NCBI GenBank assembly: GCA_009692005.1
Contig: SHZZ01000030.1
Span: forward strand, 1-43,367
Reading direction: 5' to 3'
Length of the DNA stretch: 43,367 nucleotides
Source of the DNA: Gemmataceae bacterium
GTDB taxonomy: Bacteria > Planctomycetota > Planctomycetia > Gemmatales > Gemmataceae
The position numbers were made by a program, and so were the translations under genes. Below are positions 1-43,367 of the stretch, piece after piece; the first letter of the stretch is position 1, and each line of letters begins with the position of its first letter. Below the pieces are notes generated by a model. That model was not told the DNA's origin, made no database searches, and worked only from the letters and a program-made list of their open reading frames with translations.

Positions 1-168
1 TGCCTACCGGAGGATCCCAAAAGCCTGGCCGATGCCATTCTCCAAGCCTTGCAAAACTTCGATGCGCTTTCCAGCCAGGCGGTCAATGCCGTCGGCCAAT
101 GGGCCGTCTTCCACAACCCGGCTAATTATCTCGAGAGGCTCAACCAGGCTTTTCTCGAAGGAAACTAA
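1..168 (+). CDS. Glycosyltransferase, C-terminal end only (5' truncated by window)
   Basis: The frame is open from base 1 and ends at TAA 166-168, giving 55 residues of a C-terminus. The start of this piece (LPEDPKSLADAILQAL) resembles the C-terminal helix of GT-B, GT4-type glycosyltransferases, where a proline/acidic turn is followed by an Ala-rich helix that folds back on the N-terminal domain. The next gene starts 6 bases after this stop on the same strand and is itself a GT4 enzyme, so the two are probably co-transcribed and act in one surface-glycan pathway. The catalytic part lies outside the window, so the family call is an inference from a short tail and from the neighbour. Confidence 0.5.
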   Translation, partial: CLPEDPKSLADAILQALQNFDALSSQAVNAVGQWAVFHNPANYLERLNQAFLEGN

Positions 169-174
169 CAACCG

Positions 175-1506
175 ATGCCCTGGAAAACCGGATTCTTTGA
201 CCACAATTTCCGCGACCGCTTTCCTCGTGGAATTCGCCGGGTCGCCCGCGCAATCGTGGAATCCCTGGCGCCAATGGACCATGGCCTGGAAACCCTTTGC
301 CTGACCAAAAAAATCACCAACAGTCGGCCCGTTACTTATTCGCAACTTCCGCTGCAAGAGTGGCTTGACGAATACCCACTGAACTTGTCGCTGGCCACTT
401 TGCAACAAGGCCGGTCCTTTTCCTGGAAAAAGATCATCAAGAGTGTGCTGCCGCCAGTTTTCCTGCCGCCAGTGAAATGGGTTTGGCAAAAATTCAAGAG
501 ACTCAGGGAAATCATCGGTGCTCCGCCCAGCTCGGATGCTTTGGAACAAACTGCGGCTGGGAAAAACGCAAGAATCGCCCTGGAGGAGCTCGATGCCTTT
601 GTTGCCTTTGAGCCCTTCGACCAGGTTTGGTCGCTGCCATTGGAAAATTATCCCTGCCTAGCGCTCGGCTGGTTTTTCGATGCCGTGCCAAAACGGCTCA
701 ACGAAGGGGAGAACTGGAATCCGGAATTTTTCGAGGCGGCGGTTTCGCGCATGGCCCTGCGCGCCAGGCACATCTTTTGCGATTCCCACAGCGCTGAAGC
801 CGACCTCTGCCATTTTTACCCAACCGCCCTGGGCAAGACCTCCGTCATCCACCTCGGCCACGATCTGGAACGGTTTACCCAACCGCGCAAACAAGAGTTG
901 TTCCAAAAAAGCCTTGGCAGACTGGGAGTCCGCCAGGATTTGCCTTACTTTTTATTTGTCGGCACGGTAGAGCCGCGAAAAAATGTCGCAGGTATTTTGA
1001 AAGCGACTCAATTCCTGAAACGAACCCGTCCGGACAGGCCTTTTCAACTGGTCCTGGCTGGGCAAATCCCCGGGCAGGCAGAGCTGCGCCAATTCATCAA
1101 GCAAACCGCGCAAGCGCTTCCCCTGGTGGCTACCGATTATCTCCCCGACCAGGAAATCACCACCCTGCTTCAAGGCGCGGCGGGATTCGTTTACCCTTCT
1201 CTTTGGGAAGGCTTTGGCATTCCGAACCTGGAGGCCATGAGCGCCGGTACCCTGGTGGTCACTTCCGATGTCGGCCCCATGCCCGAAGTTTGTGGCGAGC
1301 ACGCCCTTTACTGCGACCCCTATGACCACCGGGAGATTGCCGCGCAGATGCTCCGCTGTCTGGAAATGCCCATTGAAGAAAAGGCAAAACGGATTTCGGC
1401 GGCCCGGGCTCACGCCGCTGGTTTCACCTGGAAGCGCTGCGCGGGAAAAATGGCCGCTACTATTTGCGAGTTATTGGATAACACCCGGGTAAAAAAGCCT
1501 CTTTGA
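175..1506 (+). CDS. GT4-family glycosyltransferase
   Basis: A 443-residue GT-B glycosyltransferase that should transfer a sugar from a nucleotide-sugar donor to a lipid-linked or glycan acceptor in the cytoplasm. The C-terminal half is typical of Glycos_transf_1: the stretch FVGTVEPRKNVAGILKA opens the donor domain, and WEGFGIPNLEAM carries the E-x7-E donor-binding motif, followed by a DVGPMPEV loop. The N-terminal half is more divergent, as usual for acceptor domains. The ATG at 175 lies 6 bases after the preceding glycosyltransferase stop, which suggests translational coupling. The gene ends 8 bases from the convergent YbjN-like gene. Donor and acceptor cannot be read from the sequence. Confidence 0.88.
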   Translation: MPWKTGFFDHNFRDRFPRGIRRVARAIVESLAPMDHGLETLCLTKKITNSRPVTYSQLPLQEWLDEYPLNLSLATLQQGRSFSWKKIIKSVLPPVFLPPVKWVWQKFKRLREIIGAPPSSDALEQTAAGKNARIALEELDAFVAFEPFDQVWSLPLENYPCLALGWFFDAVPKRLNEGENWNPEFFEAAVSRMALRARHIFCDSHSAEADLCHFYPTALGKTSVIHLGHDLERFTQPRKQELFQKSLGRLGVRQDLPYFLFVGTVEPRKNVAGILKATQFLKRTRPDRPFQLVLAGQIPGQAELRQFIKQTAQALPLVATDYLPDQEITTLLQGAAGFVYPSLWEGFGIPNLEAMSAGTLVVTSDVGPMPEVCGEHALYCDPYDHREIAAQMLRCLEMPIEEKAKRISAARAHAAGFTWKRCAGKMAATICELLDNTRVKKPL

Positions 1507-1514
1507 GAAAAGCT

Positions 1515-1979
1515 TTACTCGGGATCGTCGTCGGAATTGCTCCAATCCGAGGGGTTTTCGTAGCCCTGCTCTTTCGGGTAGCCTTCCTCGCTTAAGCCGC
1601 TGTGCATGCGGTCTCGGAATCTCCCGGCGGCGATCTGCAATACCCGCAAACAACGCGTCAACACCGGCTTGAAGGTCTCCACCGGATCACAGAACATTTC
1701 CACCGCCGCCCAAAGCTTATCCCCCAACTGATAGACCTTGACCACCTTCAATTCGGCATTCAGCTCCATGCACAGGTGGATCCCCTTTTCTTCTTCGTCC
1801 GGCGAACTAATCTCCCAAAAGGCAGGCAAGGCCAGGCGAAAGTAGCTGGAATCAATGGTCTCGGCGAACAAGATATAGGTCTGTCCCTCGTGTTTGAAGA
1901 CGATGTCGCCATCATCGTCCAATGTGGGGCGATACCCCTCTTCCTTGAGGAATTCCAGGTAGAGATCCTGCTTGTTCAT
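1515..1979 (-). CDS. YbjN-like domain protein, probable
   Basis: A 154-residue acidic cytoplasmic protein without signal peptide or membrane span. The alternating pattern (LEFLKEEGYRPTLDDDGDIVFKHEGQTYILF) followed by a long amphipathic region matches the YbjN / type III secretion chaperone-like fold, in which a small alpha/beta sandwich carries the sequence 'G(Y/F)-x-P-x(3)-D-x-D-G-D-I-x-F'. The tail is strongly acidic and probably disordered. The ATG at 1979 has CGGAG seven bases upstream. It is the last gene of the minus-strand run that includes the WD40 and DUF1501 genes, 80 bases after the WD40 stop. No catalytic residues are recognisable; the role is unknown. Confidence 0.6.
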   Translation of the reverse strand: MNKQDLYLEFLKEEGYRPTLDDDGDIVFKHEGQTYILFAETIDSSYFRLALPAFWEISSPDEEEKGIHLCMELNAELKVVKVYQLGDKLWAAVEMFCDPVETFKPVLTRCLRVLQIAAGRFRDRMHSGLSEEGYPKEQGYENPSDWSNSDDDPE

Positions 1980-2059
1980 GGCGACAACTCCGAGCAGACT
2001 GAAAGGAGTTTGTAGCTTAGCTGCTGCAACGCCTGCCCGGCAAGAGAATATGCCGACAA

Positions 2060-3103
2060 TCAGGAAAATTCAAGGATATGGACAGGCGAATGATTGGCGG
2101 GGTAATTCTTTTCCTTGTCCAGCACTCGGCCGTTGCCGGAACTGTTGGCGTTGGTGGCCACGATGGCGAATCTTTTCCCAGCGGGGTGCGCCGCCACGCC
2201 ATGGCAATTCGGCAAGTTTGAAAGATGCATCGGCTGAGCATCGCCGACTTTGTGAATGAAGAATTTTCCATTGCCCGGCTGGCCGCTGCTCACCCCGGCC
2301 ACCACATCCTCGTTGAGAAAAACCAAGTCGTAAACAAAACCGTCGTTGTCGTTCGGCCCCTGCGACTTGAACGATTCCTTCCCGGTTTTCCAGTCGAAGA
2401 CCAGCCACAAAGATGCGCCCTGGACAAATCCGCCGGAGGAGGGTTTCGTCCCGCCGCAAACCAATTTCGTTCCCCCAGGGTTGAAAGCCATGCAGCGAAC
2501 TCCGCCGACATCCTGGATGCGGTCGAGCTTGTACATGGCGGAGGCATCAAAATCGCGGAGCACTTCCCCCGTTGGGAAGGCGCGCTGCTGAATTTTCCCA
2601 CTCATGTCGCCAATCAGGAATGACTTGCCATCGGGAGCGAAAATAATGGACAACGGATCCCAAGGCAGGCTGGTGAACTCGGCCTTGCGCGACCCGTCCT
2701 TGGTGGAAAAAAACCGCGCGGCCTTGTCGGCGCCGCATGTGCCCAGCCACTGCCCATCCGGGCTGAGGGCGATTTTCCTGATCCACCCCTGATGCGCCTG
2801 GTCCACTTTCCAGGCTGGTTTCGGGCTGGGCTGGTCATACTGCCTGGCCAGAAGCATTCCCCAGGAATCGGCGGAATAGAGCATTTTTTCCGTGGGATGA
2901 AAAGCAATGGCCTGGGCCCAGCCGGAGTGATCTTTCAACGGCGGCATAGGGGAAAAGGAATCCGTGGAGGAATCCCAGCGCACGATGGAACCATCGAAAC
3001 AACCGGCGGCCAGCGTTTTCCCATCCGGGCTGAAGCGCGCGCACAGCACTTGCAGCGGCGTCTGCAGCACCTTAAAAGACTTCGGTTTGTTCGCCCAAGA
3101 CAT
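2060..3103 (-). CDS. WD40-repeat beta-propeller protein
   Basis: A 347-residue protein made of WD40-type blades. Recurrent units of the form F-(S/A/H)-P-(D/T)-G-K-x-L-(A/G)-x-(G/A) are visible (CARFSPDGKTLAAGCFDG, ALSPDGQWLGTCGADKA, IFAPDGKSFLIGDMSG, AFNPGGTKLVCGG). No signal peptide is seen with the start chosen. I take the ATG at 3103 because GAGGAAG lies eight bases upstream; an ATG at 3124 is possible but has only a weak site. The frame stays open up to 3256, but that would overlap the DUF1501 gene. It lies 41 bases behind the DUF1501 gene. A WD40 gene after DUF1549/DUF1501 is a recurring planctomycete arrangement, so a scaffold role for the exported pair is an inference. Confidence 0.85.
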   Translation of the reverse strand: MSWANKPKSFKVLQTPLQVLCARFSPDGKTLAAGCFDGSIVRWDSSTDSFSPMPPLKDHSGWAQAIAFHPTEKMLYSADSWGMLLARQYDQPSPKPAWKVDQAHQGWIRKIALSPDGQWLGTCGADKAARFFSTKDGSRKAEFTSLPWDPLSIIFAPDGKSFLIGDMSGKIQQRAFPTGEVLRDFDASAMYKLDRIQDVGGVRCMAFNPGGTKLVCGGTKPSSGGFVQGASLWLVFDWKTGKESFKSQGPNDNDGFVYDLVFLNEDVVAGVSSGQPGNGKFFIHKVGDAQPMHLSNLPNCHGVAAHPAGKRFAIVATNANSSGNGRVLDKEKNYPANHSPVHILEFS

Positions 3104-3144
3104 CGGTTTGACTTCCTCTTTCATGATGAACCCCGTGGGCTGGT

Positions 3145-4425
3145 TTAAGCCAGCACATCCTCCAAGGCCTTGCAATCCTCGTGGGCAATGGGCAGCGGCT
3201 GACCTTGATTGTCGTATTCCGTCTCCTTGGGATTGATCCCAAGAGCCCGGAACCAAGTGTGGAACAAATGGCCGATATCATGGGGGTCATTGGCCACTTC
3301 CGTGCCCAGTGCGTTGGTCTTCCCGGACACGATTCCCTTTTTCAAACCGCTGCCCGCCATGGCCAGGGACCAGGCTTCCGGCCAATGATCGCGGCCAAGG
3401 TGGCCATTGATTCTCGGAGTGCGCCCGAATTCGGCCATGACAATGACCAGGACATTATCGAGCATGCCCCGCTCGCTTAGGTCCTCGATCATGGCGGAAA
3501 AGGCCTTGTCGAACTTGGGAACCAGGCTGAGGTGGCCGTTGAAATTGTCGCCGTGCGTGTCCCAACCGTAGGAAGTCACTTTGACGAATCGAACCCCGGC
3601 TTCCAGCATCCGCCGACTCAGGAGCATATGCCTGCCGAAATCGAAAGTTCCATACCGCTCCACATCCCGTTTGGGCAAGGTGGCGGGGTCGAAGAGGTCG
3701 ATGCGTTTTTGCAACTGCGCGGCCATGTCAAAAACAGCGGAGGAAGCCTCGCTGTTTTCCTTGAAGCGGTTTTTCCGGTAGCGCTCTTCCAGCTTGGCCA
3801 GCAGTTCGCCGCGCAGCAAATCCTCATCCGGCGCCAGAGACTTGGGCCGCAGGAGGTTTTCCGGCGGTTTGCCATCGCCAAAGGCGATAGCGCCGTATTT
3901 CGGCCCGAGAAACCCGGCATCCTTGGCGATAAAGCCGCTGCTCATCGGCTTGACCCAAACATACGGGGGCATTTTGCTGGAACAAGGGCCAAGCAGCTTG
4001 GCCACCGCGGAGCCGAAAAAGGGATAGGTAACGCCCCGGTTCTTCGGGTCGCCCCGTTGAATGCGGTCGACCCCGGCCGAGTGAGAATTATCCTGGGTGC
4101 TCAGGCTGCGGACGATGACCAGCTTGTCCATGAGCTTGGCCGACCCCTGCAGCAGTTCGGAAACATGGATGCCTGGAACCTTGGTCGGAATGGAGCGAAA
4201 GGGCCCGCCGAAAGTGGTGTTTGGTTTGGGGTCCCAGCTTTCCAACTGGCTCATGCCGCCATCGAGCCAAACGAACAAAACCTGCTTTTCTTTTTCTTTC
4301 AGTTTTTCCGCCATGGCGGGATGGGTCAAGGCGCCCATGGCCCCAGCGCCCAGCGCCCCAGCATGGCCCAGCCATTGTCTGCGGGAAAGTGCATGCTCAT
4401 GGGGAATACACAAGGAAGGATTCAA
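3145..4425 (-). CDS. DUF1501 family protein, Tat-exported
   Basis: A 426-residue DUF1501 protein (alkaline-phosphatase/sulfatase-like fold). The N-terminus has a twin-arginine motif (SRRQWLG, R15-R16) and an Ala/Gly-rich hydrophobic stretch ending near PAMAEK, so export as a folded protein is likely. Family landmarks follow: VLFVWLDGGMSQLESWDPKP near the N-terminus, DNSHSAG, the VTSYGWDTHGDN segment, and VIVMAEFGRTPRINGHLGRDH. The start is a TTG at 4425: no ATG occurs before the twin arginines, and AGGGAG lies six to seven bases upstream. The DUF1549 gene ends 17 bases before. The Asp/His clusters suggest a metal site, but no substrate is established for the family. Confidence 0.9.
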   Translation of the reverse strand: MNPSLCIPHEHALSRRQWLGHAGALGAGAMGALTHPAMAEKLKEKEKQVLFVWLDGGMSQLESWDPKPNTTFGGPFRSIPTKVPGIHVSELLQGSAKLMDKLVIVRSLSTQDNSHSAGVDRIQRGDPKNRGVTYPFFGSAVAKLLGPCSSKMPPYVWVKPMSSGFIAKDAGFLGPKYGAIAFGDGKPPENLLRPKSLAPDEDLLRGELLAKLEERYRKNRFKENSEASSAVFDMAAQLQKRIDLFDPATLPKRDVERYGTFDFGRHMLLSRRMLEAGVRFVKVTSYGWDTHGDNFNGHLSLVPKFDKAFSAMIEDLSERGMLDNVLVIVMAEFGRTPRINGHLGRDHWPEAWSLAMAGSGLKKGIVSGKTNALGTEVANDPHDIGHLFHTWFRALGINPKETEYDNQGQPLPIAHEDCKALEDVLA

Positions 4426-4442
4426 AATGGTCTCCCTTCAAC

Positions 4443-6053
4443 TCAATGATTCAGACAAAATTCGGAGGAAGCCAGCAGGGCCCAAGCCAGGTGGGTCCAG
4501 CCGTTGCCACGGGTATTCTTGGCCTTTTCCAAAAAAGCTTTGACCTCGGCCGCTTCTTCTTTGCTGGGAAGCCGGGTCCACAAGGCCAGGTATAGCGTTT
4601 CAATTCCCGCTTCGGGACTGCTGTTTTTCATGACCAGGTCGATCAGATTTCCTGGCTCGGGGTTTAAAAACGCCAGGGTCGATTCATCGTTCATGAGAAA
4701 GAGCGCTGCTTGAAGGGAAAAGGAAATTTCGTCTTCGGGCTCGCGGGGAGGGTTGCCAAAGGCTTTCAAAAACTTGGCCTTGGGCGCCTCGGGAAGTTCC
4801 GGTTCCTCGCCCGGTTTTCCGGGCAATTTCTCCCAGGCGCCGGTGGCTACCAGGATCGAGGCCAGAAGTTGCTCGGGGCTCACCCGCTTTTCCAATCCAG
4901 CGAGAAATGAGGACTGCGGGACCGCGGCCAGTCCTTCCGGCCGTTGACTGGAGCGCTGGTAAGTTTGCGTGCGCGCCAATTGCCCCAGGAGCCACTTGAC
5001 ATCAAAGTTATGGCTGGCAAATTCCCGCGCCAGCAAGTCGAGCAACTCAGGATGCGAGGGAGGGTTTTCAGAATGATGCAGATCCAGGGGATGGACCAGG
5101 CCGCGCCCCAGCATCATGAACCAAAGGCGGTTCACCATGTTGCGCGAGAAGTCAATGTTTTCCCGGACAGGCAATTGCTCAGACAACTTTTCCAAGGGGC
5201 TGAACTTGGGAATGCCCGGCGTGCGTTTCTTGGAATCCGGTGGGATCGCGAATTCCTCACCCTTTTTGAATTCCGGAATGACGATCTCTTTCTGCCCTGG
5301 CAGTTTCGGACCGGTTTCCTTGGCCACTTTCTTGAACACCGACATGAACTCCACTTTTTTGCTGGTGAGCTTCTCTCCCACCGCCAGCGTCTTGGCATCC
5401 TGCAGGTAAGTATTCTGCATGAAAGCCAGGAGCCCCTTGAAATCGGCTTGCTTATAATCCTGAATGAACAAATGATCGTGGCACTCGGCGCAACGCAAGT
5501 CCTTACCGAGGAACAACCGGCCGACATCGCGGGTCAGGCCGGAGTAGTCGACCGGGTTCTGACCGTAGTTTTCCAGCCGCTTGGAGTAAAAGAACGAGGC
5601 CCCCTTCACTTCCTCCGCTTCGCCCTTTCCACGCAGAATCTCTCGAGCCATCCGGTCCCATGGCTTGTTGACCTTGAAGGAGTTTTCCAGGTAACTGCGC
5701 CATTCGGGATTTTCCCCCAGCCGCTCCATGAAATGCACATGGATAAAACCGGACATCCTCCGGGCGTACCCCGGGGCCTTCAGCAAAGCGTCGATCAGGC
5801 GGTTTCTTTTATCCGGGCCTTTGTCGGAAATAAAAGAGTGCGTTTCTTTCAGGGTGGGGATGCGGCCGCCAAGGTCGAGGTAGACCCGGCGGAGGAATTC
5901 ATAATCATCGCTTGCTTGGTTTGGCGTTTGGCCCTTGGCCGCGGCGAAAATCAAGGCATCGATTTTCTCAGGTAGCGAAACTTCCGCGCTTCTGGCCACG
6001 CCAAACAGGCAAGCGGCCAACAGCATGCCGGCTTGAGCAACACGGCTCATCAT
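4443..6053 (-). CDS. DUF1549/DUF1553 domain protein with haem-binding motif
   Basis: A 536-residue secreted protein. A signal peptide (MLLAACLFGVARSA) precedes a DUF1549 domain (about residues 27-235, with DDYEFLRRVYLDLGGRIPT) and a DUF1553 domain (about 300-520, with NMVNRLWFMMLGRGLVHPLD and SHPELLDLLAREF). A single CAECH motif at residues 188-192 inside DUF1549 fits covalent c-type haem binding. The PSCyt1 cytochrome domain often found in front of DUF1549 is absent, so this is the short form. The start is the ATG at 6053, with CGGAG eight bases upstream; the frame extends to 6113 but that extension has no site. It heads the DUF1549-DUF1501-WD40 set. Electron transfer coupled to the partner is an inference. 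Confidence 0.9.
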   Translation of the reverse strand: MMSRVAQAGMLLAACLFGVARSAEVSLPEKIDALIFAAAKGQTPNQASDDYEFLRRVYLDLGGRIPTLKETHSFISDKGPDKRNRLIDALLKAPGYARRMSGFIHVHFMERLGENPEWRSYLENSFKVNKPWDRMAREILRGKGEAEEVKGASFFYSKRLENYGQNPVDYSGLTRDVGRLFLGKDLRCAECHDHLFIQDYKQADFKGLLAFMQNTYLQDAKTLAVGEKLTSKKVEFMSVFKKVAKETGPKLPGQKEIVIPEFKKGEEFAIPPDSKKRTPGIPKFSPLEKLSEQLPVRENIDFSRNMVNRLWFMMLGRGLVHPLDLHHSENPPSHPELLDLLAREFASHNFDVKWLLGQLARTQTYQRSSQRPEGLAAVPQSSFLAGLEKRVSPEQLLASILVATGAWEKLPGKPGEEPELPEAPKAKFLKAFGNPPREPEDEISFSLQAALFLMNDESTLAFLNPEPGNLIDLVMKNSSPEAGIETLYLALWTRLPSKEEAAEVKAFLEKAKNTRGNGWTHLAWALLASSEFCLNH

Positions 6054-6158
6054 CAGGAATACTCCGAAAAATTGAGACTGCACCGGGGCAATCCATACAA
6101 GGCAGGCAACCAACTGCCATAATCTTACTTCTTTTCCGTCTAAAAGAAAAACACTTTT

Positions 6159-7040
6159 TTACTCTTTGGGCATTTCTTTGTGCGCATACAGGACACGGGG
6201 ATGGCCCCCGCCATCCTTAATGGAGGGAAAGAGGCGAAAACCCCGCATCTGAGCCAGCCGTTCCCTCGCGCCTTGCTCCTGCGGCGAGCCAATTTCCACC
6301 ACCAGATGGCCGCCATTTTTCAGGTAAGCCCCCGCCTGCTGGGCAATTTTTTCCAGCGGTTCAAATCCGCTCGCTCCACCGTCCAGGGCGCTATGCGGTT
6401 CGTAATTCCGCACTCCCGGTTCCAATCCGGAAATGTCCCCTGAAGGTATGTAAGGCGGGTTGCTGACTATACAGTCGAATGCCGCGCCAGGATCCAAGGG
6501 GGAAAAGAAATCTCCAGCGATAAACTTCACGCGCTTGGCCACCCCAAGGGCAAGGGCATTGGCCTCGGCGATTTTTAGCGCTTCAGGGCTAATATCCACT
6601 GCGGTGACTTGCACCCCCGGCAAATGCTTCGCCAGGGTGATGGCTATGCAACCCGAACCCGTACCCAGGTCCAGGAGCGATTGCCAGTTCTCCCCCTTGG
6701 CCAGGCGCAAACAGCAATCGACCAGGCACTCGGTGTCAGGCCGGGGAATCAATACGCCGGGGCCGACCTGAAACTCCTGGCCATAAAATTCTTTTTTCCC
6801 CACCAGATAAGCGACCGGACAACCCTCCACCCGTTTGCCCACGAGGCCTTTGAAACGAGTAACTGGTTCCGGCGAAGGGATCTCACCATGGCGGATGTAC
6901 AAGTCGATCCGTTTGATTTGCAGGGCATGGGCCAGCAAGACCTCGGCATCAAGGCGGGGACACTCCACGCCCTGGCGTTGGAAATATCCCGCCGTCCAAT
7001 CGAGGATTTCACCGATTGGCCAGCGGGTCTCCTCACCCAT
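6159..7040 (-). CDS. prmC: Peptide chain release factor N5-glutamine methyltransferase
   Basis: A 293-residue class I SAM-dependent methyltransferase that methylates the glutamine of the GGQ motif in release factors, using S-adenosylmethionine in the cytoplasm. The N-terminal helical domain (to about residue 85) is followed by the SAM-binding signature LLDLGTGSGCIAITLAK (122-138) and the substrate-glutamine motif NPPY at 194-197. Its neighbour 19 bases upstream is prfA, its direct substrate, the classic prfA-prmC pair, which makes the call very secure. Length and motif spacing are normal for the family. The ATG at 7040 has an AGGA about 13 bases upstream, so coupling to prfA translation is likely. 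Confidence 0.97.
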   Translation of the reverse strand: MGEETRWPIGEILDWTAGYFQRQGVECPRLDAEVLLAHALQIKRIDLYIRHGEIPSPEPVTRFKGLVGKRVEGCPVAYLVGKKEFYGQEFQVGPGVLIPRPDTECLVDCCLRLAKGENWQSLLDLGTGSGCIAITLAKHLPGVQVTAVDISPEALKIAEANALALGVAKRVKFIAGDFFSPLDPGAAFDCIVSNPPYIPSGDISGLEPGVRNYEPHSALDGGASGFEPLEKIAQQAGAYLKNGGHLVVEIGSPQEQGARERLAQMRGFRLFPSIKDGGGHPRVLYAHKEMPKE

Positions 7041-7059
7041 GAGCGCTCATCCTAAAAAG

Positions 7060-8130
7060 TTACACCACTTTGGCGTTTTTCAAGCGCAACTGCCGGTCGT
7101 GAACCCGCAGGGCCTGGATGCACTCTTCCATCCTACCTGTAATAATGGTGTCGAGTTGATAGAGATTTAAATTGATGCGGTGATCGGTCAGTCGGTTTTG
7201 CGGAAAATTGTAGGTGCGAATTCTCTCGCTGCGGTCGCCGGAGCCGATCTGCTCCTTCCGCTGCTGGGCCCGTTCATCATGGGCTTTTTTCATCATGAGT
7301 TCCAGGATGCGGCTGCGCAAAATACGCATGGCCCGCTCGTAATTCTTGTGCTGGCTGCGCTGGTCCTGGCATTTCACTTCCAACCCGGTGGGCAGGTGCC
7401 TGATGCGCACTGCCGATTCGGTCTTATTGACATGCTGCCCGCCGGCGCCGCCGGCCCGCATCCGTTCCCACTCAATATCCTGGTCGCGGATTTCCACCTG
7501 CACTTCATCCGGTTCGGGCATGACGGCGACGGTCGCGGCAGAGGTGTGGATTCTCCCCTGGGTTTCGGTTTTCGGCACCCGTTGCACCCGATGTCCGCCG
7601 CTTTCAAACTTCAATTGCTGGTAGGCCTCATCTCCTTCGATGCTGAAGATGATTTCCTTGTACCCGCCATGCTCTCCCGGGCTGAAGGAGATATCCTCGA
7701 TCTTCCATCCTTGGTCGCGGGCATAGTGGGTGTACATTTCGTAAAGATTGCCGGCAAAAATCGCCGCCTCATCCCCGCCCGTGCCGGCGCGAATTTCCAT
7801 GATCATGCTGGAAAAGTCTTCGTCCCCCGCCAGCAGGAAATCCTCCAGCTTGGTTTGCAAATCCGCCCGCCGAGCTTTCATCCCGTGGAGTTCTTCCAGG
7901 GCGTAGGCTTGCATTTCCGCATCGGTTTCGCTGGCCAGGAGCGCTTCCGCTTTGGCGATTTCCTCCTGCAACCGTTTGTATTCCAGGTACGGCTTGATTT
8001 GCTTGAGGAGTCTGCCATGTTCCTTGGCCAATTGCGTAAACCGGATGCGGTCCACAACGATCACTGGATCCGCAAGCTGCGTTTCCAGCTCCTTATGCCT
8101 TTCCAAGGTTTTCTCAAAGGCTTCCAGCAT
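7060..8130 (-). CDS. prfA: Peptide chain release factor 1
   Basis: A 356-residue class I release factor that recognises UAA and UAG in the ribosomal A site and triggers peptide release. The GGQ motif is at residues 230-232 within [19 protein letters not shown]. The codon-recognition tripeptide is PKT at 186-188, matching the PxT of RF1 rather than the SPF of RF2. Family length is normal. The gene is followed 19 bases later by prmC and preceded by rpmE, the common bacterial order rpmE-prfA-prmC. No strong ribosome site is next to the ATG at 8130; a GAGG lies about twelve bases upstream. A hairpin between rpmE and prfA may limit read-through from rpmE. Confidence 0.98.
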
Positions 8131-8160
8131 GGATCAAACGGCCTCAACCCCAGGAAAAGG

Positions 8161-8198
8161 AAGCGCCCCTGCGCCGTGGTCACGACGCAGGGGCGCTT
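8161..8198 (-). terminator. Hairpin between rpmE and prfA (terminator or attenuator)
   Basis: A perfect 13-bp inverted repeat, 8161-8173 with 8186-8198 (AAGCGCCCCTGCG and its complement), encloses a 12-base loop. On the minus strand it lies 12 bases after the rpmE stop and is followed by CCTTTTCC, a short pyrimidine tract rather than a long U run. It could end rpmE transcripts, partly attenuate prfA-prmC expression, or protect a processed 3' end. Confidence 0.65.
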
Positions 8199-8210
8199 GA
8201 TTATAACTAA

Positions 8211-8444
8211 CTACTGGGCAGGTTCTTCGCCAACCTTTTTTCGCTTGTCCCAGTTATATTTCTTCTGGAACTTCTCGATTCGCCCGGCGGTGTCCACAAA
8301 CTTCATTTTTCCCGTGAAAAATGGGTGGCAAGCCGAGCATATTTCCACCGTGATGGCCTTCTTCGTGCTCCGGGTGGCAAACTTGTTACCACAACCACAG
8401 GTGACCGTGGCTTCGACATATTCCGGGTGAATGCCTGTTTTCAT
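8211..8444 (-). CDS. rpmE: 50S ribosomal protein L31, zinc-binding type
   Basis: A 77-residue L31 protein of the large ribosomal subunit. It starts MKTGIHPEY and has the four zinc-binding cysteines C16, C18, C36 and C39 (TCGCGN and ICSACH), so this is the C+ paralogue type that can be exchanged for a cysteine-free form under zinc shortage in many bacteria. The family segment [20 protein letters not shown] follows. The ATG at 8444 has AGGGGAG seven bases upstream. It is the first gene of the minus-strand run leading to prfA and prmC. The C-terminal tail (KKVGEEPAQ) is a little longer than in E. coli. Confidence 0.97.
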
Positions 8445-8479
8445 CGCTATACTCCCCTGACGCTATTCCAGAACCAATC

Positions 8480-8509
8480 ATTTTAGGATTTCCTCCCCCA
8501 GAGCGGCAA
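8480..8509 (-). promoter_or_regulatory. Candidate sigma70-type promoter of rpmE
   Basis: On the minus strand TTGCCG (8509-8504) and TAAAAT (8485-8480) are separated by 18 bases, a fair match to the -35 and -10 consensus. The expected transcript would begin near 8473 and give a leader of about 30 bases. It lies in the 205-base divergent region with the kinase gene. The match is by eye only. Confidence 0.35.
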
Positions 8510-8649
8510 GGCCGGAAGTAGAAACTTCACCCTTGGACCGACCTTTCCAGGCCGGCGTCGACAATTTTTTACCGCAAACCCTGACCCACCTTCTATTGAA
8601 TCCTTTCGGCAATAATTTACATTCACCGGTAAGTTACGGAGGTTGTTTC

Positions 8650-10179
8650 ATGGAAAAAGCGCAATGTGTTCCGGAAACCGCGGTCATTACCGGCTGGGAT
8701 TTCAGCACCGGAGGGGTCAAGTGCCTTGCCTTTTCCCTTGAGGGAAAGACCTTAGCCGAGGTCCGCTTGCCCACCGACTTGTGGACCGCCGAGGGGGTTT
8801 CCGAACTGAATGTCATGCAATTGGAGGGCCAGGCGCGCGCTTCCACCCGGGCCATGGCCGCGCAACTGCAAGAATTAGGCCGCCTTCAAGACTGGGTGGC
8901 AGGCGGGATCTCCGCCACGCATCACACCTCCGCGAGAATCGACCGCAACCGCAACCAGGTCCGCCGAGCCATCTGCTGGAATGATCAATCGTTGGGACAA
9001 TTCCAGGCCGCGGGGGTTGAACGGCTTGGCGGACAGAACCAGGCGACAAAACTCACCGGCGGACCTTGGGCCATCCGCTACAGTCTCAGCCATCTGGTCA
9101 AAGACGAAGCCCACCTGAGCCAGGGCGATTGGGAACGGACCTGGCGCATCCTATCGCATGGCAGCCTGGCCGCGGGCTTCCTCACCGGCGTGTTCGACCG
9201 AACCAGTGTTTCTTGCGCCGCTTCCACCGGCATCATGGATCTGCGAACCAGCTCATGGAAGAAGGAGATGCTTTCCGCGGTGAATAACCCCAAGCTGCGC
9301 GAACTGGCCTGGAAGCAACTTCCTGCCATCACTTCTTCAAATGAACCACTGGGTTTGCTTTCCCTGGAATTGGCGCTAGAAGCCGGGATACCGCTCACTT
9401 CGCGGCCGATGCTGTTTCCCACCGCGGACGACCAACAAGCCGGGCTGGCCGGGGGCGGCGCTTCGGAACCCGGGCAAATCGCCATCATTTTAGGCAACTC
9501 CGCCGTCGTGAATTCCTCCTCCGGTTCTCTACCCTCGGGCGGCAGCCTCGATGTCATGCGCTTGAACTGGGGCCCTTATTTGTGGATGCGCTGTTACAAC
9601 AATGGGGCGCAGTTTCTCGACCGGGTGGTGGGGAGCAACCCCGATTGGAATGAGCTGGAAAACCAGGCGAGGCAGACATCTCCCGGATGTGCTGGGACGG
9701 TGGTCCTACCTTTTCCCAACCCGGAACCCAGCCTGGGGATTCACCAGCCCAGGATGCAATGGCTTCCCAAAGAACCCGATCGACCGGGAGAGAAATTCCG
9801 CGCCGCGCTTGAGGCGCTGGCTTACCTGATGTCACTGGGAGTAAAAGCTCATGAGGAAGCGGGGCAAAAGGTTTCGCGGATTACCGTGTCCGGGGGCATT
9901 GCCCGCAGTCAGTTGATGTGCGAAATCCTGGCCTCGGTGTTGAATCGACCGCTGGCCCGCTTGGAATCTTTTGAAGGGCCGGCGCTCGGCGCGGCTGTGG
10001 AAGCCTTCGCCAATCTGGAAAATCACCTTCGCAAACAAAAAGGAATCGCCCAGTTCTTCAGCATGGCCGATGCCATGGCCCAGATGATCCGGTTTAAGGA
10101 TGAAGTGAAACCCAACCCGGCCTGGTCAGGAGTTTATGCCACCGGATTACAAGAGTTTTCAACCCGCCTGGGTTTGTAA
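8650..10179 (+). CDS. xylB: FGGY-family carbohydrate kinase, xylulokinase-like
   Basis: A 509-residue sugar kinase of the FGGY/actin-like ATPase fold that should phosphorylate a pentulose, most likely D-xylulose, with ATP in the cytoplasm. The first phosphate loop is GWDFSTGGVKCLAF near the N-terminus; the sugar-site loop follows at CWNDQS; and the C-terminal ATP-binding signature is ITVSGGIARSQLMCEILASV followed by EGPALGAAVEA. The start is the ATG at 8650, with GGAGG seven bases upstream; the open frame from 8533 lacks a site. No xylose isomerase gene is in the window, so xylulose is the best guess and other ketoses remain possible. Confidence 0.85.
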   Translation: MEKAQCVPETAVITGWDFSTGGVKCLAFSLEGKTLAEVRLPTDLWTAEGVSELNVMQLEGQARASTRAMAAQLQELGRLQDWVAGGISATHHTSARIDRNRNQVRRAICWNDQSLGQFQAAGVERLGGQNQATKLTGGPWAIRYSLSHLVKDEAHLSQGDWERTWRILSHGSLAAGFLTGVFDRTSVSCAASTGIMDLRTSSWKKEMLSAVNNPKLRELAWKQLPAITSSNEPLGLLSLELALEAGIPLTSRPMLFPTADDQQAGLAGGGASEPGQIAIILGNSAVVNSSSGSLPSGGSLDVMRLNWGPYLWMRCYNNGAQFLDRVVGSNPDWNELENQARQTSPGCAGTVVLPFPNPEPSLGIHQPRMQWLPKEPDRPGEKFRAALEALAYLMSLGVKAHEEAGQKVSRITVSGGIARSQLMCEILASVLNRPLARLESFEGPALGAAVEAFANLENHLRKQKGIAQFFSMADAMAQMIRFKDEVKPNPAWSGVYATGLQEFSTRLGL

Positions 10180-10256
10180 CTTGAAACCCTTCACTTGGCC
10201 AGGACAGGTTAATCACGAACCCTTGCGATCGCCAGGCTGGGGAGTTGCAAGGCACC

Positions 10257-10733
10257 TCACCGCGTTTGCTGCAATTGATCCAGATGCGCCATGATAATAT
10301 CCACGGCTTGGCCTTGGTCGGCGGCGGTGGCTTCAAATCGCTGAAGCGGCCCCGAGGTTTTTCCGGGCACCATGCAAACTATGCGGTAGCCCTGGGCCAC
10401 TTTTTCCGTTTGAAAACAAACCGACCCAGCCCCTTGCAGCTTGCGATGGACCAATGCCCAGTCAATTTCCCGAGCTTCCACCTTGGCAACCGCGGCGTGT
10501 TTTTGAATGCCGAACTGTTCCGGCAAGGGCATGGCAATGGCGGCAGAGGCAGGTTTTTCTTCCGGCGCCTGGGCGCGAATGACCGGCCTTGGCGCGACGG
10601 CTTGTGCTTGGACCTTGGATTGCATGTGGGGATGGAAATTAGTGGGGACAAAAAAGACAGGCTGTTGCGCCGCCACCCTTTGCTGGGGCTGGAAGTTCTG
10701 GGGAAACATAAGAGGTTGAGAAAAGCCAGGCAA
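10257..10733 (-). CDS. Secreted-type hypothetical protein, body separated from its signal peptide by TGA
   Basis: I do not recognise the family. The 158-residue stretch has a Gln/Pro/Ala-rich N-terminal half (QPQQRVAAQQP, VQAQAVAPRP) that is probably a disordered linker, then a compact C-terminal part (about residues 85-155, WALVHRKLQGAGSVCFQTEK to MAHLDQLQQ) that looks folded. The only starts inside are a TTG at 10733 and an ATG at 10709, and neither has a ribosome site. The same frame continues upstream through a TGA at 10761-10763 into a good signal peptide that starts at 10850. The intact gene was therefore probably 10257-10850. It is now either broken, read through, or affected by a one-base sequence error. 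Confidence 0.6.
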   Translation of the reverse strand: MPGFSQPLMFPQNFQPQQRVAAQQPVFFVPTNFHPHMQSKVQAQAVAPRPVIRAQAPEEKPASAAIAMPLPEQFGIQKHAAVAKVEAREIDWALVHRKLQGAGSVCFQTEKVAQGYRIVCMVPGKTSGPLQRFEATAADQGQAVDIIMAHLDQLQQTR

Positions 10734-10760
10734 ACTGCCAGGCGCGCAACCGGCGGGAGT

Positions 10761-10850
10761 TCACCCCGCGCCGGCCCGTGGCGGTGAGGCCGCTAGCCAT
10801 ACATACGCAGGCAACATTGCCAACACCCACTTCAGCACTTCCTTGCGCAT
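10761..10850 (-). pseudogene. Signal-peptide fragment in frame with the downstream body
   Basis: The ATG at 10850, with AGGG about seven bases upstream, opens 29 codons of a textbook signal peptide (MRKEVLKWVLAMLPAYVWLA, then ending in AGAG) and hits TGA at 10761-10763. After the TGA the same frame runs without interruption to the stop at 10257. A small positive start, hydrophobic core and small residues before the expected cleavage site show that this is a real N-terminus. The 190 bases upstream, to 11040, hold no gene but include an AT-rich patch with ATTGCA at 11010 and 11031, spaced 21 bases. Confidence 0.55.
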
Positions 10851-11040
10851 GATTCACCCTGGCATTGCTCTTTTGACTCAGCCGACCCCAGGCATCCTTG
10901 CTTGGGAGAAGGGAAATCCACCGGATTATCCGGAGGCAAACCTAAATTGTGGAGGTGGCTATAACAGCGAGAAAGTGCCAAAGGAAGGCCAGTATTTCAA
11001 ACCGGGGAGATTGCACAATTTACATGATCTATTGCAATTA

Positions 11041-11487
11041 TTACACAATCACCCCGCCCCCGGGCGGGAGTTCCCATTTCTTCGAGTGCGCTTTAAAGTT
11101 GCTTACCCCTTGCCCCAAATATTGGAACAAGGGGTCAAGGTTTTTACTCTTTTTCTGGCTGGCAGCTTCTTCGATCTGTTGCAAGATGGCGATCATTTCC
11201 AGCGCGCCAAAATGGCTGGAGGCGCCCTTCATTTTGTGCGCTTCGTTCCACAGGCCGTGATAATTCTTTTTTTTCGCATGGCCTTTCATGGCGTGAATCA
11301 TCTTCGGAATTTCTTCCAAGAAGATGGCATGCACCTGGGTGAGCAGCGCCAGGTTGCCTCCCATGCGCTCCATCGCTTCGCTGAAATCGCAAGGAGGCAA
11401 GAGCGGCATTTTCGGCAAAGGCTTTTTTTCGACACGAACGCGGACCGCCTTGCGCACCGGGACTTTTTTCTTTTCGGGTTTTTTCAT
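11041..11487 (-). CDS. Stand-alone HPt (histidine phosphotransfer) domain protein
   Basis: A 148-residue protein. The first 30 residues are rich in Lys and Arg (KKPEKKKVPVRKAVRVRVEKK), and the rest is a helical HPt domain. The phosphorylation site is the histidine at 84 in NEAHKMKGASSHFGALEM, matching the H-x-(L/M)-K-G-(S/A)-S signature. A second helix pair follows (IAILQQIEEAA). HPt proteins relay phosphate between receiver domains in multistep phosphorelays. The gene lies 16 bases after the Gfo/Idh gene in the same direction. No sensor kinase or receiver gene is in the window, so its partners are elsewhere. The basic tail may bind nucleic acid, membrane or a partner; that is a guess. Confidence 0.82.
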   Translation of the reverse strand: MKKPEKKKVPVRKAVRVRVEKKPLPKMPLLPPCDFSEAMERMGGNLALLTQVHAIFLEEIPKMIHAMKGHAKKKNYHGLWNEAHKMKGASSHFGALEMIAILQQIEEAASQKKSKNLDPLFQYLGQGVSNFKAHSKKWELPPGGGVIV

Positions 11488-11503
11488 GAGGTCTCAGTCA
11501 GGT

Positions 11504-12409
11504 TCAAACGGTCAGAGTTTCCACCCGGCCATGGTTGGCGCCGCTGGCGTTGCCCGCCTCGATGAAGGCCATGATCTCAATCGTCTCGGCTGGCGCCAGG
11601 GGTGGCTTGCCGGTCTTAAACATCGACACAATCTTCTTCAGTAATTCCGTGTAAATGTAGCGGGTGCTGAGGTTTAACTGAACGACGCCCTTTTCGGTGA
11701 AGACCACGGCGCCGTAATCGGCCTTGCCGGCGCGAATTCCTCGCACGGAAGCCACTCGCCCATCGGTCCAGGCGCCGGTCACCAAATCGACGCCTTTTTC
11801 ATGCGTGCTGGTCACTCGCTGGCAACCCGGCCCCATGATGGTGTAAAGGATTTCAACGGCGTGAATGCCATAGTGATAGAGGCCGGGATTCCTTTTGGGG
11901 TCTTTGTCGAAGAGGGGGCAAGGGCCAAAAGCCATGGCGCCTAGGATTTTCCCTCGGTTCGGGTCGTTCATGAATTTAACGAGTTCCGGCGCGTAGCGCA
12001 GCGATGAGGAACTGAAGGTGGTGGTTTTATTGTCGTCAGCCAGCTTGAAGATGGCGCGGGCGTCGGCGGTGGAACAAGTGAATGGTTTATCGACAAAGCA
12101 GGGGATGCCTTTTTTCAAAAAGGGGCGGGCTCTCTCCAGGTGGGCGCCGCCTTCCAGCGATTCCACCAGCAAGCCGTCCACTTTCCCGATCATGTCCAGC
12201 GGGTTGTCGACCAGGGGCACGCCCATTTTCTTTAGAGCATCGACAAAGCCGGGGATGCGTTCGGGGCTCATTTTCGATTCCCCGGGGCAACCGATGACAA
12301 TGGTGGCGCCTTCAACCAACTGGTCGGGGGGGACATCCTTATTTAACAATCGCTTGGTGAATTCCACTACATGGGAAGTATCGAAATCGACAACGCCTAG
12401 TCGGATCAT
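11504..12409 (-). CDS. Gfo/Idh/MocA-family oxidoreductase
   Basis: A 301-residue NAD(P)-dependent oxidoreductase of the Gfo/Idh/MocA family, acting probably on a sugar or inositol derivative in the cytoplasm. The N-terminal Rossmann part begins IRLGVVDFDTSHVVEF, which lacks a clean GxGxxG. The lysine of the usual EKP motif is present in CFVDKPFTCSTADA, and a mixed alpha/beta C-terminal domain follows with GLYHYGIHAVEILYTIMG. The start is the ATG at 12409, with GGAGG seven bases upstream. Upstream of it runs a divergent 162-base region shared with larB. The first-Gly change suggests that nucleotide binding may differ from classical members; the substrate is not predictable. Confidence 0.85.
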   Translation of the reverse strand: MIRLGVVDFDTSHVVEFTKRLLNKDVPPDQLVEGATIVIGCPGESKMSPERIPGFVDALKKMGVPLVDNPLDMIGKVDGLLVESLEGGAHLERARPFLKKGIPCFVDKPFTCSTADARAIFKLADDNKTTTFSSSSLRYAPELVKFMNDPNRGKILGAMAFGPCPLFDKDPKRNPGLYHYGIHAVEILYTIMGPGCQRVTSTHEKGVDLVTGAWTDGRVASVRGIRAGKADYGAVVFTEKGVVQLNLSTRYIYTELLKKIVSMFKTGKPPLAPAETIEIMAFIEAGNASGANHGRVETLTV

Positions 12410-12571
12410 TTTCTTTCCTCCCTTTCGAATATCACTCAACCCACATGGTAAGGGATGAAGCGCTCCAGGTGAAGCGCCAAGAGAAAAAGTTTGCCTCCTT
12501 CGATCTGAGAAAAGGTTGGGGCTTGGGGCGCTGGCTTCTAGAATTCCTCCAGGGAATTGCGGAGGCGCTTC

Positions 12572-13339
12572 ATGGGCGGGGTGGATTTCAAAAAACTGCT
12601 GGAAGAAGTGCGTGACGGCAAACTCGATGTCGCCACCGCTTTGCAACAGGCCGGGCAAGTCGGCGAGCCGATCTACGCACACCTAGACCTCGATCGCAAA
12701 AGACGCTGCGGGTTTCCCGAAGTCATTCTGGCCGAGGGAAAGACTTTGCCCTGGCTGGAAGGATTGGTGTCGCGCCTGGCGGAAGCAAGTCAGGATTGTT
12801 TTGCCACCCGCCTTTCAGCAGAACAAATGGAGGCGCTGGGGAAAAAGTTTCCTGCCGCCTTGATCGATTCCACTGCGAGAACTTTTTTGCTGCGGGCCCA
12901 AAGCGGCAGCGTTGAGAAAACCGGAACGGTGGCCATTCTGACCGCCGGGACTGGTGATTTGCCCGTGGCCCGCGAGGCCCTGGCCACATTGGAAGCGCTG
13001 GGAGTGAACGGGAAACTGATTCCCGATGTGGGGGTGGCGGGGCTGCACCGGTTGCTTTCGCAACAAGAGGCTTTCATCCATGCCGACGCCATCGTGGTCG
13101 CGGCGGGGATGGATGGCGCCTTGCCCAGTGTCGTGGGCGGATTGGTTTCCTGCCCGGTTATCGCCGTCCCCACCAGCATTGGCTACGGCGCCTCCTTTCA
13201 CGGCCTGGCGGCCCTAATGACGATGTTGAACGCCTGCCCGGCGAATGTCGTCGTGGTGAATATTGACGCCGGGTTTAAAGCCGGTTTCGCTGCCGCTTTG
13301 ATCGCGCGGCAATCGCACGGGAAAAAGAACCCGGTTTGA
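12572..13339 (+). CDS. larB: Nickel-pincer cofactor biosynthesis protein LarB
   Basis: A 255-residue homologue of LarB, which carboxylates and hydrolyses nicotinic acid adenine dinucleotide to give pyridinium-3,5-biscarboxylic acid mononucleotide, the first step of nickel-pincer cofactor synthesis. The N-terminal helical part (DFKKLLEEVRDGKLDVATAL) is followed by an AIR-carboxylase (PurE-like) domain from about residue 115, with ILTAGTGDLPVAREAL and VVAAGMDGALPSVVGGLV, then VPTSIGYGASFHGLAALM. The start is ATG 12572, with GGAGG six bases upstream; a TTG at 12557 is possible. A small inverted repeat (12542-12547 with 12553-12558) stands just before the ribosome site. larC, larE and larA are not in the window. 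Confidence 0.92.
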   Translation: MGGVDFKKLLEEVRDGKLDVATALQQAGQVGEPIYAHLDLDRKRRCGFPEVILAEGKTLPWLEGLVSRLAEASQDCFATRLSAEQMEALGKKFPAALIDSTARTFLLRAQSGSVEKTGTVAILTAGTGDLPVAREALATLEALGVNGKLIPDVGVAGLHRLLSQQEAFIHADAIVVAAGMDGALPSVVGGLVSCPVIAVPTSIGYGASFHGLAALMTMLNACPANVVVVNIDAGFKAGFAAALIARQSHGKKNPV

Positions 13340-14980
13340 TTATTTCATTTCCATGGGGAGGGATTTGCCAGGCTGTTTGCCCAGCAGGCGAAGCAATTCC
13401 ATTTTCCCCGCGGCCAAAACGGTGGCGACATCGCCTTCCACCCGCACATCGGGGGTAATGCCTCTTTCAAAGCCCTGGCCCCCGGGTGAGAGCAGGCGCG
13501 CCACGGTGACTTGCACGCCGCCGGGGTGCTTGTCCCAGGGAGATTTATCCAACGGGATGAGGCACTGGATGGAATTCTTACCTCGAGTTTTGCTGCCGGC
13601 CACCCGGGCCCGACCATGGTATTGCAAGCCCAAGGCCAGCACCTCGGCGGCGCTGGCGGTGTCTTCATCCACCAGAATAACCATCGGTAAAGAAACGGGG
13701 TTCCGCGAAGAAACCGTGAAGGGGCGGTTGAACTCTGGCGACTGGCTTTCCCCAAGGGCCACCGCGCCCGAAGGGAGAAAGATCTCGGCCGAGTTTAGGG
13801 CAGCGCGAAAATGCCCGCCGGGGTTGCCTCGCAAGTCGAGGATCAATCCGTTCACCCCATCCATTTGCAAACTGGCCAAAGCCTCTTTGATTTCTTGCGG
13901 CGTGGTTTCATGGAAGGAAGAAACCCGCACCAGGCCGAGTATTTCCCCCGCCATACCGGGCAGGACTTCCCAATCGACCGACATGTCGGGAAGCAATTTC
14001 CTTTTCAGCTTGATACCCGTGGTCATGTTCATGCCCTGAAATAGCACTTGCAGGGCCAGTTCGCTGCCAGGTTCCCCCACCAGCAGGCCGCGCATTCTTG
14101 CCGGGGTGAGCATTCCGGCTGCCTGGGTGTTTAAAGAAAGGACAAAATCTCCCGGGGCCAGCCCCGCTTCTTCCGCCGGACTGCCGACCTGCACACGCGT
14201 GACTTCATACCGCCCCTGGGTCAGGGACAAGGATAAACCCACGCCGCCTTGCTTCCCTTGAAGCTCCAAGTCGAGTTCATTTCTGCCGGCGGGGGAAAGC
14301 AACAAGGTAAATTCATCCAGGCCATGGCAAGCTCCCTGGGCGCATTCCAAAATCGCCAGGGTGGCTGCGCGGTTCCCCAGCGTTGCCCAGCCGGAATCGC
14401 GTATCTCGCTGGCCAGGTTTAACAGCGCCTCGCGGATTTCACCCAACTCTTTCAAAGGCCGTTGTCTGAATTCCAGGATTTTTGCCAGTAAAGTTTCTTG
14501 TGAAACTGGGTCGATCTTTCCCAACACCGGTTCCAACGCCGACCCCAGGCGCAACAGGCAGGCGAGTTCATCCAGTGCGTGGCGGTACAACTCGCCGGGC
14601 TGGGCCTTTTCCCCATCCACAAAAGTGGCGCCAAGAACACCCGCAACATGCTGATATAGGTCGAGCGCCTGACTGGGTCTCAAGGTGAGAATGAGCTTGC
14701 GGTATTCGCTGTCGTCTAGACGAAGGCGCTGGCGGATTTTTCTCTCGGCACGGCGGAGCCCGTCGCGGGCAGGTTGCAGCTGCACGTCTTTTTTCAGCGC
14801 CTCGGAATAAAAAGCCAAGGCTTTGGAAAGGGCCCCATCCTTTTCCGCTTTTAACCCCATCTGCAAGCAGGCCGCTCCGGAAGGGTCCATCGGCACGCCA
14901 TGAGCCAACCCCGGCGCCAACGCAAAAGGTAGCGCCAGGGAAAGGAGCAAAAACATTTTTGACTTGGGGACCAAAGGCAC
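13340..14980 (-). CDS. S41-family carboxy-terminal processing protease with PDZ domain
   Basis: A 546-residue secreted protease related to CtpA/Prc. The signal peptide (SKMFLLLSLALPFALAPGLA) is followed by a helical region, a PDZ domain (about 243-325, AEEAGLAPGDFVLSLNTQ), and the S41 catalytic domain with ILDLRGNPGG and ILVDEDTASAAEVLALGL. The nucleophile is the serine near residue 443 and the general base is the lysine near 468 (SKTRGKNSIQ). The start is a GTG at 14980 with GGAG six bases upstream; an ATG at 14956 has no site, and the longer frame to 15079 would cover the promoter. The stop directly abuts the larB stop. Substrate is unknown. Confidence 0.9.
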   Translation of the reverse strand: MPLVPKSKMFLLLSLALPFALAPGLAHGVPMDPSGAACLQMGLKAEKDGALSKALAFYSEALKKDVQLQPARDGLRRAERKIRQRLRLDDSEYRKLILTLRPSQALDLYQHVAGVLGATFVDGEKAQPGELYRHALDELACLLRLGSALEPVLGKIDPVSQETLLAKILEFRQRPLKELGEIREALLNLASEIRDSGWATLGNRAATLAILECAQGACHGLDEFTLLLSPAGRNELDLELQGKQGGVGLSLSLTQGRYEVTRVQVGSPAEEAGLAPGDFVLSLNTQAAGMLTPARMRGLLVGEPGSELALQVLFQGMNMTTGIKLKRKLLPDMSVDWEVLPGMAGEILGLVRVSSFHETTPQEIKEALASLQMDGVNGLILDLRGNPGGHFRAALNSAEIFLPSGAVALGESQSPEFNRPFTVSSRNPVSLPMVILVDEDTASAAEVLALGLQYHGRARVAGSKTRGKNSIQCLIPLDKSPWDKHPGGVQVTVARLLSPGGQGFERGITPDVRVEGDVATVLAAGKMELLRLLGKQPGKSLPMEMK

Positions 14981-15044
14981 CTGTGGCTCCAAGGTATTGG
15001 TGAGCCTGGAAGGCTCTATTGCGGAAGCCGCCCGGCTTCCCGCG
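14981..15044 (-). promoter_or_regulatory. Hairpin-rich leader of the S41 protease gene
   Basis: Between the predicted start point and the GTG codon the minus-strand leader can form two adjacent hairpins: GGAAGCC with GGCTTCC (15040-15034 with 15029-15023, 4-base loop), and GAGCCT with AGGCTC (15016-15011 with 15007-15002, 3-base loop). The ribosome site follows after a short linker. This is a compact structured leader. It does not match a riboswitch that I know. Confidence 0.45.
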
Positions 15045-15050
15045 CTTTTG

Positions 15051-15079
15051 AGTATAATCCCCTTTCCTGAAGGGGTCAA
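15051..15079 (-). promoter_or_regulatory. Sigma70-type promoter of the S41 protease gene
   Basis: On the minus strand TTGACC (15079-15074) and TATACT (15056-15051) are separated by exactly 17 bases; each box differs from consensus at one position. Transcription should begin near 15044, about 64 bases before the GTG. This is the best promoter match in the window. Confidence 0.7.
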
Positions 15080-15179
15080 ACCACCTTAACCCACTCCAGC
15101 TAATATAAATGACGGCAGGAATACTGTTGCGGTTTCAGTAATTCTTTCTCTTTTCCCTTTTTCCCGCTGTTTCAATCTC

Positions 15180-16313
15180 ATGGATTTCAAACGACAAACC
15201 ATCCTCGATTCCGCCCACACCGTGGTAATCAAGGTCGGCACCAATGTCCTGACTGGGCCCGATGGGACCTTGGAACCCGGCCAGATTCAAGGCCTGACGG
15301 AGCAAATCCACCGCCTGCGCCAGGCAGGGAAGAAAGTGGCTCTGGTCAGTTCCGGCGCCATCGGCGCGGGAATCGGCAGGCTGGGGCTGAAATCCCGCCC
15401 CAGCGATCTGCCCCACTTGCAAGCTTGCGCCGCCGTTGGCCAGTCTTTCCTCATGAGGGCTTACGAGGATTCCCTGGCACGGTTTGGCATACCAACCGCT
15501 CAGATCCTGCTCACCGCCGGTGATTTCGACAACCGCGCCCGCTACCTCAATGTTCGAAACACGATCCTCACCCTTTTTGAATACGGCTGCCTGCCCATCA
15601 TTAATGAGAACGACACGGTCAGCGTGGCGGAGATCCGGTTCGGCGACAACGATACCCTGGCTGCTTTGGTCACCAACCTTTTGCAAGCGCCCTTGCTGAT
15701 CCTGCTCACCGTGGTCGATGGTATGTATGACAGCGATCCGGGACTGAACCCCAACGCCAAACTTCTTTCCACCGTGAGCAAGATCGACGACAGCATTCTC
15801 AACCAGGCGGGGGAGAGCAAAAGCCCGCTGGGATCGGGTGGCATGCCAAGCAAGTTGCGGGCCGCCAGGCTGGCTGTCACTGCCGGGGAAGCGGTCCTGA
15901 TGGCCAACGGGTCTATCCCGGGGATCCTCGACTCCATCTTTTCAGGTCAGGAAGTGGGCACGCTTTTTCTGCCAGCGGAACAAGACATGCCGGCGTGGAA
16001 ACGCTGGCTGGGTTGGGCCGCCCGCACCGCCGGGTCGCTGACCGTGGACAGCGGCGCCCGCGAGGCCGTTCGGGGAAAAGGGAAAAGTCTTCTGCCCATC
16101 GGCATCGTGTTTGTGGAAGGCGCCTTTCAAAAAGGAGCAGTGCTTTCCATCCGCGATCAGCAGGGAAAGGAATTCGCCCGCGGCCTTTGCAATTATTCCT
16201 CGGCCGACATCGCCAAGATCAAGGGGATGCGCACGGAAGAAATCGCCACCTCTCTCGGCGCCATTCGTTACGAGGAAGCCATTCACCGCGACAACCTGGT
16301 GGTGATTGAATAA
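15180..16313 (+). CDS. proB: Glutamate 5-kinase
   Basis: A 377-residue glutamate 5-kinase, catalysing ATP-dependent phosphorylation of L-glutamate, the first step of proline synthesis in the cytoplasm. The amino-acid kinase domain (to about 260) has VVIKVGTNVLTGPDG at the N-terminus, VSSGAIGAGIGRLGL, INENDTVSVAEIRFGDNDTLAALV and SPLGSGGMPSKLRAARLA. A PUA domain follows (about 280-365, with GIVFVEGAFQKGAVLSI), as in the full-length form. No clear ribosome site is seen before the ATG at 15180, but the start matches the family exactly. It converges with the epimerase-like gene with only 9 bases between stops. proA is not adjacent. Confidence 0.97.
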   Translation: MDFKRQTILDSAHTVVIKVGTNVLTGPDGTLEPGQIQGLTEQIHRLRQAGKKVALVSSGAIGAGIGRLGLKSRPSDLPHLQACAAVGQSFLMRAYEDSLARFGIPTAQILLTAGDFDNRARYLNVRNTILTLFEYGCLPIINENDTVSVAEIRFGDNDTLAALVTNLLQAPLLILLTVVDGMYDSDPGLNPNAKLLSTVSKIDDSILNQAGESKSPLGSGGMPSKLRAARLAVTAGEAVLMANGSIPGILDSIFSGQEVGTLFLPAEQDMPAWKRWLGWAARTAGSLTVDSGAREAVRGKGKSLLPIGIVFVEGAFQKGAVLSIRDQQGKEFARGLCNYSSADIAKIKGMRTEEIATSLGAIRYEEAIHRDNLVVIE

Positions 16314-16322
16314 CTATTTCGC

Positions 16323-17357
16323 TTAGTACTTGCCATCGATGGCCTGAAACTTGGTCGGGCGGTCTAGAAGAGCGCCGCCGCCTTGCAGCCATTGTGCCGT
16401 CCAGCGGATCACCGTGTCGATGGGGGTGAAAGGCGAGCCGAGCAAGTCGTTAATTTTCTTGGGGTTGGAGAGCAGCGCCGTGGGGCCTTCCTGGTTGGCC
16501 CAGTGGGGTTCTTTATTAAAGTGGGAAGCGAACTTCAGGGCAATTTCCCGCACACCAAGTTTGGGTCCGGTCAGGTTGAATGCCGCCCGCGGACAGGCGG
16601 TGTGAGACAATAGCCGCAGGATCGCCTCGTTCGCATCGCCCTGCCAGATGCAATTCAAATAGCCCATGGTCAAGTCGATCGGCTCCCCCGCCAACACTTT
16701 CTTCCCAATATCCACCAGGACTCCGTAAACCAGATCGACCGCGTAGTTCAAGCGCACCACGGCCAGATTCACTCCACGGTGCAACGAGTAATATTCCAGG
16801 ATCCTTTCACGCCCGATGGCAGCAGCGCTGTACTCCCCCGTGGCGACCAGTGGGTCGTTTTCCAGCGAACCTTCCCCCCCGGCGCTTACCATTGGGTAAA
16901 CATTGCCAGTTGAAAGCGCCACGATCTTGGAATCGCTGTACCGTGAGCAGATGTGGGAAGTCAGCAGGCAATTGACGGCCCAGGTTTCCGAGGGATCTTC
17001 ACTGGTGCCGAACTTTCTGCCAGCCAGAGATATAACCCATCCTGCATCGGGCAGTGAGGCCACCGCCCGCGGGTCTAAAAGATCCGCGGACAAGGTTTCG
17101 ACACCGTGCGTTTCCAGCCAATCCCGGCTGGCAGGATTGGAAAACCTGCTGATGCCGAGGATTTGAAGGTTGCTGCCAGCTTGGCGCAGGGCGCGGGTGG
17201 CCAGCACGGCCAGGGTGGGGCCCATTTTTCCACCCACTCCCAAAAAGAGTAATCGCCCGCGGAGTTGACTTAGTTCTTCCACCAGAATCGCGCGGGGCGC
17301 GGTGAGTTGTTCTTCTCGCGCAGTTTCATTTTGGAGGACATCCTGCAAATAATTCAT
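16323..17357 (-). CDS. NAD-dependent epimerase/dehydratase-like protein
   Basis: A 344-residue extended short-chain dehydrogenase-like protein. The nucleotide loop GVGGKMG near the N-terminus (LLFLGVGGKMGPTLAVLATRAL) fits G-x-G-G-x-x-G. It continues with VISLAGRKFGTS and a Ser/Thr at ALSTGNVYP. The tyrosine in GEYSAAAIGRERILEYYS sits where Y-x-x-x-K is expected, but the lysine position is Ala. A C-terminal substrate domain ends near RWTAQWL. The start is the ATG at 17357; it has no good ribosome site. The longer frame to 17456 seems less likely. It lies alone, divergent from the aldolase gene. Function is open: it may bind NAD but not use the usual proton relay. Confidence 0.75.
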   Translation of the reverse strand: MNYLQDVLQNETAREEQLTAPRAILVEELSQLRGRLLFLGVGGKMGPTLAVLATRALRQAGSNLQILGISRFSNPASRDWLETHGVETLSADLLDPRAVASLPDAGWVISLAGRKFGTSEDPSETWAVNCLLTSHICSRYSDSKIVALSTGNVYPMVSAGGEGSLENDPLVATGEYSAAAIGRERILEYYSLHRGVNLAVVRLNYAVDLVYGVLVDIGKKVLAGEPIDLTMGYLNCIWQGDANEAILRLLSHTACPRAAFNLTGPKLGVREIALKFASHFNKEPHWANQEGPTALLSNPKKINDLLGSPFTPIDTVIRWTAQWLQGGGALLDRPTKFQAIDGKY

Positions 17358-17491
17358 GCTCAGGGGCCTTTTTTTTAAACTCAAGTCGGCAAAAGAAAAC
17401 ACCATTCTAACCCACAACCGGTTTTTTCCCTCTCTTCTTCCATGGAGAACTGGCAAGCATTAGCGAGCCGTGGCTTTTTCCTCTTCCCCTG

Positions 17492-17548
17492 GGATCGCCA
17501 GGCTCCAGCCTGGCATACGAAGAAGCCGCGCCCTGTGCGCGGCGATCC
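17492..17548. repeat. Three-arm inverted-repeat element (three-way junction fold)
   Basis: An outer stem GGATC/GATCC (17492-17496 with 17544-17548) encloses two perfect hairpins: GCCAGGCT/AGCCTGGC (17497-17504 with 17507-17514, 2-base loop) and GCCGCGC/GCGCGGC (17525-17531 with 17537-17543, 5-base loop), joined by a 10-base linker. All three arms are perfect. It lies in the 287-base divergent region upstream of the aldolase gene. It looks like an intergenic repeat or a structured RNA leader. Confidence 0.6.
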
Positions 17549-17644
17549 AAGCAAAGAACAAACCCACACACCGAGTCCGCCAGAAAACTCCTCGACGGGG
17601 CCATTGCGCCAGCGCATACTGGATGCTTTCCTGAGGACACCGTC

Positions 17645-18475
17645 ATGCGGGCGAACCGGTTACGCGAATTGTTACGCCAGGGGAAACCGACCCTGGGCAC
17701 GCACCTGCTTTCCTCCTGGCCCACGGTGGTGGAAATGGTGGGCCAGTCCGGAATGTTCGACTATGTGGAATTCCTGGGGGAATACGCTCCCTTCGACCTC
17801 TACGCGCTGGATAACATCGGCCGCGCCATTGAACTTTTCCCCTCGATGTCGGGCATGATGAAAGTGGATCAGGAACCGAGGACCTTTCTCGCCTGCCGGG
17901 CCATTGGCGCGGGCATTCAAAACATTTTGTTTGCAGACCCCAGAACTGTTCAGGATGTGGAAGCCTGCGTGAAGGCAGTGCGTGCGGAGTCGCCAGCCAC
18001 CCGGGGAATTCATGGGGTGGGCATGCGCCGGGATGTCGGCGTGATCCGTGATGTGGGCAAGCCGGCCTTTGTGCAAGCCTTGAACGACGCCGTGGTTGCC
18101 ATCATGATTGAAAAAGCGCCAGCGGTGGAAAACTTGGACGCTTTGCTGTCGGTCCCTGGGGTCGATATGGTTCAATTTGGCCCGGCCGATTACGCCATGA
18201 GCATCGGCCTGGCGGGACAATTCGACCATGCCCAAGTGCGCGAGGCGGAAAAATTCGTCATTGAAACTGCGCTGGAAAAAGGGATCGCTCCGCGAGCGGA
18301 AATTTCGCATCCCGATCAGGCCAGGCGCTACCTTGACTTGGGTGTTAAACATTTCTGCATCGGCTGGGATTTGCGGATTTTGTTCGACTGGTTTCAAGCG
18401 CAAGGGCAAGCGATGTTGAAACTGCTCGGCCGGGGTGAAAAAGAGGGCGGCGCTGCGGGAAACTACGGCCGTTAG
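17645..18475 (+). CDS. HpcH/HpaI aldolase/citrate lyase family protein
   Basis: A 276-residue class II (metal-dependent) pyruvate-type aldolase that would cleave or form a 2-keto acid in the cytoplasm, by analogy with 2,4-dihydroxyhept-2-ene-1,7-dioate aldolase. The TIM-barrel starts LRQGKPTLGTHLLSSWPTVVEM. Metal ligands correspond to E156 (VAIMIEK) and D182 (VQFGPADYAMSIGLAG). The segment RGIHGVGMRRD sits in the middle. The ATG at 17645 has GAGG eight bases upstream. It stands 60 bases before the 1190-residue gene on the same strand. No pathway partner is nearby, so the exact substrate is not assigned. Confidence 0.85.
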   Translation: MRANRLRELLRQGKPTLGTHLLSSWPTVVEMVGQSGMFDYVEFLGEYAPFDLYALDNIGRAIELFPSMSGMMKVDQEPRTFLACRAIGAGIQNILFADPRTVQDVEACVKAVRAESPATRGIHGVGMRRDVGVIRDVGKPAFVQALNDAVVAIMIEKAPAVENLDALLSVPGVDMVQFGPADYAMSIGLAGQFDHAQVREAEKFVIETALEKGIAPRAEISHPDQARRYLDLGVKHFCIGWDLRILFDWFQAQGQAMLKLLGRGEKEGGAAGNYGR

Positions 18476-18534
18476 CCTTGGGGAAATCCCAATCCCTTTA
18501 GTAAAATAAGGGGCTGCTTTGGCAGAGACTCATC

Positions 18535-21500
18535 ATGGCAACCCTACCCAACTACACCAACTGCCCTTCTTGCGGGAGAACTATTCCCCTGGTCCAACCC
18601 AGCCAGGAATTGTTTCAAGCCTGCATCTGCGGGGAATGGATGCATTATGAGCCCCCGGGAAATTCCCCCGCTGGCAAAGAACCGACCAAAGTGGTGGACA
18701 ATATCCAACCCATCCGGCCAGAACCACGCACCACTCGAATCGATCCCCCCCAAGGCGCAGCCAAGGGAGTGACCAGGCCTTTTCCGCAAAAAGAAACTGG
18801 CGCCTATGTGGCGCCAAGGAAAACGGGGTTTCACGATCAGGCACCCCCGGTCCAGCCCTCGACCAAAATCCATCCGGAACAGCCCGTTCCTAACCCCGTG
18901 GCCAGTTCTCCACGGCAGACCAACTTTCAGGACCAAGCCCCCCCTGTGCAGCCGCCGACGCACCTCGAACGAGAGGAACCGGCCACTTCGCCTGAGGGCA
19001 ACCTGGTTTTTCACCCGGTGACCGACCCCTCCTTGGATTTGAGCCCTGCCAGGCCGAGTCGAAAAGGCCTGTTTATTTCAATCCTGCTTTTTGTCGTCAT
19101 GGCGTTGTTTTTGCTGGCCGGATGGCTGTACCTGGATTTGACCAAAGCGAACGAGGAAAAAACCTTAAGGGGATTAGCCGAGGGTGAATTTAAAAGCCGC
19201 AACTACCTCCTGGCCAAGGAAAAATTCACCAGTCTTCAGCAACAATTCCCCCAAAGCCAATGGGAGAAGGAATACCGCTATTGGGAGCAGTTGTCGCGGA
19301 TCAAGCAGGGGGCGGAGAGCCCAGGCGGCGGTCTGCCTAAAGCCGCCAAGGAGTTGTCCTCCCTTTCCCTGGTGGACAAATCGCTGGGGACGAACTGCCT
19401 GAAGGAAGCCGGGATCTTCGCGGTGGAATTGCTGGACAAGGGGCCCAAGGAGGAAAGTTATCTAAAGGAGGTGGAAGCCACGGTCAAGAAGTTGGCGGCC
19501 TTGCTTGGCGAGGAAAACGGCCAGGTAAAAAGCGCCCGGGGAAAACTGGGTCAATTGCGGCTGCAACTGGCCGCTGAAAAAAAACAACTTGAAGAAAAAA
19601 ACCTCTTTTTGAAAACCCTGCGAGAATTCGACCGGCTGGAACCGGCGCGGGTCTACTCGGCCAGAAAAGATTGGGTAGACCGGGCCAAGGGCTCCCATCC
19701 CGATTTGGTCAACTTGCCAGAAACACAGCAGTTGCTGAACCTGGCCATCCGGGCCCATCTTCGGTCGATCAACTATGAATCCGGAGCAGGAAACTTGGGA
19801 GAGAAAATTTCCAGGCAAGGCCTGGGCGGCGTTTCCTCCTTCATCCAGATTCCCGAAAAAAGGCAACCCGACTGGCTGCCTGATTCCAGTTTTCCCCTGG
19901 CCGCCAATATCCGCAGCACCCTGTTCGGCTTTCACCCGGCCAGCGGCAAAGTTTTGTGGGTGAAACGGCTGGGGAAGGAAGTGACTTTTCCTCCGGTGCC
20001 ACATCCTCCACTGCCCGACAACCCGGCCCTGATTCTCTCCTTGTGCGAGAATGGCGCCGCCTTGTGCGCCCTCGATTCCTATGGTCAACCGGCCTGGCAG
20101 GCAAGCCTGGGGGGAACTTGCCTGGCGGGCTTCCTGGTGTGGAACCAGGTGGCGTTGATTCCCTGCGTGGAGGGCCACCTTTTAGAAGTGGAACTGGCCC
20201 AGGGAAAAATTCTTGGGCGCTGGCAACTTGGACAGAACCTTTTGCAGCAAGGCGTTCTCGATGAAAAAGAAGGGATTCTTTACCAACCCGCCGACCCCGG
20301 CACACTTCTCCTCCTCGATCTCAAAGAAAAAAAATGCTTCAACCTGATCTACACCGGCCATGCCCTTGGAAACTTGGCTTCCCCGCCGTTGCTGGCTGAA
20401 CTCAACCCCGGGGCGAGGAATTCCAACTCGCACCTCTTTCTCATCGGCCGCGACTTGGAGCAGAACACCACTGCCACTCTTTTCCCCATTCCCCGCCCTG
20501 GCCCGCTGGTGGACACACTATCCCAGGCAAGCTGGAAATTCCCCGGCGCGGTTTCCGGCCCCTTGCTGACTTCCCGCAACCGCATGGTTTTCCTCAACTC
20601 GCAAGGCATGCTGAACTTGCTCGCCTGGAAAACCGCGCCCAAATGGGAAGAGTCCCTCGTGCCCATCCTTCAGAGTAAAGACCCCCTGCCCCTGAGCGAG
20701 TTAATCCGTGAACCGTTCGCCTCGGTTTCCCCGGGCGCCATGGTGGCGATCGGGTACCAGGATCTTTGGGTCGCCTATCGCGGGCACTTGCGCCAATTGC
20801 AAATGCTGATGGATTCCGATGGATTGCGTTTGGCGCCGGGGCAGCCCAACCCGCTGGAAATCGGGGCTCCTCTGAATGCGGGATTTCCTTTCACTGGCCC
20901 CAGGCTTCCGCAAGGCGGCTTGCTGCTACCGGGCCAACTTTCCGACAGATCCTGCCGCGTTGCTGCCTTCGACCTGGGGAAAAATCGTGGACTATGGCAT
21001 CACCGTTTGAATGGCGTCTTCCGCTCCGCCGCTGTGAAAATCCCCTCCAGCCCCGGAGACTATCTCGCCACCGATGAAGCCGGCGCGGTTTACCACCTGG
21101 CCCAGGAGAAAGACCTGGCCTCGGCGAAATCTCCCTGGGTTTCCGGCGGGAAAATAGCCGCCCCTCCGATCGGCTTTCCTCTACAGTCGCCCCCTTTGCT
21201 CTTTCCCTTGAATGGCAATGCGGTCTTGCAGTTTATGCACCTGGAAAATACGGGCGAGGTGATTCTGCGGCGGTTGCGCTGGAAGGACTCCGCCGTAGAG
21301 GTGGAAGCCGAAGCGTCGGCAGGGCTGGATTATCATTTGGCGGCGCCACCGGTCCTGATTGGCGAGGATCTGTTACTGGCCAAGAACCAGGGGATTTTTG
21401 TCCGGGTTGGTTTACATGACGGGAAAGCGCAAATCCGGCCCGGGCCCCCCTGGAAAAATCCTGCCGATGCCTCGCAGGGGATGGCTGCGCCAGCTATTCT

Positions 21501-22107
21501 CGACCAGGAAACTTTCGCCTTTTGCAACCCCGCGGGTGAAGTGGAACTTTACACTTGGCCGCAATCCAGGCAGGAACTCTTTCGGAAAATTAACCTGACA
21601 GGAAAAGGAATTCCCCTGGCCTCCCGGGTCGATGCCGTGAATACCCCCCTGGGCTCGCGCCTACTTTTCTGGAAGGCCACGGGCGAACTCGGCGGGTTCA
21701 GTAAGAACAGCGAGGGCCAATGGGTTCAATCCTTCCAGCATACATTTGAGGCGCCCGAGGGAGGCCTTACTCACTGGGTATTAAAAAACGGCGCCAGTCA
21801 GGATCGGGTTGCCATCCTGTCCAAGGGAAGGGAACTTTCTTGGCTCGACCCAGCAACGGGGAAAATATTGTGGAAGCATAAGCTGGAAGAAGAGCTGGCG
21901 TTTCCCCCCGCGGCAGCGGGCAACCAAGTCTGGGCAGTTTTTTACAACAAAAGGCCGCGAGGTTGGGAAGAAGGGACGGGAAAAGCATTACCTGCTCGTG
22001 AAGGCTTCCCCCCCAATGTCTTTCCTTCCGCCGCGCCTTGGACCCTGGATAACAACCGAGTGGCCTTTCCTTTAGAGGACGGCTCGGTGTTCCATCCCCT
22101 CCCCTAG
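18535..22107 (+). CDS. Large membrane-anchored protein: zinc-ribbon-like N-terminus, one span, beta-propeller-like region
   Basis: A 1190-residue protein without a family name I recognise. Residues 10-32 hold a CPSC...CIC pair (C10, C13, C30, C32), a zinc-ribbon-like knuckle. A Pro/Gln-rich linker follows with a near-duplicate, FHDQAPPVQPST at 99 and FQDQAPPVQPPT at 131. One transmembrane segment is at about 179-201 (ISILLFVVMALFLLAGWLYL). Then comes a helical TPR-like stretch (about 205-400) and a long propeller-like region with PQQ/quinoprotein-type strands (LFGFHPASGKVLWVKRLG; LSWLDPATGKILWKHKLE). Topology would put the zinc knuckle inside and the propeller outside. It follows the aldolase gene by 60 bases. 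Start ATG 18535 is chosen because the zinc motif follows at once. Confidence 0.72.
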   Translation: MATLPNYTNCPSCGRTIPLVQPSQELFQACICGEWMHYEPPGNSPAGKEPTKVVDNIQPIRPEPRTTRIDPPQGAAKGVTRPFPQKETGAYVAPRKTGFHDQAPPVQPSTKIHPEQPVPNPVASSPRQTNFQDQAPPVQPPTHLEREEPATSPEGNLVFHPVTDPSLDLSPARPSRKGLFISILLFVVMALFLLAGWLYLDLTKANEEKTLRGLAEGEFKSRNYLLAKEKFTSLQQQFPQSQWEKEYRYWEQLSRIKQGAESPGGGLPKAAKELSSLSLVDKSLGTNCLKEAGIFAVELLDKGPKEESYLKEVEATVKKLAALLGEENGQVKSARGKLGQLRLQLAAEKKQLEEKNLFLKTLREFDRLEPARVYSARKDWVDRAKGSHPDLVNLPETQQLLNLAIRAHLRSINYESGAGNLGEKISRQGLGGVSSFIQIPEKRQPDWLPDSSFPLAANIRSTLFGFHPASGKVLWVKRLGKEVTFPPVPHPPLPDNPALILSLCENGAALCALDSYGQPAWQASLGGTCLAGFLVWNQVALIPCVEGHLLEVELAQGKILGRWQLGQNLLQQGVLDEKEGILYQPADPGTLLLLDLKEKKCFNLIYTGHALGNLASPPLLAELNPGARNSNSHLFLIGRDLEQNTTATLFPIPRPGPLVDTLSQASWKFPGAVSGPLLTSRNRMVFLNSQGMLNLLAWKTAPKWEESLVPILQSKDPLPLSELIREPFASVSPGAMVAIGYQDLWVAYRGHLRQLQMLMDSDGLRLAPGQPNPLEIGAPLNAGFPFTGPRLPQGGLLLPGQLSDRSCRVAAFDLGKNRGLWHHRLNGVFRSAAVKIPSSPGDYLATDEAGAVYHLAQEKDLASAKSPWVSGGKIAAPPIGFPLQSPPLLFPLNGNAVLQFMHLENTGEVILRRLRWKDSAVEVEAEASAGLDYHLAAPPVLIGEDLLLAKNQGIFVRVGLHDGKAQIRPGPPWKNPADASQGMAAPAILDQETFAFCNPAGEVELYTWPQSRQELFRKINLTGKGIPLASRVDAVNTPLGSRLLFWKATGELGGFSKNSEGQWVQSFQHTFEAPEGGLTHWVLKNGASQDRVAILSKGRELSWLDPATGKILWKHKLEEELAFPPAAAGNQVWAVFYNKRPRGWEEGTGKALPAREGFPPNVFPSAAPWTLDNNRVAFPLEDGSVFHPLP

Positions 22108-22187
22108 ATCGCATGGCGCGGCCGGCCGCCACGCTTGTTACGGCCAGGCCAATTAGCCTGCGAACGGTTGACTTCAATTTCAAAAAT

Positions 22188-24029
22188 TCAATCGCTACCC
22201 GGGCCGAGGTCGAGGGAACGGATTCCCAGCCGGGTCATGAAGCGGAATTTCTGCCTGGCAGACAATTCCTTTGTGTAGCGGTCCTTGACAGCATCGAGCC
22301 AGCGGATGGGCCGGCTGCCATAATCCACGCACACCCTGGCCAGGACAGGCCCCGGGGTTTCCAGGATGCTCTTGATTCCGCTCTGCAAGTCTCCTGTGGC
22401 GCCAATCTCCTGGTAAGCCACGCCGAGCCCCTTGGACAGCGCTTCATAATCCAGCCGAGCTAGCATGGTCGCTGTCGTGCGGCCATAGGCTTGCGACTGC
22501 AACTTTTGCATATAGTGGTAGGCCTGGTCATCGAGGATAAAGAACTTCACCGGCAAGGCCTCCCTGGCGGCGGTGGAAATTTCCATGGCGCTCATGAGGA
22601 AACAGCCATCGCCCGTGATGGTGACCACCTGGCGCGTAGGAAACGCTTTCTGCCCGCCGAGGGCCGCGCCGATCGACCAACCCATCGACTGGTTGTCGGT
22701 CGGGTTGAAGTAAGTGCGCGGCTGGCGGGTGGTCATGACTTCAGCGGCCCAGTGCTCGCTGAGGGAAACATCGACATAGGTCAAAGCATCCGGGCGCAGC
22801 GCTTTGCGCAATGCCAGCAAGAAGGTCATGGGGTCGGCGGCAGATGTCTTGCAAACGCGGCTGTTCCAGCGGGATTCATCACCTTTCCATTGGGCAATGC
22901 ACTGGGCCGGTTGGGTGCATTTCTCCCGAGCAATTTTATCCTTCTGTTCCAGCACCCTAGAAAGGAACAGCCCGGCATCGCCATGCACTGCCACGGTGGC
23001 GGGAATCACCTTTCCCAGGTTGGCCTCGCAGGAATCAACCTGGATATGGCATTTCACTCGGGGAATGGCATAGAACGCCGTCGAGACCTCGCTGTAGCGC
23101 GCCCCGATCGTTAGCAGCAGATCGACATTTTTGAAAGCCTTCTCGGCAGTCTGCGTCCCTTGCGGGCCGTAACCCCAGCCCACCGCCAGAGGATGGCATT
23201 CATCGATGGCCCCTTTGCCCGATACGCTGGTGGCCACCGGAGCGTTCAAAACCTCCGCCAAGGAGGTAAGGTCCGAGGAAAAATTCATGCAGCCCAGGCC
23301 GGCGTAGATTCCAACACGCAGGCCGGTTTGCGACAACAACTCCAGGGCGCGTTTGAAGGCGGGTTCATGCAAGGGGGGTTTCACCGGCGTCAAGGGGTGG
23401 TCCTGAAACCGGTGGGTCTCAATGAACAGGTTGTAAGGAACCAGCAGGGCCACTGGGCCGGGTTCGCCCTGGACTGCTTTTTGAAACGCTTGCCGGACCA
23501 GACGGGGAATTTCTCCAACGGTTCCCACCGACAGCACTTCCTTGCACACCTGTTTCAACAGGCCTTCCATGTTGAGATCGTGAACCTGGAACGGGCGGTA
23601 CTTTTCGCCGCGCGCCACATCCCCCACCACACAGACCAACGGGATGCTGTCCAAAAGGGCTTCGCCAATGCCAGTAAGGGAATTGGTCAAGCCTGGGCCT
23701 GGCACCACGCTGAGGACTCCGGGTTTGCCCGTGGCGCGGGCGAAGCCATCGGCCATGGCAGCGGCGGAGTTTTCATGCGTCACCAGTAAATAAGGAAGCC
23801 CGCGGGACTTCATGGCGTCCCACAGTTCATTCTCCTGCGCGCCAGGAATGCCAAAGACGCAGCCGCAACCTTCGGAAAGGAGAGTCTCCACCAGTGCGCG
23901 TGCGCCAGACATTAACCCAACGACCGAGCCCCCGGGCCGGACCCTGGCCTCGCCCTGCCCCGGCAACAATGCGGGGAAAGAAACCGCACCCACTCCTTTC
24001 AACCAATCCCTTCTGGAAAACCGGCTCAT
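22188..24029 (-). CDS. Tat-exported thiamine-diphosphate enzyme, acetolactate-synthase-like
   Basis: A 613-residue protein with the three-domain fold of the acetolactate synthase/benzoylformate decarboxylase family. It starts with a twin-arginine signal (FSRRDWLKGVGAVSFPALLPG), unexpected for this normally cytoplasmic family. The catalytic glutamate is E86 (VTHENSAAAMADG). The metal motif GDG is at 473-475, but the expected asparagine pair is D500-D501 (FFILDDQAYHYM). The central domain carries GIYAGLGCMN and LLLTIGARYSEVS. An ATG at 24029 with GAGGG four bases upstream is the start. It diverges from the metalloprotease gene. Substrate unknown; the changed metal ligands may alter cofactor use. 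Family call is secure, location is inferred from the signal. Confidence 0.85.
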   Translation of the reverse strand: MSRFSRRDWLKGVGAVSFPALLPGQGEARVRPGGSVVGLMSGARALVETLLSEGCGCVFGIPGAQENELWDAMKSRGLPYLLVTHENSAAAMADGFARATGKPGVLSVVPGPGLTNSLTGIGEALLDSIPLVCVVGDVARGEKYRPFQVHDLNMEGLLKQVCKEVLSVGTVGEIPRLVRQAFQKAVQGEPGPVALLVPYNLFIETHRFQDHPLTPVKPPLHEPAFKRALELLSQTGLRVGIYAGLGCMNFSSDLTSLAEVLNAPVATSVSGKGAIDECHPLAVGWGYGPQGTQTAEKAFKNVDLLLTIGARYSEVSTAFYAIPRVKCHIQVDSCEANLGKVIPATVAVHGDAGLFLSRVLEQKDKIAREKCTQPAQCIAQWKGDESRWNSRVCKTSAADPMTFLLALRKALRPDALTYVDVSLSEHWAAEVMTTRQPRTYFNPTDNQSMGWSIGAALGGQKAFPTRQVVTITGDGCFLMSAMEISTAAREALPVKFFILDDQAYHYMQKLQSQAYGRTTATMLARLDYEALSKGLGVAYQEIGATGDLQSGIKSILETPGPVLARVCVDYGSRPIRWLDAVKDRYTKELSARQKFRFMTRLGIRSLDLGPGSD

Positions 24030-24183
24030 TCATCCCTCGCTTAATAGAGGATGTAAAAACAGAATCCCGTAAATAAGGTCGTCAAAATGGGAGGAAACCT
24101 TGCGGGGGAAGTGAGATGGAAGGATATTCCGGTTGTAGCGGTTGTTGCTGTTGCGAAACCCAGGGCTGTTGGGGGCTTTCTCC

Positions 24184-24249
24184 TTGCTACAAAACCCCCT
24201 TACTCTATTGTAAAGGCGGAGATTTTTCTCCCTTACTCTCTTCTCCGCC
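24184..24249 (+). promoter_or_regulatory. Candidate promoter, direct repeat and leader hairpin of the metalloprotease gene
   Basis: TTGCTA (24184-24189) and TATTGT (24206-24211) with a 16-base spacer could form a weak promoter. CCCTTACTCT occurs twice, at 24197 and 24230, spaced 33 bases. GGCGGAG (24215-24221) pairs with CTCCGCC (24243-24249), just upstream of the ribosome site. The rest of the 232-base divergent region has no gene. Confidence 0.3.
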
Positions 24250-24261
24250 CTGGAGTTTCTC

Positions 24262-26955
24262 ATGTTCAAAATAACCACTTTCGGGTTTTCCTTCCTGGCC
24301 TTGCTGGGCTTCATTTCCCTGCAGGGGAGTTTCGTCTCCGGCCAGCCAGGCGCGCAGGATAAGAAGTTCGAGGACTTCGACACCCTGGTCAAAGGGGCGA
24401 AAGAATACGAAGGGCTTTTTCGCCTGCACCACAAAGACGACAAGCTGTTTGCTGAAATCCGGCAAGATCAATTGGAAAAGTCGTTCCTATTACCCATCGC
24501 CGTGGCCCGTGGCGCCGGCTGGGGCGGGCACACGCTAAATTTCGGCGAACAGTGGGTGGTCTTCTTCCACAGGGTGGGCGACCGCGTTTACTTGGTGAGA
24601 AGGAATGTGCGTTTCACGGCGCGCCCGGGCACGCCCTCCGCCAAGGCGGTGGAAACCACCTACACCGACTCAGTCCTGCTCTCGCTGAAAATTTATTCGA
24701 TCAACCCCGCGCGCCAGAGTCTGCTCATCAATTTCAACGAAATCTTCATGTCAGATTTCGCCCAGCTTGGTTTCGGCACATTCGACCCTTCGCGCAGCTC
24801 CTGGCACAAGGTAAAAGGCTTTTCGCGGAATGTGGAGTTGGAAGTCGCCGCCACTTACTCCTCCAGTCGCGGCGGCCGGGGATTCCATGGTGGCAATGAC
24901 AGCGTTATTGATTCCCGCGGCGAGACGGTGATCATTCATTATGGCCTGGCCATGATGCCCGACCCGGGGTTCCAGCCCCGGCTGGCGGACGACCGCGTCG
25001 GCCACTTCCTCACTGCGGTCAAGGATTTTAGCTCCGACAGCCAAGACACTTCCTTCCGCAGGTTTGTCAACCGCTGGCGGTTGGAACGGGTTGACCCGGT
25101 CGATCCGAAGAACCCAAACAAGCTGTCTCCCCCCAGGAAGAAGATCGTCTTTTGGATCGAGAAATCGGTTCCCGACGAGTACCGCGCCTCGGTTCGCGAG
25201 GGAATTCTCGAGTGGAACCAGGCGTTTGAGAAGATCGGTTTTCGCGATGCCATCGAGGTGAGGCAGCAGGAAAACGAAGACTTCGATCCCGAGGACATCA
25301 ACTACAACACTTTTCGCTGGATCACCTCCGACCAGGGCTATGCCATGGGGCCGTCGCGGGCGAACCCTTTGACAGGCGAGATTCTCGACGCCGACATTAT
25401 CTTTGATGCCAGCATGGTTCGTTTTTGGCGGCAGGAAGCGGCGGCGCTGGGCCAGCAGAAGGAAGCCATCAGCCTGATTCAGGCGGCGAAACTCGGCACG
25501 AATCTTGGCCAGGGGATACAATTCCCCGGGCTGGATTTGCCCCGCACTGCGGGCTGGGACACTCTGCCGCAAAAGCAACAGCAGCGTCAGCAAGCCATGG
25601 AAATGGCCGGTCGGTACGGCCTTTGCCAATGCGCCAACCACATGAAACGGGAACTCGGGCTCGCTTCCCTTGTCGCTCTCGACCGCGGACTTCTGAAAGC
25701 CGGCGAGAAGATTCCCGAGGAACTCATCAACCAGGCCATCAAGGAAGTCACCATGCACGAGGTCGGCCACACGCTCGGCCTCAGGCATAATTTCAAAGCC
25801 AGCACTTTTCTCAAGAACGATCAGCTTCACGACACGGCCATTACTCGCAAGCAAGGGCTGGTCGGCTCGGTCATGGATTACGCCCCGGTTAACCTGGCGC
25901 CCAAGGGGAAGAAGCAAGGCGATTATTACACCACCACCATTGGGCCATACGACTATTGGGCCATTGAATATGCCTATCGCCCGCTGGCTGGCGGGACCGA
26001 CGGGGAAGTGGAGAAGCTAAACGAAATCGCCCGGCTGGCACCCAAGCCCGGCATGGATTACGCCACCGATGAGGACTATATCGGCGGGTACGATCCGCTG
26101 GTGAACACCTGGGATCTCGGCGCCGACCCGATGGAATTCGCCAAGGAACGGATTCTCCTGGCCAAGGGGCTTCTTTCCACGCTGGCCGAAAATGCAGTGG
26201 ATACTGGCGAGGGCTACCAGCGCACTCGCGATGCCTTCAGGATACTCATGGGGCAATACGCCGACGGCGCTTTTCTCACCGCCTCCTTCGTGGGCGGGGA
26301 ATACATGCACCGCGATCACAAAGGAGATCCCGGCGGGCGCGACCCCTTCATCCCGGTAACCGGCGCCAAGCAGCGCGAGGCTCTGCGCTTTCTCAAAGAG
26401 AACCTCCTCGCCGACAAGGCCATTCCCCTGCCGCCGGAACTGCTGCGCAAATTAGCCGCCGACCGCTGGATGCACTGGGGCAACGACCGCATCTTTCGCG
26501 TGCAGGTTCCCGTTTTGGAAATGGTCCTGGCGGTTCAATCACTACCGGTGGAACACCTGCTGGATGATGCCACCCTGGCGCGGATTCAAAACAATTCCCT
26601 AAAAGCCGCCGCCAATGACCAAGCTCTCAAGGTGGCGGAAGTTTTTTCCACTCTGCAGGAAGGAATTTGGGGTGAAGTCACCGCCCCTGGGCCGGCCAAT
26701 TTGAACTTGTCGATTTCACGCAGAAACCTGCAGCGAGTTCACTTGAAGACCTTGACCTCGCTGGCGCTGGATTCCTCGGCCGTGCCCGACGGCCGCAGCC
26801 TGGCCCGCATGTATTTAAAATCGCTGGGGAAAGCGGTGCAGGCAGTGTTGGAGAACAAGGCGGCGCAGGTGGAGGAAACCACTCGCGCCCATCTGGAGGA
26901 ATGCCAGGAGAGGATTCAAAAAGTCCTGGCCGCCTCCATCTTGATCAGGAATTGA
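24262..26955 (+). CDS. Secreted zinc-dependent metalloprotease (DUF5117/DUF4953-like)
   Basis: An 897-residue secreted protein. A signal peptide (ITTFGFSFLALLGFISLQ, cleavage near SG-QPG) precedes a DUF5117-like N-terminal region with beta-rich segments (SLKIYSINPARQSLLINF). The catalytic zinc motif HEVGHTLGLRH is at 499-509, a metzincin HExxHxxGxxH, with a Met-turn SVMDY at 536-540. The C-terminal part is helical and belongs to the DUF4953-type architecture seen in large bacterial metallopeptidases. The ATG at 24262 has GGAG six bases upstream. It would act outside the cytoplasm on proteins; no substrate is known. It converges with the dehydrogenase gene with 13 bases between stops. Confidence 0.9.
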   Translation: MFKITTFGFSFLALLGFISLQGSFVSGQPGAQDKKFEDFDTLVKGAKEYEGLFRLHHKDDKLFAEIRQDQLEKSFLLPIAVARGAGWGGHTLNFGEQWVVFFHRVGDRVYLVRRNVRFTARPGTPSAKAVETTYTDSVLLSLKIYSINPARQSLLINFNEIFMSDFAQLGFGTFDPSRSSWHKVKGFSRNVELEVAATYSSSRGGRGFHGGNDSVIDSRGETVIIHYGLAMMPDPGFQPRLADDRVGHFLTAVKDFSSDSQDTSFRRFVNRWRLERVDPVDPKNPNKLSPPRKKIVFWIEKSVPDEYRASVREGILEWNQAFEKIGFRDAIEVRQQENEDFDPEDINYNTFRWITSDQGYAMGPSRANPLTGEILDADIIFDASMVRFWRQEAAALGQQKEAISLIQAAKLGTNLGQGIQFPGLDLPRTAGWDTLPQKQQQRQQAMEMAGRYGLCQCANHMKRELGLASLVALDRGLLKAGEKIPEELINQAIKEVTMHEVGHTLGLRHNFKASTFLKNDQLHDTAITRKQGLVGSVMDYAPVNLAPKGKKQGDYYTTTIGPYDYWAIEYAYRPLAGGTDGEVEKLNEIARLAPKPGMDYATDEDYIGGYDPLVNTWDLGADPMEFAKERILLAKGLLSTLAENAVDTGEGYQRTRDAFRILMGQYADGAFLTASFVGGEYMHRDHKGDPGGRDPFIPVTGAKQREALRFLKENLLADKAIPLPPELLRKLAADRWMHWGNDRIFRVQVPVLEMVLAVQSLPVEHLLDDATLARIQNNSLKAAANDQALKVAEVFSTLQEGIWGEVTAPGPANLNLSISRRNLQRVHLKTLTSLALDSSAVPDGRSLARMYLKSLGKAVQAVLENKAAQVEETTRAHLEECQERIQKVLAASILIRN

Positions 26956-26968
26956 ATTGCCACCTGCG

Positions 26969-27979
26969 TCAATCCAGCGGGTTGGCGGGGAGTTTAAAAC
27001 GCGGGTTTTCCATGCAGTGGCCGTTCACAAGGTTTAACACCGACTTGCCATCGAGCATGCGGCGGATTTCCTCCGCCCCTTTCCTCCGCATTTCCGTAAA
27101 CCCTTCAACGGAATAATACGCGCTGTGCGGCGTCAGCACGATCTTGGGGTGATGCCTCAGCCTTTCATCCTCCAGCGGTTCCTTCTCAAGAACATCGAGG
27201 GCGGCAAAAGCCACCTGGCCGTTTTCCACCGCCTTAAGCAGGCCATCGGCGCTGACACACGGGCCCCGAGCTGTGTTCACCACATAAGACCCCTTGGGCA
27301 ACAACGACAGGGTTTTCTCATTGAGAATATGTTTGGTGTGCGTTGTCAGGGGAGTGTGCACGCTGACAAACTGGGTTTGCGGCAGCATTTCTTCCAGAGT
27401 AAAGCAGCGCTCGATGCCCAGAGCCTTGTCCAATCCCGGTGTGGCAAAGGGATCGTAAAACAGGACGCGCATTCCCAGCGCTTTCAAGCGCAGCGCCATG
27501 GCGGTGCCAATCCTCCCGCAGCCGATCACCCCGACAGCTTTCCCTCTGAGCCGCGGAGCGCCAAAGGCCACCTCCGGGTTCCAGCCCCCCTGGCGAATCA
27601 TGTCCACCGAGGGAATCAGCCGACGGGCAATCGCCAGGAGCATCATAATGGCGTGGTCCGCGACTTCCTCGGAGCCGTAGTCGGGAACATTGCAAACAGC
27701 GATGCCGCGCTTGCCAGCAGCCTTCAGATCAACATTGTCGTAGCCCACCCCGCAGCGCACGATGCCGAGGCAGCGGTCGAGCTTGCTGATGGTTTTTTCA
27801 GAGATCTTGATGTCATGAAAGACCAGAAGGGCCGAGGCCTCTGGGGCGTGCTGGATCACCACATCCTCATCGTGGGTTTGCAGCATGCGAATATCCGCGA
27901 CCGATCCGAGCACGGAATTTTCCACCCCCGCCTCGGCAAGGTAATCGGTGACTACAACTAACGGCCGCTGCGCTGTCAT
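26969..27979 (-). CDS. D-2-hydroxyacid dehydrogenase (NAD-dependent)
   Basis: A 336-residue NAD-dependent D-2-hydroxyacid dehydrogenase, reducing a 2-keto acid or acting as a phosphoglycerate dehydrogenase-like enzyme in the cytoplasm. The nucleotide loop is VIGCGRIGTAM (GxGxxG at 153-158). The catalytic residues R238 (NTARGP), E267 (DVLEKEPL) and H285 (TPHSAYYS) are all present. The C-terminal part ends at KSVLNLVNG and then a short tail. No ACT domain is present, so it is not the regulated serine-pathway type. The ATG at 27979 has GGAG six bases upstream. Related CtBP-type members share SAYYS after the histidine. Substrate is not predictable. Confidence 0.92.
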   Translation of the reverse strand: MTAQRPLVVVTDYLAEAGVENSVLGSVADIRMLQTHDEDVVIQHAPEASALLVFHDIKISEKTISKLDRCLGIVRCGVGYDNVDLKAAGKRGIAVCNVPDYGSEEVADHAIMMLLAIARRLIPSVDMIRQGGWNPEVAFGAPRLRGKAVGVIGCGRIGTAMALRLKALGMRVLFYDPFATPGLDKALGIERCFTLEEMLPQTQFVSVHTPLTTHTKHILNEKTLSLLPKGSYVVNTARGPCVSADGLLKAVENGQVAFAALDVLEKEPLEDERLRHHPKIVLTPHSAYYSVEGFTEMRRKGAEEIRRMLDGKSVLNLVNGHCMENPRFKLPANPLD

Positions 27980-28028
27980 GCCAGGCTCCAGAACGAGGAT
28001 TAAATTCCGTGGGGTATTTTAGAAAGCG

Positions 28029-28718
28029 TCAGGGAGAATCCCAGGGAGGAGGATAAAAGGACGCCAGCCGGTCTGGGTGAACCCCAGCCAGGGCCAGGGC
28101 CGTCAGGGTCCAATTGCGCAATGTCTGCCTGACGATGCCGTGCTTTTGCCAGCGGCGAGGGGAGACGAAAATATCCTCGCGAGCCAGGCGCAGTTTTCCC
28201 TTGGCAGCCAGGCTGCGGCTGAAAAACAAATCTTCCATGAATAGTAAATTCGGGAAGCCCCCCAGGCGATGAAAATCACTCCTTCTTAAAAACAGCCCCT
28301 GGTCGCCATAGACCAATCCGGCCCATTCCACCCGGGCGGCAGCAGCGCGTTCGATCAATCGGTAGGAGAACCCCGGCGCGCGGATTTTCATGTGGAAACA
28401 GCCTGCGATCACCTCTTTATCGTTCAAGACTTTCTTGGCCCGAGTCAGGGCGTTTTTCCCCAGTCGGCAATCAGCGTGCAGAAAAAGCAGGAGGTCGCCT
28501 TTGGCTTGCCTTGCGGCCAGGTTCATTTGCGCCGACCGGCCGCGCGGGGCCAGAAGGAAAGTGTCGGCCAAGGGTTCGGCCAGCGAGCGGGTGCGGTCGA
28601 TGGAACCGCCGTCAGCCACGAGAATTTCCAACGGGTTAAGTTCCCGCGCCTGGGTCAGGGCATCGACGATACCTCGTTCCTCATTCAGTGTTGGAATAAT
28701 CAGAGAGATGTTTTCCAT
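28029..28718 (-). CDS. Glycosyltransferase, TIGR04283 (GT2-like)
   Basis: A 229-residue GT-A glycosyltransferase. The N-terminus ISLIIPTLNEERGIVDAL is the classic family-2 opening, followed by EILVADGGSIDRT and the acidic site LLFLHADCRL. The later parts GGFPNLLFMEDLFFSRSL and SPRRWQKHGIVRQTLRNW match the short TIGR04283 subfamily, which in some bacteria is linked to arsenosugar synthesis; nothing here shows that. The start is the ATG at 28718; the open frame up to 28982 overlaps the divergent cysteine-cluster gene and is not used. No ribosome site is seen before the ATG. The divergent gap is only 43 bases. Confidence 0.85.
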   Translation of the reverse strand: MENISLIIPTLNEERGIVDALTQARELNPLEILVADGGSIDRTRSLAEPLADTFLLAPRGRSAQMNLAARQAKGDLLLFLHADCRLGKNALTRAKKVLNDKEVIAGCFHMKIRAPGFSYRLIERAAAARVEWAGLVYGDQGLFLRRSDFHRLGGFPNLLFMEDLFFSRSLAAKGKLRLAREDIFVSPRRWQKHGIVRQTLRNWTLTALALAGVHPDRLASFYPPPWDSP

Positions 28719-28761
28719 CGGGAAATTGTAGCCTGTAGACCGGTTCGCTACACTGTTCCAC

Positions 28762-29178
28762 ATGGGAAAAGAAGAACCGTGGTATGAGGAAGGCTTGCGC
28801 TTCGGCTGCACGCGCTGTGGGCATTGCTGCACGGGGGAACCGGGGCATGTCTGGGTTTCGGAAGACGAGATGCAAGCCATTGCCGACTTTACCGGGGAGC
28901 CGGTCAGCGAGTTCCGTTTTTTGCGGGTAAGGCAGTCGGACGGAAAAAACACGCTAAGGGAAAAGGCCAATGGCGACTGCATTTATTACGAAAAGGGGCA
29001 AGGGTGTGTGATCTACCCTGTCAGACCGGTGCAGTGCCAAACCTGGCCGTTCTGGAAAAGTCGGGCCTCAACCGCAGAAAGATGGGAAGAAACGATGAGA
29101 ATGTGCCCTGGCGCCGGAAAAGGCGACCTGATTTCACCCGAAGAAATCACTTTACGCATGAAACGCTTCCCGATTTAA
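28762..29178 (+). CDS. YkgJ-family cysteine cluster protein (first copy)
   Basis: A 138-residue cytoplasmic protein with eight cysteines, C16, C19, C22, C23, C73, C82, C92 and C115. The first four form FGCTRCGHCC, the typical CxxCxxCC opening of the YkgJ/Fli-B-like zinc or iron-cluster family; QGCVIYPVRPVQCQTWPFW is the usual second half. It ends 67 bases before the DUF1592 gene. No ribosome site is seen in front of the ATG at 28762. The family is thought to bind zinc or an iron-sulfur cluster; its function is largely unknown. The second copy lies downstream of the DUF1552 gene. Confidence 0.88.
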   Translation: MGKEEPWYEEGLRFGCTRCGHCCTGEPGHVWVSEDEMQAIADFTGEPVSEFRFLRVRQSDGKNTLREKANGDCIYYEKGQGCVIYPVRPVQCQTWPFWKSRASTAERWEETMRMCPGAGKGDLISPEEITLRMKRFPI

Positions 29179-29245
29179 GGAAATATTTGCTAGAATTAAA
29201 AGAGTCAGACCCGCCGTTATTACCCGCCTTAGGGAAATCCCAAGA

Positions 29246-31147
29246 ATGCCGTTGGCCCCTGTAAAGAAAATTGAATTATTGCGCCCCTTGCTGCTGGCGG
29301 CTTTGCTGGCCTTTACCAGCCAAGCCTTTGCCGGGGACGAACCGCCCGCCAACTTCAAGAACGATGTCCTGCCCGTGTTTAAGAAAAACTGCATCGGCTG
29401 CCATAACAACGACAAGAAACGGGGTGGCGTCACTCTGGAAGGGTTTAACTCCCTCGAGGATGTCAAAAAGAACATCAAGTTGTGGGAGCGGGTGGCGGAT
29501 AAACTGCGTACGGGAGAAATGCCTCCGCCAGAAAAGCCGCGGCCAACTACCGCCCAGTTGGAAGTTGTCAACCGCTGGCTCGACGCCCAGGTTTTTGAAT
29601 TCTCCTGCAAAGGGGAAAAGAACCCCGGACGGGTCACGCTGCGGCGTTTGAACCGGCTGGAATATAACAACACCGTTCGCGATCTGCTGGGGGTCACCTT
29701 TCTCCCCGCCGAGGAATTCCCCGCCGACGATGTCGGCTACGGCTTCGACCACATCGGCGATGTCCTCACACTGCCGCCCATTCTCCTGGAGAAATACCTC
29801 GACGCCGCCGAAGACATCGTCTCGGCCCTGTTCAAGAACCGCTTCAACCTGACGCGCTATTTAAAAGTTCCCGCGCCGGACAAAGTCACGATCAAAGACT
29901 ACCCGGAAATTCTGGGAACCTTGGCGACCAAAGCTTATCGCCGGCCGGCCACGCCCGCGGAAGTGAAAAAACTTTCCGCCATGGCAGAGTCCGTCGTCAA
30001 GGGTGGTGAACCGGTGGTAGAAGGGCTGAAAGCAGGCATCCAGGCCGTGCTGGTTTCACCCCATTTCCTTTTCCATGTGGAGATTGATCCCGACACTTCC
30101 TCCACCAAGCCGCACCCTATCAATCAGTTTGAACTGGCCAGCAGGCTCTCTTACTTTCTTTGGAGTTCCTTGCCGGATGAAACTCTGTTCAACCTGGCCA
30201 AGGAAAACAAACTGCGCCAAACGGGAGTGATTGAAGCAGAGGTTGCCCGCCTGCTCAAGGATGCCAGGGCCAAGTCGTTCACCCGCAATTTCACCGAGCA
30301 ATGGCTGCAGTTGCGCAATTTGAAAACAGTCCAGCCCGACCGCGCCCGCTTTCCTTCCTTCAACGACCAATTGCGCGACGACATGGCCACCGAGTCGGTG
30401 ATGTATTTTAGTCACATCACCAAGGAAAACCGCTCGATCCTGGAGTTTGTTGACAGCAACTACACATTCGCCAACAATCGGCTGGCCCGGCACTATGGCA
30501 TTCCCAATGTTAGCAGCTCCGATTTCATCAAGGTGGAATTCAAAGACAACAAGCGCGGCGGGGTTATCACCCAAGCCGGCGTGCTGACCATCACATCCAA
30601 CCCGACTCGCACTTCCCCGGTCAAACGGGGCAAGTGGATCCTGGAAAATATCCTGGGCACGCCCCCGCCGCCACCACCACCCGGGGTCGATGAACTCAAA
30701 GAAGATGAAAAAGCGCTGACCGGCACGCTGCGCCAGCGCATGGAGCAGCACCGCGCCAATCCCAATTGCGCCACCTGCCATCAACGCATGGACGCCATGG
30801 GCTTTGGACTGGAGAATTTCAACCCCGTGGGAGCCTGGCGGGAAATGGATGGACAACACCCGATTGATGCCGCCGGGGAACTGGCCGGCAGCGGCAAATT
30901 CGCCTCGCCAAGGGAACTGCGACAGCTTCTAGTCGGAAAATCTCAACTCTTCGCTCGCTGTTTCACCGAAAAAATGTTAATTTATGCTACCGGCAGGGGC
31001 ATGGAACGAGCCGATCAGTGTATAATTGATGCCATTGTGGAGAACATCCGCAAGGACAACTTCAAAATGCAGGCTTTGCTGGTGGAAGTGGTCAAGAGCG
31101 ATACTTTTCAAATGCGCAAGGCAAACCGCGGAGGCAAGGGACCATGA
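29246..31147 (+). CDS. Planctomycete haem-motif protein, DUF1587/DUF1592/DUF1588/DUF1585
   Basis: A 633-residue secreted protein. The signal peptide (LLRPLLLAALLAFTSQAFA) is followed by a PSCyt1-like cytochrome domain with CIGCH at 49-53, then DUF1587 (about 129-190, RVTLRRLNRLEYNNTVRDLLG), DUF1595 (about 222-282), DUF1592 (about 293-420, QFELASRLSYFLWSSLPDE), DUF1588 (about 438-535, with CATCH at 508-512) and DUF1585 (about 545-620). Two CxxCH motifs suggest two covalent haems. A proline run sits at 473-479. The last four bases overlap the DUF1552 start (ATGA), so the two are translationally coupled. A role in extracellular oxidation is an inference; no substrate is established. Confidence 0.92.
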   Translation: MPLAPVKKIELLRPLLLAALLAFTSQAFAGDEPPANFKNDVLPVFKKNCIGCHNNDKKRGGVTLEGFNSLEDVKKNIKLWERVADKLRTGEMPPPEKPRPTTAQLEVVNRWLDAQVFEFSCKGEKNPGRVTLRRLNRLEYNNTVRDLLGVTFLPAEEFPADDVGYGFDHIGDVLTLPPILLEKYLDAAEDIVSALFKNRFNLTRYLKVPAPDKVTIKDYPEILGTLATKAYRRPATPAEVKKLSAMAESVVKGGEPVVEGLKAGIQAVLVSPHFLFHVEIDPDTSSTKPHPINQFELASRLSYFLWSSLPDETLFNLAKENKLRQTGVIEAEVARLLKDARAKSFTRNFTEQWLQLRNLKTVQPDRARFPSFNDQLRDDMATESVMYFSHITKENRSILEFVDSNYTFANNRLARHYGIPNVSSSDFIKVEFKDNKRGGVITQAGVLTITSNPTRTSPVKRGKWILENILGTPPPPPPPGVDELKEDEKALTGTLRQRMEQHRANPNCATCHQRMDAMGFGLENFNPVGAWREMDGQHPIDAAGELAGSGKFASPRELRQLLVGKSQLFARCFTEKMLIYATGRGMERADQCIIDAIVENIRKDNFKMQALLVEVVKSDTFQMRKANRGGKGP

Positions 31148-32496
31148 GCAAGCAATTATCTCGTAGGACACTTTTGCGCGGGCTGGGAGTTTCGCTGGCC
31201 CTTCCCTGGCTGGATGCCATGTCCGGCACGACGATCATGGGCGCCCCGGCCCATACCCCGGCGCCACGAAGGCTGGCCTATTTCTATGTGCCTAACGGCA
31301 TTCATATGCAGGACTTCACCCCCAGTGAAACTGGCGCCAATTACAAGATGCCCTACCTGCTGGAATCGACCCTGGCGCCATTCAAAAAGAACCTGCTGGT
31401 TCTTTCCGGCCTCACTTGCGATAAGGCGCGGGCCAATGGCGACGGCCCAGGCGACCACGCCCGGGCGCTCTCTTCATTCCTGACCGGCAAGCAGGCGAGG
31501 AAGACCCATGGCGCCGATCTGCGCATTGGCGTTTCCGCCGATCAGGTGGTCGCCCAAAAGGTTGGCGGCGCCACTCGCTTTTCCTCATTAGAACTCGGCA
31601 TCGACAAGGGCATGAACGCCGGCAATTGCGACTCCGGCTACTCTTGCGCTTATAGCAACAACCTTTCCTGGCGCAGCGAATCGACACCGATGGCCAAGGA
31701 GAATGATCCCCGGCAGGTGTTCGAGAGGTTGTTCGCCTCGCCCGGCGAGACCAGCGCCGCCGGCATTCGCCGCCAAAAGATCCGCAAATCGATCCTCGAC
31801 ACGGTCAACAGCGAGGCCAAGGGCCTGCGCGAACAGCTCGGCGCCACCGACCGCAGGAAGCTGGATGAATATCTCAACGCCGTCAGGGAAATTGAAATCC
31901 GCCTCAACCGGGTGGAGAACCCTTTATTGGAAAAAGCCCGCTTCTCACCGCCAGAATCGGCGCGGCCCTCCGGCATTCCCCAGGATTTTTCCGCCCACAT
32001 GAAGCTCATGTGCGACATGCTGGCGCTGGCTTTCCAGGCCGACCTCTCACGCGTGGCTACTTTTGTACTCGCCAACGAAGGCAGCAACCGCAGCTTCAAA
32101 AACATTGGCGTGTCCGAAGGGCACCACGAGCTTTCTCATCATGGCAACGACAAAGATAAGCATGAAAAGATCAAGAAGATCAACCAGTTCTATTTGCAGC
32201 ACTTCGCCTATTTCCTGGAAAAATTGAGCGGGATCAAAGAAGGCAACCAGTCCCTGCTCCACCAGTCGATGGTGGTCTACGGCAGCGGCATTGGCGATGG
32301 CAACCGGCACAACCACGACGAGCTGCCCATCCTGGTCGCGGGAAATGGCGGCGGGGCAATCCTCAGCGGCAGGCATCTCCGCTATACCAAGGAAACGCCG
32401 CTCAACAACTTGCATCTTTCCCTTATCGAGCGCATGGGAGCCAACCTCCCCTCCTTTGGGGACAGCACCGGGCGGCTGGAAAATCTTTCCTCCTAA
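31144..32496 (+). CDS. DUF1552 family protein, Tat-exported
   Basis: A 450-residue protein with a twin-arginine signal (MSKQLSRRTLLRGLGVSLAL, R7-R8). The family body starts PRRLAYFYVPNGIHMQDFTP and includes FSSLELGIDKG, SYSCAYSNNLSWRS, a central region ending near SAHMKLMCDML, and SEGHHELSHHGND, with HNHDELPILVAGNGGG near the C-terminus. The His-rich segments suggest a metal site, as in the related DUF1501 fold. It overlaps the haem-motif gene by 4 bases, so the pair is made together and may form an exported complex. A short cysteine-cluster gene follows 19 bases later. The biochemical activity of DUF1552 proteins is not known. Confidence 0.93.
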   Translation: MSKQLSRRTLLRGLGVSLALPWLDAMSGTTIMGAPAHTPAPRRLAYFYVPNGIHMQDFTPSETGANYKMPYLLESTLAPFKKNLLVLSGLTCDKARANGDGPGDHARALSSFLTGKQARKTHGADLRIGVSADQVVAQKVGGATRFSSLELGIDKGMNAGNCDSGYSCAYSNNLSWRSESTPMAKENDPRQVFERLFASPGETSAAGIRRQKIRKSILDTVNSEAKGLREQLGATDRRKLDEYLNAVREIEIRLNRVENPLLEKARFSPPESARPSGIPQDFSAHMKLMCDMLALAFQADLSRVATFVLANEGSNRSFKNIGVSEGHHELSHHGNDKDKHEKIKKINQFYLQHFAYFLEKLSGIKEGNQSLLHQSMVVYGSGIGDGNRHNHDELPILVAGNGGGAILSGRHLRYTKETPLNNLHLSLIERMGANLPSFGDSTGRLENLSS

Positions 32497-32515
32497 CAAC
32501 CCCGGGAACGGGTCC

Positions 32516-32947
32516 ATGCAAGCGGTAAAAAAGCCCCTCAGGCAAGCCATCCTGGCGGTTTACGACTCCGCCGAGCAGGAAATTGCCCGCCATGGGCCGG
32601 TCTGCCAGGCCTCGGGAAAATGCTGCCGCTTCAAGGAGTACCAGCACACCCTGTTTCTCTCGAACCTGGAAGCCGGGGTCTTGTTGAAAACCGCGCCCCC
32701 CTATGCGCCTCCCACCGACCCGGCCTTTTGCCCCTTTCAAAAAGGATCCCTATGCACTGCCCGGGAAGAACGCCCTTTGGGGTGCAGGGTTTACTTTTGC
32801 GACCCTGCGTTTCAGGATAAAATGCCCGCCATCACCGAAAAGTATGTCCGACAACTGAAAGACCTGGCCGATGAACAAGACATTCCCTGGCGCTATGCGC
32901 CCCTGCATCACTTTCTCGACCACCCCGAGGACGCCTGCCCCCTATAA
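32516..32947 (+). CDS. YkgJ-like cysteine cluster protein (second copy)
   Basis: A 143-residue protein with cysteines C30, C36, C37, C72, C80, C90, C95 and C141. The opening is CQASGKCCRFKEYQHTLFLS, a C-x5-CC variant of the YkgJ pattern, and FCPFQKGSLCTAREERPLGCRVYFC is the second half. It differs strongly in sequence from the copy at 28762-29178, so they are not a recent duplication. The ATG at 32516 stands 19 bases after the DUF1552 stop and has a GGGAACGGG stretch upstream. Its end overlaps the PQQ-type gene by 53 bases if the start chosen there is right. Presumed metal-cluster protein; role unknown. Confidence 0.82.
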   Translation: MQAVKKPLRQAILAVYDSAEQEIARHGPVCQASGKCCRFKEYQHTLFLSNLEAGVLLKTAPPYAPPTDPAFCPFQKGSLCTAREERPLGCRVYFCDPAFQDKMPAITEKYVRQLKDLADEQDIPWRYAPLHHFLDHPEDACPL

Positions 32948-34166
32948 AACCGGGCTGGGTATTCTGACGGGGCTCCTCGTTTTTGTCTGTTCCGCACAGG
33001 CAGAAGACTGGAACACCTGGCTTGGGCCCAGGCGGGATTGCTCCTCCAGCGAGAAATTCGAGCCGTGGAAAGGCAACCCCAAGGTCGAGTGGAAAATCCC
33101 CGTGGGTGAGGGGCACAGCTCCCCTGTGGTGGCCAACGGCCGAGTCTATTTGCACACCCGTGTGAAGGGTAAAGAAGCGGAGGAATTGGCCGCCTACGAT
33201 GCCGCCACGGGAAAAACCGCCTGGACAACTTCCTACCCTCGCGGGCCATTTCAAAGCGTCTTTGGCTTCGGACCGCGGGGAACCCCCACGGTGGCCAACG
33301 GGAAAATCTTCACCTTTGGCGTGACCGGAATCCTTTCCTGCTTCAACGAGGCCGACGGTAAAATCCTTTGGCAACACGACACTTTAACGCAATTCAACGC
33401 TGCCAACTTGTTTTTTGGCGCCTCCTGCTCCCCTCTTCTTTACAAGGATAAAGTGATCGTTCAGGTGGGGGGTCAAGGCGCGTCGCTGGTGGCATTCAAC
33501 ACCGGAGACGGCGCCGTCGCCTGGAAATCCCTCAACGACAAGGCGACTTACAGTTCCCCCATCCTCTGCGATCTTATGGGTGCAACCAGCTTATTTGCCC
33601 TGACGCAACAGGGGCTGGTCTGCCTCGATCCTGAAACGGGCAAGCAGTTCTGGAAATATCCTCTCGTCGACCGCCTGAATGAAAGCAGCACCACTCCCAT
33701 TCTCCTGGGGGAGACCATTCTGGCCAGTTCGGTGACTTTTGGCAGCGTGGGCATCAAGCTGGATGAGGGAAGGCAATACATCCAGTCCTGGAAAAACGGC
33801 TCCTTGACTTGTTATTTCGCCACGCCGGTGCCTGTCGGCAAAGATCATGTCTACATGGTCACGGGCGGCTTGTTGCCTCCTCCGGAATCGCACCTGCATT
33901 GCGTGGATATAAAAACCGGGAAAATCCTCTGGACCAAGAAGAAGGTCGGGCAATACCACGCCTCATTGATCAAGGGGGCTAACAACCGCCTGCTCATGCT
34001 GGAAGACACCGGCCACCTGACCCTGATCGAACCGGATGGGAAAGAGTACAAGGAACTATCGCGATCGAAGGTTTGCGCCCACACTTGGGCGCACCCGGCG
34101 GCGGCCAATGCCAGGATCTTCCTCCGGGATGACAAGGATCTCTTGTGCGTCAACCTGGGCCAGTGA
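32895..34166 (+). CDS. Secreted PQQ-like beta-propeller protein
   Basis: A 423-residue protein with a signal peptide (GILTGLLVFVCSAQA) and an outer beta-propeller of the PQQ/quinoprotein type. Repeated strands have the form 'ASG/TGK-x-x-W', as in LAAYDAATGKTAWTTSYP, SCFNEADGKILWQHDTL, VAFNTGDGAVAWKSL, VCLDPETGKQFWKYPL and HCVDIKTGKILWTKKK. PQQ itself may not be bound; many such planctomycete proteins lack the calcium ligands. The ATG at 32895 is taken; 32871 is also possible and would overlap more with the upstream gene. Neither has a good ribosome site, so coupling to the previous gene is likely. A terminator follows at 34182. Confidence 0.85.
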   Translation: MRPCITFSTTPRTPAPYKTGLGILTGLLVFVCSAQAEDWNTWLGPRRDCSSSEKFEPWKGNPKVEWKIPVGEGHSSPVVANGRVYLHTRVKGKEAEELAAYDAATGKTAWTTSYPRGPFQSVFGFGPRGTPTVANGKIFTFGVTGILSCFNEADGKILWQHDTLTQFNAANLFFGASCSPLLYKDKVIVQVGGQGASLVAFNTGDGAVAWKSLNDKATYSSPILCDLMGATSLFALTQQGLVCLDPETGKQFWKYPLVDRLNESSTTPILLGETILASSVTFGSVGIKLDEGRQYIQSWKNGSLTCYFATPVPVGKDHVYMVTGGLLPPPESHLHCVDIKTGKILWTKKKVGQYHASLIKGANNRLLMLEDTGHLTLIEPDGKEYKELSRSKVCAHTWAHPAAANARIFLRDDKDLLCVNLGQ

Positions 34167-34181
34167 CGGATCTTGAATAAA

Positions 34182-34218
34182 CCACCCAGCCACGGATGGG
34201 GCTCGGTGGCCTATTTTT
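34182..34218 (+). terminator. Rho-independent terminator after the PQQ-like gene
   Basis: A 10-bp stem with one mismatch (CCACCCAGCC 34182-34191 with GGCTCGGTGG 34200-34209-type pairing, loop 8 bases) is followed by TATTTTT at 34212-34218. On the minus strand the hairpin also follows the RHH gene stop, with GTTTATT beyond it, so it may serve both convergent genes. Confidence 0.7.
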
Positions 34219-34402
34219 CTCTATGAGGATCTGCGTTAGTCGTGTTCTCTTCCCGCGGCCTTCGGCCTGCGTTCTTCAAAGCCAGCCGCAGGGCGTATTC
34301 CATCTGGCCATTCAAACTGCGCAGTTCATCATCGGCCCAGCGCTGCATGACCCTGTGCAATTCCGGCTCCAGCCGCAGTAAAAAAGCTTTCTTCTCCGCC
34401 AA
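34211..34402 (-). CDS. Arc/ribbon-helix-helix DNA-binding protein
   Basis: A 63-residue protein of the Arc/MetJ ribbon-helix-helix type. AFLLRLEPELHRVMQRWA gives the beta strand and first helix, and DELRSLNGQMEYALRLAL the second helix with the turn (SLNGQ). A basic/polar tail ends REENTTNADPHREK. Dimers of this fold insert a two-strand ribbon in the major groove. It starts 12 bases after the SPFH gene stop, so they form a two-gene unit, and the likely target is the palindrome at 35404-35426 upstream of that unit, giving autoregulation. It could also be an antitoxin-like protein, but no toxin gene is nearby. Confidence 0.82.
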   Translation of the reverse strand: MAEKKAFLLRLEPELHRVMQRWADDELRSLNGQMEYALRLALKNAGRRPREENTTNADPHREK

Positions 34403-34414
34403 GGGCCAGTCCTC

Positions 34415-35374
34415 TTAATGGTGAATCGTGCCGGTGTTTAAAATCGGCTGTGCCGCCCGTTCGCCGCACAACACCACCAGCAGGTTGCTCACCATGGCCG
34501 CTTTCCGGTCCTCGTCCAGTTTCACCGTATTGTGCGCTTCCAAACGCTCCAGCGCCATTTCCACCATGCCCACCGCCCCCTCCACAATAATTTTCCGGGC
34601 GGCAAGAATGGCTGTCGCCTGCTGGCGCTGCAACATGGCGGCGGCGATCTCTGGCGCATAGGCCAGGTAACTGATGCGCGCCTCCAGCGCTTCCACCCCC
34701 GCTTGTTTCAGCCGATCCTGCAGCTCCTTGCGCAATTCCTCGCCCACATGGGTGGTGCTGCCGCGCAAGGAAACGCCCCCATCTTCGGGGAGATCGTAGG
34801 GGTATTTGCTGGCCATGTTGCGCAGCGCCGACTCGCTTTGCACATGAACAAATTCCTCGTAGTTATCGATGTGAAACAAGGCTTCGACGGTGTCCCTGAC
34901 TTGCCAAACGACGACGGCGGCGATCTCAATCGGATTGCCCAGGAGATCATTTACCTTGGTGGGGTTGCGCGTCTTGGTGGAAACCTCGGTGGTCACGCCA
35001 GTGTTGCCGGTCGATTTGGCCGTGGTGGTGGTGTTCCCTGTTTCAAAAGTGCGCACCCGCAGCGACACTTTGGGTTTGTAATAAAAAGGGTTGGCCCAGA
35101 AGAAGCCCGGTTCTTTCACCGTGCCCTTGTATTCCCCAAACAGAGTGATCACCCTGGCCTGGTTGGGCATAACAATGAACAGCCCCACCAGTCCAAGAAC
35201 CGATCCCAGGATGACGAGGATGACAGCGATTATTCCCACGGCTGTGAGAAAGTCGGACTGTTGCTCGACGACAGTGGAAAAAAAGATCAGGGGAGCCACG
35301 ATCAGCAGAAAGAAGAGAAACAGAGCCAAGGGGCCATAGCCGGACCAAACCTTGATCGGTTTTTCTTGAAACAT
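34415..35374 (-). CDS. SPFH/Band 7 domain membrane protein
   Basis: A 319-residue stomatin/prohibitin-like protein. Two membrane segments near the N-terminus (about 15-34 and 43-69) are followed by an SPFH domain (about 70-230; ARVITLFGEYKGTVKEPGFFWANPFY, NPIEIAAVVVWQVRD) and a helical C-terminus (LKQAGVEALEARISYLAYAPEIAAAML) that forms oligomers in relatives. It probably organises a membrane microdomain on the cytoplasmic membrane. The ATG at 35374 has AAGGAGG six bases upstream, the strongest ribosome site in the window. The RHH gene follows 12 bases later. A 100-base upstream gap with an operator-like palindrome suggests its own regulated promoter. Partner proteins are unknown. Confidence 0.92.
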   Translation of the reverse strand: MFQEKPIKVWSGYGPLALFLFFLLIVAPLIFFSTVVEQQSDFLTAVGIIAVILVILGSVLGLVGLFIVMPNQARVITLFGEYKGTVKEPGFFWANPFYYKPKVSLRVRTFETGNTTTTAKSTGNTGVTTEVSTKTRNPTKVNDLLGNPIEIAAVVVWQVRDTVEALFHIDNYEEFVHVQSESALRNMASKYPYDLPEDGGVSLRGSTTHVGEELRKELQDRLKQAGVEALEARISYLAYAPEIAAAMLQRQQATAILAARKIIVEGAVGMVEMALERLEAHNTVKLDEDRKAAMVSNLLVVLCGERAAQPILNTGTIHH

Positions 35375-35381
35375 GGGAAAC

Positions 35382-35394
35382 CTCCTTAAAGGAG
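35382..35394 (-). promoter_or_regulatory. Inverted repeat over the SPFH ribosome-binding site
   Basis: CTCCTT and AAGGAG (35382-35387 with 35389-35394) form a short inverted repeat that includes the Shine-Dalgarno sequence of the SPFH gene. As RNA it allows a 5-bp stem with a 3-base loop, enough to mask the site weakly. Confidence 0.35.
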
Positions 35395-35403
35395 CGACAA
35401 CGA

Positions 35404-35426
35404 TATGATATCACTTTGATATCATA
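35404..35426. promoter_or_regulatory. Operator-like palindrome upstream of the SPFH-RHH unit
   Basis: Arms TATGATATCA (35404-35413) and TGATATCATA (35417-35426) pair perfectly around a 3-base centre. Inside lie two copies of the 8-bp palindrome TGATATCA whose starts are 11 bases apart, one helical turn. That layout is typical of Arc/MetJ-type operators. It stands 30 to 52 bases before the SPFH start codon, where a promoter is expected. Confidence 0.65.
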
Positions 35427-35474
35427 AAGCTACACCCTGCCTTTCTTAATCTAAAAGGCGGCGGCCAAGTTTCC

Positions 35475-36311
35475 CTAAACCCAATACCCCTTTTGACTTA
35501 ACGCCAGGACATCCATGCTCCAGGCAACCATAATATGCAATATGGCCCCGGGGAAAATTGACTTCGTTTTGATTCCCAACCAACCCAAAAACACCCCCGC
35601 CAGAATCGCTGCGAAAGCTTCCAAAAACGGTTTATGGAAATGAATCATGCAGTAGGGGATGACCATTACCGGGATGGACCAGGCGCCGATAACCGGAATA
35701 GTGGAATGGATGAGGAAGCCACGGAAGAATAATTCCAGGGCCAAGAATTGAAATGCGTAAAGAACCTCCCAGAGGAAAAAATCCCAGGCGGGAAAGCTCA
35801 CCCGGGCTGGTTCGTAAAACGGGTAGACCAGCAAGAATCTCGGCCGGCCAGAGGCCATCCAGACCAAAGGCGCCATGACCACCAAAGCCAGCAGCAGCCA
35901 GGGCAAAGTTTTTTTGAAGTCAAACCCCCGAAGGCCAAAGTCCGCGGGGCGTTCCCCCAGAGCCAGCCGGACCAGCGCCATGGGGATCACGGCATAACAT
36001 AAAACGCAGCCGAACATCCAAAAGGAAAGCCTGCCCAAGGGGTGGGAAAAGAAATCCTGAAATAGTTTGGCCAGGGAATCAGCGCCCAGAAACTGGGCCA
36101 GGTCCAACCAGCGACTTTGCTCATCCTGCAGGAATAAAAAACGCAGAAGAAGCAGGCAAACGCACCCACCGAGCAGCCCGATCAAGGCCCGGAGATTTTT
36201 TTTCTCGTCGGCGCCGCTGGCATCGCGTTGCTGTTCGGCCAGCCGGATTGGCTCCAGCAGCCAGTCTTTCCAGGAGAACGGGAAGGCATTTGCCTCAGGT
36301 GTGGACGGCAT
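35475..36311 (-). CDS. CPBP-family membrane protein (Abi/Rce1-like), variant active site
   Basis: A 278-residue polytopic membrane protein. Several hydrophobic segments are visible (ALIGLLGGCVCLLLLRFLFL, MFGCVLCYAVIPMALVRLAL, LPWLLLALVVMAPLVWMA and the C-terminal set). The CPBP signature is LALELFFRGFLIH, where the usual EExxxR has lost its first Glu (Leu), keeping E193 and R197. Histidines H224/H226 (MIHFHKPFLEAFAAILAGVFLGW) and H259 (GAILHIMVA) are kept. The start is ATG 36311, overlapping the permease gene by 17 bases; the frame runs on to 36338. A glutamic-type membrane protease is the family role; activity with one missing Glu is uncertain. Confidence 0.78.
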   Translation of the reverse strand: MPSTPEANAFPFSWKDWLLEPIRLAEQQRDASGADEKKNLRALIGLLGGCVCLLLLRFLFLQDEQSRWLDLAQFLGADSLAKLFQDFFSHPLGRLSFWMFGCVLCYAVIPMALVRLALGERPADFGLRGFDFKKTLPWLLLALVVMAPLVWMASGRPRFLLVYPFYEPARVSFPAWDFFLWEVLYAFQFLALELFFRGFLIHSTIPVIGAWSIPVMVIPYCMIHFHKPFLEAFAAILAGVFLGWLGIKTKSIFPGAILHIMVAWSMDVLALSQKGYWV

Positions 36312-37401
36312 CGAACATAACCAGCGCCAAAGGACCAAAGCCGATTAGGGGCAGCCAGGCGGCCAGAGCCGGGGTCAGGATGTCGGAATCGCCCAGCATT
36401 TTGCAACAATAGCTGATGGCAAAAAAGATGCCGCACAGCGCCAGGCAGGACCCGGCGCTGAGAATGACATTGCGGTTCTGATCGCGCAAAATTACACCCA
36501 GCCCCAAAACCACCAGGATCAAGCCCAGCCCTGGCCGGGTTATGCGGAAATGAAACATCACCGCAACCTGGGTCAGTCGGTTGGCTTCAGGCTTCTGCAT
36601 TTCCTGGAAAATGCGCAGGGTGGAAGCCAGACGAAACCAGTTGGGATTGCGGGTTAGCTGGTCGAAATCGGTTTCGCGCACGGCGAGATTGAAGCGGCCG
36701 GTATCGACCTGTTCCAGGACCCCGTTGCCCTTCTCCAGACCTTCGACCTCGGCTGGGCGGGTGCCCGTCAGCTCCCATTTCCCGCCGCGACCGCCATTAG
36801 CGTCGGGAAAGAAGACAGCCTGTTTTGCGGTCAAATGTATGAGGTTGCCGGTTAGATTTTCAGGAATGGTGCAACGGAAATCGAGGATCATGAGTTCGTT
36901 GCGCCTGGCGCGCTCGCCCTCGATATGAACCCCGTTGGGTTCGTAAGCTCCGCGGACGGCGATTTCCTTTTCACCGGCGACATCGTCCTTGTCATTCATC
37001 AACCGGCTGGCCAACAGGGGAATGAAGATTTCCTGATTAACCACATTCAAACCGAGCATGAAGGCAGCGCTAATGAGGACCGGCATGACCACCCTGCGGG
37101 TGGAAATTCCGGCGCTGAGCAAGGGGAGAAGTTCGTTATTCCGTTGCATCCAGGCCATGGTGAAAACCGCCGCCAAAAGAACAATGTACTCGCTTAGAAG
37201 ATCGAAAATGTGGGTGACTTTGAACCCATAATAGAAGGAGATGTCGCGCAACACCCTGTCAAAACTCTTGTTCTTGCCAGTGAAGTCATCCAGGTTGGTG
37301 AAGAGATCGACGACAATGTACAGGCTAAGAAGACTCACCAGAACGATGAAGTAAGCCTTGAAGTAGCCGCGCACTAGTTGCCGGTCAATTAACGACAGCA
37401 T
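36295..37401 (-). CDS. LptF/LptG-family permease (YjgP/YjgQ)
   Basis: A 368-residue transmembrane protein of the YjgP/YjgQ family. Opening LIDRQLVRGYFKAYFIVLVSLLSLYIVVDLF is typical of LptF/LptG, with two N-terminal spans, a large periplasmic beta-jellyroll-like middle (about 130-270) and C-terminal spans (LGLILVVLGLGVILRD, SYCCKMLG, WLPLIGFGPLALVMF). In Gram-negative bacteria this protein pairs with a second such permease and LptB to extract lipopolysaccharide. Only one such gene is in the window. It follows the phosphatase gene by 18 bases and overlaps the CPBP-type gene by 17, so the three are co-transcribed. Which of LptF or LptG it is cannot be told here. Confidence 0.88.
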   Translation of the reverse strand: MLSLIDRQLVRGYFKAYFIVLVSLLSLYIVVDLFTNLDDFTGKNKSFDRVLRDISFYYGFKVTHIFDLLSEYIVLLAAVFTMAWMQRNNELLPLLSAGISTRRVVMPVLISAAFMLGLNVVNQEIFIPLLASRLMNDKDDVAGEKEIAVRGAYEPNGVHIEGERARRNELMILDFRCTIPENLTGNLIHLTAKQAVFFPDANGGRGGKWELTGTRPAEVEGLEKGNGVLEQVDTGRFNLAVRETDFDQLTRNPNWFRLASTLRIFQEMQKPEANRLTQVAVMFHFRITRPGLGLILVVLGLGVILRDQNRNVILSAGSCLALCGIFFAISYCCKMLGDSDILTPALAAWLPLIGFGPLALVMFDAVHT

Positions 37402-37419
37402 TACCAGGCACCTTTGGAA

Positions 37420-38079
37420 TTAATCTTCGCCCCCGCTGGCCACCTTTGCCGCGTCAGCAGGCTTTTCCGCCCGCGGGCGCAAACCCGCTTTGAAAGTCAA
37501 CACATACTGAATGACATAGTCGTTGGTGTTATTGCAGGCCAAGTCGCCGAACCCGTGGTCTTTCATTTCGCGAAAGGCCTCGTCCCTTGACCAGCCCTGG
37601 TATTCCATGCGGTAAACCGCCGCCAGCACCCCAGTGCGGTGTAGGCCAGCGCGGCAATGAATCAGCATGGGATAATTGGCAGGGTCATCGCAGACGCGCA
37701 AGAATTCATCGATGGCTTTTGGCCGTTGCTCTGGCACCAAATGGCGGGGAATCAAATCGGGGCCCACCACCAGGTAGCGGATCCCGAGTTCCTGGCACAT
37801 TTTCTTTTCCTTGACCGTGTCCCGGTTCCAAAAGGAGATGGGCACATCCGGGTCGGGCAGGTCCTCCTGCAAATTGACAATGGTGCGTAGATTGTGGCGA
37901 GCAATGGCGGACTTGAAGCCTTCCACCGTGAGCTGGCCGGAGCGATACATCTTGCCCGCTTCAACCATGCGCAGACGGCGACCGTTGTTCCAAACATTTC
38001 GGTGCTGAAGAATGGGATAAACAACGACAGCGGAAAACATGGCCGCTACCATGATCCCGCGAAAAATATTGCGAACCAT
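37420..38079 (-). CDS. Membrane-anchored tyrosine/dual-specificity phosphatase
   Basis: A 219-residue protein with one N-terminal hydrophobic segment (about 9-24, IMVAAMFSAVVVYPIL) and a cysteine-phosphatase domain. The P-loop HCRAGLHRTG (141-150) has C142 and R148, the CX5R motif of protein tyrosine and dual-specificity phosphatases. The segment TIVNLQEDLPD and the acidic loop region before it match the family, and the FWNRD stretch may supply part of the general acid site. The ATG at 38079 has a GGGAGGGGCGG site. It is first in a run with the LptF/G-type permease and CPBP gene. Substrate, protein or phospholipid, is unknown. Confidence 0.85.
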   Translation of the reverse strand: MVRNIFRGIMVAAMFSAVVVYPILQHRNVWNNGRRLRMVEAGKMYRSGQLTVEGFKSAIARHNLRTIVNLQEDLPDPDVPISFWNRDTVKEKKMCQELGIRYLVVGPDLIPRHLVPEQRPKAIDEFLRVCDDPANYPMLIHCRAGLHRTGVLAAVYRMEYQGWSRDEAFREMKDHGFGDLACNNTNDYVIQYVLTFKAGLRPRAEKPADAAKVASGGED

Positions 38080-38195
38080 CCGCCCCTCCCTGGCCGGACC
38101 CCCCCTGGGGGTTCAACCCGTGCCGCGAGGCGGATAATGGCCAGCCGGGGCAAAAAGAGCAAGCCCGATTGATTGGCCCGGCCTTACCCAAAAGG

Positions 38196-39764
38196 TTATT
38201 TAACAGGCACTTCGATCGCTTGCAGCACTTCCCCAGTAGCCATGTTTTGCACAAAGGCCACCACCAGGAGATTTTTGAATTCCAAGGGCCTGCCCTTCCC
38301 GGAGAAGGGTTCTTCCCTGGAAGCCTGGTCAAGATAGGAGGACCACTTTTTCCGCAGGTCACCCAGATTCACTTTCGCCTCTTTCTTAACAACTCCTCCT
38401 GCTAGAGGGATTCCCTCCACCCCCGCCGGGAATGAGCGCACCACATGATGATGCCTCTTCTGTTTATTCCCGCCGGTGTAACGAACCTCTTTCTCCGTCA
38501 GAACCATGTTCAAGCGGATGTTATTACCAGTTTCCTTGAACCCTTCCACCGCAACAGAAATGGCGACATCGTCTCCGGTTTGCACAGCGCTGGCGGTCAT
38601 CTTCCCCCCGGCCGGTTTTTCCAACAGCGGCTCAATCACCCCGCGGTACTCGCTGAATTTTTCCATGGCGGCCTCGCGAGGCCCGCCACCACCCGCACCC
38701 GCCTTCCCATTAAAAAAGATGGCCGGCGTGCCTTCGATTTGCCTTCCATAATAACGGGCCCGCGCTTCGCAATCCGGATTGGTCAACGGGTCGGGACCGG
38801 GAATGTGCAAGTGATATTGCAGCGACACCACCTCAGGGGTTTTGAAACATTTTCCCAAAGCGTCGAAGGCCAAATCGGCGGCAACGCAAGGCGGGCACTC
38901 CGTACCGGTGAACAACTCCACCAGCACCACGCGGTCGGAAGCCGACTTTCTTCCCTTGAACGGTTCGGGCTTGATGCCCAGGTCGATCTTCTCCAGCTTT
39001 ATCTGAACTTCCTTGGCTTCGTCGGCGCGACCAGCGGAACCCAGGACATCAGCCAGGATTTCCAGCACCTTCACCTGCGCCGCCGATGACGCCTTGTCAC
39101 CCAGGGCCCGTTCCGCCTGGCGGGCGTATTGCAGCGCGATCGGGGCAAATTCCTTCTGAGCGGAAAGCAACTCGGCCACTTCCAAAACAATCTGGCCTTT
39201 CCAACGCTCGCCGTGCTGGCTGGCGGTTTTCACCGCCCGGTCGGCCCAGGCGCGCACCTCTTCCTGCTTGCTTTTGCGAATCTCGGCCTCTGCCAGCAAG
39301 CTGAGCGCCGCCTTCACAACCTCGTGGCTGGGCAGATCAGGTTGCGTCAATGATTCTTTGCTCAATTCAAAGGGATCGAGGGATGTGGCCAGAGTTGGGA
39401 TCAGCACGGCGGGTGTGACGAGGTCTTTCACCTGAACCGATCCGAGAATTTTGCCGCTCTTGGAGTCGGTGGTTCCCTCGAAAAGAAAATTTCCTTGGCG
39501 AGACTTGAGCCCAAACTGAACCTCGCCATCCTTGGAGGAAAAGTTCTCCAGAGTGGCGTTAGGCATCTGGCTGGCAGTGGCCAGAACCTCGGCGGCAAGT
39601 TTTCCTTCCGCGCTTTTGATCTTGATCAGCCAAACAGGCTGGCTGGGATCGCGGATAAGGAAATTCATGTACATTTTGTAATTGCCCTGGGGAGGGGAGT
39701 CCGCGGCAAATAGCAGGCCAGCCGTAAAAAACACGCAAGTTAACGCCATCAATTGCCGTTTCAT
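38196..39764 (-). CDS. Secreted thioredoxin-fold protein with CPPC motif
   Basis: A 522-residue secreted protein. The signal peptide (ALTCVFFTAGLLFA) precedes a beta-rich N-terminal domain (about 25-120) and an Ala/Glu-rich helical middle (about 145-255, TPR-like). A thioredoxin-fold domain follows with VVLVELFTGTECPPC (CPPC, C290 to C293) and a TPAIFFNG cis-proline loop near 346. A C-terminal domain to the end has a Gly-rich insert (GAGGGGPRE). The ATG at 39764 has GGAG five bases upstream. It could act as a periplasmic thiol oxidoreductase; the family has no clear name. A 116-base gap separates it from the phosphatase gene, with no T-rich terminator. Confidence 0.78.
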   Translation of the reverse strand: MKRQLMALTCVFFTAGLLFAADSPPQGNYKMYMNFLIRDPSQPVWLIKIKSAEGKLAAEVLATASQMPNATLENFSSKDGEVQFGLKSRQGNFLFEGTTDSKSGKILGSVQVKDLVTPAVLIPTLATSLDPFELSKESLTQPDLPSHEVVKAALSLLAEAEIRKSKQEEVRAWADRAVKTASQHGERWKGQIVLEVAELLSAQKEFAPIALQYARQAERALGDKASSAAQVKVLEILADVLGSAGRADEAKEVQIKLEKIDLGIKPEPFKGRKSASDRVVLVELFTGTECPPCVAADLAFDALGKCFKTPEVVSLQYHLHIPGPDPLTNPDCEARARYYGRQIEGTPAIFFNGKAGAGGGGPREAAMEKFSEYRGVIEPLLEKPAGGKMTASAVQTGDDVAISVAVEGFKETGNNIRLNMVLTEKEVRYTGGNKQKRHHHVVRSFPAGVEGIPLAGGVVKKEAKVNLGDLRKKWSSYLDQASREEPFSGKGRPLEFKNLLVVAFVQNMATGEVLQAIEVPVK

Positions 39765-39863
39765 CTTTTCTCCTTTGCGGATTCTCGCAAGATGTTACTC
39801 TAGCAGCCCGGAGGACACTTGGGGCAATTATTCACGCCCCAGATTTTGGCAAGCAGGCAAATT

Positions 39864-41924
39864 ATGAACATCCGGCTGTTTTTCGTTTTGCTATTGGGAA
39901 CCCTACCCTTGACCACGCTGCTTTCAGACGAAGGAATGTGGACTTTCAACGCCCCGCCACGGGAGGTGTTAAAGCAACGGCACCAGTTTGAAATCGCCGA
40001 TTCCTGGCTGGAAAAAGCTCGCCTGGCCTCGGTGCGCTTCAACAACGGCGGCTCGGGAAGTTTCGTTTCACCCGAAGGTTTGATTCTGACCAACCACCAC
40101 ATCGGCGCCGACGCTTTGCAAAAACTCAGTCTGTCAGGGAGAAATCTTATTCGTGATGGTTTCCTCGCACGCAGCAGGGCCGAGGAACTCCCCTGCCCCG
40201 ATCTGGAACTCAATGTGTTAATGAGCATCGAAGATGTAACGGAGAAAGTGCGCTCGTCGCTGGCGCCTGGCCTGTCCCCCGCGGAAGCCGCCGCCGCCCG
40301 CCGTGCCGCCATGGCCAAAATAGAAAGCGATTCCCTGCAAGCGAGCAAACTCCGCAGCGATGTCGTCACCCTTTACCAGGGCGGCGCCTACCACCTTTAC
40401 CGCTACAAGAAATTTACCGATGTGCGCCTGGTAATGGCACCGGAGAGCGGCATCGCCTCGTTCGGCGGAGACAACGACAATTTCGAGTTCCCGCGCTACT
40501 GTCTCGATTTCTGTTTCTTCCGGGCTTATGAGAACGGCCAGCCGGTCAAGCCCCCGTCCTATTTCAAACTTGCCGCCACCGCCCCGGCCGAGGGCGACCT
40601 GGTTTTTGTCACCGGCCACCCGGGCACCACCAACCGGCTTGAAACTCTGGCCAAGCTGATCCACCGCCGCGACCACTTCCACCCCTACACTTTGGCCCGC
40701 TTACGAGCGATGGAAGCGGCGCTAGAAAGGTTTTCCTTTGCGCTGCCGGAAAATTCCACTCTGGCCGCCACCGACCTCCACCGTGTGGCCAACGCCAGGA
40801 AGGCGTTCACCGGCCAGTACAACGGATTATTGAACCCCGCCATTTTGCGGGTCAAGGAGCAGCAGGAGGAGGGGTTAAAAAAGGCGGCGCAAGGCAACGA
40901 AACCGCCCTGGCAGCCTGGCGAGCCATTGCCATCGCCCAGGCCAAGCTGGGCAGCTTTGAAAAACTGCACCTGCTCATTGAGCGGGGTGACGCCTTCTTC
41001 AGCGAACTCTTCACCATCGCCCGGACCATTGTCCGGTTGACCGAGGAATTGCCCAAGCCCAGCGGCAAACGGCTGCGTGAGTACCGCGATTCCAACTTGG
41101 AATCACTCAAATTTCAGCTTTTTTCTCCGGCCCCGATTCACCCCGCGCTGGAAATTGCCAAGCTGGAGGCATCGCTGGCTTTCCTGGCCGAGCAACTCGG
41201 AGGCGATAATAACATAACAAAGATCGCATTGGGTGGTGAAACTCCCCCGGTGCGAGCCCGCGACCTGGTTCACCAAAGCAAGCTGGCCGATCCGGCCGAG
41301 AGAAAACGGCTGGTAGAAGGCGGCGCGCAGGCGATCCATGCTTCCACCGACTCGATGATCCGCCTGGCCCGGGACATTGACGAACAGGCGCGGGCCCTGA
41401 GAAAACGGTATGAGGAAGAGGTGGAGGAGCCGGAACGCCAGGCTTATGACGCCATCGCCAAGGTGCGCTTTCAACTCCAGGGGGACAAAGTCGCCCCCGA
41501 CGCCACCTTCACCTTGCGCCTGGCTTTTGGCCTGGTGAAAGGTTACCGGGTGGACGACGCTGATTTACCCTTCCAGACCACCTTCAACGGCTTGTATGAA
41601 CGGCATAAAAAGATGCAGGGCAAGCCGCCCTTCGAACTGCCCCAGCGCTGGCTGGAGAAAAAAGAGAAGTTGAAAGGCAATTGTCCCATGGTGTTTGTCA
41701 GCACCGCGGACACGATCGGAGGGAACTCTGGCAGCCCGGTGATCAACCGCCATGGGGAGCTGGTGGGATTAAACTTCGACCGCAACCGCCATGGACTGGT
41801 CAGGAATTTCGTCTACACCGAAGAGCAGGCCAGACACATCTCGGTGCACGCGCACGGAATTCTCGAGGCCTTGGAAACCGCTTATAACGCTCAAACTCTG
41901 GCGCGGGAATTCGCCGGCAGGTAG
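39864..41924 (+). CDS. S46-family peptidase (dipeptidyl-peptidase 7/11-like)
   Basis: A 686-residue secreted serine peptidase. The signal peptide is IRLFFVLLLGTLPLTTLLS and the mature part opens EGMWTFNAPPREVL, as in S46 peptidases. Catalytic residues are the histidine in ILTNHHIGADAL, the aspartate in FGGDNDNFEFPRY, and the serine in GGNSGSPVINRHGELVG. Such enzymes release dipeptides from protein N-termini outside the cytoplasm and are known mainly from Bacteroidetes and other environmental bacteria. The start is ATG 39864; the open frame to 39819 has no ATG. No good ribosome site is seen, only AGCAGG about ten bases before. It stands alone. Confidence 0.93.
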   Translation: MNIRLFFVLLLGTLPLTTLLSDEGMWTFNAPPREVLKQRHQFEIADSWLEKARLASVRFNNGGSGSFVSPEGLILTNHHIGADALQKLSLSGRNLIRDGFLARSRAEELPCPDLELNVLMSIEDVTEKVRSSLAPGLSPAEAAAARRAAMAKIESDSLQASKLRSDVVTLYQGGAYHLYRYKKFTDVRLVMAPESGIASFGGDNDNFEFPRYCLDFCFFRAYENGQPVKPPSYFKLAATAPAEGDLVFVTGHPGTTNRLETLAKLIHRRDHFHPYTLARLRAMEAALERFSFALPENSTLAATDLHRVANARKAFTGQYNGLLNPAILRVKEQQEEGLKKAAQGNETALAAWRAIAIAQAKLGSFEKLHLLIERGDAFFSELFTIARTIVRLTEELPKPSGKRLREYRDSNLESLKFQLFSPAPIHPALEIAKLEASLAFLAEQLGGDNNITKIALGGETPPVRARDLVHQSKLADPAERKRLVEGGAQAIHASTDSMIRLARDIDEQARALRKRYEEEVEEPERQAYDAIAKVRFQLQGDKVAPDATFTLRLAFGLVKGYRVDDADLPFQTTFNGLYERHKKMQGKPPFELPQRWLEKKEKLKGNCPMVFVSTADTIGGNSGSPVINRHGELVGLNFDRNRHGLVRNFVYTEEQARHISVHAHGILEALETAYNAQTLAREFAGR

Positions 41925-41940
41925 TTCCCTCTTAAAGGCC

Positions 41941-41968
41941 TTGACCTTCTTTTTCCTCGCGGTACAGT
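41941..41968 (+). promoter_or_regulatory. Candidate promoter of the DUF1559 gene
   Basis: TTGACC (41941-41946) and TACAGT (41963-41968) are spaced 16 bases. The -35 box is one base from consensus and the -10 box two. If real, transcription starts near 41975 and leaves a leader of about 228 bases. Confidence 0.4.
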
Positions 41969-42002
41969 AATATCCAGTCTTCAATGTACGGAAAGTTTAT
42001 GC

Positions 42003-42123
42003 CTCGGATACGATTCACCTCTGATTTGGGTTCCCTGCCAGCCAGCCTGGCATCCGAGCCCGTTTCTTTCGGCCAGGGTTTCTCCTGAATGGCCTGATCT
42101 TAAAAGGCCGCGTGACCGGCCTT
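42003..42123 (+). promoter_or_regulatory. Structured leader region of the DUF1559 gene
   Basis: CTCGGAT (42003-42009) pairs with ATCCGAG (42052-42058), and the right side encloses a GCCAG/CTGGC hairpin (42037-42041 with 42047-42051). A second perfect 7-bp hairpin, AAGGCCG/CGGCCTT, is at 42104-42110 with 42117-42123. No gene fits in this gap between S46 and DUF1559. It may be a 5' leader RNA or an intergenic repeat. Confidence 0.4.
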
Positions 42124-42202
42124 CCGCTTCGGCAAGATGCCTAAATCCACCGCTGCGGGAATGTGACTTCAAACCAATTTAGATCAATCCAGGAGAATTA
42201 AC

Positions 42203-43213
42203 ATGACTATGCGAAGGTATTTGAGAATCGGCTTTACCCTCATTGAATTACTGGTGGTTATCGCCATCATTGCCCTTCTTGTCGGGCTCTTGCTGCCGGC
42301 CGTGCAAAAAGTGCGCGAGGCAGCCAGCAAAACGCAATCACGGAACAACCTCAAGCAATTGGGATTGTGCTTGGCCAATTTCCATGATCAGTTTCAGGTG
42401 ACGCCCCCCATGTTCGGCCCCATCGGCGGAACCGGAACCGGGACGCCCGCAGGCATCTTCTTCCATCTGCTTCCCTATATGGAACAGGAATCGCTTTTCC
42501 GCCTTGGGCCGGAAGCTGCGCGCGACAAGGTCCTTAAAGTTCTGCAAAACCCGATGGACTACACCATCAACGCCAACAGCGGGGTTTATTCCCTACCGCA
42601 AAATGTGCCTGCCTGGGCCGCCGGCGGGACAGCAACCAACCCCTGGCCGGCTTGGGCCAACCCCGGGCAACCCCGATGGGGATTGACTTCCTACGCCGCG
42701 GCCTGGCAGGTCTTTGGCGACAATGGCTTGAACTTCAATGCTCTCAAAGATGGGCTTTCTCACACCACGCTTTTTGGTGAACGCTATTCTGTCACCAGCC
42801 GCCCGGCTGGCTTGCCTTCACAGGGCGCTTCCCTTTGGGCCTATGGCGTGCCTTCGCCCGTAACCGATTACACCAATCCCGCCAGCCAACCAATTCTGGC
42901 CAATTCTCCTTACTCGAGCGGCTACTGGCCGAGGTTCGGCTATGTCAATCTGGTGGGAGCCAATGGCGGCTGGACCAACGACCCCGTGCGCAAGACAGTC
43001 AACTGGAACTGCCAGTGCCACATGGCGCCGGAGTTCAACAAGCGCGCGGATGAGTGTCATTCGTTGAAGCTGCAGGGCATGGGCGGGTCAATCACCATGT
43101 GCATGGCCGATGGCAGCGTGGTGACTCTTAATTCCTCGATGACCAACGAGGACTTTTACTATTGTGAAACGCCCAACGGAGGAGATATCTCCGCCGACCC
43201 GCAATTCCCCTAA
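42203..43213 (+). CDS. DUF1559 protein with prepilin-type N-terminal cleavage/methylation signal
   Basis: A 336-residue protein that begins with a type IV prepilin/pseudopilin signal: a short basic leader ([10 protein letters not shown]), then [20 protein letters not shown] with the Gly-Phe cleavage site and Glu at position +5. The DUF1559 (SBP_bac_10) body follows, with [15 protein letters not shown], a Gly/Pro-rich middle, FGERYSV and a C-terminal [15 protein letters not shown]. The ATG at 42203 has AGGAG seven bases upstream. Planctomycetes carry many such genes; they are pilin-like or surface-located proteins whose individual roles are not known. A lipoprotein gene begins 12 bases after its stop. 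Confidence 0.95.
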
Positions 43214-43225
43214 GGGAGGCTTGAG

Positions 43226-43367
43226 TTGAAGCGTCTAATAATGACGGCGCTGATTCTTGTGTCCGGCTGCCAGGGCGACCCTGCTCTGCAGCCGGGCGAT
43301 TCTCTGGAAGGAAAAATTCTTCCGGCCACCTGGAAACAAGGCTTCCCGGGTATGCTGGAAGTGCGTG
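43226..43367 (+). CDS. Small lipoprotein, TTG start (3' truncated by window)
   Basis: The TTG at 43226 follows GGGAGG by six bases and opens MKRLIMTALILVSGC, a lipoprotein signal with lipobox LVSGC (C15 modified, then QGD). An ATG at 43241 is an alternative but would leave a very short signal with no basic residue. The 47 residues seen continue DPALQPGDSLEGKILPATWK, likely a mature extracytoplasmic protein. It follows DUF1559 by 12 bases and is probably co-transcribed, as often seen in planctomycetes. The product is cut by the window edge, so the family is not identified. Confidence 0.75.
   Translation, partial: MKRLIMTALILVSGCQGDPALQPGDSLEGKILPATWKQGFPGMLEVR

Follow-up and report, generated by a model that had tools for sequence, protein, structure and literature searches.

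The stretch of DNA analysed here (the window, 43,367 nucleotides) carries a gene for a thiamine-diphosphate (ThDP) enzyme. The favoured reading, to which we give a probability of roughly two in three, is that of a clade-specific, Tat-exported and probably active member of the ThDP-dependent decarboxylase superfamily. ThDP enzymes of the acetolactate-synthase type are normally kept inside cells. The ThDP cofactor is made inside the cell, and an exported enzyme must either cross as a holo-dimer or find its cofactor outside. Such an enzyme would make both the export of oligomers by Tat and the retention of cofactor directly testable, and the gene stands for an enzyme that is uncharacterised although most members of a large bacterial clade retain it. 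The portions of the open-licence PMC literature covered yielded no report of an exported ThDP enzyme and none on this orthologue family.

The gene and its leader

The first-pass annotation had placed its feature at 22188-24029. This interval coincides exactly with a minus-strand open reading frame in the ORF listing of the window; the plus strand across the interval is broken by stops. The ATG abuts an in-frame TGA, so that no earlier protein start is possible, and a ribosome-binding-site-like GAGGGA lies just 5' of it. The encoded protein begins with MSRFSRRDWLKGVGAVSFPALLPG.

22188..24029, minus strand: gene of the putative Tat-leader ThDP enzyme, 613 amino acids plus stop (ORF; Pfam TPP_enzyme_N/_M/_C)
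24033..24038, minus strand: ribosome-binding-site-like GAGGGA 5' of the ATG (upstream sequence)
23946..24029, minus strand: Tat-type leader, residues 1-28, end approximate (sequence; 83/83 readable orthologues; model pLDDT ~40-50)
24009..24014, minus strand: twin arginines R6-R7, invariant in 83/83 orthologues, with all six Arg codons in use

The orthologue set consists of 110 loci, reduced to 86 distinct proteins by removal of duplicates. Three of these (L087, L104 and L107) lack the N-terminus, leaving 83 readable leaders, and one (L103) ends before the metal motif, leaving 85 proteins readable at positions 500/501. Of 40 paralogues from related genomes, 34 were used; L123, L130, L133, L140, L147 and L150 were left out because their longest frame was not the gene. 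These 34, together with five E. coli ThDP enzymes, make up the 39 controls.

The twin-arginine motif and hydrophobic stretch first noticed before the domain of the window protein recur in every one of the 83 readable orthologues, where the RR of each leader was taken as the one before the most hydrophobic stretch, a choice that favours a positive result. The window leader reads S-RR-DWLK and has a best 11-residue Kyte-Doolittle mean of 1.75; across the orthologues this value averages 1.70, with a minimum of 0.94 (n=83). S, T or N precedes RR in 78/83, and the third residue past it is Leu, Phe or Met in 75/83. In the orthologue alignment, column identity is 1.00 at RR, 0.12-0.49 over the rest of the leader and 0.60 over the mature part. 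This conservation of RR at the amino-acid level indicates that the leader is translated, since an untranslated RR would not be kept. The default TatP pattern, RR.[FGAVML][LITMVF], is a prediction rule and not a biological requirement, and is matched by 70/83 orthologues. RRDWL of the window does not match it because Trp stands second after RR. The pattern is given as covering 97% of the set on which it was trained (PMC1182353).

Among the 34 paralogues none combines RR with a hydrophobic stretch in the 60 residues before the domain, as judged by eye. RR alone is found there in seven, one of which (L135) fits the TatP pattern. TatC is encoded in the genome (191.8 bits). The predicted leader is thus a clade trait of the orthologues, and export of the enzyme by Tat is what we infer from it.

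Domains and fold

All three Pfam matches exceed their curated cut-offs.

23598..23912, minus strand: TPP_enzyme_N (PF02776), residues 40-144 (109.2 bits, E 1.4e-31)
22956..23354, minus strand: TPP_enzyme_M (PF00205), residues 226-358 (94.1 bits, E 7.7e-27)
22341..22772, minus strand: TPP_enzyme_C (PF02775), residues 420-563 (106.5 bits)
23772..23774, minus strand: catalytic glutamate E86 (ScPDC E51), Glu in 83/83 readable orthologues
22605..22613, minus strand: GDG at residues 473-475, with the first metal ligand D474 (sequence motif)

The glutamate that had been reported as kept in the window protein is therefore also kept throughout the readable orthologues, and its equivalent in ScPDC, E51, has a described catalytic role (PMC3534367). 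An AlphaFold model from a 30-sequence alignment has a mean pLDDT of 83.5 and a pTM of 0.85, with the leader at ~40-50. Its nearest Foldseek matches are acetohydroxyacid synthases (AHAS; 6lpi, E 9.8e-46), and a structure alignment with the AHAS 6deo gives Z 40.4 and an rmsd of 3.0 over 537 aligned residues. The mean column identity of ~0.60 over the mature part implies strong constraint. With its three domains, catalytic Glu and GDG kept, the protein is, as judged from its sequence, a member of the ThDP-dependent decarboxylase superfamily.

The metal motif and the surrounding active site

22527..22532, minus strand: D500-D501, with D501 at the metal-ligand position, D474 + 27 (alignment; ScPDC numbering)
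23619..23621, minus strand: D137, Asp in 84/84 orthologues and in 1/4 outside relatives; Gln in 26/34 paralogues

ScPDC binds Mg2+ via N471, 27 residues past D444 of its GDGX (PMC3534367). A GDG followed 27 residues on by a side-chain ligand, either Asn or Asp, is present here as D474 and D501. The window protein lacks the motif in its strict Asn form, but this form does not define the superfamily, because 13/39 family controls carry Asp at that position. Positions 500/501 read DD in 83/85 readable orthologues, the exceptions being one DN and one VD. Controls carry NN (25), ND (12), HN (1) or VD (1) and never DD, and the four nearest relatives outside the orthologue clade (the sister proteins) carry ND, ND, RD and HD. 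Asp at 501 thus occurs in 13/39 controls and 4/4 sister proteins, and is ordinary; D500, found in 84/85 orthologues and 0/39 controls, is a novelty of the clade. The first-pass annotation had read the motif as having its asparagines replaced by Asp-Asp. The pair is indeed there, but only its first member is clade-specific, the second being unremarkable in relatives. Likewise, the suspicion that the change might be common in ordinary cytoplasmic members holds for a lone ligand Asp (13/39 controls) and not for DD (0/39). Bearing Asp in place of Asn, D501 should still bind a divalent metal.

Thirty positions are at least 97% fixed in the orthologues and common to at most one of the four sister proteins. 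They include D137, N446, W451, D500, Y504, Y506, M507, L510 and T518-T521, several of which, by homology, appear to border the active site. D500 is accordingly placed by the alignments in a remodelled active site common to the clade. These clade-only changes in the active site suggest a changed substrate.

Distribution and history

Matches at E <= 1e-110 were found in 125/347 genomes of the same class, one per genome. All fall in three families, to judge by record titles apparently Gemmataceae (f1, the family of the window; 80 genomes), Isosphaeraceae (f3; 42) and one more (f5; 3). Within the same set of 347 genomes, 14 of f1 have no match at this threshold. In a phylum-wide sample of 294 genomes, which apparently holds few or no members of these three families and whose listing leaves out 270 rows, the matches listed at E <= 1e-85 are those of the window genome and three outside relatives. 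A pattern scan of 84,980 species genomes yielded 102 relatives, and the best 80 of these were retained. The record titles of these 80 are planctomycete, bar a small number of bins with generic or evidently wrong names, and among the cultured organisms that carry them are Zavarzinella formosa, Limnoglobus roseus, Gemmata sp. IIL30, Singulisphaera sp. GP187, Aquisphaera insulae and Paludisphaera soli. Five records with an orthologue (L031, L062, L101, L106 and L079) are titled Candidatus Kuenenia or Bacteroidales; these titles look misnamed.

The four sister proteins found come from other parts of the phylum and show 33-39% identity; inspection of their N-termini revealed no Tat leader. A tree was built from 17 of the 86 orthologues, the four sister proteins, the 34 paralogues and the five E. 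coli enzymes. In this tree, which was made by a quick method with SH-aLRT supports and no bootstrap, was rooted for drawing only and samples distant relatives within the phylum, the 17 orthologues form one side of a branch with support 100 and the four sisters group at 94; the sisters join the orthologues at 100. The simplest history would be a leaderless ancestor that already had D501, followed by gain of the leader and D500 on the branch of the clade. Near the leaderless sister gene of one genome (G383) lies a gene for a beta-keto acid cleavage enzyme (L208:3030-4211, minus strand). Apart from this single enzyme, nothing is shared among the neighbours of the sister genes (ten ORFs).

Genomic context

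Across 81 loci including the window, and with antisense ORFs included, no conserved neighbour or partner gene was found. The largest cluster of neighbours occurs at 17/81 loci and is a multi-copy family whose distance and strand vary, while the DUF4953 neighbour in the window recurs at only 7/81. The statement that the substrate could not be predicted from context is borne out. Taken as a whole, the first-pass observation is confirmed, with E86, GDG 473-475, D500-D501 and the RR leader all present; its interpretation stands as regards the leader in homologues, the new D500 and the uninformative context, and gives way as regards D501, which is ordinary.

Elsewhere in the window, two further proteins with Tat leaders are each paired with a planctomycete cytochrome-type protein: a DUF1501 protein (3145-4425, minus strand) with a PSCyt2/PSD1 protein (4443-6113, minus strand), and an HXXSHH/DUF1552 protein (31144-32496, plus strand) with a PSD2-5/PSCyt1/PSCyt3 protein (29246-31147, plus strand). 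The gene at 28029-28982 (minus strand) matches the arsenosugar biosynthesis glycosyltransferase model TIGR04283 with 234.8 bits against a cut-off of 182. Convergent with the ThDP gene is 18535-22107 (plus strand), whose product of 1190 aa combines a CxxC-type segment at the N-terminus with a hydrophobic stretch and a PQQ/BamB-like propeller.

Alternative readings

A one-off error of annotation or start is rejected by the leaders of the orthologues, the in-frame stop before the ATG and the ribosome binding site. Another reading is that the enzyme is cytoplasmic, starting at the internal Met40, or that both starts are used and the location is dual. The domain begins exactly at residue 40, Met40 is present in 61/83 orthologues, and the high cysteine content fits the cytoplasm. 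The orthologues average 13.3 Cys in their last 575 residues, against 7.6 in the paralogues and 4-10 in the sister proteins; C247 is present in 86/86 and C476 in 84/85. Unless disulphides form, such richness would not be expected of a protein that is exported. Several cysteine pairs associate among the orthologues, but kinship explains them equally well. Conserved cysteines restricted to the clade correspond to window residues 57, 247, 347, 396 and 476. Against a start at Met40, this residue is absent from 22/83 orthologues, and an RBS-like tetramer precedes it in just 3/61, which is not above the background at in-gene places (179/2822), while the leader start has one in 59/82. Nor would RR be expected to be kept as amino acids if it were untranslated. 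The possibility that close homologues might start after the twin-arginine part is thus contradicted by both the leaders and the ribosome binding sites, and we regard a cytoplasmic enzyme as decidedly improbable.

If the leader is real, the protein could still be a non-catalytic envelope protein of ThDP fold, with a binding, sensing or structural role, in which DD spoils the metal site. The clustering of clade-only changes round the metal loop and active site, and the lack of metabolic neighbours, would suit this. However, the invariant E86, the kept GDG, the normality of Asp at the ligand position in controls and sisters and the constraint on the mature part all argue for catalysis, and loss of activity seems unlikely. 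An ordinary AHAS whose RR leader is due to chance or goes unused has in its favour that TIGR00118 is the best NCBIfam model and that the best PDB matches are AHAS. The score against that model is 306.7 bits, well short of the cut-off of 538.35, and the leader is conserved throughout the 83 orthologues. A separate enzyme of AHAS type (L132), encoded in the same genome, groups with E. coli IlvB/IlvI at SH-aLRT 99, while the ThDP enzyme of the window falls outside. We take Met, Arg and Trp to be the residues that set AHAS specificity; the corresponding positions here align as Ser270, Val315 and Leu510, and although the phmmer alignment is gapped near 315, there is no Arg there. An ordinary AHAS is rejected on score, tree position and missing specificity residues and can be given hardly any weight; the best reading is that the enzyme is not an acetohydroxyacid synthase.

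Proposed role

For the favoured reading, an exported and probably active enzyme, the conserved export tag makes the cell envelope its probable place of action. ThDP enzymes build their active site from two subunits, E86 presumably coming from one and D474 and D501 from the other. Export of a holo-dimer of ~130 kDa is for this reason the likeliest route. Each chain would fold around Mg-ThDP in the cytoplasm, pair into the dimer that ThDP enzymes require and pass through Tat as holo-enzyme, to decarboxylate or condense a small 2-oxo acid in the periplasm. PaoABC is a reported case of an enzyme with several subunits that passes through Tat (PMC4273604). Export may have come with a new substrate, as the clade-only changes in the active site suggest. 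A fuller and more tentative scenario, which we hold at somewhat below even odds, is that this planctomycete branch carries out periplasmic ThDP-dependent C-C chemistry with a single-copy, lineage-core enzyme, loaded with Mg-ThDP in the cytoplasm and exported via Tat as a holo-dimer bearing two signal peptides, its active site having been rebuilt for a new 2-oxo acid when the leader was gained.

Comparison with known systems

AHAS (TIGR00118, IlvB/IlvI) shares the three-domain ThDP fold, catalytic Glu and GDG, and supplies the best HMM and structure matches. It differs in having NN instead of DD, in its specificity residues, in lacking a Tat leader and in forming a separate clade. Glyoxylate carboligase (Gcl) shares the superfamily fold, and an LGWT segment resembles MGWS. 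However, Gcl has Val where the catalytic Glu would stand (PMC3534367), and is rejected as an identity for the window enzyme, which has Glu86. The leaderless sister group (G383, G505, G352 and G365; L160, L161, L162 and L165) also has the ligand Asp, but carries N, R or H at 500 and mostly lacks the block of D137, N446, Y506 and M507.

The closest parallel in export is found in a different fold. Glucose-fructose oxidoreductase is a Tat-exported cofactor enzyme of the Gfo/Idh/MocA type. The genome of the window has 39 Gfo/Idh/MocA matches; by a crude test, Tat-like leaders are present on 19 of the 36 scored, a count made without L168, L170 and L175 and with frame or start doubtful for L176 and a few others. 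Several cytoplasmic-type cofactor enzymes therefore appear to be exported in such bacteria, and the ThDP enzyme would add one more, with another cofactor. The surprise of a Tat leader on a ThDP enzyme is tempered because about half of the Gfo/Idh/MocA proteins have Tat-like leaders and because the ThDP enzyme is cysteine-rich. Like the window enzyme, the exported Gfo/Idh/MocA proteins are cytoplasmic-type cofactor enzymes with a Tat-type leader, but their fold is another and their cofactor is presumably NAD(P) rather than ThDP.
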